This document shows, one piece after another, positions 1 to 64,000 of a stretch of 64,000 nt of DNA. The DNA is from Frigoribacterium sp. PhB160 (lineage in GTDB: Bacteria; Actinomycetota; Actinomycetes; Actinomycetales; Microbacteriaceae). The notes below the pieces were generated by a model. The model was given only the letters and a program-made list of their open reading frames with translations, made no database searches and was not told the origin of the DNA. The stretch covers positions 1,031,564-1,095,563 of the forward strand of contig NZ_RKIE01000001.1 of assembly GCF_003751785.1 (NCBI RefSeq), in the 5' to 3' direction. Numbering within the stretch: position 1 is the stretch's first letter; each line of letters opens with the position of its first letter. Both the position numbers and the translations under genes were made by a program.

Positions 1-1
1 G

Positions 2-2845
2 GCCACGCAGGGGCCCGCCGTCCTCTCCGGCCAGGTGCCCGTCGACTCGGTCGAGTGGATCCCGCAGCTCGGCATCAGCCTGACGCTGCGGCTCGACGTC
101 CTGGCCTGGGTGCTCGCCCTCGTCGTCACCGGCGTCGGCGGACTCGTCCTGCTCTACTGCGCCCGGTACTTCCGGCCCGACGAGAAGTCGGTCGCCCGCT
201 TCGCGGCCGTCCTGGTCGCCTTCGCGGGCGCCATGTACGGGCTCGTCACGAGCGACGACGTCTTCGTCCTCTTCGTCTTCTGGGAGGCCACCAGCGTCTT
301 CTCGTACCTGCTGATCGGGCACTACACCGACAAGCAGGCCAGCCGCGGCGCCGCCCTGCAGGCCCTCATCGTCACCACGGCGGGCGGGCTGGCGATGCTC
401 GTCGGCCTCGTGCTGCTCGCGGTGGCCGGCGGCACCTCGTCGCTCGCCGAGCTCGTCGCGTCGCCGCCGTCGGGCACGGTCGTCACCGTCGCCGTGATGC
501 TCGTGCTCGTCGGGGCGCTCAGCAAGTCGGCGCTCGTGCCGTTCCACTTCTGGCTGCCCGCGGCCATGGCCGCGCCCACGCCCGTCAGCGCGTACCTGCA
601 CGCGGCCGCGATGGTCAAGGCCGGCATCTACCTCGTGGCGCGCCTGGCGCCGGGCTACCACGACGTGCCCGGCTGGCAGGAGGTGATCGTCACGGTCGGG
701 GTCGTGACGATGCTCCTCGGCGGGTACCGGGCCCTCCGCCAGCACGACCTCAAGCTCGTCCTGGCCTACGGCACCGTCAGCCAGCTCGGCTTCCTCACGA
801 TCGTCGCGGGCTACGGCACGCGCGACGCGGCCCTCGCGGCCCTCGCCCTCCTCGTCGCGCACGCCCTCTTCAAGGCCACGCTCTTCCTCGTGGTCGGCGT
901 CATCGACCACCGCGCCGGCACGCGCGACCTGCGGAAGCTCTGCGGGCTCGGTCGGCAGGCTCCCGTGCTCGTCGTCATCACGGTCCTGGCGCTCGCCTCG
1001 ATGGCGGGCGTGCCGCCGACCTTCGGCTTCGTCGCGAAGGAGGCCGTGCTCTCGGCGCTCCTCGCCGACGCCGAGCACGGCTCGACCTGGGGCTGGATCG
1101 CCCTCGTCGGCGTCGTGGTGGGCTCGATCCTCACCGTGGCCTACAGCCTCCGCTTCCTCTGGGGCGCGTTCGCCCGCAAGTCCGGCGTCGAGCCGGTCGA
1201 GTTCGTGCGCGAGCACCTCGACTTCCTCGTCTCGCCCGCCGTGCTCGCGCTCCTCGGCCTCGTGCTCGGCTTCCTGGCCGGGCCGCTCGACCGCGTGTTC
1301 ACGCTCTACGCCGACACCGTCCCGGCCGTCGAGGGCGAGCACGGCCCCTACCACCTGGCGCTCTGGCACGGCCTCGAGCCGGCCCTCGGGCTGACGGCGC
1401 TCTCGCTCGTCGTCGGCGCGGCGTTGTTCTGGCAGAAGGAGCGCGTGGCGCGCGTGCAGAAGGCGGTCTCGTTCCTGCCCCGCGCCTCCGACGGGTACGT
1501 CCGCATCATGACGGCGATCGACACGACGGCGTCGCGCACGACGGCCACGACGCAGCGCGGGTCGCTGCCCTTCTACCTCGGCACGATCCTCATCGTCTTC
1601 GTGCTCTCGTCGGTCGTGACCCTCTCGCTCAACCGCAGCTGGCCGAGCGGCGCCGAGATCTGGGACTACCCGGCACAGCTCGCCGTCGGCGTGCTCATGA
1701 TCATCGGCGCGGTCGCCGCGGCGCGGTCGAACAAGCGGTTCCAGGCCGTCGTGCTCGTGGGCGTCACGGGCTACGGCATGGCGGCGCTCTTCGCGCTGCA
1801 CGGCGCGCCCGACCTGGCGCTCACCCAGGTGCTGATCGAGACCATCACCCTCATCGCCTTCGTCCTCGTGCTGCGGCGCCTGCCCGCGCGCCTGGGCGAC
1901 CGCAACGGCCGCAGCCACAGCGTGCTGCGCGCGGTCATCGCCGTCGCGGTCGGCTGCACCATGGCGACCATCGCCGTCGTGGCGCTCGGTGCCCGCTCCG
2001 GGGCGACGATCTCGGGGGCGTTCCCCGACCTCGCCGTCACGGGCGGCCACGGCAAGAACGTCGTGAACGTGACCCTCGTCGACATCCGCGGATGGGACAC
2101 GATGGGCGAGATCAGCGTGCTCATCGTCGCCGCGACCGGCGTCGCCAGCCTCGTGTTCCTCACCTCGCGCACCGACATGCTGCCGCGGCCCGCCCGTCGC
2201 ACCCGGGCGCAGCGCTTCCTCGCCCGCGTCCGCCCCGAGCGCGAGCCCGCCCCCGAGCGCCCCGAGAACGTCGCGCCGCAGGCCGGCCCGGAGGACGCCG
2301 ACAGCGAGGGCGACCGCAGGGCGTGGTTGCTGGCCGGGCGGAAGCTCGCGCCGCAGAACCGGTCGATCCTGCTCGAGGTCGTCGTCCGGCTGCTCTTCCA
2401 CGCCATCGTCGTGGTCTCGATCTACCTGCTCTTCGCGGGGCACAACCTGCCCGGCGGCGGCTTCGCCGGCGGACTCGTGGCGGGCATGGCCTTCGTCGCG
2501 CGGTACCTGGCGGGCGGTCGCTTCGAGCTCGGCGCCGCGGCGCCCCTGGACGCGGGCAAGGTGCTGGGCACCGGGCTCCTCGTCGTGGTGCTGACGGCAG
2601 TGGTGCCCCTCTTCCTCGGTGCGGACGCGCTGACCTCGACCTGGTTCGAGGCCGAGGTGCCCGTGCTCGGCCACGTCGAGTTCGTCACCTCCACCTTCTT
2701 CGACGTCGGCGTGTACCTCGTGGTGGTCGGGCTCGTGCTCGACGTCCTCCGCAGCCTCGGCGCCGAGGTCGACCGCCAAGAAGAAGAGGACGACCGCGGC
2801 GACGCCTCGGTCACCGCCACGACGAAGGAGGAGGTCGGCTCGTGA
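2..2845 (+). CDS. mrpA: Na+/H+ antiporter subunit A (MrpA with fused MrpB-like part), 5' end missing
   Basis: Largest subunit of a Mrp-type cation/proton antiporter in the membrane, involved in Na+ efflux and pH homeostasis. The frame is open to the left edge of the window, so the true start lies outside; the first GTG seen (35) is internal, because helices normally found before it are absent. About 947 residues are visible. They carry many membrane helices, the proton-translocating core (helices with charged residues such as the KSALVPFHFWLPAA segment), then a second part with the NLPGGGFAGGL motif typical of MrpB, so A and B are fused as is usual in actinobacteria. A charged linker of about 60 residues (roughly 2190-2330) joins the parts. 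The stop overlaps the next start by 4 bp (GTGA). Family assignment is firm; ion specificity is inferred. Confidence 0.95.
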   Translation, partial: ATQGPAVLSGQVPVDSVEWIPQLGISLTLRLDVLAWVLALVVTGVGGLVLLYCARYFRPDEKSVARFAAVLVAFAGAMYGLVTSDDVFVLFVFWEATSVFSYLLIGHYTDKQASRGAALQALIVTTAGGLAMLVGLVLLAVAGGTSSLAELVASPPSGTVVTVAVMLVLVGALSKSALVPFHFWLPAAMAAPTPVSAYLHAAAMVKAGIYLVARLAPGYHDVPGWQEVIVTVGVVTMLLGGYRALRQHDLKLVLAYGTVSQLGFLTIVAGYGTRDAALAALALLVAHALFKATLFLVVGVIDHRAGTRDLRKLCGLGRQAPVLVVITVLALASMAGVPPTFGFVAKEAVLSALLADAEHGSTWGWIALVGVVVGSILTVAYSLRFLWGAFARKSGVEPVEFVREHLDFLVSPAVLALLGLVLGFLAGPLDRVFTLYADTVPAVEGEHGPYHLALWHGLEPALGLTALSLVVGAALFWQKERVARVQKAVSFLPRASDGYVRIMTAIDTTASRTTATTQRGSLPFYLGTILIVFVLSSVVTLSLNRSWPSGAEIWDYPAQLAVGVLMIIGAVAAARSNKRFQAVVLVGVTGYGMAALFALHGAPDLALTQVLIETITLIAFVLVLRRLPARLGDRNGRSHSVLRAVIAVAVGCTMATIAVVALGARSGATISGAFPDLAVTGGHGKNVVNVTLVDIRGWDTMGEISVLIVAATGVASLVFLTSRTDMLPRPARRTRAQRFLARVRPEREPAPERPENVAPQAGPEDADSEGDRRAWLLAGRKLAPQNRSILLEVVVRLLFHAIVVVSIYLLFAGHNLPGGGFAGGLVAGMAFVARYLAGGRFELGAAAPLDAGKVLGTGLLVVVLTAVVPLFLGADALTSTWFEAEVPVLGHVEFVTSTFFDVGVYLVVVGLVLDVLRSLGAEVDRQEEEDDRGDASVTATTKEEVGS

Positions 2846-3474
2846 GCATCTCCCTCGTCCTCGTCGTCGTCATGGCCGCGCTGTACTCCTGCGGCATCTA
2901 CCTCATGCTCGAGCGCAGCATGACCCGGGTGCTGCTCGGCTTCCTGCTGGTGGGCAACGCGACGAACATCCTCATCCTCACCATGTCGGGCCGGAAGGGC
3001 GCCGCCCCGATCGTCGACGGGCAGGCCGACCCGTCGGAGTTCGCCGACCCGCTGCCGCAGGCCCTCGTGCTCACGGCGATCGTCATCACCTTCGGCGTCT
3101 CGGCCTTCCTCCTCGCGCTCATCTACCGCTCGTGGCGCCTCGCGCAGGAGGACGACGTCACCGACGACCTGGAAGACCTCGAGATCGGCATCCGCGGGGT
3201 GCCGAGCGAGAAGGAGGCCGAACAGGGCGACGGCGACGACCAGGCGGGCGGCGACACCGAGTTCGGCGACCGCGCCGAGGCAGCGGTGCCCGGCGGCCAC
3301 CAGGACGAGGTCGACGAGGACGACGACGCCTGGGACCACGCCCCCGCCGAGACCGTGCCGCTCGCCGACCCCGAGCACGCGCCCCACCACGACCCCGACC
3401 ACCCGGAACGCAGCCGAGACGTGGGCCAGTACCGCACCGACGACGACCACGACCCGAGGGGAGACCGCGCATGA
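2842..3474 (+). CDS. mrpC: Na+/H+ antiporter subunit C (MrpC) with long acidic tail
   Basis: NuoK-like small subunit of the Mrp antiporter. GTG start inside the mrpA stop. The first ~95 residues form three membrane helices with the family pattern (LLVGNATNILILTMSG near residues 33-48). After the last helix comes a hydrophilic tail of about 110 residues very rich in Asp, Glu and His. Typical MrpC proteins are about 110-130 residues, so this 210-residue form is nearly twice the usual length. The tail is predicted cytoplasmic and disordered and has no recognised domain. The stop overlaps mrpD by 4 bp (ATGA). Confidence 0.93.
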   Translation: MSISLVLVVVMAALYSCGIYLMLERSMTRVLLGFLLVGNATNILILTMSGRKGAAPIVDGQADPSEFADPLPQALVLTAIVITFGVSAFLLALIYRSWRLAQEDDVTDDLEDLEIGIRGVPSEKEAEQGDGDDQAGGDTEFGDRAEAAVPGGHQDEVDEDDDAWDHAPAETVPLADPEHAPHHDPDHPERSRDVGQYRTDDDHDPRGDRA

Positions 3475-5066
3475 ACGTCGACTTCCTCGTCCCGCTCGTC
3501 GTCCTGGTGCCGCTCCTCGGCGCCGCGACCGCGCTGATCGCGACGCGTCGGCCGCGGCTCCAGGCCGTCCTGACCATCGCGGCACTCGCGATCGTCGTCG
3601 TGATCAGCGTCGTGCTGCTCGTCGTCGTCGACCGCGACGGCGCCATCGCCGTGCAGATCGGCGGGTGGGAGGCGCCCTTCGGCATCCTCCTCGTCGTCGA
3701 CCGGCTCGCCGCGCTCATGCTCACGATCTCGTCGATCGTGCTGCTCGCGGTGTTCGTCTACTCGGTCGGGCAGGGCTCGGCCGACGGCGACGGCGACGCC
3801 CCGGTGTCGATCTACAACCCGACGTACCTCATCCTCGCGGCGGGCGTGTTCGACGCCTTCGCCGCCGGCGACCTGTTCAACCTCTACGTCGGCTTCGAGA
3901 TGCTGCTGATCGCCAGCTACGTGCTGATCACGCTCGGCGGCACGGAGCAGCGCATCCGGGCCGGCGTGACGTACATCGTCGTCAGCCTGCTCTCGAGCGT
4001 GCTGTTCCTCGCGTCGATCGCGATGATCTACGGCGCCCTGGGCACGGTGAACATCGCCGACATCGCCCAGAAGATGGACACCATCCCGCCCGACGTGCAG
4101 ACGATCATCCACGTCATGCTCCTGACGGCGTTCGGCATCAAGGCCGCGATCTTCCCGCTGTCGTTCTGGCTGCCCGACTCGTACCCGACGGCTCCCGCGC
4201 CCGTCACCGCCGTGTTCGCGGGGCTGCTGACGAAGGTCGGCGTCTACGCCATCATCCGCACCGAGACCGTGCTCTTCGTCGAGAGCAACGTCAACGTCTA
4301 CCTGCTGATCATCGCCCTCCTGACGATGGTCGTGGGCATCCTCGGCGCGGTGGCGCAGGCCGACATCAAGCGCCTGCTCTCGTTCACCCTGGTCAGCCAC
4401 ATCGGCTACATGATCTTCGGCATCGCCCTCGGCACGGTCGAGGGGCTGGCCGCGACGATCTACTACGTGGTGCACCACATCACCGTGCAGACGACGCTCT
4501 TCCTCGCGGCGGGGCTGATCGAGAGACGAGGAGGCACGGCCTCCGTCCTGAGGCTCGGCGGGCTCCTCAAGGCGGCCCCGGTCGTCGCCGTGCTCTTCTT
4601 CATCCCGGCTCTCAACCTCGGCGGCATCCCGCCCTTCTCGGGCTTCATCGGGAAGGTGGCGCTCTTCGACGCCGGGGCGCGCCTCCACGCCCCCCTCGTG
4701 TACGTGCTGCTCGGCGCCGGCGCGCTCACCTCGCTGCTGACGCTCTACGCCCTCATGCGCGCCTGGAACCTCGCGTTCTGGCGCCCGAAGAGCGAGGTCG
4801 AGAACCACGAGTCGCCCCTCACGGAGCGCCTCGAGGAGGCCCCCGGCCGCACGCAGGTGCAGCAGAAGCGCGCGAACCCGCGCACGATGATCGGCGCGAC
4901 GGCCGGCATGGTGCTCGTGACCCTCGTGCTGACGGTCGCCGCCGGCCCGCTCTACGGCGTGGCCGAGCGCGCGGCGGGCCGGGTCTACGGCTCGAACGCG
5001 TACGTCCAGCTGGTCTTCCCCGACAGCGAGGGCGAGAGCACGATCCCGGAGGAGAGCCTGCCGTGA
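3471..5066 (+). CDS. mrpD: Na+/H+ antiporter subunit D (MrpD)
   Basis: NuoN/NuoM-like antiporter subunit, 531 residues, usual family length. About 14 hydrophobic segments are visible. The conserved membrane glutamate lies in the NLYVGFEMLLIASY segment (Glu143), and the conserved lysine of the proton path in FGIKAAIFPLSFWLP (about residue 224). The C-terminal soluble stretch after the last helices contains many charged residues. ATG start overlaps the mrpC stop, and the end overlaps the mrpE GTG by 4 bp, so translation is probably coupled along the operon. Confidence 0.95.
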   Translation: MNVDFLVPLVVLVPLLGAATALIATRRPRLQAVLTIAALAIVVVISVVLLVVVDRDGAIAVQIGGWEAPFGILLVVDRLAALMLTISSIVLLAVFVYSVGQGSADGDGDAPVSIYNPTYLILAAGVFDAFAAGDLFNLYVGFEMLLIASYVLITLGGTEQRIRAGVTYIVVSLLSSVLFLASIAMIYGALGTVNIADIAQKMDTIPPDVQTIIHVMLLTAFGIKAAIFPLSFWLPDSYPTAPAPVTAVFAGLLTKVGVYAIIRTETVLFVESNVNVYLLIIALLTMVVGILGAVAQADIKRLLSFTLVSHIGYMIFGIALGTVEGLAATIYYVVHHITVQTTLFLAAGLIERRGGTASVLRLGGLLKAAPVVAVLFFIPALNLGGIPPFSGFIGKVALFDAGARLHAPLVYVLLGAGALTSLLTLYALMRAWNLAFWRPKSEVENHESPLTERLEEAPGRTQVQQKRANPRTMIGATAGMVLVTLVLTVAAGPLYGVAERAAGRVYGSNAYVQLVFPDSEGESTIPEESLP

Positions 5067-5698
5067 CCGCTCGCCCGTCGCCCCACGAGGTCGGTCGCAG
5101 CCTGCTGAGGCAGCTGCCGCTGCTCGTCGGGCTCGTCGTCCTATGGATGTTCCTCTGGAACCAGCTGACCGTCCTCTCGCTCGTCTCGGGCGTGGTCGTG
5201 GCCCTGCTCGTCACGCGCGTGTTCTTCCTGCCGCCGGTCGAGCTGAGCGGCCGGTTCAACCTCGGCTGGGCCGTGGTCTTCCTCGGGCGCTTCCTGTTCG
5301 ACCTCGTCGTCGCCTCCGTCGAGGTGGCCTGGAAGGCCGTCCGCCCCGCGGGCGTCCGGTCGAACGCCATCGTCGCCGTCCAGCTGCACACCCGATCGGA
5401 CTTCATCATGACCCTCGTGGCCGAGGCGGTCTCGCTCGTCCCCGGCTCGCTCGTCGTCGAGGCCGACCGGGAGCGCTCGATCCTGTACATGCACGCCCTG
5501 GCCGTCGAGGACGCCGACGGCGTCGAGGAGGTGCGCGCGTCCGTGCTCGGGTTCGAGAAGCGCATCGCGCGCGCGCTCGGCAGCGAGGACGACCTCCGAC
5601 GCATCGCCGCGGGCGTCCCCGCGACCGACGACGCCCCGACCGACCGGTCGTCGGCCGACGTGCCCGTCAACGAGAAGCGGAAGGGGGTCGCGTCGTGA
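5063..5698 (+). CDS. mrpE: Na+/H+ antiporter subunit E (MrpE)
   Basis: Small Mrp subunit of 211 residues. Two to three N-terminal helices (residues about 15-85) are followed by the soluble MrpE domain, with the family signature around SLVPGSLVVEADRERS, and a charged tail. It lies in the antiporter operon between mrpD and mrpF, with 4-bp GTGA overlaps on both sides. It is needed for assembly of the complex in studied systems; its individual role is not known from sequence. Confidence 0.92.
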   Translation: MTARPSPHEVGRSLLRQLPLLVGLVVLWMFLWNQLTVLSLVSGVVVALLVTRVFFLPPVELSGRFNLGWAVVFLGRFLFDLVVASVEVAWKAVRPAGVRSNAIVAVQLHTRSDFIMTLVAEAVSLVPGSLVVEADRERSILYMHALAVEDADGVEEVRASVLGFEKRIARALGSEDDLRRIAAGVPATDDAPTDRSSADVPVNEKRKGVAS

Positions 5699-5958
5699 CC
5701 GTCGTCGCCTGGCTCGTCGGCATCCTGTTCGCCTTCGCGGCGCTCGCCTCGGTGTGGCGCATCGTCCGTGGGCCCTCGATCCTCGACCGCATGATCGCCT
5801 CCGACATGCTCCTGACGACGCTGATCTGCGTGCTCGCCGCCGACATGGTCTTCGGCCACCACACGCGCACCCTGCCCGTCATCATCGTGCTGGCGCTCAC
5901 CGCGGTCTTCGGCTCGATCACGGTCGCCCGCTACGTCTCCCGGCAGGACCCGTCATGA
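5695..5958 (+). CDS. mrpF: Na+/H+ antiporter subunit F (MrpF)
   Basis: 87-residue membrane protein with three helices, matching the size and pattern of MrpF/PhaF. The cytoplasmic loop RIVRGPSILDRMIASD (about residues 23-38) is the most conserved part of the family. It starts with GTG inside the mrpE stop and ends overlapping mrpG (ATGA). Confidence 0.92.
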   Translation: MTVVAWLVGILFAFAALASVWRIVRGPSILDRMIASDMLLTTLICVLAADMVFGHHTRTLPVIIVLALTAVFGSITVARYVSRQDPS

Positions 5959-6500
5959 GCGAGACCTTCTACGACGTCGCCAGCTCGGTCATGCTGATCG
6001 CCGGGGCCCTGCTCTCGGTCGCCGCGGGCGTGGGCCTGCTGCGCTTCCCCGACGCGCTCTCGCGCATGCACGCCGCCACCAAGCCGCAGATCTTCGGCCT
6101 CGTGCTCGTGCTCGCCGCCATCGCGCTCGACCAGCACACCCTGGCGACGATCGCCTCCCTGCTGGTGGTGCTGCTCTTCCAGATGCTCACCGCGCCGATC
6201 TCGGCCCACATGATCGGCCGGGCCGGCTACCGCAACGGCGACCTGCGTCGCGACCTGCTCGTCGTCGACGAGCTCGACGAGGCCGTGGCCCGGGCGGGGG
6301 AGGAGCTCTCGTCCGACGGCGACGACCTCTCCGAGGTCGACACCTCGACCCTGCCGGTGGGCTCGGCCGACGCCCTCGCGGTCGAGCTCGACCGGCTCGA
6401 CGGCCTCGACGACTCCGAGGGCGACGACGCGGCGCACGACGACCCGGCGCGGGAGCGCGAGCACGACCCTCGTCACCCGGAGGACCCCGGGCTGTCCTGA
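5955..6500 (+). CDS. mrpG: Na+/H+ antiporter subunit G (MrpG) with acidic tail
   Basis: Last subunit of the Mrp operon. The first ~95 residues hold three helices and the family motif LLRFPDALSRMHAATKPQ (about residues 28-45). Beyond them is an acidic hydrophilic tail of about 85 residues, rich in Asp and Glu, not found in short MrpG proteins (about 110 residues). The same feature is seen in MrpC of this operon. No gene for a regulator is seen next to the operon. Confidence 0.92.
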   Translation: MSETFYDVASSVMLIAGALLSVAAGVGLLRFPDALSRMHAATKPQIFGLVLVLAAIALDQHTLATIASLLVVLLFQMLTAPISAHMIGRAGYRNGDLRRDLLVVDELDEAVARAGEELSSDGDDLSEVDTSTLPVGSADALAVELDRLDGLDDSEGDDAAHDDPAREREHDPRHPEDPGLS

Positions 6501-6515
6501 CGGCCCGCCAGAGCG

Positions 6516-7364
6516 ATGACCGACCCCCACCAGGCCCGACCGGTCGACACGGCCGCGCGGCTCGAGGCCGACCCCGACCTCCGCGCCGCCGTCGCCGCCG
6601 AGTACGGGGGAGGCCAGCCCCTCGACGACCTGCTCGCGTCGCTCTCGGCGCAGGGCGCGGCCGGCGCCGGCGTCCGCGACGACGACCTCGGCGAGGCGGT
6701 CTTCGGGCGTCCCGCACCCGGGGGCGACCCGGCGCCGTCGGCGGGCGCCGCCGAGGCGTGGCAGCGGCGCCACGACGACCGGCGTCGCGACGAGGCCGAG
6801 CTCCGTCGGGCGCTCGAGGCCGTCACGTCGGGCACCGACGTGGCCGCGGGTCGTCGTCGACGGCGCCGGAGGCGCGGGGCGGCCCTCGCCGCCGGCGCGC
6901 TCGTCGTCGCCGTGACGGCCGTCGTCGCGGTCGTCGCCCTCGCCGGTCGCCCGGCGGACGCCCCCGTGGCGCCCACGGCGTCGGCCTCCGCCACCGGCGA
7001 CGCCTCGCTCGTCGCGGAGCGTCTCGCCGCGCCCTTCTTCGACCGGGAGCAGGTGCCGTCCGACGTCCCCACCTCCAGCTCCGCCCGCGCCTTCGAGGGC
7101 CTCGACCCCGGGTCGTTCCGCCGGTCGGTCACGGGGGATGGCGACGCCGCCTACGTCGCGAGGTCGACCTCCGGCGACTGGTGCCTCGTCGTCGCCGAGA
7201 CCGCGTCCGAGCAGGTCGCGTGGTCGTGCGCCGCGGCGGCCGACGTGCTCGCCACGCCGATCGAGATGCACGTCGCCTTTCCCGGCGGCCGCGAGGTCGA
7301 GGCCACGTGGGACCTCCGATCGGCCACCGTCACCCTCGACGACCACCCCGGCGACGACGGCTGA
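6516..7364 (+). CDS. Membrane-anchored protein of unknown function (anti-sigma-like layout)
   Basis: 282 residues. A hydrophilic N-terminal half (1-111) is followed by a run of arginines (113-120), one membrane helix (about 121-143) and an outer domain of about 135 residues with two cysteines (WCLVV and AWSCA) that could pair. The layout resembles anti-sigma or sensory membrane proteins, but no known anti-sigma motif and no sigma factor gene nearby are seen. It starts 15 bp after mrpG without a clear ribosome-binding site, so it may be co-transcribed with the antiporter. Function not recognised. Confidence 0.7.
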   Translation: MTDPHQARPVDTAARLEADPDLRAAVAAEYGGGQPLDDLLASLSAQGAAGAGVRDDDLGEAVFGRPAPGGDPAPSAGAAEAWQRRHDDRRRDEAELRRALEAVTSGTDVAAGRRRRRRRRGAALAAGALVVAVTAVVAVVALAGRPADAPVAPTASASATGDASLVAERLAAPFFDREQVPSDVPTSSSARAFEGLDPGSFRRSVTGDGDAAYVARSTSGDWCLVVAETASEQVAWSCAAAADVLATPIEMHVAFPGGREVEATWDLRSATVTLDDHPGDDG

Positions 7365-7419
7365 CCGGAGGCGCGGGGCCGGGTCGCGCACGCGGCGCGG
7401 CGGAGTCGGCGGCGGGCCC

Positions 7420-7425
7420 TAAACT
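7420..7425 (+). promoter_or_regulatory. -10 box for leaderless ilvD transcript
   Basis: TAAACT ends 6 bp before the ilvD ATG and no Shine-Dalgarno sequence lies between, so transcription would begin at or very near the start codon. No good -35 box is seen. Confidence 0.55.
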
Positions 7426-7431
7426 CGACCC

Positions 7432-9144
7432 ATGCCAGAGAAGGACACCCAGGCCGGGATCGACATCAAACCGCGCAGCCGCGTCGTCACGGACGGCGTC
7501 GAGGCGACCACGTCGCGGGGCATGCTCCGCGCGGTGGGCATGGGCGACGAGGACTGGGAGAAGCCCCAGATCGGCATCGCCAGCAGCTGGAACGAGATCA
7601 CGCCCTGCAACCTGTCGCTCGACCGCCTCGCGCAGGGCGCGAAGGAGGGCGTGCACGGCGGCGGGGGCTACCCGCTGCAGTTCGGCACCGTCTCGGTCTC
7701 CGACGGCATCTCGATGGGCCACGAGGGCATGCACTTCTCGCTCGTGTCGCGCGAGGTCATCGCCGACAGCGTCGAGGTCGTCATGAACGCCGAGCGCCTG
7801 GACGGCAGCGTGCTGCTCGCCGGCTGCGACAAGTCGCTGCCGGGCATGCTCATGGCCGCGGCCCGACTCGACCTCGCCAGCGTCTTCCTCTACGCGGGCA
7901 GCGTCGCCCCCGGCTGGGTCAAGCTCAGCGACGGCACCGAGAAGAACGTCACGATCATCGACTCGTTCGAGGCCGTCGGCGCCCACAAGGCCGGCGCCAT
8001 CAGCGACGACGACCTCAAGGCCATCGAGTGCGCGATCGTGCCGGGCGAGGGCGCGTGCGGCGGCATGTACACCGCGAACACCATGGCGAGCGTCGCCGAG
8101 GCCCTCGGCATGAGCCTGCCCGGCTCGGCCTCGCCGCCCTCGGCCGACCGCCGTCGCGACTACTTCGCCCACCGCTCGGGCGAGGCCGTCGTGAACCTGC
8201 TGCGCCTCGGCATCACCACCCGCGACATCCTCACGAAGAAGGCGTTCGAGAACGCCATCGCCGTGGCCATGGCGTTCGGCGGGTCGACCAACGTCGTGCT
8301 GCACCTGCTGGCCATCGCCTACGAGGCCGAGGTCGACCTCACGATCGACGACTTCAACCGCATCGGCGACACCGTCCCGCACATCGGCGACCTCAAGCCC
8401 TTCGGCAAGTACGTCATGAACGACGTCGACCGCATGGGCGGCGTGCCCGTCGTCATGAAGGCGCTCCTCGACGCCGGCCTGATCCACGGCGACTGCCTCA
8501 CCGTCACCGGCAAGACCGTCGCCGAGAACCTCGAGGCCATCAAGCCCAAGCCCCTCGACGGCGAGGTGCTGCGCACGCTCGAGAACCCGATCCACGCGAC
8601 CGGCGGCCTGACCGTGCTGAGCGGCACCATGGCCCCCGAGGGCGCCGTCGTCAAGACGGCCGGCTTCGACGCCTCCGTCTTCGAGGGCCCCGCCAAGGTG
8701 TTCGAGCGCGAGCGCGGGGCGATGGACGCCCTCACCGAGGGCCGCATCGTCGCCGGCGACGTCGTGGTCATCCGCTACGAGGGCCCCAAGGGCGGTCCGG
8801 GCATGCGCGAGATGCTGGCCATCACGGCCGCCATCAAGGGCGCTGGCCTCGGCAAGGATGTACTACTGTTGACGGACGGACGATTCTCAGGCGGCACAAC
8901 CGGCCTGTGCATCGGCCACATAGCACCCGAAGCGGTCGACTCCGGTCCGATCGCCTTCGTGCGCGATGGCGATCTGATCCGTGTCGACATCGCCGCTCGC
9001 TCGATCGACCTACTCGTCGACCCGGCTGAGCTCGAGTCCCGCCGCGACGGCTGGGCTCCTCTTCCCCCGCGCTACACCCGCGGTGTCCTCGCCAAGTACG
9101 CGCGCCAGGTCCGCTCCGCGGCCGAGGGCGCCGTCACCTACTAG
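7432..9144 (+). CDS. ilvD: Dihydroxy-acid dehydratase
   Basis: Fe-S enzyme that dehydrates 2,3-dihydroxy-isovalerate and -methylvalerate to the 2-oxo acids, the third step of valine and isoleucine synthesis. 570 residues, usual length. The three cluster-binding cysteines are visible: Cys59 (ITPCN), Cys132 (GCDKSLPGM) and Cys209 ([12 protein letters not shown]). The ATG follows a -10 box by 6 bp. The last ~85 codons (from about 8845) use AT-richer codons (GTA, CTA, TCA, ACA, ATA, GCA, CGA) that the rest of the gene avoids, yet the protein reads through normally with [15 protein letters not shown] intact. A hairpin follows and then ilvBNC. Confidence 0.97.
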
Positions 9145-9156
9145 ACGACGTCCGGT

Positions 9157-9187
9157 CGGCCGCCCGCCGTGCACCGGCAGGCGGCCG
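9157..9187 (+). terminator. Hairpin between ilvD and ilvB
   Basis: An 8-bp GC stem (9157-9164 with 9180-9187) is extended by an inner 4-bp stem. No U-run follows. It could end ilvD transcripts or be part of an ilvB leader; no leader peptide rich in Leu, Ile or Val was found. Confidence 0.45.
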
Positions 9188-9240
9188 CCGTCGACGTCCG
9201 TCATCACGGACCACCACCCACGAAGAGGGAACCGGCACAG

Positions 9241-12889
<3,649 letters not shown>

Positions 12890-12931
12890 TCTCCCTCGTC
12901 GCAGCGTCACCCGCACCACCCCCCGTCCCAC

Positions 12932-12970
12932 CCGCGAGGCCCCGCTCCCACCCGGAGCGGGGCCTCGCGG
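12932..12970 (+). terminator. Strong hairpin after ilvC
   Basis: A perfect 17-bp GC-rich stem (12932-12948 with 12954-12970) and a 5-nt loop, without a U-run. It stands between ilvC and mtlD and is the likely end of the ilvBNC transcript. Confidence 0.75.
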
Positions 12971-13010
12971 CCGTCCGGCGTCTGGCCGGGGTCGTGGCAT
13001 GATCTAAGGC

Positions 13011-14150
13011 ATGGCGACGAGCAAGAAGGCAGTGCACTTCGGTGCGGGGAACATCGGTCGGGGCTTCGTGGCGCAGTTCCTGCACGCGAGCGGCTACGAG
13101 GTCGTGTTCGCCGACGTCAACGACGAGCTCATCGGCCTGCTGCAGGCGCAGCCGTCGTTCGAGGTGCACGAGGTCGGCGAAGACAGCCGCACGAGCGTCG
13201 TCGACGGCTACCGGGCGATCAACAGCCGGTCCGACGAGGAGGCGCTGATCGCCGAGATCGCCACCGCCGACGTCGTCACCACGGCCGTGGGCGCCCGCAT
13301 CCTCCCGTTCGTCGCCCCGGTCATCGCGAAGGGGCTCGCCGCGCGTGACGCCTCGCTGCCGCCGCTGACCGTCATCGCGTGCGAGAACGCGATCAACGCC
13401 ACCGACTCGCTCGCCGAGTCCGTCCGCCAGTCCGACCCGGCCGAGAACGCCGTCTTCGCGAACTGCGCCATCGACCGCATCGTCCCCGAGCAGGCCGGCG
13501 GCACGCTCGACGTCACGATCGAGTCGTTCTTCGAGTGGGTCGTCGAGAGCGCCCCGTTCGGCGAGCACCGCCCCGACATCCAGGGCGTGACCTGGGTGCC
13601 CGAGCTCGAGCCGTTCATCGAGCGCAAGCTCTTCACCGTCAACACCGCGCACGCCGCCGCGGCCTACCACGGCTTCGCCCGCGGGCTCACGAGCATCCGC
13701 GAGGCGCTGGCCGACCCCGAGGTGCACGCCGAGGTGCTGGGCGCGCTGGCCGAGACCAAGTCGCTCCTCGTCGCCAAGCACGGCCTCGACGCGGACGACC
13801 AGCAGCGGTACATCGACAAGAACCTCGTCCGCATCGCGAACCCGCACCTGCCCGACACGACCGAGCGCGTGGGGCGCAACCCGCTCCGCAAGCTCAGCCG
13901 GCACGAGCGCTTCGTGGGCCCGGCGACGCAGCTGGCCGAGCGCGGGCTGCCCGCCGACGCCCTGGTCCGCGCCGTCCGTGCCGCCCTCGACTTCGACGTG
14001 GCCGACGACGCCGAGAGCGTCGAGCTGCAGGCGCTGCTGCGCTCGGGCCTCCCCGCCGACGAGCTCACGGTCACGCTCACCGGGGTCGACGCCGACCACC
14101 CGCTCTTCCCGGCGCTCCGCGAGGCGGTCGGGTCGAAGCTGTCGGCATGA
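13011..14150 (+). CDS. mtlD: Mannitol-1-phosphate 5-dehydrogenase
   Basis: NAD-dependent enzyme of the polyol dehydrogenase family converting mannitol 1-phosphate and fructose 6-phosphate. 379 residues, usual length. N-terminal nucleotide-binding motif HFGAGNIGRGFV (about 9-20) and the family catalytic pattern K-x(4)-N-x(2)-H in KLFTVNTAH (about 205-213). A -10-like CATGAT lies 7 bp before the ATG, so the mRNA may be leaderless. No mannitol phosphotransferase genes are adjacent, so it may serve mannitol synthesis or work with a transporter elsewhere. The stop overlaps the next gene by 4 bp. Confidence 0.93.
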   Translation: MATSKKAVHFGAGNIGRGFVAQFLHASGYEVVFADVNDELIGLLQAQPSFEVHEVGEDSRTSVVDGYRAINSRSDEEALIAEIATADVVTTAVGARILPFVAPVIAKGLAARDASLPPLTVIACENAINATDSLAESVRQSDPAENAVFANCAIDRIVPEQAGGTLDVTIESFFEWVVESAPFGEHRPDIQGVTWVPELEPFIERKLFTVNTAHAAAAYHGFARGLTSIREALADPEVHAEVLGALAETKSLLVAKHGLDADDQQRYIDKNLVRIANPHLPDTTERVGRNPLRKLSRHERFVGPATQLAERGLPADALVRAVRAALDFDVADDAESVELQALLRSGLPADELTVTLTGVDADHPLFPALREAVGSKLSA

Positions 14151-14671
14151 CGCCGTCCGAGCCCGACCGAGCCCCCGGCTCAGAGGCGCCCGGCTCCGAG
14201 GCACCCGACTCCGCGGCGCCCGACACCTCGGCGCCCGGCGTCGAGGCGGACGAGCTCGACGACGAAGGCCTGAGCTGGGGCGACGAACGCGACGCGAGCC
14301 ACGTCGAGGGACCGGCGCCCGTCACCGCGGCAGGCTCCGACGACGAGATCGACCCCGACGCTCCCGAGATGCTGAGCGGCGCCTCCCTCGTGGGCCACGG
14401 CGTCTTCGGCGGGGTCGCGTTGCTCTCCAGCGTGGGGTGGATCGTCTCCCGCGACCGGTTCCTGCTCGCCTTCGGCGGCACCCTGGTCGACGACGTGCAG
14501 ACCGCCCTGTGGCTCGTCGGCCTGTTCCTCGCGCTCGTGGCGCCGCTGCTCTGGTTCGTCGCGACGATCCTCCTCGTGCCGCAGAGCCGCTCGGGCCGAC
14601 GACTCGTCGTGATGGCCGTCGGCGCCGTCGCCCTCGCGCCGTGGCCCCTCGTGATCGGGGTAGGCGCGTGA
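14147..14671 (+). CDS. Small membrane protein of unknown function
   Basis: 174 residues. The first ~75 are disordered, acidic and rich in Ala, Pro, Ser, with short PGSEA-type repeats. Three hydrophobic segments follow (roughly 82-100, 116-142 and 150-170). ATG within the mtlD stop, and the end overlaps the next GTG (GTGA), so it is in one operon with mtlD and 14668-15042. No family recognised. Confidence 0.75.
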   Translation: MTPSEPDRAPGSEAPGSEAPDSAAPDTSAPGVEADELDDEGLSWGDERDASHVEGPAPVTAAGSDDEIDPDAPEMLSGASLVGHGVFGGVALLSSVGWIVSRDRFLLAFGGTLVDDVQTALWLVGLFLALVAPLLWFVATILLVPQSRSGRRLVVMAVGAVALAPWPLVIGVGA

Positions 14672-15042
14672 GCGCCGAGAAGGCGCCCCGCGCCTCCGTC
14701 CGCCGTCGACCGCGCCTCGGGGCCGTCGTGCTCGCGGTGGTCGTCGGCCTCTTCTTCGCCTACGACCTCTACGAGGCCGTCACGAACCTCGTGCTCGTGC
14801 CGCAGGACGCCCGCTACCAGAACAACGAGATCTACGCCGAGGCGGGGGCGACGTCGTTCATCGCCCACCCGCCCTGGGCGGCCCTGGTCGCCAACGTCCT
14901 GCTGCCCGTCGTCGCCTACGCCGGCGCCCTCCTCGTGGCGCGGCGTCGGCCGCTGCCGCAGGTGGCCCTCGCGCTCGTCACCGGCCTCGCCCTGGTCGGG
15001 TCGCTGTCGCTGACCATCACCGCGTACGTCCTCAGCATCTGA
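14668..15042 (+). CDS. Small membrane protein of unknown function
   Basis: 124 residues with three predicted helices (about 13-36, 66-92 and 96-124) and a basic N-terminus. It probably faces the membrane together with the product of the overlapping upstream gene. Similar small proteins are common next to housekeeping genes in this family of bacteria, but I do not recognise a function. Confidence 0.75.
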   Translation: MSAEKAPRASVRRRPRLGAVVLAVVVGLFFAYDLYEAVTNLVLVPQDARYQNNEIYAEAGATSFIAHPPWAALVANVLLPVVAYAGALLVARRRPLPQVALALVTGLALVGSLSLTITAYVLSI

Positions 15043-15100
15043 CGCGCGCGGCCCCGGCGTCGGCCTCCGTCATGTGCGCGTCGGCCCGCGGCGCAGTGGA

Positions 15101-15106
15101 TAGAGT
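15101..15106 (+). promoter_or_regulatory. Possible -10 box for serA
   Basis: TAGAGT about 66 bp before the serA start. Unlike many genes here, serA has a leader with an AGGAAT ribosome-binding site. No clear -35. Confidence 0.35.
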
Positions 15107-15172
15107 GGCCGACAGCCGCGCCCACGGCGCGTCGCGGCGTCCCCCGACCCCCTTCGTTAGGAATGTGTCTCC

Positions 15173-16762
15173 GTGGCCAAGCCCGTCGTGCTGATCGCAG
15201 AAGAACTCTCACCCGCCACCGTCGAGGCCCTGGGGCCCGACTTCGACGTGCGGTCCGTCGACGGCACCGACCGCCCGGCCCTGCTGTCGGCCCTGGCCGA
15301 GGCGAACGCGATCCTCGTGCGGTCGGCGACGAAGGTCGACGCCGAGGCCATCGCGGCGGCGCCTCACCTGCAGGTCGTCGCCCGCGCGGGCGTCGGGCTC
15401 GACAACGTCGACATCAAGGCCGCCACGACGGCGGGCGTCATGGTGGTCAACGCGCCGACGTCGAACATCATCTCCGCCGCCGAGCTGACGGTCGGCCACA
15501 TCCTCAGCCTCGCCCGCCACATCCCGGCCGCCCACGCCGCCCTCGCGCAGGGGCAGTGGAAGCGCTCCAAGTACACCGGCGTCGAGCTGTTCGAGAAGAC
15601 GGTCGGCATCGTCGGCCTCGGCCGCATCGGCGCCCTCATCACCGCGCGCCTCCAGGCGTTCGGCGTCGACGTCGTCGCGTACGACCCGTACGTCACGCCG
15701 GCTCGCGCGCAGCAGCTGGGCGTCACCCTGCTCTCCCTCGACGAGCTGCTCGCGACGGCCGACTTCGTCACCATCCACATGCCGAAGACCCCCGAGACGA
15801 CCGGCATGATCGGCCTCGAGCAGATGAAGGCCATGAAGAAGACGGCCTTCGTCGTCAACGTCGCCCGCGGCGGCCTCATCGACGAGGACGCCCTGTACGA
15901 GGCGCTGACCACCGGCGAGATCGCGGGTGCCGGCCTCGACGTCTTCGTCACCGAGCCGCCCGTCGACCAGAAGCTGCTCGGCCTCGAGAACGTCGTCGTC
16001 ACGCCTCACCTCGGCGCGTCCACCGACGAGGCTCAGGAGAAGGCCGGCGTGTCGGTCGCCCGGTCGGTGCGCCTCGCGCTCGGCGGCGAGCTCGTGCCCG
16101 ACGCCGTCAACGTCGCGGGCGGCGTGATCGACCCGTACGTGCGACCCGGCATCCCGCTCCTCGAGAAGATCGGCCAGGTCTTCGCCGGCCTCGCCGACTC
16201 GCCGCTCACGAGCGTCGACGTCGAGGTGCGCGGCGACCTCGTCGAGCACGACGTCAGCGTGCTGAAGCTCGCCGCCCTCAAGGGCATCTTCACGAACATC
16301 GTGAGCGAGTCGGTCAGCTACGTGAACGCCCCGCTGCTCGCCGAGCAGCGCGGCATGACCGTGCGGCTGCTGACCGACCCGACGAGCGAGGAGTACCGCA
16401 ACGTCCTGACGATCCGCGGCTCGCTGTCCGACGGCAGCCAGATCTCGGTCTCCGGCACCCTCACCGGCACGAAGCAGGTCGAGAAGATCGTCGAGATCAA
16501 CGGCTACGACGTCGAGGTGCCCATCGCGGCCCACCACCTCGTGATGGTCTACGGCGACCGCCCCGGCATCGTCGCGATCTACGGCAAGGAGTTCGGCGAC
16601 GCGGGCATCAACATCGCGGGCATGCAGATCGCCCGCCGCAGCGCCGGCGGCCAGGCGCTCAGCGTGCTGACCATCGACAGCCCGGCCCCCGACGAGCTGC
16701 TCGAGGCCCTGCGCGTCGCGATCGACGCCGAGGTGCTGCGCGAGATCGACGTCACGCTCTAG
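15173..16762 (+). CDS. serA: D-3-phosphoglycerate dehydrogenase
   Basis: First step of serine synthesis. 529 residues, the long actinobacterial type. Substrate- and NAD-binding domains with the dinucleotide motif GLGRIG near 148-153, the catalytic region ending in PHLGAST (about 280), then an intervening domain and a C-terminal ACT domain (MVYGDRPGIVAIYGKEFGD, about 455-475) that binds serine in the family. GTG start. Neighbouring ilv and leu genes make this an amino acid synthesis cluster. A long hairpin follows. Confidence 0.96.
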   Translation: MAKPVVLIAEELSPATVEALGPDFDVRSVDGTDRPALLSALAEANAILVRSATKVDAEAIAAAPHLQVVARAGVGLDNVDIKAATTAGVMVVNAPTSNIISAAELTVGHILSLARHIPAAHAALAQGQWKRSKYTGVELFEKTVGIVGLGRIGALITARLQAFGVDVVAYDPYVTPARAQQLGVTLLSLDELLATADFVTIHMPKTPETTGMIGLEQMKAMKKTAFVVNVARGGLIDEDALYEALTTGEIAGAGLDVFVTEPPVDQKLLGLENVVVTPHLGASTDEAQEKAGVSVARSVRLALGGELVPDAVNVAGGVIDPYVRPGIPLLEKIGQVFAGLADSPLTSVDVEVRGDLVEHDVSVLKLAALKGIFTNIVSESVSYVNAPLLAEQRGMTVRLLTDPTSEEYRNVLTIRGSLSDGSQISVSGTLTGTKQVEKIVEINGYDVEVPIAAHHLVMVYGDRPGIVAIYGKEFGDAGINIAGMQIARRSAGGQALSVLTIDSPAPDELLEALRVAIDAEVLREIDVTL

Positions 16763-16785
16763 CCGCCGCGGCGAGGCACCGACGC

Positions 16786-16833
16786 ACCGACCGCCCCGGT
16801 CGACGACGCAGGTCGTCGGTCGGGGCGGTCGGT
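16786..16833. terminator. Bidirectional terminator hairpin
   Basis: A 22-bp stem (16786-16807 with 16812-16833, two G-U pairs) and a 4-nt loop lie between convergent serA and the minus-strand hydrolase gene, so it could serve both. Confidence 0.8.
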
Positions 16834-16879
16834 CGTCCGGGGTCGGTCCGGGCAGGTCGGGACCGGCCGGCCGTACCGG

Positions 16880-17515
16880 TCAGATCTCGATCGACTCGTG
16901 GGCGGCGAGCTCGACGGCGTCGCCGCCGACCGACTGCGCGCTCGCCTTCATCCGGTCGAAGTGCATCCCGAGGCCGGGGCCGGAGAGGGTCTGCTCGTGC
17001 GTCGGGAAGACGAGCTTCGCCTTGACCGCCGCGACGTAGTCGATGACCTCGCCGACCTTGAGCCAGGGCGCCCCGACGGGGGCGGCCAGGGTCTCGACGG
17101 GCACGGGAGGGACCGTGAACTGGTCGCCGGGGTAGAAGAGGCGTCCGTCGACGAGCACGCCGACGTTGTCGACGACGGGGATGCTCTCGTGGATGACCGC
17201 GTGGCGGCTGCCGTGGAAGGACAGCGTGAAGGGGCCGGCCTCCACCGTGTCGCCGTCGGCGACGACGTGGACGTCGAAGCCGTCGGCGGCGTCGGCGACG
17301 CCCTGGGGGCCGTACACGACAGCCTCCGGGCTCGTGGCGAGCAGGTGGGTGAGCTGGTCGGGCGTCCAGTGGTCCTGGTGCTCGTGGGTGACGACGACGG
17401 CGACGACGTCGTGCAGGTCGACGAGGGGCGTCGTGAACGACCCCGGGTCGACGACGAGCTTGCGCCCGTCCTTCTCGACGACGAGGCAGGCGTGTTCGAG
17501 TTTGGTGAGGCGCAT
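16880..17515 (-). CDS. Metallo-beta-lactamase-fold hydrolase
   Basis: 211 residues. The zinc-binding signature HEHQDH is at residues 44-49 (His44, His46, Asp48, His49). Further ligands are probably in GSRHAV, YPGDQF and PTHEQ. The family hydrolyses varied esters or phosphodiesters; the substrate cannot be told. The start chosen is ATG at 17515, with a -10-like TACAGT 7 bp upstream. The frame stays open further upstream, but that stretch crosses a palindrome and the tRNA gene and is not coding. Confidence 0.85.
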   Translation of the reverse strand: MRLTKLEHACLVVEKDGRKLVVDPGSFTTPLVDLHDVVAVVVTHEHQDHWTPDQLTHLLATSPEAVVYGPQGVADAADGFDVHVVADGDTVEAGPFTLSFHGSRHAVIHESIPVVDNVGVLVDGRLFYPGDQFTVPPVPVETLAAPVGAPWLKVGEVIDYVAAVKAKLVFPTHEQTLSGPGLGMHFDRMKASAQSVGGDAVELAAHESIEI

Positions 17516-17546
17516 GGGGCCGACTGTACGCCGGCGCGGGGGAGCG

Positions 17547-17584
17547 GTCCTGCCCTCGGGAGGCGCGCCTCCCGAGGGCAGGAC
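17547..17584. repeat. 38-bp perfect palindrome
   Basis: Two 19-bp arms (17547-17565 and 17566-17584) meet without a spacer, centred on GGAGGCGCGCCTCC. It lies between the hydrolase gene and tRNA-Glu. Possibly a cruciform, binding site or remnant of a repeat family. Confidence 0.9.
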
Positions 17585-17636
17585 GGGCTCGTCCGAGGTG
17601 CCCCGGCGGCTGCGCGACACGCGGGTGCGCCTCGAT

Positions 17637-17666
17637 TTGTGACGGGCTCGACGGGTGTGGCATACT
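17637..17666 (+). promoter_or_regulatory. Probable tRNA-Glu promoter
   Basis: TTGTGA (17637-17642) and CATACT (17661-17666) with an 18-bp spacer, ending 17 bp before the tRNA. Confidence 0.5.
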
Positions 17667-17683
17667 CGACGAGTTGCAAATAC

Positions 17684-17762
<79 letters not shown>

Positions 17763-17767
17763 TCACC

Positions 17768-17801
17768 ACGAACCGCTCGGCTCTCAGCCGGGCGGTTTCG
17801 T
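17768..17801 (+). terminator. tRNA-Glu terminator
   Basis: A stem of about 15 bp with one bulge and one G-U pair (ACGAACCGCTCGGCT with its complement), followed by a weak T-rich stretch (TTTCGTCGTT). Confidence 0.65.
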
Positions 17802-17845
17802 CGTTCCGGCGTCGCCTCGTCGAGGGCGTGTCCGCGCCGACACGA

Positions 17846-17888
17846 GGACGGCCCCGGCGGCGTCTCGTCGACGTCGCCGGGGCCGTCC
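17846..17888 (-). terminator. Terminator of the sugar ABC transporter operon
   Basis: A perfect 14-bp stem (17846-17859 with 17875-17888) 16 bp downstream of the last permease gene on the minus strand. Confidence 0.7.
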
Positions 17889-17903
17889 CCTGTGCCCTGG
17901 GCC

Positions 17904-18887
17904 TCAGCCCTTGGTCGCGCCCGCCAGCAGGCCGCGGACGAAGAAGCGCTGCAGGGCGAAGAACACGATCAGCGGCACGATGATCGAGATGAACGCCCCG
18001 GCCGTGAGGAGCTCCCACGACTGGCCGTACGAGCCCGACAGGTCCTGCAGGGCCTTCGTGATCGGCAGTCCCTGCCCGGAGGTGAAGACCGTCGCCACCA
18101 GCAGGTCGTTCCACACCCAGAGGAACTGGAAGATGCCGAAGGAGGCGATGGCCGGCATCGACAGGGGCAGCACGATGCGGAAGAAGACCTGGCCGTGGCC
18201 GGCGCCGTCCATGCGCGCGGCCTCGATGACCTCGGCCGGGATCTCGCTGATGAAGTTGTGGAGCATGAAGATCGCCAGGGGGAGGGCGAAGATCGTGTGC
18301 GCGATCCACACCTTGGCGAACGAGCCGTCGAGCCCGTTCACCCCGAGGCCGGGGAGGATGTAGAGCCCGCCGACGCGGAGGCCGTCCGAGAAGAGGCGGA
18401 GCAGCGGCACGAGGGCCATCTGGATCGGCACGATCTGCAGGGCGAAGACCAGCACGAACATCGTGTTGCGGCCCTTGAAGTCGATCCAGGCGAAGGCGTA
18501 GGCCGCGAGGCTGGCGATCGTGATCGGGATGAGCGCGGCGGGCAGCGTGATGACGAGCGAGTTGAGGAACGCCTTGCCGAGAGTCAGGCTGTCGCCCGAG
18601 CTCAGCGCGTTGACGTAGTTGTCGAGCGTGAAGCCGGGGTTCGCGAAGACGGTCCACCAGCCCGTCGTCTTGATGTCGTTCGCGGGGCGGAACGACGAGA
18701 TGAACAGTCCCGCCGTGGGGAGGGTCCAGATCACGGCGATGACGAGGGCGGCGATGGTCGCGCCGCGGCTCGTGGTGCCGCGCTTGAGCTTGCCGCTCGA
18801 GTGCTCGATCTTGGCCAGGCCGCGCTCGAGCTGACGCTCGGCGCCGGACGAGACCGGGACCGCGATGGGGGTCGGGGTGGCGGTCAT
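17904..18887 (-). CDS. Sugar ABC transporter permease (MalG type)
   Basis: 327 residues with six membrane helices and a cytoplasmic N-terminus. The loop that contacts the ATPase (EAA motif) reads EVIEAARMDGAGHGQVFFRIVLP (about 217-239). It forms the channel with the permease encoded just upstream; the two genes overlap by 4 bp (ATGA). Resemblance is closest to alpha-glucoside/oligosaccharide importers (AglG-like), but the sugar is not certain. Confidence 0.9.
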   Translation of the reverse strand: MTATPTPIAVPVSSGAERQLERGLAKIEHSSGKLKRGTTSRGATIAALVIAVIWTLPTAGLFISSFRPANDIKTTGWWTVFANPGFTLDNYVNALSSGDSLTLGKAFLNSLVITLPAALIPITIASLAAYAFAWIDFKGRNTMFVLVFALQIVPIQMALVPLLRLFSDGLRVGGLYILPGLGVNGLDGSFAKVWIAHTIFALPLAIFMLHNFISEIPAEVIEAARMDGAGHGQVFFRIVLPLSMPAIASFGIFQFLWVWNDLLVATVFTSGQGLPITKALQDLSGSYGQSWELLTAGAFISIIVPLIVFFALQRFFVRGLLAGATKG

Positions 18888-20023
18888 CGGATCTCCCTCT
18901 GCTTCTGGATCTGACGGGCGTTGTAGATGACGATCGGGAGCACGAGGACGAACAGGATGACCGCGAGGGCCGAGCTGTAGCCGCTGCGGCTGCCGAGCTG
19001 GAACTGGCGGACCATCTCGAAGGCGAGGATCGTCGTGTCGTTGCGGCCGCCGGTCATGGCCGAGACGATGTCGTAGACCTTGAGGGACGCGATCGAGATC
19101 GTCGTCAGCACGACGATGATCGTCGTGCGGATGCCCGGGACGGTGATGTGCCGGAAGGCCTGGAAGCCGTTGGTGCCGTCGAGCGACGCCGCCTCGAGCT
19201 GCTCGGCGGGGACGCCCTTGATGGCGGCCGAGAGCACCGTCATGGCGAAGCCCGCCTGGGTCCAGATGAGCACGATGACGAGCAGCAGGGTGTTCCACGG
19301 CTCGAGGCCCAGCCAGTCGACGGGCTGTCCGCCGAAGGCGACCAGGATGCCGTTGAGGAGGCCGATCTGCTCGCCCTGGCGGATGTCGTAGAAGAACTTG
19401 AAGATGATCGACGCGCCGACGAACGAGATGGCCATGGGCATGAAGACGAGCAGCTTGAGGAACTTCTCGCCGCGGCTCTTGTCGATGAAGACGGCATAGG
19501 CGAGGCCGATGGCGGTCGCGGTGATCGGGGCCAGCAGCACCCAGATCAGGGTGTTGCCGAAGGCGGTCAGGCCGTCGGGGCTGGTGAAGACCCAGGCGAA
19601 GTTGTCGAGCCCGGCGAAGCCCGAGCCGTCGTTCTTCATGAAGGCCTGCCCCGCAGTCGTGATGGTCGGGTAGATCAGGCCGATGATGAGGAAGAACACG
19701 GCGGGCGCCATGAAGGCGACGAGCTGCAGCGAGTAGCCGGCGCCGCGCTTCGAGCGGTAGTCGAGCAGGAACAACCCCCCGCCGAGGACGGCGGCGATCG
19801 CGGCGACCCAGATGACCGAGTTGTAGAGCCCGAAGGCCAGGAGGACCACGACGGGCACGACGACGCAGACGGCGAGGCGGAGGATCGTGTACGGGGTTCC
19901 GCGGCGGGGTGCGAACTCGACGAAGACGAGCACGACGGCCACGAGCGCCGCGAAGGCGAGCAGGATCAGGGGGATCTGGGCCAGGGGCGGGATGCCCGCC
20001 AACCACTGGAAGAAACTGGACAT
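18884..20023 (-). CDS. Sugar ABC transporter permease (MalF type) with extra N-terminal helices
   Basis: 379 residues. The C-terminal ~280 form the usual six-helix permease with the EAA loop EQLEAASLDGTNGFQAFRHITVP (about 271-293). The first ~100 residues add three hydrophobic segments, as in MalF proteins with extra helices. ATG at 20023 is preceded by AAAGGGA, which rules out the longer frame starting at 20071. A hairpin at 20146-20176 separates it from the binding-protein gene upstream. Confidence 0.9.
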   Translation of the reverse strand: MSSFFQWLAGIPPLAQIPLILLAFAALVAVVLVFVEFAPRRGTPYTILRLAVCVVVPVVVLLAFGLYNSVIWVAAIAAVLGGGLFLLDYRSKRGAGYSLQLVAFMAPAVFFLIIGLIYPTITTAGQAFMKNDGSGFAGLDNFAWVFTSPDGLTAFGNTLIWVLLAPITATAIGLAYAVFIDKSRGEKFLKLLVFMPMAISFVGASIIFKFFYDIRQGEQIGLLNGILVAFGGQPVDWLGLEPWNTLLLVIVLIWTQAGFAMTVLSAAIKGVPAEQLEAASLDGTNGFQAFRHITVPGIRTTIIVVLTTISIASLKVYDIVSAMTGGRNDTTILAFEMVRQFQLGSRSGYSSALAVILFVLVLPIVIYNARQIQKQREIR

Positions 20024-20145
20024 CGCTGTCCCTTTCACGTTCGGGTGCAGCGGGGGAGCGGCTGCGGGCACGCGGGACGGGCGGGACCGCCGGGGGCGGG
20101 TCGGGGCCCGGGAGTGACGGGTCGGAGGACCCGGGTGGTGCGGGA

Positions 20146-20176
20146 CGAGGGGTCGCCGCCGGGCGGCGACCCCTCG
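20146..20176 (-). terminator. Hairpin between binding-protein and permease genes
   Basis: A 31-bp inverted repeat (15-bp arms 20146-20160 and 20162-20176) lies just after the binding-protein stop. Hairpins here commonly keep binding-protein mRNA more abundant than permease mRNA; this is inference. Confidence 0.65.
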
Positions 20177-20187
20177 CGGTCAGGCTG

Positions 20188-21549
20188 CTAGCTGGTGTAG
20201 CCGGCCTGGATCTCCTCGAGCACCGAGTCGGTGTCGGTGCCGTCGATCCAGTCGACCATGCCCTTCCAGAAGCTGTCCGAGCCGACCGACTTCGGCATCA
20301 GGTCGGAGCCGTCGAAGCGGAAGGTGGTGTCGGTGCCCTGCAGGATCTCGACGGCGCTCTTCAGCAGGTCGCTGCCGGCGTTCTCCGGGTCGAGGCCCTT
20401 GTTGGCGGAGATGACGCCGCCGAGCGAGACGCGGCTGTTGGCCCAGTCGGCGCTGGCGAGGTACGCCTGCACCTTGGCGGTGTCGTCGTCGTTCGAGAAC
20501 GCCGCGACGAACTCGCCGCCGCCGGTGACGGCCGCCGGGTCGTCCTCCTTCATGGGCGGGGTGAGGAAGGCCCAGACGTCGCCGTCCTCGGCCACCGTCG
20601 CGGGCTGGCCGTCGGCGTTGTTCGCCGCGGTCAGGAAGCCCTCGAAGAAGGAGGCCTGGTGGGTCAGCGCGCAGCTGCCGTTCGCCACGTTGGTGGCGAC
20701 GTCGCCGAACGCGGTGGAGTTGATCGACTTCACGTCGCCGTAGCCGGCGTTGACCATGTCGGGGTCCTGCAGGATCGTGCCGACGGAGTCGAACGCGTCC
20801 TTGATCTCGGGGTCGGTGAACTCCGTGTCGCCGGAGACCCACGAGTCGTAGGCGTCGGGGCCGGCCCCGCGCAGCACGAGGTCCTCGACCCAGTCGGTGC
20901 CGGGCCAGCCCGAGGCCTCGCCCGAGTTGAAGCCGGCGCACCAGGGGGCCGTCCCGGTCTTCTCCTGGATGGTCTTCGAGACGGCGACGAGGTCGTCGTA
21001 CGTCTTGGGGATCTCGACGCCCCACTCCTTGAACTTGGCGGGCGAGTACCAGACGTAGCCCTTGACGCTCGCCATGAGCGGGGCGCCGTACTGGGTGCCG
21101 TCGACCTGGCCGTACTTCTGCCAGTCCTCCGACCACCCTTCCTTGACGTTGGCCAGGGCGTCGGCGGGGAGCTCCTGCACCTTGCCCGAGGCGACCGTGT
21201 CGGCGAGCAGGCCCGGCTGCGGGAAGATCGCGAGGTCGGGGGTGTCGCCGCCCTGGACCTTGATCCCGATCTGCTTCTCGAACTCCTTGTCGCCGGTGTA
21301 CTTGATGTCGATGTCGTTCTGCTTCTCCCAGTCGGCCCACGACTTCTCGAGCAAAGTCGCCTCGTCGCCGTTGATGGTGCCGTAGACGTTGACGACGCCG
21401 TCGGCCGTGCCGACGTCGGCCGCGCCGGCGCCGCCGCCGGCGTTCGGGTCGTTGGGGTCGGCGGTGCCGGAGCAGCCGACCAGGAGGAAGCTCGACGCCG
21501 CCAGGACCGCCAGGGGCCCGGTGAAGCGGCGGTGCAGGGATGCTCGCAT
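20188..21549 (-). CDS. Sugar ABC transporter substrate-binding lipoprotein
   Basis: 453 residues. Lipoprotein signal peptide with lipobox LLVGC (Cys26), then an extracellular solute-binding fold of the carbohydrate type 1 class. It looks like AglE-type alpha-glucoside binding proteins; the sugar is inferred only. Two ATGs exist; ATG at 21549 is chosen because GAGGAG lies 6 bp before it. First gene of an operon with two permeases. No ATPase gene is present, so a shared MsiK/MsmX-type ATPase elsewhere is expected. Confidence 0.92.
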   Translation of the reverse strand: MRASLHRRFTGPLAVLAASSFLLVGCSGTADPNDPNAGGGAGAADVGTADGVVNVYGTINGDEATLLEKSWADWEKQNDIDIKYTGDKEFEKQIGIKVQGGDTPDLAIFPQPGLLADTVASGKVQELPADALANVKEGWSEDWQKYGQVDGTQYGAPLMASVKGYVWYSPAKFKEWGVEIPKTYDDLVAVSKTIQEKTGTAPWCAGFNSGEASGWPGTDWVEDLVLRGAGPDAYDSWVSGDTEFTDPEIKDAFDSVGTILQDPDMVNAGYGDVKSINSTAFGDVATNVANGSCALTHQASFFEGFLTAANNADGQPATVAEDGDVWAFLTPPMKEDDPAAVTGGGEFVAAFSNDDDTAKVQAYLASADWANSRVSLGGVISANKGLDPENAGSDLLKSAVEILQGTDTTFRFDGSDLMPKSVGSDSFWKGMVDWIDGTDTDSVLEEIQAGYTS

Positions 21550-21621
21550 GGTGTTCTCCTCGTTGAGTCGCATCTCGGCGGCCGCTCGTGCTGTCGAGTC
21601 GTGCCGCCCGCGCACGTCGTC

Positions 21622-21650
21622 GTCGACGCGCGTCGACTGTGAGTGTCACA
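21622..21650. promoter_or_regulatory. Candidate LacI-family operator(s) upstream of the binding protein
   Basis: Two adjacent symmetric sites: a perfect 16-bp palindrome of GTCGACGC and GCGTCGAC (21622-21637), then TGTGA-gtg-TCACA (21638-21650). A weak minus-strand promoter (TTGCGC, 17 bp, GACACT) would overlap the second. They stand between the LacI-type regulator gene and the operon. Confidence 0.45.
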
Positions 21651-21679
21651 CACCCGCAGGTGCCGCGCAACCGAGCGTG

Positions 21680-22702
21680 CTAGGGGCGTGTCGGCGGTGC
21701 GCTGCTGCCCCGGACGACGAGCTGCGGCGCGACGAGCACGTGGGGGGCGTCGTGACGGCGGCCCTCGAGGCGGTCGACGAGGTGGTCGACCGCGGTGGCG
21801 GCGATCTCGCCGCCCGGGGGCGACACCGTCGTCAGCGGTGGGGAGGTCATCTCGGCGGCGAGGTCGCCGATGCTGAGGGCCACGACGGACACGTCGCCGG
21901 GGATCGACAGCCCCGTCGCCGCGACGGTCTGGACGAAGCCGGCGAGGGCCGTCTCGTTGAAGGCGACGACGGCGGTCGGCCGCGGCGCGAGGGCGGCGAA
22001 GGCCCCGGCCGCCGCGCGGCCGCCGGGCACGGAGTTCTCGGCCCGGTGCGTCTCGAGGCGCACCCCCCGCTGGCACGCCGACGCCACGAGGGCGCTGTCG
22101 GCCCGGCCCACCGGTCCCGAGCCCCGCTCGGGCTGCCGGACGCTCTGGCTGAGGAAGAAGACGTGGTCGTGCCCGAGGCCCGCGAGGTGGTCGATGGCGA
22201 GCCGGCCGAGGGCGTCGTAGTCGGCGTCGACGAACCAGAGGCCGTCGACGTCGTCGGGGCGCCCGATGTTGGTGAACGGCAGCCGGGCTCGGGAGACGAC
22301 GGGCACGCGCCGATCGTCCGCGGTCAGCTCCATGAGGATCGCGCCGTCGACGAGGCCCTCGCTGACGAGGCTGCCGAGGCCCTCGACGTCGTCGATGGGG
22401 TTCGACCAGAGCAGCAGGTGGTACCCGCGTTCGCGGGCCCGGTCGGTGGCCGCGGCGACGTACTCGAACTCCGACGCCGTGACCCCGCGTCGGCCGTACG
22501 GGTAGTGGAGGGCGATGATGCCGCCGCGGGCGCCGGCGAGGCCGCGGGCGAACGCGTTCGGCGTGTAGTCGAGCTCGGCCATGGCCTGCTCGACCCGCTG
22601 GCGCGTCGCGGCCGAGATGGTGCGACGGCCGCTGATGGCGTACGACACGGTGCTCGACGAGACGCCCGCGAGGCGTGCCACGTCGTCCCGGGTTGCCGCC
22701 AT
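21680..22702 (-). CDS. LacI-family transcriptional regulator
   Basis: 340 residues. N-terminal helix-turn-helix (TRDDVARLAGVSSSTVSYAISG, residues 4-25) with the hinge helix YTPNAFARGLAG, then a periplasmic-binding-like effector domain. ATG at 22702 with GAGGTGG 8 bp upstream. It lies directly upstream of, and in the same direction as, the sugar importer and most likely represses it in the absence of the sugar. Confidence 0.9.
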   Translation of the reverse strand: MAATRDDVARLAGVSSSTVSYAISGRRTISAATRQRVEQAMAELDYTPNAFARGLAGARGGIIALHYPYGRRGVTASEFEYVAAATDRARERGYHLLLWSNPIDDVEGLGSLVSEGLVDGAILMELTADDRRVPVVSRARLPFTNIGRPDDVDGLWFVDADYDALGRLAIDHLAGLGHDHVFFLSQSVRQPERGSGPVGRADSALVASACQRGVRLETHRAENSVPGGRAAAGAFAALAPRPTAVVAFNETALAGFVQTVAATGLSIPGDVSVVALSIGDLAAEMTSPPLTTVSPPGGEIAATAVDHLVDRLEGRRHDAPHVLVAPQLVVRGSSAPPTRP

Positions 22703-22735
22703 GCTCGTCCACCTCGTCGTCGATCGTGTGCGCTC

Positions 22736-22771
22736 AGCATAGGAGCGCCGACCTCGACGACGGTGCACCGT
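22736..22771 (-). promoter_or_regulatory. Possible LacI gene promoter with palindrome
   Basis: TATGCT on the minus strand (22736-22741) as a -10 box. A perfect 12-bp palindrome ACGGTGCACCGT (22760-22771) lies about where the -35 would be and could allow autoregulation. Confidence 0.35.
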
Positions 22772-22812
22772 GGCCCGACCGGCGCCGTGGCCGGCTGCGG
22801 GCGGGCTCGGCG

Positions 22813-23481
22813 TCAGTCGGGCCAGACGGGACGGAACTGCACCGAGATGCGCGGCCCGGCCGCCTTCTTCGTCTTGGCGATCGCGTGCTCGTGGGTGCGC
22901 TGGCAGCTGCCGCCCATGACGAGCAGGTCGCCGTGGCCGAGGGGGAAGCGCCGGATGCGCGCGGTGCGTCGCGAGCGGACGGCGAGCGTTCGCGGTGCCC
23001 CCAGGGAGAGGATGCCGACCATCGTGTCGCGGCCGAGCGCCGAGCCCACGCGGTCGCCGTGCCAGGCGATGCTGTCGTCGCCCGTGCGGTAGAAGCAGAG
23101 GCCCGCCCGGCGGAAGAGCTGCTCGTCGGGCGCGCCGCGCTCGCCGGAGTACCAGGCGTTGAGCTCGTCGCGGGCCGTCGCGAGGACGGGGTCGGGCAGG
23201 GAGTCGCCCGCCCCGTAGGAGGAGACGAGCCGGGGCACCTCGACCACGCGGTCGTACATCGTGCGGCGGTCGGCCTGCCACGGCACCTCGGTGACGAGCC
23301 GCTCGAAGAGGGCGTCCGACCCCGTGGCCCACCCCGGCACGAGGTCGAGCCAGGCGCCGTCCTCGAGCTCGAGGTGCTGCACCGCGGGCCCGATCGGCCG
23401 CAGCTGGGTCGACCCCGCAGGGCCGGCGCCGAGGTCGTCGTCGAGGGCGTCGAAGAGCGACGCGGTGAAGGGGAGGGTCAT
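22813..23481 (-). CDS. AlkB-like 2-oxoglutarate/Fe(II) dioxygenase
   Basis: 222 residues. Iron ligands His141 and Asp143 (WHGDR) and a second histidine at 197 or 199 (THEH); the 2-oxoglutarate-binding arginines fit RISVQFR (Arg211, Arg217). These are the hallmarks of alkylated-DNA repair dioxygenases. A -10 box TAGGCT (23488-23493, minus strand) lies 6 bp upstream of the ATG, suggesting a leaderless mRNA. Substrate (DNA or RNA) is not determined by sequence. Confidence 0.9.
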   Translation of the reverse strand: MTLPFTASLFDALDDDLGAGPAGSTQLRPIGPAVQHLELEDGAWLDLVPGWATGSDALFERLVTEVPWQADRRTMYDRVVEVPRLVSSYGAGDSLPDPVLATARDELNAWYSGERGAPDEQLFRRAGLCFYRTGDDSIAWHGDRVGSALGRDTMVGILSLGAPRTLAVRSRRTARIRRFPLGHGDLLVMGGSCQRTHEHAIAKTKKAAGPRISVQFRPVWPD

Positions 23482-23552
23482 GGGGAGAGCCTACGCTCGG
23501 ATCGAACGCGTGTTCGAACGACGGGGTCGGGCCGGGCGTCGCGGGGCGACGG

Positions 23553-25214
23553 TCAGGCTCCGACGACCCGCGCCTCCGGGGCGGTCAGCTCGTGGGCGAC
23601 CCCGTCGACGTCGATGTCGACGAGCGTGCCCGACCAGACGGAGACCTGCAGCTGCCCCGAGTACCGCCAGAGGCGCTCGCCGGTCGCGAGGTCGAAGCCG
23701 ATGACCGACGAGCGCCCTCCGGAGCTGCCGTACGCGAGCGCGTAGCCCACGGTGCGCCCCGCGGCGACGAGCGCCGCGCCGTTCGGCAGCTCGAGGCGGG
23801 TGGTCACCGACCCGCTCGCGCCGTCGAGGCCGCGCACCCCGAGGTCGTCCGCCGGGCCGCCGGGCGTCGTCGACCAGACCGTGTCGTCGGTCTGGCCGGG
23901 CAGGCCCTCGACCGACGTGGCGCCCGCGCCCGACCTGGTCCACCGGACGGCGCCGGTCGCGTAGTCGAGGCAGGCGACCTGGTCGGCGGCGACGTCGGTG
24001 ACGACGAGGCAGGACCGCGCCGCGGTCCACGAGCCGTGCACCGACGTCGACGACCGCCAGAGCTCGCCGCCGTCGGGGCCCCGCGCCGTGAAGCCGCCGT
24101 CGTCGCCGGTGGGGGAGTAGAGGTCGCCGCCCCGCACCACGTACCCGCCGAGCGCGTCGAGCCGGGTGCCCCAGGGCGTCGCCTCGCCGCTCGCGGGGTC
24201 GATCTGCACCGTCCCGTCGGAGGTGGCGACCACGGCGCGGTCGTCGAGGGCGAGGGCGACGCCCGTCGTGGTGCCCGGCCCCGACCAGGCGACCCGCCCG
24301 AGGTCGCGGACGTCGCGCACCTCGTAGACGAAGCGGCCGCCCGCCGAGCCCTGGCGACCGGTGAGCACCGTCGTGCCGCTCGCCTGGAACTGGTCGGAGG
24401 TCGTGGCGCTGCGCGGGGCGGCGGCCTCGACGGTCCTCCCCGTCGCGGCGTCGAGGGTCAGCATCACGACGTCGTCGTCGACCGCGGCGCGGACCAGCAT
24501 GAGCCCGGTGTCGCCGGCGGGCGCGGCCGAGATGACCTCCACCGAGCCGGCGAGGCCGAGGCCCCGGGCGTCGGCGGTGAGGTCGTGCAGCCAGACGGAC
24601 TCGCCGTGCACGGTGTCGACGAGGGCCAGCCGCGACCCGATGCCGTCGGTGTCGCTGCCGCAGCCCGCGTCGTTGGCGAAGCCGTAGGTCCAGGCCGCGG
24701 CGGCGCCGACGAGGATCCGCCCGGGGGAGACGACCTCGTTCGGGAAGCGGAGGCAGGCGGGGCGCGCGTCGGGCGCGAGGGCACCGGCGAGGTCGAGCGA
24801 CCAGCCGTCCGTGGCGGGGCGGGTCCGCAGGTCGGCCACCGACACGCCCTTCCAGGGGCTCGAGCCGCCGTAGACGGGCTGCGTCGGGACGACCGCCAGC
24901 GTCACGCCGAGGGCCACGACGACGACCAGGGCGTAGCCGACGAGCAGCCGACGACCCGCGGAGGCGCGGGCCCACCACCGGCCGACCGGCCCGACCCGGC
25001 GTGGTCGCGCGGGGCCCGCCGAGCCGAGGTCGTCGGACGACGACGCCCCGTCGGCCGACCCGCCGTCCCGGGACCCGCCACCGGCCGACCCGCCGGTCGC
25101 GCCGCTCGTCCGGCCCCCGGGGCCCGGCTCCCACACGACGTCTGCCGGCCCGGGCCGCGAGGGCGCCCAGGGCCCCGGCGCGCGGCCGCGCCCGGCACCG
25201 CCGGCCGCGGTCAC
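23553..25214 (-). CDS. Membrane-anchored PQQ-like beta-propeller protein (copy 2)
   Basis: 553 residues. Gly/Ser/Pro-rich cytoplasmic N-terminus (1-88), one membrane helix (about 90-108), then about 440 residues of outer domain with repeated short strands such as [14 protein letters not shown] and [14 protein letters not shown] typical of PQQ-like quinoprotein propellers (binding of PQQ itself is not implied). The GTG start overlaps the stop of its paralogue by 4 bp. Function unknown; such proteins can act as binding or scaffolding proteins at the cell surface. Confidence 0.75.
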
Positions 25215-26815
25215 GAGGTCCGCCCCACGGCCGTGTCGTCGACGAGCCGGCGGGCCACGCCCCGGTCGTCGATCGAGACGAGAGCGCCGCCCCAGAACGA
25301 CACCGTGCCGGGGGAGCGGTAGGTCCACAGCTCGGCCCCGGTCGCGGCGTCGAACGCGGTGATCCCGCGCGGGAACGACCGTGCGTCGTCGGTGCCGAGG
25401 TAGACGACCGTGCGCGAGGCGGCGACGACCGTGTCGAGCTGCCCCACCGGGGTCCGGAACCGCACGTGCCCGTCGTCGCCCGACAGGGCCGCCAGCGCGG
25501 CGTCGCCGTCGCGCTGCACGACGGCGTACACGTCGTCGCCCACCTGGCCGGGGACGGCCTCGACCGAGAAGGCGCCGCCGAGGTCCGTGGTCCACGCCGT
25601 CGACCCGTCGCGACGGTCGAGGCAGGTCGCGGCCGTGTCGAGCCGGCCCGTCGTGACGACGCAGCGGGGCGTCACGGCGAGGCCCCGGGAGCCGGTCGGC
25701 GCCGACCAGGCCGCCTCGCCCGAGCGGTCGAGCGCCGAGACCGTGCGGGCGCCGCCGAGGCGCCGGCCGAGGGCGTAGACGGTGCCGGGGTCGGCCGGGC
25801 TGACGGCGACGACGTCGGGCGCGGCGCCGAACGGCCGTTCCTGGCCGGTGCGGCCGTCGACGCGTCGCGCCCGCTCGCGGCTCACGACGACCAGGCCGTC
25901 GGGCAGCAGCAGCGGCGCCGTGCCGACGTCGGCGCGCCCCTCCCAGACGGGATGGTCGAGGTCGCCCGCGTCGACGAGCGAGTACCGGCCGCCCGAGTCG
26001 CCGAGCGCGGTCGACGTGCGCAGCTGCAGCCGCCCCGACGTGGCCACGCTCACCGACGGCAGGTCGCGCCGCCCGCGCGTCGACTCGAGGACGCGGCCTT
26101 CGGCGAGGTCGAGGGCGACGAGCACCGTCGACCCCGTGGTCTGCGTCTGCACGAGCACGCGCCCCGCGCTCGGCACGACCTGCGACGACGGGATGCTCAG
26201 GGGGTCGGTGCCCGCGACCTCGAGCGCGAGGTCGTGCACCCAGACGACGCGCCCGGCGGTCACGTCGACGAGGGCGACCCGGCTCGACGGGTCGGCCGCG
26301 GCGGCGTCGCGGCACCCCGTGCCGTCGGCGGGCGAGCCGACGTCGAGGTCGACCGAGCTGCCGACGGCGACGAGCCCGTCGACCGCCTCCGACGGCCAGA
26401 GGTGCAGGCAGCCGCGCGGCACGGCCGGGGCGAGCGCGGCGGCGAGGTCGACCGACCACGAGGTGGCCCCCGGCGCTCGCCGCAGGTCGTCGACGGTCGT
26501 GCCGCCCCAGGCCGTCCCCTCGCCGTAACGGGGCGTCGCGGCGAGCCCGCCGACCGCGACGAGCGCCGCGACCACGATCAGCCCGACGTAGGCCGAGCCG
26601 AGCCGGGCCGCCCCGGAGGCGCGGCGCCAGCGCCCGGGCCGGCCGCGGTCGCCGGGCCCCGCGGCGTCGACCGCGGGGCCCGGCGACGGCTGCGGTGCGC
26701 GCTGCCCGACCTGCGCCTCCCGCGCGCCGTGGCCCGGCGACGACGCGGCGGCGCCCCACACGCGGGCCCCGGCGTCGGGGCGCGGCGGCTGCCAGCCGGA
26801 CAGGTCGTCGGGCAT
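25211..26815 (-). CDS. Membrane-anchored PQQ-like beta-propeller protein (copy 1)
   Basis: 534 residues with the same plan as its downstream neighbour: Pro/Gly/Ala-rich cytoplasmic N-terminus (1-72), one helix (about 74-92) and a propeller-like outer domain ([28 protein letters not shown]). Just after the helix both copies share a motif: VDDLRR...[12 protein letters not shown] here, VADLRT...[12 protein letters not shown] in the other. They are diverged tandem duplicates. First gene of a two-gene operon divergent from leuCD. Confidence 0.75.
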
Positions 26816-27035
26816 GCTCGGGTCGGCCTCCTCGTCGAGGGTCCCGTCGCGCTCGTGGCGGGTCCCGTCATGCTATTCGGAACCCTCGCCCGAGGCGCTC
26901 GGCCGGGGGCGCGCAGCGGGAATGCGCGGGCCCCCGGGCGTGGTTGCACCCCGCCAGCAGGTCGGCCGGGGCCCAGGAGGCGCTGGCGTAGACTTCGACG
27001 ATCATTCCGACCGAGATGCTGGAGAGGGCGTGCCC

Positions 27036-28535
27036 GTGGGCAGGACGCTTGCCGAGAAAGTGTGGGACGACCACGTCGTCGTCAAGGGCGAAGACGGGGC
27101 CCCCGACCTCCTCTACATCGACCTCCACCTCGTGCACGAGGTCACCAGCCCGCAGGCCTTCGACGGCCTGCGCCAGGCGGGTCGACCGCTCCGCCGCACC
27201 GACCTGACGATCGCGACGGAGGACCACAACACGCCGACGCTCGCCATCGACCGGCCGATCGCCGACCTCACGAGCCGCACGCAGATCGAGACGCTGCGCC
27301 GCAGCACGGCCGAGTTCGGCGTGCGCCTGCACCCCCTCGGCGACGCCGAGCAGGGCATCGTCCACGTCGTGGGCCCGCAGCTCGGCCTGACCATGCCGGG
27401 CATCACCGTCGTCTGCGGCGACTCGCACACCTCGACGCACGGCGCCTTCGGCGCCATGGCGTTCGGCATCGGCACGAGCGAGGTCGAGCACGTCATGGCG
27501 ACGCAGACGCTCCCGCTCAAGCCGTTCAAGACCATGGCGGTGACCGTCGAGGGCACGCTGCGCCCGGGTGTGACGGCGAAGGACATCATCCTCGCGGTCA
27601 TCGCCCAGATCGGCACCGGCGGCGGCCAGGGCTACGTGCTCGAGTACCGCGGCAGCGCGATCCGCGCCCTCTCGATGGAGGGGCGCATGACGATCTGCAA
27701 CATGTCGATCGAGGCCGGCGCCCGCGCGGGCATGGTCGCGCCCGACCAGACGACCTTCGACTACCTCGAGGGCCGCGACCACGCCCCCACGGGCGCCGAC
27801 TGGGAGGAGGCCGTCGCCTACTGGCAGACCCTCCCCACCGACGACGACGCCGTCTTCGACGCCGAGGTCTTCCTCGACGCCGACGCGCTCGAGCCGTTCG
27901 TCACCTGGGGCACGAACCCCGGCCAGGGCGTGTCGCTCAGCGACTCGGTGCCCGACCCGTCCGCCGTCGACGACCCGAACGAGCGCGCCGCCGCCGAGCG
28001 GGCCCTCGAGTACATGGCGCTGACGGCCGGCACCCCGATGAAGGAGATCCCGGTCGACGCGGTCTTCATGGGCTCGTGCACGAACAGCCGCATCGAAGAC
28101 CTGCGGGCCTTCGCCTCGATCGTCGAGGGCAAGACCAAGGCCGAGGGCGTCCGCGTCATGGTCGTCCCGGGCTCGGCCCGCGTGCGGCTCGAGGCGGAGG
28201 CCGAGGGCCTCGACAAGGTCTTCACCGACTTCGGGGCCGAGTGGCGCTTCGCCGGCTGCTCGATGTGCCTCGGCATGAACCCCGACCAGCTCGCCCCGGG
28301 CGAGCGCTGCGCGTCGACGAGCAACCGCAACTTCGAGGGTCGCCAGGGCAAGGGCGGTCGCACGCACCTCGTGTCGCCGCTGGTCGCGGCGGCCACGGCG
28401 GTCCGCGGAACGCTCTCGTCCCCGTGGGACCTCGAGCACGACGATCTCCCCGGCGGCGCGTCGGCCGCGTCGTCCGCCGGCGGGACGCCGATCCACGACG
28501 CCCTCGAGGCCGAGCTGTCCGGAGGCGCGCGCTGA
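27036..28535 (+). CDS. leuC: 3-isopropylmalate dehydratase large subunit
   Basis: Aconitase-type subunit for the second step of leucine synthesis. 499 residues. Cluster-ligand cysteines are visible in GSCTNSR and in CSMC. Two GTG codons are possible (27030, 27036); the second is chosen because GGAGAGG ends 8 bp before it and the protein then begins with the usual [14 protein letters not shown]. The stop overlaps leuD (TGATG). The 220 bp upstream are shared with the divergent propeller operon; they hold a direct repeat GGTCCCGTC and a weak TAGACT box (26989-26994), but no leader peptide. Confidence 0.96.
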
Positions 28536-29131
28536 TGCAGAAGTTCACCACCGTCACCGGCGTGGCCGCCCCCCTGAAGCGGTCGAACGTCGACACCGAC
28601 CAGATCATCCCGGCGGAGTTCCTCAAGCGCGTCACCAAGACCGGCTTCGAGGACGCCCTGTTCTTCTCGGCCCGCCAAGACCCCGACTTCGTGCTGAACC
28701 GGCCCGAGTACCAGGGCGCACGCGTCCTCGTGGCGGGGCCCGACTTCGGCACCGGGTCGAGCCGCGAGCACGCCGTCTGGGCGCTCCGCGACTTCGGCTT
28801 CGACGTCGTGCTGAGCTCGCGCTTCGGCGACATCTTCCGCGGCAACTCGGGCAAGCAGGGCCTGCTCAGCGCGGTCGTGGCCGAGGACGACGTCGAGCGG
28901 CTCTGGGCCGCGATCGACGCCGAGCCCGGCGTCGAGATCGTCGTCGACCTCGAGGCGCAGACCGCCGCGATCGGGGCGCTCAGCGTGTCGTTCGAGGTCG
29001 ATGCCTACACTAAGTGGCGTCTCCTCGAAGGCCTCGACGACATCGGGCTGACCCTCCGCGACGAGGCCGCCATCACAGAATTCGAATCCCGCCGCGCCGC
29101 CTGGCGCCCGAAGACATTGCCGGTGAAGTAA
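28535..29131 (+). CDS. leuD: 3-isopropylmalate dehydratase small subunit
   Basis: 198 residues, usual size. Conserved [17 protein letters not shown] (about 67-83) and [16 protein letters not shown] mark the swivel domain. It forms the isomerase with LeuC; overlapping genes assure coupled translation. leuB is not in the window. murA starts at the base after the stop. Confidence 0.96.
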
Positions 29132-30499
29132 GTGAACTCTCTTGTCCAAGACGCAGCAGCTGCGGGAGCCCGCGTGGGCCTGAAATCCGACGAGATCGTC
29201 ATCCGCGGCGGCAAGCCGCTCATCGGTCGCATCGAGGTGCGCGGGGCCAAGAACCTCGCGACGAAGGCCATGGTCGCCGCCCTGCTGGGCGACACCCCGA
29301 GCATCCTCCGCGACGTCCCCGACATCAGCGACGTCAACGTCGTCCGCGGGCTGCTGTCCGTGCACGGCGTCCGCATCACCGACCCCGCCCGCGGCGAGAT
29401 GATCCTCGACCCGTCGAACGTCGAGTCGGCCCACTTCGCCGAGATCGACGCCCATGCGGGCTCGAGTCGCATCCCGATCCTGTTCTGCGGGCCGCTGCTC
29501 CACCGCCTCGGCGAGGCGTTCATCCCCGACCTCGGCGGCTGCCGCATCGGCGACCGCCCGATCGACTTCCACCTCGACGCCCTCCGTGCCTTCGGCGCCG
29601 TGGTCGACAAGTCGTACAACGGCATCCACCTCACCGCGCCCGACGGCCTCAAGGGCGCCAACATCGAGCTGCCCTACCCGAGCGTCGGCGCGACCGAGCA
29701 GGTGCTCCTCACGGCCGTGCTGGCCGACGGCGTCACCGAGCTCCGCAACGCGGCCATCGAGCCCGAGATCATGGACCTCATCGCGATCCTGCAGAAGATG
29801 GGCGCCGTCGTCTCCGTCGAGCCGAACCGCGTCATCTTCATCGAGGGCGTGAAGAGCCTCCGCGGCTACACGCACCGAGCGATCAACGACCGCAACGAGG
29901 CCGCGAGCTGGGCCTCGGCCGCGCTCGCCACGGGCGGCGACATCTTCGTCGAGGGCGCCGACCAGAAAGACCTCATGACGTTCCTCAACGTCTTCCGCAA
30001 GGTCGGCGGCGACTTCGACGTCCATGAAGACGGCATCCGCTTCTTCCACCCCGGCGGCGAGCTCAAGCCCGTCGTGGTCGAGACCGACGTGCACCCCGGC
30101 TTCATGACCGACTGGCAGCAGCCGCTCATCGTCGCCCTCACGCAGGCCGAGGGCACCTCGATCGTCCACGAGACGGTCTACGAGAACCGCTTCCAGTTCA
30201 CCGAGGCGCTGAACGACATGGGCGCGCAGATCGTCGTCCACAAGGACGGCCTGCCCGGCCACGACCGTCGCGTGGCCCGCCGCGAGTTCGAGCAGGCCGC
30301 GGTCATCACCGGCCCGACCAAGCTCCACGGTGCCGACATCCGCGTCCCCGACCTCCGCGGCGGCTTCAGCCACCTCATCGCGGCGTTGACGGCCGAGGGC
30401 GAGTCGAAGATCAGCAACGTCGGCATCATCAGCCGCGGCTACGAGCACTTCATCGCCAAGCTCCGCAAGCTGGGCGCCGACTTCGACTTCCAGGGCTGA
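29132..30499 (+). CDS. murA: UDP-N-acetylglucosamine 1-carboxyvinyltransferase
   Basis: First committed step of peptidoglycan synthesis: transfers enolpyruvate to UDP-GlcNAc. 455 residues with a short N-terminal extension. Lys40-Asn41 (RGAKN) and the catalytic-loop cysteine Cys137 (DLGGCRIGDRPID) are present. That cysteine is the one alkylated by fosfomycin, so the sequence gives no reason to expect target-based resistance. GTG start directly after leuD, so it is probably transcribed with leuCD. Confidence 0.95.
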   Translation: MNSLVQDAAAAGARVGLKSDEIVIRGGKPLIGRIEVRGAKNLATKAMVAALLGDTPSILRDVPDISDVNVVRGLLSVHGVRITDPARGEMILDPSNVESAHFAEIDAHAGSSRIPILFCGPLLHRLGEAFIPDLGGCRIGDRPIDFHLDALRAFGAVVDKSYNGIHLTAPDGLKGANIELPYPSVGATEQVLLTAVLADGVTELRNAAIEPEIMDLIAILQKMGAVVSVEPNRVIFIEGVKSLRGYTHRAINDRNEAASWASAALATGGDIFVEGADQKDLMTFLNVFRKVGGDFDVHEDGIRFFHPGGELKPVVVETDVHPGFMTDWQQPLIVALTQAEGTSIVHETVYENRFQFTEALNDMGAQIVVHKDGLPGHDRRVARREFEQAAVITGPTKLHGADIRVPDLRGGFSHLIAALTAEGESKISNVGIISRGYEHFIAKLRKLGADFDFQG

Positions 30500-30506
30500 C
30501 CGACCG

Positions 30507-31361
30507 GTGAGCGACGCCGACCACGACCAGGACGCGGCCGGCACGACCGGGTCGGCCCGCGCCTCCTCGTCGGCCGTCGACCGACCCGTCGTGCAGACCG
30601 CACGACGGGTCGGTCGGTTCGGCCGCGGCAAGGAGAAGAGCGCGGTCTTCCGCGGGGTCGCCGCCGTGGGCGCCCCGCTCTTCGACCGGCTCGCGCGGCT
30701 CGACATCCGCGGCGGCGAGAAGCTGCCCGCCGAGGGTGCATTCGTCCTCGCGCCGAACCACTACACGAACATCGACCCCGTCGTCGTGGCGCGGGCCATG
30801 TGGCAGCTCGGCCGCGTGCCGCGCTTCCTCGCCAAGGCGTCGTTGTTCCGCGTCCCCGTCTTCGGGCGCCTCATGCACGCCATGGGCCACGTGCCCGTCG
30901 AGCGGGGCGGCCGGACCCACGCGAGCGACCCCCTCGCGGCGGGCCGCGCCCTGGCCTCGAGCGGCGGGGGCGTCATCATCTACCCCGAGGGGACGCTGAC
31001 CCGCGACCCCGACCTCTGGCCCATGAAGGGCAAGAGCGGGGCCGTCCGCCTCGCGGTCCAGGCCGGCGTGCCGCTCGTGCCGATGGCCCACTGGGGCAGC
31101 CAGCAGGTCATGGGCCGGTACTCGGCCAAGATCAGCCTCTTCCCGCGCAAGCGCATCACCGTGGCGATCGGCGACCCGATCGACCTGTCGGCCTTCCGCG
31201 GGCGACACCTCGACCAGGCGGCCTGGGCCGAGGCGACGGCGCTCGTCATGCGGGGCATCACCGACCTGCTCGAGGAGCTCCGGGGCGAGGCCGCCCCGGC
31301 GTCCCCGTGGGACCCGCACGAGAAGAACCAGAAGGAGACCGGCCGCTTTGAGCAGATCTGA
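30507..31361 (+). CDS. plsC: 1-acyl-glycerol-3-phosphate acyltransferase family protein
   Basis: 284 residues. PlsC domain with NHYTNID (catalytic His85-x4-Asp90) and YPEGTLTRD. It acylates a lysophospholipid, probably lysophosphatidic acid, at the membrane. The ~45-residue N-terminal extension is disordered. GTG start 7 bp after murA; the gpsA start lies inside its 3' end. Pairing with gpsA fits phospholipid synthesis, although exact acceptor and chain are unknown. Confidence 0.88.
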   Translation: MSDADHDQDAAGTTGSARASSSAVDRPVVQTARRVGRFGRGKEKSAVFRGVAAVGAPLFDRLARLDIRGGEKLPAEGAFVLAPNHYTNIDPVVVARAMWQLGRVPRFLAKASLFRVPVFGRLMHAMGHVPVERGGRTHASDPLAAGRALASSGGGVIIYPEGTLTRDPDLWPMKGKSGAVRLAVQAGVPLVPMAHWGSQQVMGRYSAKISLFPRKRITVAIGDPIDLSAFRGRHLDQAAWAEATALVMRGITDLLEELRGEAAPASPWDPHEKNQKETGRFEQI

Positions 31362-32442
31362 CACGCGCGAGGACGCCCTCGGGGCCCTCGGCGAGGGCGC
31401 CGTGACGACCGAGGCGATCTCCGTCGTCCTGCGGAACGCGATCCCGCGCACCGTCGCCGTGCTCGGCTCGGGCAGCTGGGGCACGACCTTCGCCAAGGTG
31501 CTCGCCGAGGGCGGCGCCGACGTGACGCTCTGGGCCCGGCGCCCCGAGGTCGCCCGCGAGATCACCGAGAGCAAGCGCAACACCGACTACCTGCCCGGCA
31601 TCAACCTGCCGCGCACGCTGGTCGCGACGACCGACGTCGCCGCCGCCCTCCGGGGCGCCGAGCAGGTCTACGTGTCGGTGCCCAGCCAGACCCTGCGCGA
31701 GAACCTGCGGGCCATCCGCGACGTCGTGCCCCACGGCGTGCCGGTCGTCAGCCTCATGAAGGGCGTCGAGAAGGCCACGGGCCTCCGCATGAGCGAGGTC
31801 ATCGCGCAGGAGCTCGCGATCGACCCCGACCTCATCGCCGTGGCGTCGGGGCCCAACCTCGCCCTCGAGATCGCGAAGCGCCAGCCGACGGCCGCCGTCG
31901 TGTCGTCGGCCAGCATGGAGACCGCGACCGCGGTCGCCGCGACGGCCACGAACCCCTACTTCCGCTCGTTCGTCAACACCGACGTCATCGGCACCGAGTT
32001 CGGCGGCGTGCTGAAGAACCTCATCGCGGTCGCCGTCGGCATCGTCGACGGGGTCGGCTACGGCGAGAACACGAAGGCCTCGATCATCACGCGCGGCCTC
32101 GCCGAGATGACGGCGTTCGCGGTCTCGTTCGGGGCCAAGGCCGAGACGCTGGCGGGCCTCGCGGGCCTCGGCGACCTCATCGCCACCTGCGAGTCGCCGC
32201 TGTCGCGGAACAACACGGCCGGGCGCCTGCTCGGCCAGGGCTACGCCTTCGGCGACGTCGTCCGCCAGATGGACCAGACCGCCGAGGGCCTCTCGTCGGT
32301 GGCGCCGATCCTCGAGCTGGCGGCCTCCCGGGGCGTCGACATGCCCATCGTGACGCAGGTCGCCGGGGTGCTCGCCGGTACGCTGGACCCCCGGAACATC
32401 GCCCCGCACCTCACCGAGACCGACGAGCCCCAGGGCGAGTAG
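31348..32442 (+). CDS. gpsA: Glycerol-3-phosphate dehydrogenase [NAD(P)+]
   Basis: 364 residues. Makes glycerol 3-phosphate from DHAP for phospholipids. NAD-binding motif GSGSWG at 40-45; catalytic lysine region GGVLKNLIAVAVGI. The start is TTG at 31348, overlapping plsC by 14 bp, supported by AAGGAG 10 bp upstream; a later in-frame GTG near 31400 has no ribosome-binding site. The N-terminal ~33 residues precede the usual family start and look like an extension. Confidence 0.93.
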   Translation: MSRSDTREDALGALGEGAVTTEAISVVLRNAIPRTVAVLGSGSWGTTFAKVLAEGGADVTLWARRPEVAREITESKRNTDYLPGINLPRTLVATTDVAAALRGAEQVYVSVPSQTLRENLRAIRDVVPHGVPVVSLMKGVEKATGLRMSEVIAQELAIDPDLIAVASGPNLALEIAKRQPTAAVVSSASMETATAVAATATNPYFRSFVNTDVIGTEFGGVLKNLIAVAVGIVDGVGYGENTKASIITRGLAEMTAFAVSFGAKAETLAGLAGLGDLIATCESPLSRNNTAGRLLGQGYAFGDVVRQMDQTAEGLSSVAPILELAASRGVDMPIVTQVAGVLAGTLDPRNIAPHLTETDEPQGE

Positions 32443-32533
32443 GCCGCGGGGGCCGGGGCCGTGAGCTCCGCCACGACCGCCACCGCGCCTCCCCGGGTCA
32501 TCCCGACCTCGGCGCCGCACGCCAGGAGTCCCC

Positions 32534-33646
32534 ATGACCCGCGACACCCCCGCCCCCGGCCGCACCCGCGTCGTCCTGCTCTTCGGCGGCCGGTCGAGCG
32601 AGCACGCGATCAGCTGCGCGACCGCCAGCGGCGTGCTGGGCGCGATCGACCGCGACCGCTTCGAGGTGGTGCCGGTGGGCATCACCCGCGACGGCGCCGT
32701 CACGCTGCAGCCCGACGACGCGGCGCTCTTCGCGCTCGACGCCGAGCAGCTGCCCGAGGTGCGCGACAACGGCACGCGCGTGCGCTGGCCGGAGACGGCG
32801 GGCAGCCGTGAGCTGACCGTGACGGAGCCCGACGGCAGCTCGCGCCTGCTCGGCGAGGTCGACGTCGTCTTCCCGATCCTGCACGGCCGCTTCGGCGAGG
32901 ACGGCACCGTGCAGGGCCTGCTCGAGCTCGTGGGCCTGCCGTACGTGGGGGCCGGCCTGCTCGCGTCGGCCGTCGGCATGGACAAGCACTTCACCAAGAC
33001 CGTGCTGCGGGAGGCCGGCATCGCCGTCGCCCCGTGGCGGACGGTCCGGGCCCGTGAGTGGGCCGCGTCGCCCGAGGCCGTGGCCGCCGAGGTGGCGTCG
33101 CTCGGGTTCCCGCTCTTCGTCAAGCCGGCCCGCGCCGGCTCCAGCGTCGGCGTCTCGCGCGTCGACGCGCCCGAGCAGCTCGCCGCCGCCATGGCGGTCG
33201 GCCTCGCCGAGGACGTCAAGGTGCTCGTCGAGGCGGGCGTGGTCGGCCGCGAGCTCGAGTGCGCCGTGCTCGGCGGCCGCGACGGCGGAGCCCCGCGCAC
33301 CAGCCTCGCGGGCGAGATCGTGCTCGGCGCCGACGGCTTCTACGACTTCGAGTCGAAGTACCTCGGCGGCGACGGTGCCGGCCTCGTCTGCCCGGCGCCC
33401 CTCGCCGACGACGAGCTCGCCGAGATGCAGCGGCTCGCCGCGCTGGCCTTCGAGTCCGTCGACGGCACGGGCCTGGCCCGCGTCGACTTCTTCCTCACCG
33501 ACGAGGGCTGGGTCGTCAACGAGATCAACACGATGCCCGGCTTCACGCCGATCTCGATGTTCCCGGCCTGCTGGCTCGCCAGCGGGCTCAGCTACCCCGA
33601 GCTCATCACCGAGCTGATCGAGCTGGGGCTCGAGACCGACCGCTAG
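32534..33646 (+). CDS. ddl: D-alanine--D-alanine ligase
   Basis: 370 residues, DdlA-like length. ATP-grasp fold with FGGRSSEHAISC at the N-terminus, EDGTVQGLLEL, and the active-site tyrosine in FYDFESKY that favours D-Ala-D-Ala over D-Ala-D-lactate. NEINTMPGFTPISMFP near the C-terminus binds metal and substrate. It provides the dipeptide for peptidoglycan, in line with murA nearby. Confidence 0.96.
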   Translation: MTRDTPAPGRTRVVLLFGGRSSEHAISCATASGVLGAIDRDRFEVVPVGITRDGAVTLQPDDAALFALDAEQLPEVRDNGTRVRWPETAGSRELTVTEPDGSSRLLGEVDVVFPILHGRFGEDGTVQGLLELVGLPYVGAGLLASAVGMDKHFTKTVLREAGIAVAPWRTVRAREWAASPEAVAAEVASLGFPLFVKPARAGSSVGVSRVDAPEQLAAAMAVGLAEDVKVLVEAGVVGRELECAVLGGRDGGAPRTSLAGEIVLGADGFYDFESKYLGGDGAGLVCPAPLADDELAEMQRLAALAFESVDGTGLARVDFFLTDEGWVVNEINTMPGFTPISMFPACWLASGLSYPELITELIELGLETDR

Positions 33647-33667
33647 ACCGACGGGGCCGCGGTCGGC

Positions 33668-34207
33668 TCAGGAGGTCGGGGTCGCGGACGGCTCGCCGTC
33701 GGTGCCGGCCCCCGGCAGGTCGCCCGCGCCGACGCAGGCGCGGCCGTCGCCCGGGAGGTAGCCGACCGCGTCGGCGAGGTCGAAGAGGACGGTGCTGCCG
33801 ACCTCCGCCGTCACGATGACCTCGACGGCCGGCGTGCGGCCGTAGGTCGTGAAGACGAAGGTGTCGGGATCGTCCTGTGCCTGGTCGACGAGCCAGTCGA
33901 CGCCGTTGATCGGGTAGCACGGCAGGTCGGAGACGGCGGGCGCCTCGACGCCGCAGCGCAGCAGCACGGCGGTCGGCGTGCCCCAGGCCCCCGTCGACTG
34001 GGCGTCGGTCTCGCGGATGTCGTAGGGCGAGCTCTCGGGCCCGACCTCCTCGGGCAGGTGCACGACCACCTGCGCGCAGTCCGGGTCGTTCGCGTCGGCC
34101 GCGGCCGTCATCGGCACGGCGGCCGTGCAGCCGGCGACGGCCGGCGCGAGGAGGGCCGCGAGGGCGACGAGGAGGGGCAGGCGGAGGCGCCGGGCAGGGC
34201 TGGACAT
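33668..34207 (-). CDS. DUF3515 family lipoprotein
   Basis: 179 residues. Signal peptide with lipobox AVAGC (Cys27); the mature part has conserved cysteines (CAQVV, LRCGV, LPCYPINGVDWL). The pattern fits DUF3515, a conserved actinobacterial family of unknown function often placed between ddl and thiL, as here. Convergent to ddl and divergent from thiL. Confidence 0.8.
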   Translation of the reverse strand: MSSPARRLRLPLLVALAALLAPAVAGCTAAVPMTAAADANDPDCAQVVVHLPEEVGPESSPYDIRETDAQSTGAWGTPTAVLLRCGVEAPAVSDLPCYPINGVDWLVDQAQDDPDTFVFTTYGRTPAVEVIVTAEVGSTVLFDLADAVGYLPGDGRACVGAGDLPGAGTDGEPSATPTS

Positions 34208-34231
34208 CGGGTCCAGGCTACCGTCGTGCAC

Positions 34232-35305
34232 ATGCACCCCACCTCCACGTCCGTGCCCGGCACGACCTCGCCCGACGCGACCGGGCACGGCGCCGTCCGG
34301 TCGACCGCCGAGCCCGACACCGTCGGCTCCGCGGGCGAGACGGCCACCCTCGCGCGCATCCTGCCCCGCCTGCCCCGCGGCCTCGACACGCAGCTCGGCC
34401 CGGGCGACGACGCCGCCGTCGTGGCCGCCCCCGACGGGCGCTTCGTCGTGACGACCGACCTCATGGTGCACGGCCCCGACTTCCGCCGGGCCTGGTCGAC
34501 GCCGCACGACCTGGGCTGGAAGGCCGCCGCCTCGAACCTCGCCGACGTCGCGGCCATGGGTGCCCGGCCGACGGCCCTCGTGGTCGCCCTCGCCGTGCCG
34601 GCCGACACGCCCGTGGGCGACCTCGAGGCCCTCGCCGACGGCCTCCGCGACGCGTGCGCCGTCATGGCGCCCGGCTGCGGCGTCGTGGGCGGCGACCTCT
34701 CGGTCTCGGCCGCCTTCACGATCGCCGTGACCGCGTTCGGCGACCTCGAGGGCCGCCCGCCAGTACGCCGCGACCGGGCCCGCCCCGGCGACGTCGTCGC
34801 GGTCTCGGGCGCGCTCGGCCGGGCCGCGCGCGGGCTCGAGCTGCTCTTCCGCCTCGGCGTCGACCACGCCGGGGAGCCCGACGCGGTCCTCGCCCGGGCC
34901 CTGCGCGACCGCGACGCCGACGTCGGCTGGCAGCTGGCCCCCACGCCGCCCGTCGCCGACGGCGTCGCGGCGGCCACGGCGGGGGCGACCGCGATGCTCG
35001 ACCTCAGCGACGGCCTCGCCCTCGACGCCGGACGCGTCGCCCGGGCCAGCGGCGTCGTGCTCGACCTCGACTCGGCGACGCTCGGCGACGAGCCGGGCGC
35101 CGCCCTCGGCGGGGGAGAGGACCACAGCCTCCTGGCCACGTTCCCGCCCGGGGCGACGCTGCCCGGCGGGTTCCGCCCGATCGGCGTCGTCCGTGCCTCC
35201 GGCGAGACCGCGGGAGGCGCCCCCCGCGTCACCGTCGACGGCCGCGACCTCGACGCCGAGGGCGGGTGGGACCCGTACCGCCTCTGGAGCGGTCGGCAGG
35301 GCTGA
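34232..35305 (+). CDS. thiL: Thiamine-monophosphate kinase
   Basis: 357 residues. Phosphorylates thiamine phosphate to thiamine diphosphate, the cofactor used by IlvB. Motifs GPGDDAAVV (about 53-61), TTDLMVHGPDF and DLSDGLALD fit the AIR-synthase-like fold. N-terminal ~30 residues are a low-complexity extension. A -10-like TACCGT (34219-34224) lies 7 bp before the ATG (leaderless). No other thi genes are near. Confidence 0.92.
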   Translation: MHPTSTSVPGTTSPDATGHGAVRSTAEPDTVGSAGETATLARILPRLPRGLDTQLGPGDDAAVVAAPDGRFVVTTDLMVHGPDFRRAWSTPHDLGWKAAASNLADVAAMGARPTALVVALAVPADTPVGDLEALADGLRDACAVMAPGCGVVGGDLSVSAAFTIAVTAFGDLEGRPPVRRDRARPGDVVAVSGALGRAARGLELLFRLGVDHAGEPDAVLARALRDRDADVGWQLAPTPPVADGVAAATAGATAMLDLSDGLALDAGRVARASGVVLDLDSATLGDEPGAALGGGEDHSLLATFPPGATLPGGFRPIGVVRASGETAGGAPRVTVDGRDLDAEGGWDPYRLWSGRQG

Positions 35306-35345
35306 GGGCCGACCCGCGCCTCCGGCGGGGACGGCGACTCGGGGG

Positions 35346-35912
35346 CTAGTCGCGCAGGGCGTACCAGACGGTCGTGTCGCCGTACTTCTTGGACGTGTCG
35401 ACGCCGAGGCCCGCGGGCCAGGCGGGCTCACCGTCGCGCGCGGCCCGCTCGACGACGACCAGGCCGTCGGGAGCGAGCGACGGCAGCAGGGCGGCGAGGT
35501 CGGCCCCGAGGTCCGCCGCCGAGAGCTCGTAGGGCGGGTCGAAGAAGACGAGGTCGACGGGCGCGGCGCTGCCGACGAGGTACGAGCGCACCGGCTGGGC
35601 GACGACGTCGACCCGCGGGGCCCGGCCCCGCGGGGCGCGGGCGAGGACGGCGTCGACGTTCTTCCGCAGCGCCTTGGCCGCCGCCGGCGCCTTGTCGACG
35701 AGCACGACCGAGGCCGCCCCGCGGGACGCGGCCTCGAGGCCGAGCCCGCCCGTGCCGGCGTAGAGGTCGAGCACCCGGCGCCCCGCGATCTCGTCGCGCG
35801 CGTCGAGGGACGAGAACAGGGCCTCGCGCACCCGGTCGCTGGTCGGGCGGGTGCCCGCCCTCGGGACGGCCAGGGACAGGTTGCCGGCGAAGCCGGAGAT
35901 GATGCGGGACAC
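35346..35912 (-). CDS. rsmD: 16S rRNA (guanine-N2)-methyltransferase RsmD
   Basis: 188 residues. N-terminal SRIISGFAGN and TRPTSDRVREALFSSL are family signatures; SAM motif DLYAGTGGLGLEA (about 51-63) and catalytic DPPY (FFDPPYE) are present. It methylates G966 (E. coli numbering) of 16S rRNA. GTG at 35912 is preferred (AGGATGG upstream), with an ATG at 35930 as an alternative. Confidence 0.9.
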   Translation of the reverse strand: MSRIISGFAGNLSLAVPRAGTRPTSDRVREALFSSLDARDEIAGRRVLDLYAGTGGLGLEAASRGAASVVLVDKAPAAAKALRKNVDAVLARAPRGRAPRVDVVAQPVRSYLVGSAAPVDLVFFDPPYELSAADLGADLAALLPSLAPDGLVVVERAARDGEPAWPAGLGVDTSKKYGDTTVWYALRD

Positions 35913-36007
35913 GCCCCCATCCTGGTGCATGGCGTGCGCCGTTCGAGCAACCCGACAACCCGGTCCGACCCGGGCCCCGTCGACGTCGTGGGACCCGCAC
36001 AACGAAG

Positions 36008-36036
36008 TTGGCAGCTCCCGCCCGCCGGGGCAGCAT
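36008..36036 (+). promoter_or_regulatory. Probable promoter of the acyl-CoA dehydrogenase gene
   Basis: TTGGCA (36008-36013), 17-bp spacer, CAGCAT (36031-36036), then 6 bp to the ATG; fits a leaderless transcript, though the -10 is poor. Confidence 0.4.
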
Positions 36037-36042
36037 CGCGGG

Positions 36043-37749
36043 ATGACCAGCGTCGACCGCACCGTGAGGCCCTCGTTCACCAAGCAGATGTTCGCCGGAC
36101 GGGTGGCGTCCGAGCTCGTCCTGCCCTTCCCGCACCTCGCCGCCGACGAGCGCGCCCGCACCGACGCGGCCGTCGCCTCCGTGCGCGAGGTGCTCGCCGG
36201 CCACGACCCGCTGCGGGCCGAGCGCGAGGGCTGGGTCGGCGACGACCTGATCCGCGAGCTCGGCGACCGCGGACTCACGGGCCTCTTCGTCGCGGAGGAG
36301 TACGGCGGCCTCGGGCTCGGCCAGAGCGGCTACTGCCGCGTCATGGAGGAGTTCGGCCGCGTCGACGGCGCCCTCGCCGTGGTCATGGGCGTGCACCAGT
36401 CGATCGGCACGAAGCCGCTGCACCTCTACGGCACCGACGACCAGAAGGCCCGGTGGCTGCCCGACCTCGCGAGCGGCCGCAAGCTCGCCGCCTTCGTGCT
36501 CACCGAGCCGGGCGTCGGCAGCGACGCCTGGGCCCTCGAGACCCGGGCCGAGCGGCAGGCGGACGGCAGCTGGGTGCTGAACGGCGAGAAGCGCTGGATC
36601 GGCAACGGCGACAAGGACGTCCTCACGGTCTTCGCCCAGAGCGACCTCGGCCACGTCGCGCTCATCGTCGAGAAGGGCGCCGAGGGGCTGAGCACCGGAC
36701 CGCGCTTCGAGACGCTCGGGCTGAAGGCCAACCACCTGCAGCGGGTGCGCTTCACCGACGTCCGGGTGTCGGCCGAGAACCTGCTCGGCGAGCCCGGCGA
36801 CGGCTTCCGCATCGCGATGAACACCCTCAACAACGGCCGCATGTCGATGGGCACCTCGATCGCGGGCGGCATGAAGCGCTTCCTCGAGCTGTCGGTCGAG
36901 CACACGGAGGCGCGACGCCAGTTCGGCCGGCCCCTCGCCGACTTCGAGATGGTCGGCGACAAGCTCGCCTGGATGACCGAGCAGATCTACGGGCTCGAGT
37001 CGATGTCGTACCTCACCACCGGCCTCGTCGACCGCGGCGACGCCGACTTCGCCCTCGAATCGGCCATGACCAAGGTGGTCGCGAGCGACACCGGGTGGTT
37101 CGCCCTCAACCGCGCGGTGCAGCTGCACGGCGGAGAGGCCTACATGGACGGCCACCCGCTCTCGAAGGCCCTCCGCGACTTCCGCATCTTCCCGATCTTC
37201 GAGGGGGCGAACGACGTCATGCGCGCCTTCGTCGCCCTCAACGGCCTCAAGGCGCTCAGCGAGGAGCTGCCCGACGTCGCCTCGCTGCGCCTCGGCGACC
37301 CGGGCCGGGCCATCGGCATCCTCGCGCCGTACGTCGCAGGACGCGTGCAGCGGCGCCTCTCGCCCGAGCGCCCGGTCGGCGTCCACCCGGGCCTCGCCCG
37401 GCCGGCGGCGGCGGTGGGCGAGCAGGTCGCGCGGCTGCGCGAGCGCGCCGAGGCCGCGCTCCGGCGGCACGGCAAGGGCATCGCTGAGAAGCAGCTCGTC
37501 CAGAAGCGCCTCGCCGAGGCCGCGGCCGGCGTCTACGCGCAGACGGCCGTGCTCTCCCGGGCCACGGCGGCCCTGCAGGAGGCGCGACCCGGCGCCGACG
37601 ACGAGCGTCACCTGGCCGTGGGGTTCTGCAAGCGGTCGGCACGGGAGGTCGCGCGGCAGCTGCGGGCGACCGAGGTCGACGACGACGGGCACGGCGCGGC
37701 GCTCGCGGCGGCGACCCGCGCCTCCGGCGGGTACGCCTTCGGCCTCTGA
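36043..37749 (+). CDS. Acyl-CoA dehydrogenase (very-long-chain type)
   Basis: 568 residues. FAD-dependent first step of fatty acid beta-oxidation. N-terminal, middle (AFVLTEPGVGSDAWAL) and C-terminal ACAD domains are followed by an extra ~160 residues as in VLCAD/ACAD9-like enzymes. The catalytic glutamate is in the VLCAD position (IFEGANDVMR, Glu387). ATG at 36043; the frame is open further upstream, but that part overlaps rsmD and the promoter region. No other beta-oxidation genes are adjacent. Confidence 0.9.
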   Translation: MTSVDRTVRPSFTKQMFAGRVASELVLPFPHLAADERARTDAAVASVREVLAGHDPLRAEREGWVGDDLIRELGDRGLTGLFVAEEYGGLGLGQSGYCRVMEEFGRVDGALAVVMGVHQSIGTKPLHLYGTDDQKARWLPDLASGRKLAAFVLTEPGVGSDAWALETRAERQADGSWVLNGEKRWIGNGDKDVLTVFAQSDLGHVALIVEKGAEGLSTGPRFETLGLKANHLQRVRFTDVRVSAENLLGEPGDGFRIAMNTLNNGRMSMGTSIAGGMKRFLELSVEHTEARRQFGRPLADFEMVGDKLAWMTEQIYGLESMSYLTTGLVDRGDADFALESAMTKVVASDTGWFALNRAVQLHGGEAYMDGHPLSKALRDFRIFPIFEGANDVMRAFVALNGLKALSEELPDVASLRLGDPGRAIGILAPYVAGRVQRRLSPERPVGVHPGLARPAAAVGEQVARLRERAEAALRRHGKGIAEKQLVQKRLAEAAAGVYAQTAVLSRATAALQEARPGADDERHLAVGFCKRSAREVARQLRATEVDDDGHGAALAAATRASGGYAFGL

Positions 37750-37802
37750 CGACCCCGGGCGGGGGAGGCGCGCGGCAGGCCTCCGGTGTCGGCGGCGGGC
37801 AG

Positions 37803-37808
37803 TAGCGT
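37803..37808 (+). promoter_or_regulatory. -10 box for leaderless recG
   Basis: TAGCGT, 6 bp before the recG GTG; no Shine-Dalgarno sequence in between. Confidence 0.5.
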
Positions 37809-37814
37809 GGTCGG

Positions 37815-40022
37815 GTGCCTGACTCACCCCTCGACGCGTCGCTGTCCGGCGCGCTCGGCGGCCGGACGGCCCAGGCCCTGCAGAAGGCGTTCGGGGTGCG
37901 CACGGTGGGCGACCTGCTGGTGCACTACCCCCGGCGCTACGCCCGACGCGGCGAGCTGACGGCCCTCGACAAGCTGCCGCTCGGCGAGGCCGTGACGATC
38001 GTCGCCCAGGTGCTCGACGTGCGCGAGCGGACCATGCGGGCCCGCCGCGGGTCGATCCTCGAGGTGCGCATCGGCGACGGCGAGGGCATCCTCACGCTCA
38101 CCTTCTTCAACCAGGCCTGGCGCGCCAAGGACCTCGTGCCCGGTGCGCGGGGCATCTTCGCGGGCAAGGTGGGCGACTACCGCGGCCTGCGTCAGCTGGC
38201 GCACCCCGACTACGAGCTGTTCGACGCCGCGCACGAGGCGGTGGCCGGGGTGGGCGACGCCACGGCGCAGGCCTGGGCGAGGCAGCCGATCCCGATCTAC
38301 CCGGCCAGCGCCTCCGTGGCGTCCTGGCAGGTGCAGCGCTCCGTCGAGGTCGTCCTCGACACGCTGCCGCCGCTCGACGACCCGGTGCCCGCGTCGGTGC
38401 GGGCCGAGCTCGGGCTGGTGCCGCTCGGCGAGGCGTACGAGCTCGTGCACCGGCCCGAGGCCGACCGCGACCACCTGCGCGGCCGGGACGCGCTGCGCTT
38501 CCAGGAGGCGTTCGTGCTGCAGGCCGCCCTGCTGCAGCGCCGGGCCGCGCTCCGCACCTCGAGGGCGACCCCGCGCCCGGCGGCCGCCGACGGCCTGCTC
38601 GCGGGCTTCGACGCGGCCCTGCCCTTCGGCCGGACGGCCGACCAGCTGCTCGTCGGCGACGAGATCACGCGCGACCTCGAGAGCGACGTGCCGATGAACC
38701 GGCTCGTGCAGGGCGAGGTCGGCTCGGGCAAGACGCTCGTCGCGCTGCGGGCGATGCTCGCGGTCGCCGAGAGCGGAGGGCAGTCGGCGCTGCTCGCGCC
38801 GACCGAGGTCCTCGCGGCGCAGCACCTCCGGTCGATCGTGGCGACCCTCGGGCCCGACCTCGCGGCGCGCCTCCGACCGATGTTGCTCACCGGCCAGCTG
38901 TCGACCGCCGAGCGCAAGCGCGCGCTGCTCTCCGTCGTCAGCGGGCAGGCCCGCCTCGTCGTCGGCACGCACGCGCTGATGAGCGAGGCCGTGGGGTTCT
39001 ACGACCTCGGCCTCGTCGTCGTCGACGAGCAGCACCGCTTCGGCGTCGAGCAGCGCGAGGCCCTCCGCGCGAAGGGCGCCACGCCGCCCCACGTGCTGGT
39101 GCTGACGGCGACGCCGATCCCGCGCACCGTCGCGATGACCGTCTTCGGCGACCTCGACGTGTCGACCATCACCGAGCTGCCGGCCGGGCGGCAGCCGATC
39201 GAGTCGTTCGTCGTGCCGCTCGCCGACCACCCCGGCTGGGCGGGCCGTGTCTGGCAGCGCTCGGCCGAGGAGGTCGCGAAGGGCCGCCAGGTCTTCGTCG
39301 TCTGCCCCGCGATCGACGCCGTCACGGTCGAGGTCGGCGACGACGACGACGCGGCGGGCGAGGCCGAGCCCGGGCAGGGCGCCGAGCCCGGGCAGGGCGT
39401 CCCGCCCGAGCGGGCCAGCGTCGAAGGGGTGCTCGCCCTCACCCGCACGCTCCCCGTGCTCGCGGGCCTCCGCGTCGAGGCCCTGCACGGTCGCATGTCG
39501 GCCGACGAGAAGGACGCCGTCATGCAGCGCGTCGCGCGCGGCGAGATCGACGTGCTCGTCGCGACGACGGTCATCGAGGTGGGCGTGGACGTGCCGAACG
39601 CCTCGACCATGGTCGTCCTCGACGCCGACCGCTTCGGCGTCTCGCAGCTGCACCAGCTGCGCGGCCGGGTCGGCCGGGGCGGGCACCCGGGCCTGTGCCT
39701 CCTCGTCACGCACGCCCCCCTCGAGACGGTCGCCCGCGAACGCGTCGACGCCGTCGCCGCGACGCTCGACGGCTTCGAGCTGGCGCAGGTCGACCTCGAG
39801 CTGCGACGTGAGGGCGACGTGCTCGGCAGCCTCCAGTCGGGCGGTCGCTCCTCCCTCCGGCTGCTGCGCGTGGCGACCGACGGCGACCTCATCACGACCG
39901 CGCGCGAGCACGCGGCCGAGCTCCTCGACGGCGACCCGACGCTGAGCGGCCACCCCGCGCTCGCCGACGCCCTCGTGCGTCGGCTCGACGACGCCGACCG
40001 CGACTTCCTCGGCAAGAACTGA
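37815..40022 (+). CDS. recG: ATP-dependent DNA helicase RecG
   Basis: 735 residues. Branch-migration helicase that regresses stalled forks. N-terminal wedge domain with an OB fold (about 60-130), Walker A GEVGSGKT at 300-307, DEQH at 404-407, TATPIPRT, and the C-terminal helicase lobe with RGRVGRGGHPG. Between lobes there is an insert of about 35 residues, acidic and Gly/Pro rich, encoded in part by an 18-bp direct repeat (39363-39380 and 39381-39398). GTG start. Confidence 0.96.
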   Translation: MPDSPLDASLSGALGGRTAQALQKAFGVRTVGDLLVHYPRRYARRGELTALDKLPLGEAVTIVAQVLDVRERTMRARRGSILEVRIGDGEGILTLTFFNQAWRAKDLVPGARGIFAGKVGDYRGLRQLAHPDYELFDAAHEAVAGVGDATAQAWARQPIPIYPASASVASWQVQRSVEVVLDTLPPLDDPVPASVRAELGLVPLGEAYELVHRPEADRDHLRGRDALRFQEAFVLQAALLQRRAALRTSRATPRPAAADGLLAGFDAALPFGRTADQLLVGDEITRDLESDVPMNRLVQGEVGSGKTLVALRAMLAVAESGGQSALLAPTEVLAAQHLRSIVATLGPDLAARLRPMLLTGQLSTAERKRALLSVVSGQARLVVGTHALMSEAVGFYDLGLVVVDEQHRFGVEQREALRAKGATPPHVLVLTATPIPRTVAMTVFGDLDVSTITELPAGRQPIESFVVPLADHPGWAGRVWQRSAEEVAKGRQVFVVCPAIDAVTVEVGDDDDAAGEAEPGQGAEPGQGVPPERASVEGVLALTRTLPVLAGLRVEALHGRMSADEKDAVMQRVARGEIDVLVATTVIEVGVDVPNASTMVVLDADRFGVSQLHQLRGRVGRGGHPGLCLLVTHAPLETVARERVDAVAATLDGFELAQVDLELRREGDVLGSLQSGGRSSLRLLRVATDGDLITTAREHAAELLDGDPTLSGHPALADALVRRLDDADRDFLGKN

Positions 40023-40084
40023 GCCGGCGACGGCGCCGTCTCCGAGTTCGCCCGGCACGGCGGGGGGCGTCCGGGAGCAGCGGC

Positions 40085-40090
40085 TAGGGT
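40085..40090 (+). promoter_or_regulatory. -10 box for leaderless coaD
   Basis: TAGGGT ends 6 bp before the coaD ATG. Confidence 0.5.
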
Positions 40091-40096
40091 GAGCGG

Positions 40097-40606
40097 ATGA
40101 GCAGGATCGCCGTCGTACCGGGCTCGTTCGACCCGGTCACCCTCGGTCACGTCGACGTGATCGACCGGGCCGCCCGCGTCTTCGACGAGGTGCACGTGCT
40201 GGTCGTCCACAACCCCGACAAGTCGGCCCTGGTGCCCCTCGACGACCGTGTCGCGTTGCTCGAGCGTTCGCTCCGCGAGGCGGACCTGCCCGCCACGGTG
40301 ACGGTCCACAGCTGGAGCGCCGGCCTGCTCGTCGACTACTGCACCGAGGTCGGCGCGTCGGTGCTCGTCAAGGGCATCCGGTCGCAGGTCGACGTGGCCT
40401 ACGAGACGCCCATGGCGATCATGAACCGCAGCCTCGCGGGGGTCGAGACCGTCTTCCTCCTGCCCGACCCCGCCCACGCCCACGTGTCGAGCTCGCTCGT
40501 GCGGCAGGTCTCGTCCCTCGGCGGCGACGTGCGGCCCTACGTACCCGCGGCGGTGGCCGCCTGGCTCGCCGACCGATCCGCCCGACCCGACCCGGAGCAC
40601 CGATGA
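40097..40606 (+). CDS. coaD: Pantetheine-phosphate adenylyltransferase
   Basis: 169 residues. Adenylates phosphopantetheine in CoA synthesis. [14 protein letters not shown] (residues 9-22) contains the nucleotidyltransferase TxGH motif, and [10 protein letters not shown] (about 133-142) is the second conserved site. The stop overlaps the MoxR gene start (ATGA), which is a common but functionally unexplained neighbour. Confidence 0.95.
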
Positions 40607-41634
40607 CCACGACCAGCAGCGACCCGATCACCGACGACCGGGCCCGCGACCGCGGCGACGTCGACGTCATGCCCCTCTCCGAGGTGCAGGCGGCGGCCCG
40701 CAGCGTCATGGAGGCGGTGGCCACGGTCATCGACGGCAAGGACGGCGCGATCAGCACGGCCATGACCGTCCTCCTCGCCGAGGGGCACCTGCTCATCGAG
40801 GACGTGCCGGGCGTCGGCAAGACCCAGCTCGCCCGGGCGCTCGCCAAGGCGGTCGACGCCACGGTGACGCGCATCCAGTTCACCCCCGACCTGCTGCCGA
40901 GCGACATCACCGGCGTCTCCGTCTACGACCGCGACCGCGGCGGCTTCGAGTTCAAGCCGGGCCCGGTCTTCGCGAACGTCGTCATCGGCGACGAGATCAA
41001 CCGGGCGTCGCCGAAGACGCAGTCGGCCCTGCTCGAGAGCCTGGAGGAGCGCCAGGTCACCGTCGACGGCGTCACGCACCCCCTGCCCGACCCGTTCCTC
41101 GTCGTCGCGACGCAGAACCCGGTCGAGATGGAGGGCACCTACTCGCTGCCCGAGGCGCAGCGCGACCGGTTCATGGCGCGCATCTCGCTCGGCTACCCCG
41201 ACGCAGCGAGCGAGCTGCGCATGCTCCAGCAACGCGAGCGCGTGAGCCCGCTCGACGTTCTGCAGCCCCTGCTGTCCGTGCGCGACCTGACGCGCATGAT
41301 CGCCTCGGTGCGCACCGTCTACACGTCCGAGCTCGTCGAGCGCTACGCCGTCCGCATCGTGCAGGCCACCCGCCAGCACCCCGACGTCCGGCTCGGGGCG
41401 AGCCCGCGGGCGACGCTGCAGCTGATGCGGGCCTCCAAGTCGTGGGCCGCGCTCAACGGCCGCGGCTTCGTCGTGCCCGACGACGTCGACGCCATGAGCG
41501 GGCCCGTGCTCGGGCACCGCATCATCCTCGCCGGGCGTGCCGGCGCCGGGGCCGTCTCCGCCGCCTACGACGTCGTCGCCGACGTCGTGGGCTCGACCGA
41601 CGTGCCGCTCGGCGACGCGGCCGACCGACGCTGA
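40603..41634 (+). CDS. MoxR-family AAA+ ATPase
   Basis: 343 residues. Walker A GVGKT at 70-74, Walker [14 protein letters not shown] (about 126-138) and sensor-1 [11 protein letters not shown]. These ATPases act as chaperones for assembly of partner proteins. Here it is followed by a DUF58 and a transglutaminase-like membrane protein, a conserved trio with a proposed role at the cell envelope. Confidence 0.93.
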
Positions 41635-41636
41635 CC

Positions 41637-42890
41637 GTGGCCCTCGGGGGAGCACCTCGTCCGACCGCACGCGGCCTCGGCGTCGTCCTGGCGGGCGTCG
41701 GCCTCGCCGCGGGCGGCTCGCTCGTCGAGTCGCCGCCGCTCGTCTTCGCCGGGGCGAGCCTCGTGGCGCTCGTCGTCGTCGTGGCGGTGTCGCTGCTGTT
41801 CCGCTCCGCCGACGTCGCGGTGAGCCGCCGCTTCTCGCCGACGCGCGGGGTCGCCGGCTGGTCCGTGGTCGAGACCGTGGGCATCGCCCCGCGGGGCCGC
41901 GGGCACGACGTCGCCCTCCGCGAGCAGGTGCCGTGGCGGCGGACGACCGGCTCAGGGGCGGTGCCGGTCTCGCTCGTGCCGGGCCGCACCTCCTCGGCGG
42001 TCTTCCGTCACGGCGACCTGCCGCGCGGCCGGCACCGGGTCGGGCCCCTCCAGGTCGACCTCGTCGACGCCTTCGGGGTGGCCCGCCGCCGGGTGGTCGC
42101 CCCCGGCGTCGCCGAGTTCGTCGTGGTGCCCGAGGCCGTCGACCTCGGGCTCGCCCGCGAGTCACGCGCCCTCGGCGACGGGGCCACCCGCCAGCGCGAG
42201 CACAGCCTCGCCGGCGGCGAGGACGACCCGATCACGCGGGAGTACCGCCGGGGCGACCCGATGCGCCGCGTGCACTGGAAGGCCAGCGCGCGGCACGGCG
42301 AGCTCATGGTGCGCCAGGAGGAGCAGCACGGCCTGCCCAGCGTGCGGCTCGTCGTGGCCACGCGCTCGGACGGCTGGGCCGACGCCTCCTCGACCGCCGA
42401 GGGACCCACGAGCGACGCGTTCGAGTGGGCCCTCTCGGTCGTCGCGACCCTGGGCGTCGAGTGGGGCCACGCCGGGTCGGTCGCGGTCGTCGCGTCGCCG
42501 CGGGGCGACCTCGTCGCCCGGCACGACCCGGACTCGACCGGCGCCTTCCTCGAGACGCTGGCCGACGTGCGCCTCGACGACGAGACCGAGGCCGCGGCGG
42601 ATCCCCCCGCGGCCCGCGAGCCGGTCGTCGCAGTGGTCTCGGCCCTCACGCCCCTCGACCTCGACTCGCTGTCGCGATCGCGCGCCGTGGGCTCGTCCGC
42701 GGTCGCCCTCGTCGTGTCGCCGCCCCTCGGGTTCACCGAGGCGGCCCGGGGCGACGCCGAGCGCGCACGCGTCGTGCCGCCCGCCGAGGTCGTCGCCGCC
42801 CTCCGGTCGACCGGCTGGCGCGTCGTCGAGGCGTCCTCGGACGAGGCCGTCGGCGACGTCGTGCGCGAGGCGGGGCTGCTCCGTGACTGA
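41637..42890 (+). CDS. DUF58 domain protein
   Basis: 417 residues. Two N-terminal membrane helices (about 12-50), an extracytoplasmic-like beta domain, then the DUF58 (VWA-like) region with the conserved stretch REYRRGDPMRRVHWKASAR (about 202-220). GTG start chosen 2 bp after the MoxR stop; it has no clear ribosome-binding site, so coupling is likely. The end overlaps the transglutaminase gene by 8 bp. MoxR partners of this type are probable clients of the ATPase. Confidence 0.88.
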   Translation: MALGGAPRPTARGLGVVLAGVGLAAGGSLVESPPLVFAGASLVALVVVVAVSLLFRSADVAVSRRFSPTRGVAGWSVVETVGIAPRGRGHDVALREQVPWRRTTGSGAVPVSLVPGRTSSAVFRHGDLPRGRHRVGPLQVDLVDAFGVARRRVVAPGVAEFVVVPEAVDLGLARESRALGDGATRQREHSLAGGEDDPITREYRRGDPMRRVHWKASARHGELMVRQEEQHGLPSVRLVVATRSDGWADASSTAEGPTSDAFEWALSVVATLGVEWGHAGSVAVVASPRGDLVARHDPDSTGAFLETLADVRLDDETEAAADPPAAREPVVAVVSALTPLDLDSLSRSRAVGSSAVALVVSPPLGFTEAARGDAERARVVPPAEVVAALRSTGWRVVEASSDEAVGDVVREAGLLRD

Positions 42891-45237
42891 CCGCGCCGTC
42901 GTCGAGCGCCGTCCGACCGGCCCTCGATCGACCGATCGTCGCGCGGGCGACCGGGCCGGGGCCGACCGGGCGGCGCCCACCGACGCCCGATGGGGGTCGA
43001 CCCTGCTCGTCTGGCTGACGTTCGTCGCCTCCCTCGCCAGCCTGTCGTCGCTCTTCCAGGGCGCAGGCTGGTGGGCGGCCGGTGCCCTGGTCTCGGCCGT
43101 CGTCCTGGGCGTCTCGCTCCTGCTCCGCGCGCTGCGCGCCTCCCCGCTCGTGGGCTGGCTCCTCGGCCTCGCCTCGGGCCTGGTCGTGTCCACCGCGCTC
43201 GTGTCCGGCGGCACGGCCGTGCTCGGCGTGGTGCCGACGGGCGCCACCCTGCAGCGCTTCCGCGACCTCGGCGACCAGGCCGCACTCACCATCGTCGAGG
43301 GTTCGGCCCCCGTCGAGGTCTCGGACGGGATCCTCGGCACCGTCGTCGTCGCCGTGCTCGCCGTGGCCGTCGTCATCGACCTCGTGTCGAGCGTCGGACG
43401 CATGCCGGGCCTCACCGGGGTCTTCCCGGGCATCGTGCTCGCGGTGCCGGCATTCGTGCCGACGGCCGAGACCCGGTGGCCCTGGGTGGTGCTGACGGTG
43501 CTGCTCTACCTGGTGCTGCTCATGGTCTCCACGGGCCGACGGCCCACGGCCGCCGGGGTCGTGGGCGGCGTGGCCGCGCTCGCCCTCGCCGGGCTGGCCA
43601 CGACCCTCGTCCCGCTCGGCGGCGTCTCGCCGCTCACCGGCGTGGCCTCGGGCACGGGCCTCGCCACCGGGGTCAACCCGATCGTGAACCTCGGCGACGA
43701 CCTCCGACGGGGCGCGCCGGTGACGGTGCTGTCGTACCGGTCGTCGGACGCCGACGGCACCTACCTCAAGCTCGTCGACCTCGTCGACTTCTCCGGTCGC
43801 AGCTGGAGCCCGGCCGAGACGGCCGACGACGCGGGCCAGCCCCTCGACGCGCTGCCGGAGGCACCCGGCGTCGACCCCGACACGACCCGGCGCCAGGTCG
43901 AGACCCGGGTCACCGTCGGCGCGCTCCGCAGCCCGTACCTGCCCCTGCCCGTGCCGCCGACGGAGATCACGGGCCTCGACGACGACTGGACCTACGTCGA
44001 CGAGTCGGGCGTCACCGTCCGCAGCGACGGCGAGAGCACGCAGGGGCTCGAGTACGTCGTCCGCAGCCGCCCCGTCGCGCCGACGCGCGACGAGGTCGTC
44101 GCGACCCTCGGCGAGACCGGCGACGACATGGCCGCGTACCTGTCCGTCGACGGCGTGCCCGAGAGCGTGACCGCGCTGGCGGCCGAGGTGACCGCGGACG
44201 CGGCCAACCCGTTCGACGCGGCCGTCGCCCTGCAGGACTACTTCCGCGACGGCGACTTCACCTACTCCGAGCAGACCCCGGTCGAGCAGGGGTACGACGG
44301 CAGCGGCCTCGAGATGGTGCAGTCGTTCCTCGACGTCAAGAGCGGCTACTGCGTCCACTTCGCCTCGGCGATGGCGGTCATGGCCCGCACGCTCGGGATC
44401 CCGTCCCGGATGGCGGTCGGCTTCCTGCCGGGCTCACTGACCGGCACGGGCGACTCCGAGACGTGGTCGGTGAGCAGCGACGACCTGCACACCTGGCCCG
44501 AGCTGTGGTTCCAGGGCCTCGGCTGGGTGCCCTTCGAGCCGACCGTGGGCCTCGGCGCCCCGCAGTCGTTCCTCCGCGAGACCGGCGTCGAGCCGACCGC
44601 GGCACCGTCCGACGCGGCCTCGGCCACCCCGACCCCGCCGCCCGGCGTCGACCAGACGACCGGGCCGACGGCTCCCGGCGCCTCCGTGACCCCGTCCGGC
44701 GACGCCACCGCCGGGGGAGCGGCGGGCTCGGGCGGCGCCGCACCGCTCGGTGCCGGGCTCCTGGCCCTGGTCGTGCTCGCGGCCGCGCTCGTCGTGCCCT
44801 CCGGGATGCGGGCCGGTCGGCGACGTCGCCGCCTGGCCGCCGACCCGCCCGACGCGCTGGCCGCCTGGCGCGAGGTCCTCGACACCGCCCGCGACCTCGG
44901 GATCGACGTGCCGCCCGGGGCGACCCCCGCCACGGCCGCCGCGCGGCTCGCCGACCGGGTCGGCGGGCCGGGCTCCCCGGGTGCCGCCCGCCCGTCCTCG
45001 GGGGCCGACCAGGCCGCCGGGACCACGGAGGCGCGGCTCGCCCTCGACCGTGTGCTCGCCGCCCTCGTCGCCGAACGGTTCGCGGCCGGTCGGGCGCCCG
45101 CCTCCGTGGGCGAGGACGCCCGCGTCGTCGTGGACGCCCTCCGCGCCTCCTCGTCCCCCGGGCGTCGGCTGCGGGCCGTCTTCGCGCCCCGCTCGCTGGC
45201 GGAGCGGAAGGCGGCGCCGGCCCGGGTCGGAGCGTAA
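42883..45237 (+). CDS. Transglutaminase-like membrane protein (TgpA type)
   Basis: 784 residues. About six N-terminal helices (45-240), an extracytoplasmic transglutaminase-like domain with Cys490 (SGYCVHF) and His536 (DLHTWPE), a Pro/Thr/Ala-rich linker, one more helix (about 625-645) and a cytoplasmic C-terminal domain resembling DUF4129. The position of the third catalytic residue reads W-x-PFEPT, giving Glu552 where many family members have Asp. GTG start overlapping DUF58. Likely modifies or cleaves cell-envelope peptides or proteins; the substrate is unknown. Confidence 0.88.
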   Translation: MTDRAVVERRPTGPRSTDRRAGDRAGADRAAPTDARWGSTLLVWLTFVASLASLSSLFQGAGWWAAGALVSAVVLGVSLLLRALRASPLVGWLLGLASGLVVSTALVSGGTAVLGVVPTGATLQRFRDLGDQAALTIVEGSAPVEVSDGILGTVVVAVLAVAVVIDLVSSVGRMPGLTGVFPGIVLAVPAFVPTAETRWPWVVLTVLLYLVLLMVSTGRRPTAAGVVGGVAALALAGLATTLVPLGGVSPLTGVASGTGLATGVNPIVNLGDDLRRGAPVTVLSYRSSDADGTYLKLVDLVDFSGRSWSPAETADDAGQPLDALPEAPGVDPDTTRRQVETRVTVGALRSPYLPLPVPPTEITGLDDDWTYVDESGVTVRSDGESTQGLEYVVRSRPVAPTRDEVVATLGETGDDMAAYLSVDGVPESVTALAAEVTADAANPFDAAVALQDYFRDGDFTYSEQTPVEQGYDGSGLEMVQSFLDVKSGYCVHFASAMAVMARTLGIPSRMAVGFLPGSLTGTGDSETWSVSSDDLHTWPELWFQGLGWVPFEPTVGLGAPQSFLRETGVEPTAAPSDAASATPTPPPGVDQTTGPTAPGASVTPSGDATAGGAAGSGGAAPLGAGLLALVVLAAALVVPSGMRAGRRRRRLAADPPDALAAWREVLDTARDLGIDVPPGATPATAAARLADRVGGPGSPGAARPSSGADQAAGTTEARLALDRVLAALVAERFAAGRAPASVGEDARVVVDALRASSSPGRRLRAVFAPRSLAERKAAPARVGA

Positions 45238-45240
45238 ACT
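45235..45240 (+). promoter_or_regulatory. -10 box for leaderless yceD homologue
   Basis: TAAACT overlaps the stop codon of the transglutaminase gene and ends 8 bp before the GTG. Confidence 0.5.
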
Positions 45241-45248
45241 CTCCCCTC

Positions 45249-45836
45249 GTGTCCCACTTCACCCCCACCCCCTACACGCTGACGGTCTACGACCTGCTGC
45301 ACCGAGCGGGCGAGATGCGCGAGCACTCGATCGACGTGACGGTGCCCGAGAAGCTCGGCGAGGCGCAGATCTCGGTCGCGGCCGGGGCGCCCCTCGAGCT
45401 CGACGTCCGTCTCGAGGGCCTGCACGACGGCATCCTCGCGTCGGGCCACGTGTCGGCGACCGCGACCGGCGAGTGCAGCCGGTGCCTGAAAGCCGTGTCG
45501 CAGCCCATCGAAGTCGATTTCGCCGAGCTTTTCGCGTACGATGTCGACGAAGCTTTTGACTACCAGGTTCAAGACGATCACGTGGATCTTGAACCTGTGG
45601 TCAGAGACGCAGTGGTCCTGTCACTGCCCTTCCAGCCGGTCTGTCGACCGGACTGCCCTGGACTCGACCCGGTGACGGGCGAACGAGTCGAGGACATCCC
45701 CGACTACCGACCCCGTGAAGACGTCGACCCGCGCTGGTCGGCCCTCGCAGGGTTCCAGGCTGAATCGGCTCCCGCCGACGGCACGTCATCGGGGTCGGGT
45801 CGCACCGACTCCGACGCCACCGGCGAGCAGCACTGA
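45249..45836 (+). CDS. DUF177 / YceD family protein
   Basis: 195 residues. YceD family, usually upstream of rpmF and linked to 23S rRNA accumulation. CxxC pair ECSRCLK and CRPDCPG are visible. The stretch about 45500-45620 (around residues 85-124) has AT-rich codons unlike its flanks and carries an 11-bp intragenic inverted repeat (45564-45574 with 45587-45597). The ~20 C-terminal residues are disordered. Start GTG has no good ribosome-binding site. Confidence 0.88.
   Translation: MSHFTPTPYTLTVYDLLHRAGEMREHSIDVTVPEKLGEAQISVAAGAPLELDVRLEGLHDGILASGHVSATATGECSRCLKAVSQPIEVDFAELFAYDVDEAFDYQVQDDHVDLEPVVRDAVVLSLPFQPVCRPDCPGLDPVTGERVEDIPDYRPREDVDPRWSALAGFQAESAPADGTSSGSGRTDSDATGEQH
45564..45651 (+). 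promoter_or_regulatory. Intragenic hairpins in yceD homologue, upstream of rpmF-rnc
   Basis: CAGGTTCAAGA (45564-45574) pairs perfectly with TCTTGAACCTG (45587-45597) around a 12-nt loop. A second stem CCGGTC/GACCGG follows (45636-45651). Conservation or mRNA processing would show whether they matter. Confidence 0.5.
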
Positions 45837-45905
45837 CACCGCCGCGTCACCCCACCACGTCAGACCAGGTACCCGCGAGGGCGCCGCAACAGAGAAGAGA
45901 AGCCC

Positions 45906-46109
45906 ATGGCAGTTCCCAAGCGGAAGCAGTCACGCGCCAACACCCACGCCCGTCGCTCGCAGTGGAAGGCCACGCCCGTCCAGCTGGTCAAGACCATCGA
46001 GAACGGCAAGGTCACCTACAGCCTCCCGCACCGCGCGAAGGTCGTCGAGGACAGCGCCGGCACCGCTCTGTACATGGAGTACAAGGGCCGCAAGGTCGCC
46101 GACGTCTGA
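45906..46109 (+). CDS. rpmF: 50S ribosomal protein L32
   Basis: 67 residues, [20 protein letters not shown] start typical of L32. It lacks the zinc-binding cysteines, so it is the C-minus, zinc-independent form. AGAAGAGAAG ribosome-binding region just upstream. In the usual yceD-rpmF-rnc order. Confidence 0.97.
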
Positions 46110-46149
46110 CCACGCCCAGCGTGATCACGTCCCCCACCGAGGTGTCGTC

Positions 46150-46872
46150 GTGACGACCACCCGAGATCAGCCCGTGTCGAGCCCTGGTGCCGACCGGGCT
46201 GATCTGTCGTCACGGCTGCAGATCGACATCCGAGACGAGCTGCTCGACCTCGCCCTGACCCACCGCTCGTACGCGTACGAGCACGGCGGCATCGGCAACA
46301 ACGAGCGCCTCGAGTTCCTCGGCGACTCGATCCTCGGCCAGGCGGTCACCGTCATGCTCTTCACCGAGAACCCCGACCTCGACGAGGGCGAGCTGGCCAA
46401 GCGCCGGGCGAGCCTCGTCAGCACGGTCGCCCTCGCGGAGGTCGCGCGCCACATCGGCCTCGGCGCCCACCTGCGCCTCGGGCGCGGCGAAGAGCTCACC
46501 GGGGGCCGCGAGAAGCACTCGATCCTCGCCGACACGGTCGAGGCCATCATCGGCGCGACCTACCTCGACGCCGGGGCCGACGCGGCGACCGCCCTCGTGC
46601 TCCGCCTCGTGGCGCCCCTGCTGCTCGACCCGGGCCGCTTCGGCGCGGCGATGGACCCGAAGACGAGCCTGCAAGAGCTGTCGTCGTCGCTCGGCCGGGG
46701 CATGCCGAGCTACCACGTGACCGACAGCGGTCCCGACCACGACAAGCGCTTCCACGCGGTCGTGCGACTCGGCGGCGACGACGTCGCGACCGGCACGGGC
46801 AGCAGCAAGAAGCAGGCCGAGATGGCCGCCGCCCTCGACGCCTGGTCGTCGCTGAGCGCCGAGTCCCGCTAG
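46150..46872 (+). CDS. rnc: Ribonuclease III
   Basis: 240 residues. Signature NERLEFLGDS at 51-60, a second acidic cluster in DTVEAIIGATYLD, and a C-terminal double-stranded RNA-binding domain (about 170-237). Cuts structured RNA such as rRNA precursors. GTG at 46150 is preferred, with GAGG 8 bp upstream; GTG at 46174 is a possible alternative. mutM starts directly after the stop. Confidence 0.94.
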   Translation: MTTTRDQPVSSPGADRADLSSRLQIDIRDELLDLALTHRSYAYEHGGIGNNERLEFLGDSILGQAVTVMLFTENPDLDEGELAKRRASLVSTVALAEVARHIGLGAHLRLGRGEELTGGREKHSILADTVEAIIGATYLDAGADAATALVLRLVAPLLLDPGRFGAAMDPKTSLQELSSSLGRGMPSYHVTDSGPDHDKRFHAVVRLGGDDVATGTGSSKKQAEMAAALDAWSSLSAESR

Positions 46873-47889
<1,017 letters not shown>

Positions 47890-47897
47890 CCTCCCGC

Positions 47898-47967
47898 CGA
47901 GGGCGGGTCTCCGTCGTCGAGGGCGGGTCGCCGGGCACCCGCCCTCGCGCCCCGAGACCCGCCCTCG
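47898..47967. terminator. Nested double hairpin between mutM and smc
   Basis: Outer arms of 14 bp (47898-47911 with 47954-47967) enclose an inner stem of 11 bp (47918-47928 with 47937-47947). CGAGGGCGGGT is used twice and its complement twice, so different pairings are possible. Probably the mutM terminator. Confidence 0.7.
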
Positions 47968-48070
47968 TCGGTCGGCGCGTGAGCCGCGCCTCCCCGGGGC
48001 GGGGGAGGGCCGCGCTTATCCTTGAGGCCTGGTCACCACCCGTCACGAGACGACCGAGGGAGGCGCGCGC

Positions 48071-51000
48071 GTGCACCTGAAGAGCCTCACCCTCAAGGGC
48101 TTCAAGTCGTTCGCGTCGCCGACGACCTTCGCGTTCGAGCCGGGCGTCACGTGCGTCGTCGGGCCGAACGGGTCGGGCAAGAGCAACGTCGTCGACGCCC
48201 TCGCCTGGGTGATGGGGGAGCAGGGCGTCAAGAACCTCCGCGGCGGCAAGATGGAGGACGTCATCTTCGCGGGCACCTCGACCCGCGGTCCGCTCGGGCG
48301 TGCCCAGGTGGTGCTGACGATCGACAACGCCGACGGTGCGCTGCCGATCGAGTACGCCGAGGTCACGATCAGCCGCACGCTCTTCCGCAACGGCGGCAGC
48401 GAGTACGCGATCAACGGGGAGGGCTGTCGTCTCCTCGACGTCCAGGAGCTCCTCAGCGACTCCGGCCTGGGTCGCGAGATGCACGTCATCGTCGGGCAGG
48501 GGCAGCTCGACGCGGTGCTGCACGCGACCCCCGAGGACCGGCGCGGCTTCATCGAGGAGGCGGCGGGCATCCTCAAGCACCGGCGGCGCAAGGAGAAGAC
48601 GCTCCGCAAGCTCGACGCCATGCAGCTCAACCTGACGCGGCTCAGCGACCTGGCGGGCGAGATCCGGCGTCAGCTCAAGCCCCTGGGTCGGCAGGCGGAG
48701 ATCGCGCGCGACGCGCAGACGATCGCCGCCGTCGTCCGCGACGCCCGGGCGAGGCTCGTCGCCGACGAGGTGGTGGGCCTCCGCCGCGCGCTCGCCCGAC
48801 AGTCGGGCGCCGAGTCCGAGCGGACGGCCGAGCGCGCCACGCTCGAGGCGGAGCTCGAACGCGCCAAGCAGCGCGAGCTGCGGCTCGAGGAGGCGATGAC
48901 GGGCGACGCCGTCGACGACGCCCGCCGGGTCGCCTTCGGGCTCGAGTCGGTGCAGGAGCGCCTCCGCAGCCTGTCGTCGCTGGCCCAGCAGCGCCTCCAG
49001 CTGCTCGCCCAGCAGGCCGACCGGCCCTCCGCCGCCCCGACCGTGAGCGAGTCGATGGTCGACGACGCCGCGGCCGAGGCCGGGCGGCTGCTCGGGGACG
49101 TCGCCGCGGCCGAGGAGGCCGTGCGCCTCGCGGGCCGGGAGCTCGCGACGACCCGGGCCGCCCTCGACGCGCTCGACGAGGAGATCTCCGCCCAGAGCGC
49201 CCTCGTGTCGCGGCACGACCTCGAGTCGTCCCGGCTGCGGGGCGCGGTCGACGCGGCGAGGTCGCGCCTCGCCGCCACGGCGGGGGAGCGCCTGCGCCTG
49301 GCGACCGCGCTCGAGGCCGCCGAGGCGCGCCGCGACGACGGGCGACGGCTCGTGGCGGAGCTCGTCGCCGAGGCCCCGGGCGGCGACCGGGGCGACGACG
49401 ACGACGCCGACGCCGAGGTCGAGGGTGCTTCCGCCGCGCAGGCCGCCGACGAGCGCGTCGCCGAGCGGCAGGCCGAGGCCGACCGGCTCCGGGACGAGCT
49501 CCACGCCGCCGAGCGCGAGCGCGACGCCCTCGCGGCCCGGCGGGGCGCCCTCATGATGGCCCTCGACCAGGCCGACGGCTCGAGCGCCCTCGTCGGCTCC
49601 GGGCGTCCTGGTCTCCGCGGCGTCGTGGCCGACCACGTGCAGGTGCGGCCCGGCTACGAGGCGGCCGTCGCCGCGGCGCTCGGCAGCGTCGTCGACGCCG
49701 TGCTCGCGGCCGACGCGTCCTCCGCCTTCGACGCGGTCGCGCACTCCACCGAGGCCGAGCTCGGCCGGGTCGAGGTCGTGCTCGCCGAGCCCGAGCGGGC
49801 CCTGCCCGCGCTCGACGTCGACCTGCCGACCGGGGCGGTGGCGGCCTCGTCGGTCGTCACCGCGCCTCCCGGGGTCTTGGGGCTGCTGGCCGCCACGGTC
49901 ATCGCCGACGACCTGCCGACGGCCCGCGCGGCGTGGTCGGTCCTCGCCCGGCAGCCGCTGCCGGTGACGGTGATCGCCCGCTCGGGCGAGGTGCTCACCG
50001 ACTGGGTGCTGCGCGGCGGGTCGGGCGTCGAGCGCTCCCGCCTCGAGCTCGCCGCCGAGCGCGACGAGGCCGCCGCCCGGCTCGGCGAGGTCTCGCAGGT
50101 CGCCGACCGCCTCGGGGTCGAGCACCGCGACGCCGTGGAGGCGTTGGCCGAGGCCCGCACGACCGCCCACGCCGTCGCCGCCGCGGCTCGCGAGCACGCG
50201 GCCGCCGTGGCCGCGCACGGTCAGCGCCTCGACCGCCTCCGGGGACAGGCGGAGTCGGCCGAGGCGGAGTCCGATCGCCTCCGGGCGTCGCTCACGGCAG
50301 CGGAGCAGGCCACCGCCGAGGCCGAGCGCGTCGTCGCGGAGGCCACGTCGGCCCTCGACGAGCACGCCTCGCGGCCCCGGCCGCTGCTCGACGCGTCGTC
50401 GCGCGACGGCGTGCTGGCCGAGGTCGAGCAGGCACGCGCCGTCGAGACGGAGCGGCGCATCCGCCTCGAGACGGTGCGCGAACGGGTCCGTGCCGAGACC
50501 GCCCGCGCGGCGTCCCTCCGCCGCCAGCTCGACGAGCAGCGGGCCGAGGCCGAGCGGCAGGCCCGTCGGACGGTCGTCCGTCAGCGGCAGATGGCGTCGA
50601 CCTCGTCGGTGCTCGAGGCCCTGCCGCCGGTGCTCGACGCCGTGGGGCGGTCGCTCGCCGAGGCGCGGGCCGACCTCGCGGCGCAGGAGGCCGCGCGCTC
50701 GGAGCAGAACGCCGAGCTCGCCGCGCTCCGTCGCGACGAGCGGGCCCTGCGGGAGCGCCTGCACGTGGTGACGGAGAGCGTGCACGGCCTCGCGATGGAG
50801 ATCTACGAGAAGCAGCTGCACCTGACGCAGCTGCTCGAGCGCGCCGCGTCCGAGCTCGGCCTCGACGAGGAGGTGCTCGTCGCCGAGCACGGGCCCGAGG
50901 TGCCGGTGCCCGACGACGAGCTCGAGGAGGGGCGGCCGTACGACCGCGACGAGCAGCAGCGTCGCCTCGCCGTGGCCGAGCGGAAGCTGGCCCAGCTGGG

Positions 51001-51604
51001 GCGGGTGAACCCCCTCGCCCTCGAGGAGTTCTCGGCGCTCGAGCAGCGGCACGCCTTCCTCGCCGACCAGCTGACCGACCTGACGCGCACCCGGGCCGAC
51101 CTGCTCACGATCATCGACGAGATCGACGAGAAGATGCAGACGATCTTCGCCAGCGCGTTCGACGACACGCGGGCGGCGTTCGACCGGGTGTTCCCGGTGC
51201 TCTTCCCGGGCGGCAGCGGGTCGCTCACGCTGACCGACCCCGACGACCTGCTCGGCACGGGCATCGAGGTGACGGTCCGGCCGGCCGGCAAGAAGATCGA
51301 GCGGCTGTCCCTCCTGAGCGGCGGCGAGCGGTCGCTGGCCGCGGTGGCCCTGCTCATCGCCATCTTCAAGGCGCGGCCGAGCCCGTTCTACATCATGGAC
51401 GAGGTCGAGGCCGCCCTGGACGACGCCAACCTCGGGCGGCTCCTGGCGATCTTCGAGGACCTCCGCGAGACCAGCCAGCTCATCGTCATCACGCACCAGA
51501 AGCGCACGATGGAGATCGCCGACGCGCTCTACGGCGTGTCGATGCGCCAGGACGGCGTGAGCGCGGTCGTCGGGCAGCGCGTCGTGGCCGAGCGCACGGG
51601 CTGA
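48071..51604 (+). CDS. smc: Chromosome segregation protein SMC
   Basis: 1177 residues, normal length. Walker A GPNGSGKSN at 31-39, two long coiled coils (about 165-500 and 670-1010) around a hinge (about 510-650, RPGLRGVVADHVQV), C-terminal signature LSGGERSLAAVALL and Walker B YIMDEVEAALD. GTG start after a GAGGGAGG ribosome-binding site. It acts with ScpA/ScpB, which are not in the window. Confidence 0.97.
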   Translation: MHLKSLTLKGFKSFASPTTFAFEPGVTCVVGPNGSGKSNVVDALAWVMGEQGVKNLRGGKMEDVIFAGTSTRGPLGRAQVVLTIDNADGALPIEYAEVTISRTLFRNGGSEYAINGEGCRLLDVQELLSDSGLGREMHVIVGQGQLDAVLHATPEDRRGFIEEAAGILKHRRRKEKTLRKLDAMQLNLTRLSDLAGEIRRQLKPLGRQAEIARDAQTIAAVVRDARARLVADEVVGLRRALARQSGAESERTAERATLEAELERAKQRELRLEEAMTGDAVDDARRVAFGLESVQERLRSLSSLAQQRLQLLAQQADRPSAAPTVSESMVDDAAAEAGRLLGDVAAAEEAVRLAGRELATTRAALDALDEEISAQSALVSRHDLESSRLRGAVDAARSRLAATAGERLRLATALEAAEARRDDGRRLVAELVAEAPGGDRGDDDDADAEVEGASAAQAADERVAERQAEADRLRDELHAAERERDALAARRGALMMALDQADGSSALVGSGRPGLRGVVADHVQVRPGYEAAVAAALGSVVDAVLAADASSAFDAVAHSTEAELGRVEVVLAEPERALPALDVDLPTGAVAASSVVTAPPGVLGLLAATVIADDLPTARAAWSVLARQPLPVTVIARSGEVLTDWVLRGGSGVERSRLELAAERDEAAARLGEVSQVADRLGVEHRDAVEALAEARTTAHAVAAAAREHAAAVAAHGQRLDRLRGQAESAEAESDRLRASLTAAEQATAEAERVVAEATSALDEHASRPRPLLDASSRDGVLAEVEQARAVETERRIRLETVRERVRAETARAASLRRQLDEQRAEAERQARRTVVRQRQMASTSSVLEALPPVLDAVGRSLAEARADLAAQEAARSEQNAELAALRRDERALRERLHVVTESVHGLAMEIYEKQLHLTQLLERAASELGLDEEVLVAEHGPEVPVPDDELEEGRPYDRDEQQRRLAVAERKLAQLGRVNPLALEEFSALEQRHAFLADQLTDLTRTRADLLTIIDEIDEKMQTIFASAFDDTRAAFDRVFPVLFPGGSGSLTLTDPDDLLGTGIEVTVRPAGKKIERLSLLSGGERSLAAVALLIAIFKARPSPFYIMDEVEAALDDANLGRLLAIFEDLRETSQLIVITHQKRTMEIADALYGVSMRQDGVSAVVGQRVVAERTG

Positions 51605-51645
51605 CGCGGGCCGGCCCTGCCGGTGCCGGACCTCCGGGGACGACG

Positions 51646-51685
51646 CGACCCGCGCCTCCCCGGTGACTGCGGGAGGCGCGGGTCG
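51646..51685. terminator. Bidirectional terminator between smc and phosphatase
   Basis: A perfect 15-bp stem (51646-51660 with 51671-51685) around a 10-nt loop, containing CGCGCCTCCC and its complement. Confidence 0.8.
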
Positions 51686-51707
51686 GTCGTGCGGACCGGT
51701 GCGGTCG

Positions 51708-52289
51708 TCAGTCGGCGTCGGCCTCGTGCAGTGCGCCGTTCACCGTCAGCACCGTCCACTTCTCGCCGTCCCACTCGACCGTGTTCGCGGCGGCGTTGTC
51801 GATGTGGGGCGCCTCGGTGCCCATGATCGCCGACAGGGTGAAGCGGATGATCGTGCCGTGGCAGACGACGACGATGCTCGCGTCGGGGCCGTCGAGGGGG
51901 AGGCGCGTGTCGCGGATCATCTCGAGGGCGCCGAGGCCGCGGGCCGCCACCGACTCGCGGGGCTCGATGTCGGGGAACGACTCGTCCGGCTCGTCGGGGA
52001 GGGGCTCGTGGGGGACCTGCCCCTCCTGCGACGCGTAGTCGCGCTCGATGAGCTCGTCGTAGGCGTCGCCGAGCTCGATGCCGAGCTCGGCGGCGATGAT
52101 CCGGGCGGTCTCGCGGGCCCGGGAGAGCGGAGACGACACGATCGCCGCCCACGGCTCACCCGAGAGGAGGCGGGCCGCCTCGCGGGCCTGGCCGCGACCG
52201 GTCTCGTTCAGGGGGACGTCGGACGAGCCCTGGAGCTTGTCGTGGAGGTTCCAGTCGGTCTGGCCGTGGCGGATGAGTTCGAGGCGCAT
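51708..52289 (-). CDS. Histidine phosphatase family protein
   Basis: 193 residues. Catalytic RHGQTDWN at residues 7-14 (His8), SSPLSRARET and a second histidine in VVCHGTIIR. Phosphoglycerate-mutase-like fold; similar proteins are phosphatases of varied substrates. On the minus strand, 72 bp upstream of which terC ends, with a terminator between, so the two are probably separate units. Confidence 0.88.
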   Translation of the reverse strand: MRLELIRHGQTDWNLHDKLQGSSDVPLNETGRGQAREAARLLSGEPWAAIVSSPLSRARETARIIAAELGIELGDAYDELIERDYASQEGQVPHEPLPDEPDESFPDIEPRESVAARGLGALEMIRDTRLPLDGPDASIVVVCHGTIIRFTLSAIMGTEAPHIDNAAANTVEWDGEKWTVLTVNGALHEADAD

Positions 52290-52323
52290 GGTGGGGTGGT
52301 TCCGTCTTCTCGTGAGGTGGTGG

Positions 52324-52349
52324 CGTCGCCGCCCCGGGGGGCGGCGACG
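52324..52349 (-). terminator. terC terminator hairpin
   Basis: 12-bp arms (52324-52335 with 52338-52349), 13 bp downstream of the terC stop on the minus strand. Confidence 0.7.
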
Positions 52350-52361
52350 CGGTCACGACGG

Positions 52362-53372
52362 TCAGCGTTCGCTGGGCTCCTCCACCGGGAGCGAGATCTC
52401 GCGCTTCCCGTCTCGACGGACCTTGGCGAGACTGAGCACCGTGGCGACGGCGATGGTCGCCAGGATGAAGCTGAGGGAGAACCAGATCGGGATCTCAGGG
52501 ACCCACTCGACCGGCTGACCGCCATTGATGAACGGTACCTCGTTCACGTGCAGGGCGTGGAACAGGAGCTTCACGCCGATGAAGGCGAGGATGACCGCGA
52601 GGCCCTGGGCCAGGTAGACGAGGCGCTCGAGCAGGCCCGAGATCAGGAAGTAGAGCTGGCGGAGGCCGAGCAGCGAGAACGCGTTGGCGGTGAAGACGAT
52701 GTAGGCCTCCTGCGTCAGGCCGAAGATCGCGGGGATCGAGTCGAGCGCGAACAGGACGTCGGTGAGGCCGATGGCGACCATGACGAGGAAGAGCGGGGTG
52801 AAGAGGCGCTTGCCGTCGATCTTCGTGGTGAGACGGTCCTCGACGTAGTCGGGGGAGGTCGGGATGATGCGGCGGAGCAGGCGGATGAGCTTGCTGTCGG
52901 CCTGGTTCCCCTCGTCCTCGCCGCCCTTGACCTGGCCGTAGGCCAGCCAGAAGAGCAGGAAGCCGAAGAGGTAGAAGACCCACGAGAAGTTGTCGATGAT
53001 GGCGACGCCGGCGGCGATGAAGAGACCGCGCGAGATGAGCGCGATCGCGATGCCGACGAGGAGGACCTTCTGCTGGTAGATCCTCGGGACGGCGAAGGCC
53101 GTCATGATGATGAGGAAGACGAACAGGTTGTCGACCGACAGGGCCTTCTCGGTGATGTAGCCGGCGAAGTACTCGCCGCCGAAGGTCCAGTTCGAGAAGA
53201 CGCCGACGCCGACGCCGAAGATGATGGCGATGCCGATGTAGACGCCGGACCAGATCGCGCTCTCGCGGATGGTCGGCTCGTGCGGCGTGCGCACGTGGCT
53301 GTAGAAGTCGAAGATCAGGAGTCCGAGGATTCCGGCGATCGTGATGATCCAGGTGACGAGTGAGACGTCCAT
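52362..53372 (-). CDS. TerC-family membrane protein (probable Mn2+ exporter)
   Basis: 336 residues with about nine helices. Family residues are visible in EKALSVDNLFVFLII (about 72-86) and LTDVLFALDSIPAIFG (about 195-210), the acidic ones being needed for metal transport in relatives such as Alx. ATG at 53372 with GAAGGGA 5-6 bp upstream. The ~150-nt leader carries a yybP-ykoY-like element and a hairpin that would hide the ribosome-binding site, which supports Mn2+ as substrate. Divergent from ftsY. Confidence 0.92.
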   Translation of the reverse strand: MDVSLVTWIITIAGILGLLIFDFYSHVRTPHEPTIRESAIWSGVYIGIAIIFGVGVGVFSNWTFGGEYFAGYITEKALSVDNLFVFLIIMTAFAVPRIYQQKVLLVGIAIALISRGLFIAAGVAIIDNFSWVFYLFGFLLFWLAYGQVKGGEDEGNQADSKLIRLLRRIIPTSPDYVEDRLTTKIDGKRLFTPLFLVMVAIGLTDVLFALDSIPAIFGLTQEAYIVFTANAFSLLGLRQLYFLISGLLERLVYLAQGLAVILAFIGVKLLFHALHVNEVPFINGGQPVEWVPEIPIWFSLSFILATIAVATVLSLAKVRRDGKREISLPVEEPSER

Positions 53373-53380
53373 GCAGTTCC

Positions 53381-53408
53381 CTTCAGTACGCATGAATGTG
53401 TACTGAAG
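53381..53408 (-). promoter_or_regulatory. Hairpin masking the terC ribosome-binding site
   Basis: CTTCAGTAC and GTACTGAAG arms (53381-53389 with 53400-53408), 10-nt loop. In the mRNA the 3' arm runs into GAAGGGA ahead of the ATG, so the stem would sequester part of the ribosome-binding site. Likely expression platform of the riboswitch. Confidence 0.7.
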
Positions 53409-53527
53409 GTCTCTTCCACTCGATCGGCGGGCCGGGGAGGCCTGCGGACGAACGAGCCGATGCACCGGGTCGAGACTGGGCTCTTCCGTATTGACGACGC
53501 ACCGTGACGGGAATACTCCCCTTCAAC
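53409..53527 (-). ncRNA. Candidate yybP-ykoY (Mn2+) riboswitch aptamer
   Basis: On the minus strand the leader begins near 53527. It contains GGGGAGTA (53514-53521), then TTCCCGT and ACGGAA arms closing on a GTCGTCAATAC loop (53488-53498), followed by GC stems. The two conserved loops match the GGGGAGUA and UCAAUAC-type loops of the family as I recall them. It sits in front of a TerC gene, a usual partner. The downstream boundary is approximate. A covariance-model search was not possible here. Confidence 0.65.
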
Positions 53528-53534
53528 GTGGATG

Positions 53535-53540
53535 ACCCTA
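53535..53540 (-). promoter_or_regulatory. -10 box of terC leader transcript
   Basis: TAGGGT on the minus strand, placing the RNA 5' end close to 53527, just upstream of the riboswitch motif. Confidence 0.5.
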
Positions 53541-53570
53541 GCAGCACGGCTGCCGTCCATCGACTGCGAA

Positions 53571-53576
53571 TAGGCT
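53571..53576 (+). promoter_or_regulatory. -10 box for leaderless ftsY
   Basis: TAGGCT ends 7 bp before the ftsY ATG. The divergent terC -10 lies only 30 bp to the left, so the two promoters overlap. Confidence 0.5.
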
Positions 53577-53583
53577 GTGATCC

Positions 53584-54453
<870 letters not shown>

Positions 54454-54494
54454 CCTGCCCCCGGCGGGGGAGGGGCGGAGGGGCCGGCGTCGGT

Positions 54495-54500
54495 TAAGAT
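54495..54500 (+). promoter_or_regulatory. -10 box for ffh
   Basis: TAAGAT, 9 bp before the ffh ATG. Confidence 0.5.
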
Positions 54501-54509
54501 GGCCGCACC

Positions 54510-56084
54510 ATGGCCACATTCGGAACCCTCTCTGACCGCCTCGCGGAAACGTTCAAGAACCTCCGCAACAAGGGCAAGCTCAGCCCCGCCGACGTCGACG
54601 CCACCGTGCGTGAGATCCGTCGTGCGCTGCTCGACGCCGACGTCGCCTTCGACGTCGTCAAGGCCTTCACCGGCAAGGTCCGTGACCGCGCCCTCGGCGA
54701 CGAGGTCAACAAGGCCCTCAACCCGGCCCAGCAGGTCGTCCAGATCGTCAACGAAGAGCTGGTCGAGATCCTCGGCGGCCAGCAGCGGCGTCTCGAGTTC
54801 GCCAAGAACCCGCCGACCGTCATCATGCTCGCCGGCCTCCAGGGCGCGGGCAAGACGACCCTGGCGGGCAAGCTCGCGAAGTGGCTGGCGAAGGACGGCC
54901 ACACGCCGCTCCTCGTGGCCTGCGACCTCCAGCGGCCGAACGCCGTCCAGCAGCTGCAGGTCGTCGGCGAGCAGGCCGGCGCCGCCGTCTTCGCCCCCGA
55001 GCCGGGCAACGGCGTGGGCGACCCCGTCAAGGTCGCGAAGCAGGCGATCAAGTTCGCCAAGGACAAGGTCTACGACACCGTCATCGTCGACACCGCCGGC
55101 CGCCTCGGCGTCGACGCCGACATGATGAAGCAGGCTGCGAACATCCGGAAGGCGATCGACCCCGACGAGGTGCTCTTCGTCATCGACGCCATGATCGGCC
55201 AGGACGCCGTCGCCACCGCCAAGGCCTTCCAGGCGGGCGTCGACTTCACCGGCGTCGTCCTCTCGAAGCTCGACGGCGACGCCCGCGGCGGCGCGGCCCT
55301 CAGCGTGGCCTCGGTCACCGGCCGACCGATCATGTTCGCGTCGACGGGCGAGACGCTCGACGCGTTCGAGCCGTTCCACCCCGACCGCATGGCCAGCCGC
55401 ATCCTCGACCTCGGCGACATCCTGTCGCTCATCGAGCAGGCGCAGCAGGCCTTCGACGAGGACGAGGCCCGAGCCGTCGCGGAGAAGTTCGCGACGGACT
55501 CCTTCACCCTCGACGACTTCCTCAAGCAGATGCAGCAGCTCCGCAAGATGGGGTCGATCAAGGGCATGCTCGGCATGCTGCCGGGCGCGAAGGGCATGCG
55601 CGAGCAGCTCGAGAACTTCGACGAGCGCGAGATCGTCCGCACCGAGGCCATCATCCAGTCGATGACGCCGCAGGAGCGTGCGCTGCCGAAGCTGCTCAAC
55701 GGCTCGCGGCGCCTGCGCATCGCGCGGGGCTCCGGCATGACCGTCACCGACGTCAACCAGCTCGTGCAGCGGTTCGAGCAGGCCTCGAAGATGATGAAGA
55801 CCGTGGCCAAGGGAGGCGTGCCCCAGGTGCCCGGCATGGGCCCGATCCCCGGGGCCTCGTACGGCGGCAAGAAGGCGCCGGCGAAGAAGAAGGGCTCCAA
55901 GGCGGGCAACCCCGCGAAGCGCGCCGCGCAGAACGCCGCCCTCGCCTCGGGAGCGAAGCCGGCCGGCTCTCCCGCGGGCGGCTCCGGCTCCGGTTTCGGA
56001 CTGGGCGGCGGCGCTCCGGCAGGAGACGCGGCCCCCTCCGCGGAGGAGATGGCCTCGCTCCAGAAGTTCCTCGGACGCGGCTGA
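54510..56084 (+). CDS. ffh: Signal recognition particle protein Ffh
   Basis: 524 residues. N domain, GTPase domain with GLQGAGKT at 109-116, DTAGRLGVD and SKLDGDARGG, and the methionine-rich M domain (about 300-435) with SIKGMLGMLPGAKGMREQL for signal peptide and SRP RNA binding. The last ~80 residues are a low-complexity Ala/Gly/Lys tail. A strong terminator follows, so ffh is not in one transcript with rpsP. Confidence 0.97.
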   Translation: MATFGTLSDRLAETFKNLRNKGKLSPADVDATVREIRRALLDADVAFDVVKAFTGKVRDRALGDEVNKALNPAQQVVQIVNEELVEILGGQQRRLEFAKNPPTVIMLAGLQGAGKTTLAGKLAKWLAKDGHTPLLVACDLQRPNAVQQLQVVGEQAGAAVFAPEPGNGVGDPVKVAKQAIKFAKDKVYDTVIVDTAGRLGVDADMMKQAANIRKAIDPDEVLFVIDAMIGQDAVATAKAFQAGVDFTGVVLSKLDGDARGGAALSVASVTGRPIMFASTGETLDAFEPFHPDRMASRILDLGDILSLIEQAQQAFDEDEARAVAEKFATDSFTLDDFLKQMQQLRKMGSIKGMLGMLPGAKGMREQLENFDEREIVRTEAIIQSMTPQERALPKLLNGSRRLRIARGSGMTVTDVNQLVQRFEQASKMMKTVAKGGVPQVPGMGPIPGASYGGKKAPAKKKGSKAGNPAKRAAQNAALASGAKPAGSPAGGSGSGFGLGGGAPAGDAAPSAEEMASLQKFLGRG

Positions 56085-56105
56085 CCCCTCCCCAGCCCCT
56101 CCTCT

Positions 56106-56142
56106 CGAGACGCCCGGTGTGCATGACGCACCGGGCGTCTCG
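56106..56142 (+). terminator. ffh terminator
   Basis: A perfect 14-bp stem (56106-56119 with 56129-56142), 9-nt loop, 21 bp after the ffh stop. Confidence 0.8.
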
Positions 56143-56197
56143 GCGTCCGCTACTGTCGATACGTGTCATGAGACATGTCGGACTTCGAGGAGGGCGC

Positions 56198-56482
56198 ATG
56201 GCAGACCTGACCATCGACGAGGCGTTGCTGGCGATGATCGCCGGCGAGCTCGAGCAGGCCGCGGCCGGTCTCGAGCTCGGGGCCGCGGTGACGAGGCCGC
56301 GCGACCTCGACCTCGGCAGCGAGAGCGTCCGGGCAGCGCTCGACGCGGTCACGACGGAGGCGCGGGCCCGGTCCGAGGCGGCGGTCGCGTCGACCTCCGC
56401 CCTGGCCCGGCTGCCCCGGACGGTGGTCGACGACGTCGCCCGGATCGATCGTGCCCTCGCCGCGGGGGCGGGGGCACCGTGA
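56198..56482 (+). CDS. Small WXG100/EspC-like helical protein
   Basis: 94 residues, predicted almost all helical, with size and Ala-rich pattern of type VII secretion partner proteins, but no WxG motif. GAGGAGGG ribosome-binding site before the ATG and a possible -10 TACTGT at 56151-56156. It overlaps the next gene by 4 bp (GTGA). Its likely role is a chaperone or targeting partner of the following large protein; this is inference from size, fold and position. Confidence 0.65.
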   Translation: MADLTIDEALLAMIAGELEQAAAGLELGAAVTRPRDLDLGSESVRAALDAVTTEARARSEAAVASTSALARLPRTVVDDVARIDRALAAGAGAP

Positions 56483-58224
56483 GGGGCACCGACGCCGACC
56501 CCGGCCGGGGCGACGCCGACTCGGTCTCCCGTGCGGCGACGGCGCGGCGCGAGGCGGGCGACGACGTGCTGCGCCGCGTCATGACGCTCGAGAGCGCGCG
56601 GGCGGAGGTCCGGCCGGGTGCCTGGCACGGCGCGGCCGCCGATTCGTTCCTCGGGGTCCTCGGCCCGGTCGTCGACGACGTGCGCCTGCTCGCGTCGACG
56701 CTCGAGGCCCAGTCGGAGGCGCTGTCGACCTATGCGTCCGCCGTCCGCGACTGCGCAGAGAGGCGCGACGAGCTCGTCCTCCGTCGCCGTGCCGCGGAGG
56801 CGCGGGTGAGGGCTGCGACCGCCGCCCAGGTCACCGAGATGCTCACGACCGGCCCCGCAGCCTCCTGGCCCGGGCTGTCGTCGGCGAGCCCGTCGACCAT
56901 CGGCTCACCCGAGCTGGCGGCGGCCGAGACCGAGCTCGTCGTCGTCGAGAAGCTCTGGGACGAGCTGGTCGCCGACCGCGAGGTCGCCGATCGACGGTGC
57001 TCGGCGGCGCTCGACTCGCGGGAGTGCCGCGGGTCGCTCGCCGTCCTGCGGCTCGACCCCGCCGGGGGAGGAGGGCCCGTGGCCACGGTCGCCGACCTCC
57101 TCGCGGTGCTCGACCAGCTGTCGGCCGGCGACGTCGCCGCCCTGCTCGCGACGCGGCCCGATCTCGTCCGGCTGCTCGACGAGGCCGACGCGCGGGACGT
57201 CGCCCGATGGTGGTCGACCCTCGCCGATCCCCGCGTGGCGGGCCTCGGACCGTCGGGGGCGCAGCTCGCGCTCGTGGCGTCGCTGCCGACCGTCATCGGC
57301 TCGCTGGACGGCGTCCCGGTCGCGGCTCGCGTGCTCGCGAACGCGCGCGTCGCCGAGGAGCGCATCCGCCGCGTCGACGCCCGTCTCGAGCGCCTGGGCC
57401 GTGCGCGACCGCCGCATCCCGATCTCGCGAGCATCCGGGCCGAGCTCCAGGCGGAGAGGGCGTACCTGGAACGAGCGGTCGGACCCGACGCGACGGTGCA
57501 GCTCTACCTCTACGAGCCGGGCGGTCGTCGGGTCGTCGAGGTCGTCGGCGACGTCGGCGCGCGGCCCACCGACGTCGTCACGTACGTCCCCGGCACCTAC
57601 TCCGACCTCGTCGGGTTCTGGCGGGGAGACCCGCAGCAGGTCGTGGGGCATCTGGTGTCCCGGGCGCCAGCTGGTGGCAGTGTCCTCGGGTTCGTCTACA
57701 AGGACGGTCCATTCCCCGGCGAGCGCGGGCCCGTCACCACCTTCGACGTGACCGTGATCCAGGAGGCGAACACGGAGGCGACCGCGCTGCGGGCGGGCGA
57801 GCGCCTGGCCGACTTCCAGGCGGGCCTCGTCGCGACGGGGCAGTTCGACGACAGCTCCGCGACGGCCGTCGGGCACAGCTGGGGACTCGCCAACGTGACG
57901 GCGTCGGAGGTCGCGGGAGCGCGGTACGACCGGGTCGCCTCCCTGGCGGGTGCAGGGATGCCCTCCGCGTGGCAGCCCGCCCCGGAGACGTCGTACGTCG
58001 ACCTGTCGTACAACGACCCGCTCGGGCTGGCACAGCGGGCGGGCGTGGTGTGGCGCGGGAAGGTGCCCCGCGACGACGACGCCTTCCGCCACGTCGGGCT
58101 CTACGACAGCCCGTTCGGCGACGCGCCCTGGCCTGACAACCACGCCCTGGTGGCCCAGGACCGTCCTGAGAACGAGGCAGTGCTCAGGGACCTCCGGGAC
58201 TTCACTTTCGGGGGCTCGAGGTGA
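56479..58224 (+). CDS. Secreted-type alpha/beta hydrolase with WxG-like N-terminus (DUF1023-like)
   Basis: 581 residues. N-terminal ~180: helical, with WHG at 49-51 (WxG-like turn) and long charged helices. Middle: helices with no known fold. C-terminal ~190: an alpha/beta hydrolase resembling DUF1023, with nucleophile Ser467 in GHSWG and a possible catalytic His555 (DNHALV). No signal peptide, which fits export by a type VII route. Middle gene of a tightly overlapping three-gene set. Esterase or lipase activity is probable; a toxin role is inferred. Confidence 0.75.
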   Translation: MRGTDADPGRGDADSVSRAATARREAGDDVLRRVMTLESARAEVRPGAWHGAAADSFLGVLGPVVDDVRLLASTLEAQSEALSTYASAVRDCAERRDELVLRRRAAEARVRAATAAQVTEMLTTGPAASWPGLSSASPSTIGSPELAAAETELVVVEKLWDELVADREVADRRCSAALDSRECRGSLAVLRLDPAGGGGPVATVADLLAVLDQLSAGDVAALLATRPDLVRLLDEADARDVARWWSTLADPRVAGLGPSGAQLALVASLPTVIGSLDGVPVAARVLANARVAEERIRRVDARLERLGRARPPHPDLASIRAELQAERAYLERAVGPDATVQLYLYEPGGRRVVEVVGDVGARPTDVVTYVPGTYSDLVGFWRGDPQQVVGHLVSRAPAGGSVLGFVYKDGPFPGERGPVTTFDVTVIQEANTEATALRAGERLADFQAGLVATGQFDDSSATAVGHSWGLANVTASEVAGARYDRVASLAGAGMPSAWQPAPETSYVDLSYNDPLGLAQRAGVVWRGKVPRDDDAFRHVGLYDSPFGDAPWPDNHALVAQDRPENEAVLRDLRDFTFGGSR

Positions 58225-58712
58225 GGGGCCCCGTCGCGGCGGGGTGGGTCTGCGCCGTCGTGCTCCTGGTGGGGTGCTCAGCCCGTGCCGCGGACGTCGT
58301 GGACGGGATGACCGTCGAGGATGCCAAGTCCATGACCATGGCCGTCGAGGACGACGTCGTGGCCAGCGTGGACCCGGCGGTCCTGGGCGAGATCCATCAA
58401 GGCGAGACGGGAATCCTCCTGTCCTGCTCGACGGAGAGCCATCGTTGGGCCGGCGGCGTCGACTTCTTCGTCGAGGACGGCACCGACATGCTCGAGCTGC
58501 TGCGGGACATCGAGGGGAGCTTCTCGGCTCGAGACGACTTCTCGGTCGATCGCGAGCTGGACATCAACGAGAACGAGACCCTGACCTTGAGGGGGCCCGA
58601 CGGCCTGGTCCTGACTGTCTCCCAGTGGCGTCAGGAGGGCTTCATCGGCGTCCTGTCGTTCTCGCCGTGCTTCGAGCTGCCGGAGGGGACGTACCCGGGA
58701 GGGGACTGGTGA
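58221..58712 (+). CDS. Small lipoprotein of unknown function (possible immunity protein)
   Basis: 163 residues. Short signal peptide with lipobox LLVGC (Cys19), an acidic mature domain with two further cysteines (LLSCST, SPCFEL). GTG start overlapping the hydrolase stop by 4 bp. Base composition is AT-richer than neighbours (codons CAA, GGA, ACT, ATC mixed), hinting at transfer. A lipoprotein directly after a secreted lipase-like gene would fit immunity at the outer face of the membrane. Confidence 0.7.
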   Translation: MRGPVAAGWVCAVVLLVGCSARAADVVDGMTVEDAKSMTMAVEDDVVASVDPAVLGEIHQGETGILLSCSTESHRWAGGVDFFVEDGTDMLELLRDIEGSFSARDDFSVDRELDINENETLTLRGPDGLVLTVSQWRQEGFIGVLSFSPCFELPEGTYPGGDW

Positions 58713-58733
58713 CGCGGCCCGCGCCTCCACGGC

Positions 58734-59879
58734 TCAGTCGGCGGCGGTGATGCCCTCGCGGAGTTCCCGGACGAGCGAGGCGACCACGGGGCGGAGCTCG
58801 CCGCCGTGCTGCGCCGCGACGCGCAGCTGCCGCTGGTAGCTGGCGCCGTAGCCGATGATGGTGCCGACGGAGTGGAGCTCCTCGACGCAGCCGAGCCGGG
58901 CGGCCGCGGGCTCGAGGCGCACGAGCAGGTCGCGCAGGTCGTCCGTGACGAGCCGCTCGTCGCCGTCGGCGTCCTGGATGACGATCGCGTCCATGCCGTA
59001 CCGGGCCGCGCGCCACTTGTTCTCGCGGACGAACCACGGCTGCATCCTGCCGAGCTCCTCGCCGCGGTCGAGTCGCTCCGACATGTCGTCGACGAGGCAC
59101 TGCACGAGCGCGGCCATCGCGCCGACCTCGTCGAAGGTGGCGATCCCGTCGAACACCCGCGTCTCGAGCGTGCCCCACTTCGGTGACGGCCGGAGGTCCC
59201 AGCGCAGCTCGCTGTGGTCGTCGATGACGCCGGTGTGGGTCATGTCGGCGACCATGCGCTCGTAGCCGCCCCACGAGTCGAACTGCGGGGGGAGGCCCGC
59301 GGTCGGCAGCTGCTGGAACATCAGCGCGCGGTTGGAGGCGTAGCCCGTCTCCTCGCCGACCCAGAACGGGCTCGACGCGGTGAGCGCCTGGAAGTGCGGG
59401 AGGTAGGTGAGCAGCCCGTTGAGGATCGGCAGCACCTTGTCGCGGGAGTCGATGCCGACGTGCACGTGGACGCCCCAGATCATCATCTGCCGGCCCCACC
59501 AGCGGGTCCGGTCGATGAGGGTCGCGTAGCGCTCCTTGTCGGGCGTGACCTCCTGGTCCACGTAGCGGCTGTACGGGTGCGTGCCCGCGCACATGAGGTC
59601 GGCCCCCAGCACGGCGGCCGGGCCGTGGACGGCGTCGATCGTGCCCCGCAGGTCGTCCACGGCGTCGCGGACACGGTGGTGGACCCCCGTCACCACCTCG
59701 ACGGTGTTGGTCAGGAGCTCGCCGGTCAGGCGCTCGGGCCCGCCCTCGTTGAGGTGCGCGAGGTCGGCGAGGATCGCGGGCGCGTGCGGCGTGAGCTCGC
59801 CGGTCTCGCGGTCGGTGAGGGCCAGCTCCCACTCGATCCCGAGCGTCGATCGCTCGGAGCTGCTGAAGTCGATCCGCAT
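58734..59879 (-). CDS. Carboxylate-amine ligase (glutamate-cysteine ligase 2 family, YbdK)
   Basis: 381 residues. GCS2-type fold with GIEWELALTDRETGEL (about 14-29), MCAGTHPYSRY and GVHVHVGID, all family signatures. Makes gamma-glutamyl amide bonds with ATP; in actinobacteria the exact substrates are often unsure, and mycothiol rather than glutathione is the main thiol. ATG at 59879. Divergent from rpsP. Confidence 0.9.
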   Translation of the reverse strand: MRIDFSSSERSTLGIEWELALTDRETGELTPHAPAILADLAHLNEGGPERLTGELLTNTVEVVTGVHHRVRDAVDDLRGTIDAVHGPAAVLGADLMCAGTHPYSRYVDQEVTPDKERYATLIDRTRWWGRQMMIWGVHVHVGIDSRDKVLPILNGLLTYLPHFQALTASSPFWVGEETGYASNRALMFQQLPTAGLPPQFDSWGGYERMVADMTHTGVIDDHSELRWDLRPSPKWGTLETRVFDGIATFDEVGAMAALVQCLVDDMSERLDRGEELGRMQPWFVRENKWRAARYGMDAIVIQDADGDERLVTDDLRDLLVRLEPAAARLGCVEELHSVGTIIGYGASYQRQLRVAAQHGGELRPVVASLVRELREGITAAD

Positions 59880-59985
59880 GGTGCCTGCCCTCCGCTCGGC
59901 ACGGGTCCGCGCCGGGCCCATCCTGGCAGCCACGTCGCGTCGACGACCGTCCGGCGTCGACCCGTGACGGACACGGCACGGGGGA

Positions 59986-60016
59986 TTGGTGGAAGTCGCG
60001 TTCCGTCTGCAACAAT
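59986..60016 (+). promoter_or_regulatory. Possible rpsP promoter
   Basis: TTGGTG (59986-59991), 19-bp gap, AACAAT (60011-60016), with about 130 bp of leader before rpsP. The rest of the 267-bp gap (59880-60146) shows no other clear site. Confidence 0.45.
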
Positions 60017-60146
60017 GGTGGGTCGAGTCTCCGGTCGTCCGACCCTCTAATCAGCTGACCGAGAGACCTCATCAGAGCTTTCGAGCCGAGTGTGCCCCCA
60101 CGCTCACGGCTAGCAACTCGCCCACATCACATCACACAGGAGAATT

Positions 60147-60563
60147 GTGGCTGTCAAGATCCGTCTCAAGCGCATGGGCAAGATCCGTGCCCCGTACTAC
60201 CGCATCGTCGTCGCCGACTCGCGCACCAAGCGTGACGGTCGCGTCATCGAGGAGATCGGCAAGTACCACCCCACGGAGGAGCCCTCGTTCATCGAGGTCG
60301 ACTCCGAGCGTGCGCAGTACTGGCTCGGCGTCGGCGCGCAGCCGACCGAGCAGGTCGCGGCGATCCTCAAGCTGACCGGCGACTGGGGCACCTTCAAGGG
60401 CGACGCCGACGCCGTCAGCACCGTCAAGACCAAGGCCCCCAAGGAGGCCTTCGTCGCCGACGAGAAGAAGAAGCCCGTCCTCGTGCCGAAGTCGGAGAAG
60501 CCCGCCAAGGCCGAGCCCGCCGAGGCCCCGGCCGAGGCTGACGCCGAGACCACCGAGGCGTAG
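60147..60563 (+). CDS. rpsP: 30S ribosomal protein S16
   Basis: 138 residues; the first ~80 are the S16 domain ([20 protein letters not shown]), the rest a Lys/Ala/Glu-rich extension common in actinobacteria. GTG start after AGGAG (in acaggagaatt). First gene of rpsP-khpA-rimM-trmD. Confidence 0.97.
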
Positions 60564-60566
60564 TCA

Positions 60567-60803
60567 GTGCTCGCACCTGCACTCGAACACCTCGTCCGGG
60601 GGATCGTCGATCACCCGGACGAGGTGCAGGTCGTCGAGAAGTCGTCACCGCGTGGCGACGTCCTCGAGGTCCACGTGCACGCCGACGACCTCGGTCGCGT
60701 CATCGGACGCGCCGGTCGCACGGCCAAGGCCCTCCGCACGCTCGTCACGGCCCTGGCCGACGGCAAGCGCGTCCGGGTCGACGTCGTCGACGGCGACCTC
60801 TAG
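60567..60803 (+). CDS. khpA: KH-domain RNA-binding protein KhpA
   Basis: 78 residues, one KH domain with the GxxG loop in VIGRAGRTAKALR (about 44-56). Binds RNA, usually paired with KhpB; linked to cell division and ribosome maturation in other Gram-positives. GTG start 3 bp after rpsP. Confidence 0.93.
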   Translation: MLAPALEHLVRGIVDHPDEVQVVEKSSPRGDVLEVHVHADDLGRVIGRAGRTAKALRTLVTALADGKRVRVDVVDGDL

Positions 60804-60806
60804 GCC

Positions 60807-61466
60807 GTGAGCGCGGACCACGCGACCCAGCTGCGGGTCGGGCGCCTCACGAAGGCCCACGGGCTGAAGGGCGCCCTCAAGCTCGAGTTGTTCACCGACA
60901 CCCCCGAGCAGCGCTTCACGCCGGGGGCGTCGTTCACGCTGCAGGTGCCCGAGACCAGCGACTGGCACGGCAAGACCCTGACGCTGACCGAGCTGCGCTG
61001 GTACAACGGCCACCCCGTGGGCTTCTTCGAGGGCGTCGACGACCGCACGGCGGCCGAGTCCCTCGTCAAGGCGATCCTCTGGGTCGACCAGGCCATGGAC
61101 GAGCTCCCCGACGAGGACGACGCCTGGTACCACCACCAGCTCGTCGGCCTCAAGGTCGAGCGCGACGGCGTCGTGATCGGGACGGTGTCGCGGGTCGACC
61201 ACCTCCCCGCCCAAGACCTCCTGGCGGTCGACACCGCCACGGGCGAGGTGCTCGTGCCCTTCGTCACGGCCCTCGTGCCGTCGGTCGACATCGAGTCCGG
61301 GGTCGTGACGGTGACCCCGCCGGCAGGCCTCTTCGAGGAGCTGGCCGACGACACGTCGGCGGACGATGCCCCGGCCGAGCACGCCCCGGCCGAGCACGCC
61401 CCGGCCGAGCACGCCCCCGACGCCGGACAGCGCACCGACGCCGAACCGCGCACCGACGCGAGCTGA
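60807..61466 (+). CDS. rimM: Ribosome maturation factor RimM
   Basis: 219 residues. N-terminal RimM domain ([21 protein letters not shown], about 11-31) and PRC barrel ([14 protein letters not shown]). Needed for 16S processing with S19. The C-terminal ~45 residues are a disordered extension with EHAPA repeated three times, encoded by a 15-bp tandem repeat (61374-61417). Confidence 0.95.
61374..61417 (+). repeat. 15-bp tandem repeat, three copies, in rimM
   Basis: Units at 61374-61388, 61389-61403 and 61404-61417; in-frame, coding for AEHAP-type repeats. Confidence 0.95.
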
Positions 61467-61467
61467 C

Positions 61468-62181
61468 GTGCGCATCGACATCGTGTCGATCTTCCCGGAG
61501 TTCTTCGGGGTGCTCGACATCTCCTTGCTCGGCAAGGCGCGGCAGCAGGGCCTGCTCGACGTGTCCGTGCACGACCTCCGCGACTTCACGCACGACCGCC
61601 ACCGCACGGTCGACGACACCCCGTACGGCGGCGGTGCCGGCATGGTGATGCGACCGGAGCCCTGGGGCGAGGCGCTCGACCACGTGCTCGGCACCGACGG
61701 TGAGCCGCGTGGGGCGACGGTGATCGTGCCGTCGCCCGCGGGCGTGCCCTTCACGCAGGCCGTGGCCCGCGAGCTGGCCCTCGAGCAGCACCTCGTCTTC
61801 ACGTGCGGACGCTACGAAGGCATCGACCAGCGCGTCGTGGACCACGCCGCGACCCGGGCGACGGTCCGCGAGGTCAGCCTCGGCGACTACGTGCTGAACG
61901 GCGGCGAGGTCGCCGTGACCGCGATGATCGAGGCGATCGGTCGGCTCGTCCCCGGTGTCGTCGGCAACCCCGAGAGCCTCACGGAGGAGAGCCACGAGGC
62001 CGGCCTCCTCGAGTACCCCAGCTACACGAAGCCCGCGTCGTGGCGGGGGCTCGACGTGCCCCCGGTGCTGCTGAGCGGCAACCACGGGGCGATCAGCGCA
62101 TGGCGCCGCCAGCAGCAGGTGGAGCGCACCCGCCGCGTGCGGCCCGACCTGCTCGACGACGGGCAGCCGGGAACCGACTGA
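61468..62181 (+). CDS. trmD: tRNA (guanine37-N1)-methyltransferase
   Basis: 237 residues. Methylates G37 next to the anticodon. [12 protein letters not shown] start and the knot region [11 protein letters not shown]...[11 protein letters not shown] (about 112-150) bind SAM; C-terminal EYPSYTKP. The GTG follows the rimM stop by 1 bp. Confidence 0.96.
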
Positions 62182-62250
62182 CGCGCGCCTCCTCGGGGCC
62201 GCGCGACCGCGTCCCGGTCGTCCGTGCAGGTGCCGCCCACGACGACTCCG

Positions 62251-62256
62251 TACCCT
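62251..62256 (+). promoter_or_regulatory. -10 box for leaderless 62263 gene
   Basis: TACCCT, 6 bp before the ATG. Confidence 0.4.
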
Positions 62257-62262
62257 CGGGTC

Positions 62263-62838
62263 ATGCCGCTGCGTCGAGTCCTCTACCGCGTCCTCTGGCC
62301 CGCCGTCCTCGTGCTGCCCCTCTGGGTGCTGCTCGGACGGGCGTTCTTCGGCGTGCCTCTCGGGCTGCAGTTCGTCGGCCAGGTCTTCCTGGTGCCGCTG
62401 CTCGTCGTCGGCCAGGCGGTCGCCGCGGGCCTCGTCGTCGGTCGGCGCAGCGTCCGCGAGGGCCGGGCCGTCTCGTGGCTCGACGCAGGCCTGCTCCTCC
62501 TGACGTGGGTCGCCCAGCTCGCCCTCGGCTTCTTCCTGGTCGACGGGCCGGGCAGCGGTCCCTCCTCGTCGGCGTTCACGGCGGTGGCGGGCGCCGACCG
62601 GCTCGACCTCTCGACCGCCCTGTTCGCCCTCTCGGCGGTGCTGACGGTGGTGTCCGTCGTCGGCCTCGTCGTCGCCGGCGGGTGGCAGTTCCTCCAGGAG
62701 GCGCGTCGCCGTGTCGCCGCGTCCCTCGCCGACCTCGAGAGGGTCGCCACGGGCGGTGCCCGCCCTCCCGCCGCGGGCACGCCCGGGCTCGGCGGCGACG
62801 GCCCGGTCATCACCATCACGCCGAGACGCGACGGGTGA
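62263..62838 (+). CDS. Membrane protein of unknown function
   Basis: 191 residues with four predicted helices (about 10-30, 36-60, 77-95 and 120-145) and a Gly/Pro-rich cytoplasmic tail. It stands between trmD and rplS, an unusual place; it has its own promoter-like site. No family recognised. Confidence 0.75.
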
Positions 62839-63037
62839 CGGCGGCCCGGGGACCGCGCCGGACCGTCTCCGCAGTGGCGACGGCGGTGCCCGGTGTGGCA
62901 CAATCGATCTTCGTGCCTGCGCACGACTCTGCCACGGGGGAGTCTGCCGTCCCAGAGCACGACCCCTTCATCATCTCCGGTGCTCAGCACCCCATCACCC
63001 GCGATCGACCCGTGGCGGTCGCAGAGACGGAACGACA

Positions 63038-63385
63038 ATGCACATCCTCGACGCGGTAGACGCCGCCAACCTCCGCTCGGACGTCCCCGACTTCCGCGCC
63101 GGCGACACCGTCAAGGTGCACGTCAACATCATCGAGGGCACGCGTTCGCGCGTCCAGGTCTTCCAGGGCGTCGTCATCGGCAAGCAGAACGAGGGCATCC
63201 GCGAGACCTTCACGGTCCGCAAGGTGAGCTTCCAGGTCGGCGTCGAGCGCACCTTCCCGGTCCACTCGCCGGTCATCGACCACATCGAGGTCGTCAGCCG
63301 CGGCGCCGTCCGTCGCGCCAAGCTGTACTACCTCCGCGAGCTCCGCGGCAAGAAGGCCAAGATCAAGGAGAAGCGCGACCACTGA
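63038..63385 (+). CDS. rplS: 50S ribosomal protein L19
   Basis: 115 residues, complete L19 ([26 protein letters not shown]...[17 protein letters not shown]). ATG with a purine-rich AGAGACGGAACGA upstream. The 199-bp gap before it has a -10-like CACAAT (62899-62904) and nothing else clear. Confidence 0.97.
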
Positions 63386-63405
63386 CCCGTCGCCCTCACC
63401 TCGAC

Positions 63406-63440
63406 TGAGCTCCCCGCCCTATACGATGGCGGGGAGCTCA
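63406..63440 (+). terminator. Hairpin between rplS and lepB
   Basis: A perfect 13-bp stem (63406-63418 with 63428-63440); the 9-nt loop holds CTATACGAT, which resembles a -10 box. Confidence 0.75.
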
Positions 63441-63450
63441 GGCGGTTAAA

Positions 63451-64000
63451 TTGACAGACAACACCCTCATGCGGCGCCTGCGGCGTCGTCCCCGGCGCGA
63501 CGACGACCGGCGCAAGCGCGGCTTCGGCACCTTCCTCCGAGACGTGGTCGTCATCTTCCTCGCCGCGCTCCTCATCTCGTTCCTCATCAAGACGTTCTTG
63601 ATCCGCTCGTTCTACATCCCCTCGGGGTCGATGGAGAACACGCTGCAGATCAACGACCGCATCATCGTGAACGAGCTCGTGCCCGACCTCGTCGACGTCA
63701 AGCGCGGCGACGTCGTCGTCTTCACCGACCCGGGCGGGTGGCTCGAGGGCACCGCGCCCGTCGCGGCCGAGTCGGGCAATCCGCTCACCGACGGCGTCTC
63801 GTGGTTCCTCACGCAGGTGGGCCTCGGCACGCAGGACAGCAACGACCACCTCATCAAGCGCGTCATCGGCCTCCCCGGCGACACGGTGTCGTGCTGCAAC
63901 GACTTCGGCCAGATGTCGGTCAACGGCGTCCCGCTCGACGAGCCCTACGTCCTCCTCCCGCCCGGCGAGCAGCGCGTCTCCGGCGACGACTTCTCGGTGA
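63451..64000 (+). CDS. lepB: Signal peptidase I, 3' end missing
   Basis: 183 residues visible; the frame is open at the right edge. Short basic N-terminus, one membrane helix (about 30-50), then the serine-lysine protease: catalytic Ser60 (PSGSMENTL) and Lys136 (LIKRVIGLPGD). It removes signal peptides from exported proteins. TTG at 63451 is preferred, with AGGCGG 5 bp upstream; the ATG at 63469 has no such site. An insert of about 35 residues separates the two catalytic motifs. Confidence 0.92.
   Translation, partial: MTDNTLMRRLRRRPRRDDDRRKRGFGTFLRDVVVIFLAALLISFLIKTFLIRSFYIPSGSMENTLQINDRIIVNELVPDLVDVKRGDVVVFTDPGGWLEGTAPVAAESGNPLTDGVSWFLTQVGLGTQDSNDHLIKRVIGLPGDTVSCCNDFGQMSVNGVPLDEPYVLLPPGEQRVSGDDFSV

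What the first reader, a model, noticed from the sequence alone, without database searches (positions are those of the whole stretch)
56198..58712. Three-gene cassette resembling a type VII-secreted lipase with partner and lipoprotein immunity
Three genes overlap by 4 bp each: a 94-residue helical protein, a 581-residue protein with a WxG-like turn (49-51) and a C-terminal alpha/beta hydrolase (GHSWG, Ser467), and a small lipoprotein (Cys19). The gene plan parallels the staphylococcal TslA lipase with TilA lipoprotein immunity, but the domain order is different and the proteins are not obviously the same families. The cassette is dropped into the conserved ffh-rpsP block, and the lipoprotein gene has AT-richer codons. 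A toxin/immunity role is inference, and no type VII secretion genes lie in the window.
Basis: partly seen in the sequence, partly recalled or inferred. Interest (0 to 1): 0.75.

Follow-up and report, generated by a model that had tools for sequence, protein, structure and literature searches.

The report
Predicted secreted lipase toxin with immunity
Three overlapping genes in a Frigoribacterium genome look like a bacterial weapon, a secreted fat-splitting enzyme with its export partner and a membrane-anchored protein that would protect the producer, and relatives appear to swap and stockpile such enzyme and protector pairs.

The parts
56198..56482 (+). Gene 1: 94-aa small protein, putative export partner
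   Evidence: homologues lie directly upstream of the hydrolase in Frigoribacterium and, by profile at E<=0.01, in 13 of 31 non-Frigoribacterium loci; 2 of 15 family members match PF10824 EspC, best E 3.1e-4; no Pfam match of its own
56479..58224 (+). Gene 2: 581-aa predicted toxin, WXG100 domain plus alpha/beta-hydrolase
56515..56850 (+). WXG100-type helical hairpin of gene 2 (helices at residues 13-44 and 52-124, WHG turn at 49-51)
   Evidence: AlphaFold model; EsxA profile match over residues 11-93, E 5.8e-5; 12 of 18 homologues match PF06013 at E<=1
57493..58221 (+). Alpha/beta-hydrolase domain of gene 2, about residues 339-581, with Ser467, Asp513 and His555
57940..58221 (+). Tail of gene 2 (residue 488 onward, includes Asp513 and His555); relatives hold orphan copies of this part
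58221..58712 (+). Gene 3: 163-aa lipoprotein (lipobox Cys19), putative immunity protein
   Evidence: family member downstream of the hydrolase in 43 of 44 loci; predicted fold
56106..56142 (.). Strong hairpin between ffh and the cassette, 16-bp stem, terminator-like but without a T run
54510..56084 (+). ffh, upstream neighbour that marks the insertion site
58734..59933 (-). Glutamate-cysteine ligase gene (called gcs2 here), downstream neighbour that marks the insertion site

Best explanation
The three genes encode a polymorphic toxin-immunity cassette. Gene 2 is an alpha/beta-hydrolase toxin, probably a lipase or phospholipase, whose N-terminal WXG100-type hairpin, together with the small gene 1 protein, forms the signal that a type VII secretion ATPase encoded elsewhere in the genome recognises. 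Exported enzyme attacks membrane lipids of competing bacteria from outside. Gene 3 is a lipoprotein on the outer face of the producer's own membrane that binds the catalytic domain and protects the producer and its kin. Shown here by computation: gene structure, domains, conserved catalytic residues, T7-type ATPase genes in the genome, T7SS linkage in some relatives, lipoprotein-gene arrays, orphan tail plus lipoprotein modules, and joint replacement of catalytic half and lipoprotein. Inferred: secretion, lipid substrate, binding, toxicity and direction against bacteria.
For: Domains and folds. Ser467, Asp513 and His555 invariant in the 39 rows aligned. T7-type ATPase genes in the own genome, one near a WXG100 gene; T7 ATPase within the fetched flanks in 8 of 44 named loci. 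Lipoprotein downstream in 43 of 44 loci; 17 of 44 loci hold two or more profile hits. Orphan tails, each followed by a lipoprotein, in 4 of 16 Frigoribacterium genomes (5 fragments) and in two other genera, one with the order BODY-TAIL-LIPO-TAIL-LIPO. Among 18 main cassettes tail and lipoprotein identities correlate at 0.90 (partial on body 0.65; body on tail 0.05); in the seven-genome clade at 0.98, reached by 4 of 5040 relabellings (partial on body 0.97; body and lipoprotein 0.66, reached by 7 of 5040). G006 is a mosaic: against G005 93-99% up to about nt 1000 of the hydrolase gene, 52-81% to about nt 2300, 89% in one window, then 97-100%. Against the own genome's proteins, der of relatives is 95.6-99.0% identical and cassette proteins about 22-52%. 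The window copy is an extra one at an otherwise empty site, outside the genus's der-locus clade in the tree.
Against: No secretion, activity, binding or toxicity data. No YxxxD/E motif in gene 1 or in the first 180 residues of gene 2. The window protein's own Pfam matches are below cut-off (WXG100 E 0.065, PPE E 0.032). Over 39 diverse loci the lipoprotein tracks residues 255-487 (partial 0.49) more than the tail (partial 0.29, 0 of 2000 relabellings as high). In orphan modules tail and lipoprotein do not always keep pace: the G004 orphan tail is 87% to the G006 tail, but its lipoprotein only 58%. Linked genes can be replaced together without touching each other. The T7 ATPase type is not constant: G007 and G013 lack the type found beside the cassettes of Cryobacterium and Curtobacterium. 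A der-locus copy in all 16 genomes would also fit a housekeeping role.
Confidence: 0.78

Rival explanations
1. A housekeeping envelope esterase or lipase with a lipoprotein that serves as its foldase, anchor or regulator, not a weapon.
For: The der-locus copy is present in 16 of 16 genomes of the genus; gene pairs that work together also co-vary; no toxicity data.
Against: Orphan tail plus lipoprotein modules, tandem lipoprotein arrays and joint allele replacement; divergence far above that of the flanking genes; only 5 of 396 genomes drawn from the order, the own included, match at E<=1e-30 (three candidates scored per genome).
Confidence: 0.12
2. A secreted effector aimed at plant, fungal or protist cells, with the lipoprotein only protecting the producer's own lipids.
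For: Lipid substrates are shared by all cells; some members of the genus seem to come from leaves, judged only from strain names such as Leaf8, Leaf186 and Leaf263.
Against: Tandem and orphan lipoprotein genes and allele exchange fit kin discrimination between bacteria better.
Confidence: 0.07
3. A toxin-immunity pair that leaves the cell by another route, with the WXG100 hairpin serving only as a dimerisation domain.
Against: WXG100 domain and partner gene; T7 ATPase genes beside the cassette in 8 of 44 named loci; a long T7-type ATPase in 16 of 16 genomes.
Confidence: 0.07

Closest known systems
TslA/TilA of Staphylococcus aureus (PMC10730906; abstract, sections 6 and 9 and passages seen)
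   Same: T7-exported serine-hydrolase toxin, small helical partner, lipoprotein immunity with variable copy number, polymorphic region, further copies at other loci.
   Different: TslA has the lipase N-terminal and the targeting domain C-terminal, two partners, and DUF576 immunity. Here targeting is N-terminal, there is one small gene upstream, the hydrolase is DUF1023-like, and the window lipoprotein matches no Pfam family.
Tox-ABhydrolase-3 of Zhang et al. 2012 (PMC3482391; passages seen)
   Same: Alpha/beta-hydrolase with GHSxG as a polymorphic toxin; T7SS (WXG) delivery and Actinobacteria are listed there.
   Different: Listed immunity families are Imm66 and Imm69; neither is among the Pfam matches of the lipoprotein family (one of 31 members has a weak Imm74 match, E 0.11). 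Whether the hydrolase belongs to that family could not be tested.
Abhydrolase_8 (DUF1023, PF06259)
   Same: The own genome's member L040 aligns with gene 2 over residues 232-500, hhalign probability 97%, E 1e-10.
   Different: Gene 2 itself has no PF06259 match at E<=10.
DUF4853 protein ACTODO_00621, DcrB, and LppA of Mycobacterium tuberculosis (folds)
   Different: 15, 5 and 13% identity, so the fold is shared with unrelated-looking proteins; one of 31 family members matches the Pfam LppA model, at E 0.43. No paper in the library holds the word DUF4853.
Tandem T7 immunity genes esaG and tipC (PMC9484751; abstract seen)
   Same: Strings of non-identical immunity genes that evolve by recombination.
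   Different: That work concerns firmicutes, a nuclease and a lipid II phosphatase; here orphan toxin tails stand between the lipoprotein genes.

Membership tests
TslA/TilA | N-terminal lipase and C-terminal LXG-like targeting domain (reverse order) | tested here: not met
   WXG100 hairpin at residues 13-124, hydrolase at about 339-581
TslA/TilA | DUF576-family immunity lipoprotein | tested here: not met
   Pfam scans of the window lipoprotein (E<=10) and of 31 family members (E<=1) list no DUF576
TslA/TilA | Two small helical partners downstream of the toxin | tested here: not met
   One small gene, upstream
TslA/TilA | Phospholipase A activity inhibited by the lipoprotein | not testable with these tools
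   Needs purified proteins
Polymorphic toxin system | Conserved trafficking domain with an exchangeable toxin part and linked immunity gene | tested here: met
   Mosaic of G006 against G005 and G010; lipoprotein downstream in 43 of 44 loci. That the lipoprotein is an immunity protein is inferred.
Polymorphic toxin system | Orphan toxin-tip plus immunity modules | tested here: met
   Five fragments in L041, L043, L046 (two) and L047; L120 and L121 in two other genera; none seen in the window itself
Polymorphic toxin system | Toxicity neutralised by the cognate immunity protein | not testable with these tools
   Needs an expression test
WXG100-type T7SS substrate | WXG helical hairpin | tested here: met
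   WHG 49-51 between helices 13-44 and 52-124; EsxA profile match E 5.8e-5; 12 of 18 homologues match PF06013 at E<=1; the window protein alone is below cut-off
WXG100-type T7SS substrate | YxxxD/E export motif (recalled as typical of mycobacterial substrates) | tested here: not met
   None in gene 1 or in residues 1-180 of gene 2
WXG100-type T7SS substrate | T7SS ATPase and WXG100 protein in the genome | tested here: met
   WXG100 at G000 C2 109155-109415, ATPases at C2 112946-117466 and C2 206304-210680
WXG100-type T7SS substrate | ATPase-dependent secretion | not testable with these tools
   Needs a deletion strain
Abhydrolase_8 / DUF1023 (PF06259) | Score above Pfam's cut-off | tested here: not met
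   No match at E<=10
Abhydrolase_8 / DUF1023 (PF06259) | Homology to a PF06259 member beyond the hydrolase core | tested here: inconclusive
   hhalign with L040 97%, E 1e-10, including the helical region before the core; one template only
Tox-ABhydrolase-3 | Membership of that hydrolase family | not testable with these tools
   The 2012 profile is not held; GHSxG is present
LppA / DUF4853 lipoproteins | Same fold | tested here: inconclusive

The most novel reading that the evidence does not exclude
Micrococcales carry an unrecognised type VII antibacterial arsenal in which the catalytic half of a DUF1023-like lipase and its lipoprotein antidote are exchanged as one block between species, while superseded tips stay behind with their antidotes as orphan modules. 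The antidote's LppA/DUF4853-like fold would then be a general actinobacterial answer to secreted lipase toxins, so that many lipoproteins of unknown role in this phylum are immunity proteins.
Probability: 0.2. Interest if true: 0.85.

Novelty: new variant of a known kind. Interest (0 to 1): 0.64.

Why it matters
The papers on type VII toxins that kill bacteria that I read or saw listed mostly concern Bacillota, and the searches made here (lists partly capped) showed no report of a T7 lipase toxin with lipoprotein immunity in Microbacteriaceae or Micrococcaceae. If right, it extends this weapon to actinobacteria of these families, shows convergence on lipase plus lipoprotein antidote with opposite domain order, and offers natural mosaics (G006 against G005 and G010) in which specificity can be tested directly.

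Tried and rejected
Considered and rejected: membership of TslA/TilA (order and families differ); plasmid or virus cargo (no match at E<=1e-5 in 72,556 plasmid records; 30 candidate stretches in IMG/VR, none confirmed); duplication of the own der-locus copy (the window copy falls outside that clade, although its branch is long, no starred group holds it and its place is unsure); AT-rich codons as a sign of recent gain (weak). Gene 1 against a canonical WXG100 protein of the same genome gave only a 3.9% hhalign probability, so its link to type VII partners rests on position and on 2 of 15 EspC matches. In the wide set the lipoprotein follows the body more than the tail, so a tail-only specificity claim was dropped; a first run of that test (26 rows, partial tail-lipoprotein 0.63, body-lipoprotein 0.27) had lost 19 of 44 loci to a motif filter and was replaced, which uses the 38 loci of alignment A4 plus the window (6 of 44 loci left out of A4: L077, L084, L085, L113, L114, L115). 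EccCb matches at E<=0.001 also occur in 8 of 14 control genomes, so presence of a T7 ATPase is judged on the long matches and on cut-offs. Foldseek on the two models was not run; only the VIA-align look was. The type-38 ATPase query across the genus gave no usable answer. The gene caller used in Python is home-made and misplaces some starts, so lipoprotein and small-gene counts rest on profile searches of stop-to-stop frames; those counts are profile hits on the hydrolase's strand anywhere in the fetched locus, partial and distant ones included (for example one upstream hit in L082, one 6.7 kb away in L093, fragments in L099). The 44 loci come from a pattern search that favours hydrolases with GHSWG. 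A weak edge-of-locus ATPase hit in L090 was not counted among the 8.

Full report
Observation. The claim of AT-richer lipoprotein codons is weak. The window lies at C1 1031564-1095563 of a 3.34-Mb, four-contig genome. Named contigs found have the same lengths as contigs of the unnamed genus genomes and are Frigoribacterium, hence the genus. The names ffh, ftsY, rpsP (S16), der, cmk and glutamate-cysteine ligase (gcs2 here) were confirmed with NCBIfam; the conserved gene on the far side of the der-locus cassette has no NCBIfam match.

Distribution. All 16 genomes of the genus have a gene 2 homologue. In 15 of 15 relatives and in the own genome one lies between der and a second conserved gene; against the own genome's proteins, der of relatives is 95.6-99.0% identical and the second gene 78-89%, whereas cassette proteins were about 22-52%. 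Within a clade of seven genomes the hydrolase bodies are 79-95% identical. The window copy sits between ffh and gcs2; in 14 of the 15 relatives the ffh-rpsP gap is 1466-1595 nt, one gene (gcs2) is called inside and no cassette protein matches there, and the fifteenth (G001) reads N there. A tree of 40 rows puts 12 Frigoribacterium der-locus rows, the own one included, in one clade (99/99) without the window copy, whose long branch is otherwise not placed; the second copy of F. endophyticum groups with a Microbacterium (100/100). In a draw of 396 genomes from the order, 5 match at E<=1e-30, the own included. At the looser E<=1e-10 a profile hits 123 of 249 genomes of the family, but many of the listed hits cover only the middle region, about positions 190-380.

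Toxin-immunity signs. In 43 of 44 loci fetched from named genomes a lipoprotein of this family lies downstream; 17 hold two or more profile hits, 8 three or more, 4 four, partial hits included. Short orphan copies of the hydrolase tail stand in front of extra lipoproteins: five in 4 of 16 Frigoribacterium genomes (E 4e-49 to 1e-6; one contains stops), and in two other genera with tail E-values of 1.6e-42 and 1e-18. Possible 27-codon remnants lie between tandem lipoproteins of a Paenarthrobacter (E 1.8e-6) and an Arthrobacter (E 0.0047, weak). Among 18 main cassettes of Frigoribacterium, tail and lipoprotein identities correlate at 0.90 and body and lipoprotein at 0.82; partial values are 0.65 and 0.05. 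In the clade of seven they are 0.98 (4 of 5040 relabellings as high) and 0.66 (7 of 5040). In 150-nt windows G006 is 93-99% identical to G005 from upstream to about nt 1000 of the gene, 52-81% to about nt 2300, 89% in one window, and 97-100% beyond; against G010 it is 77-89% before and 82-92% from about nt 1090 on. So catalytic half and lipoprotein were replaced together. Against a narrow reading: over 39 loci the lipoprotein follows residues 255-487 (partial 0.49) more than the tail (0.29), and one orphan pair is out of step.

Type VII link. The own genome has a WXG100 gene (58.3 bits, cut-off 27.3) near an FtsK-type ATPase gene on C2, and a second locus with an FHA-FtsK ATPase, a Ser/Thr kinase and a 93-aa protein with a WDG motif but no Pfam WXG100 match. 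The second resembles the T7SSd plan (ATPase with FHA domain, kinase, WXG100) of PMC11217815 (passages seen), whose abstract names Olsenella and Bifidobacterium. The canonical EccCb cut-off is passed in 8 of 16 genomes, not in the own one; weaker matches occur in 8 of 14 control genomes as well. An ATPase like that of locus L037 (type 37, over 1100 bits) occurs in 14 of 16 genomes; G007 and G013 have only less similar long ATPases (451 and 237 bits). In 8 of 44 named loci a T7 ATPase lies within the fetched flanks of the cassette: two Cryobacterium, two Curtobacterium, one Microbacteriaceae without genus name and three Leucobacter. The first five are nearer to type 37 and carry the gene 1 family; the Leucobacter ones are nearer to the second type. 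Which ATPase serves the window cassette is open; C2 109-117 kb is the better guess.

Comparison and verdict. It works like TslA/TilA (PMC10730906: abstract, sections 6 and 9, passages) but is not a member. Zhang et al. 2012 (PMC3482391, passages) already listed alpha/beta-hydrolase toxins with WXG delivery in Actinobacteria, so the kind is known. New here, as far as searches show (listings, some capped), are the family, the lipoprotein antidote, the orphan modules and the mosaic replacement. I rate it a new variant of a known kind.

Noticed in passing
L039 6630-8396: The own der-locus cassette is followed by three tandem lipoprotein-family genes, the middle one without an obvious lipobox start.
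   Followed up: partly
L055 8569-10275: In G012 the der locus holds two hydrolase genes in tandem; the first has GHGWG instead of GHSWG and looks degenerate.
   Followed up: partly
L037 9799-11019: A 407-aa protein with a T7SS_signal match below cut-off (PF21725, E 3.3e-5) lies between a WXG100 gene and the T7 ATPase: a possible second T7 substrate.
   Followed up: no
L038 1341-12904: Locus with FHA-FtsK ATPase, Ser/Thr kinase and a 93-aa protein with a WDG motif, resembling the T7SSd plan.
   Followed up: partly
L040 6526-8079: DUF1023 (PF06259) hydrolase of 517 aa, a distant relative of gene 2.
   Followed up: partly
L059 1704-3541: 9 of 15 relatives have about 1.8-2.0 kb between ftsY and ffh, against 56 nt in the window; content not identified.
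   Followed up: no
L109 6459-9725: Second cassette of F. endophyticum, grouped with a Microbacterium copy, suggesting gain from outside the genus.
   Followed up: partly
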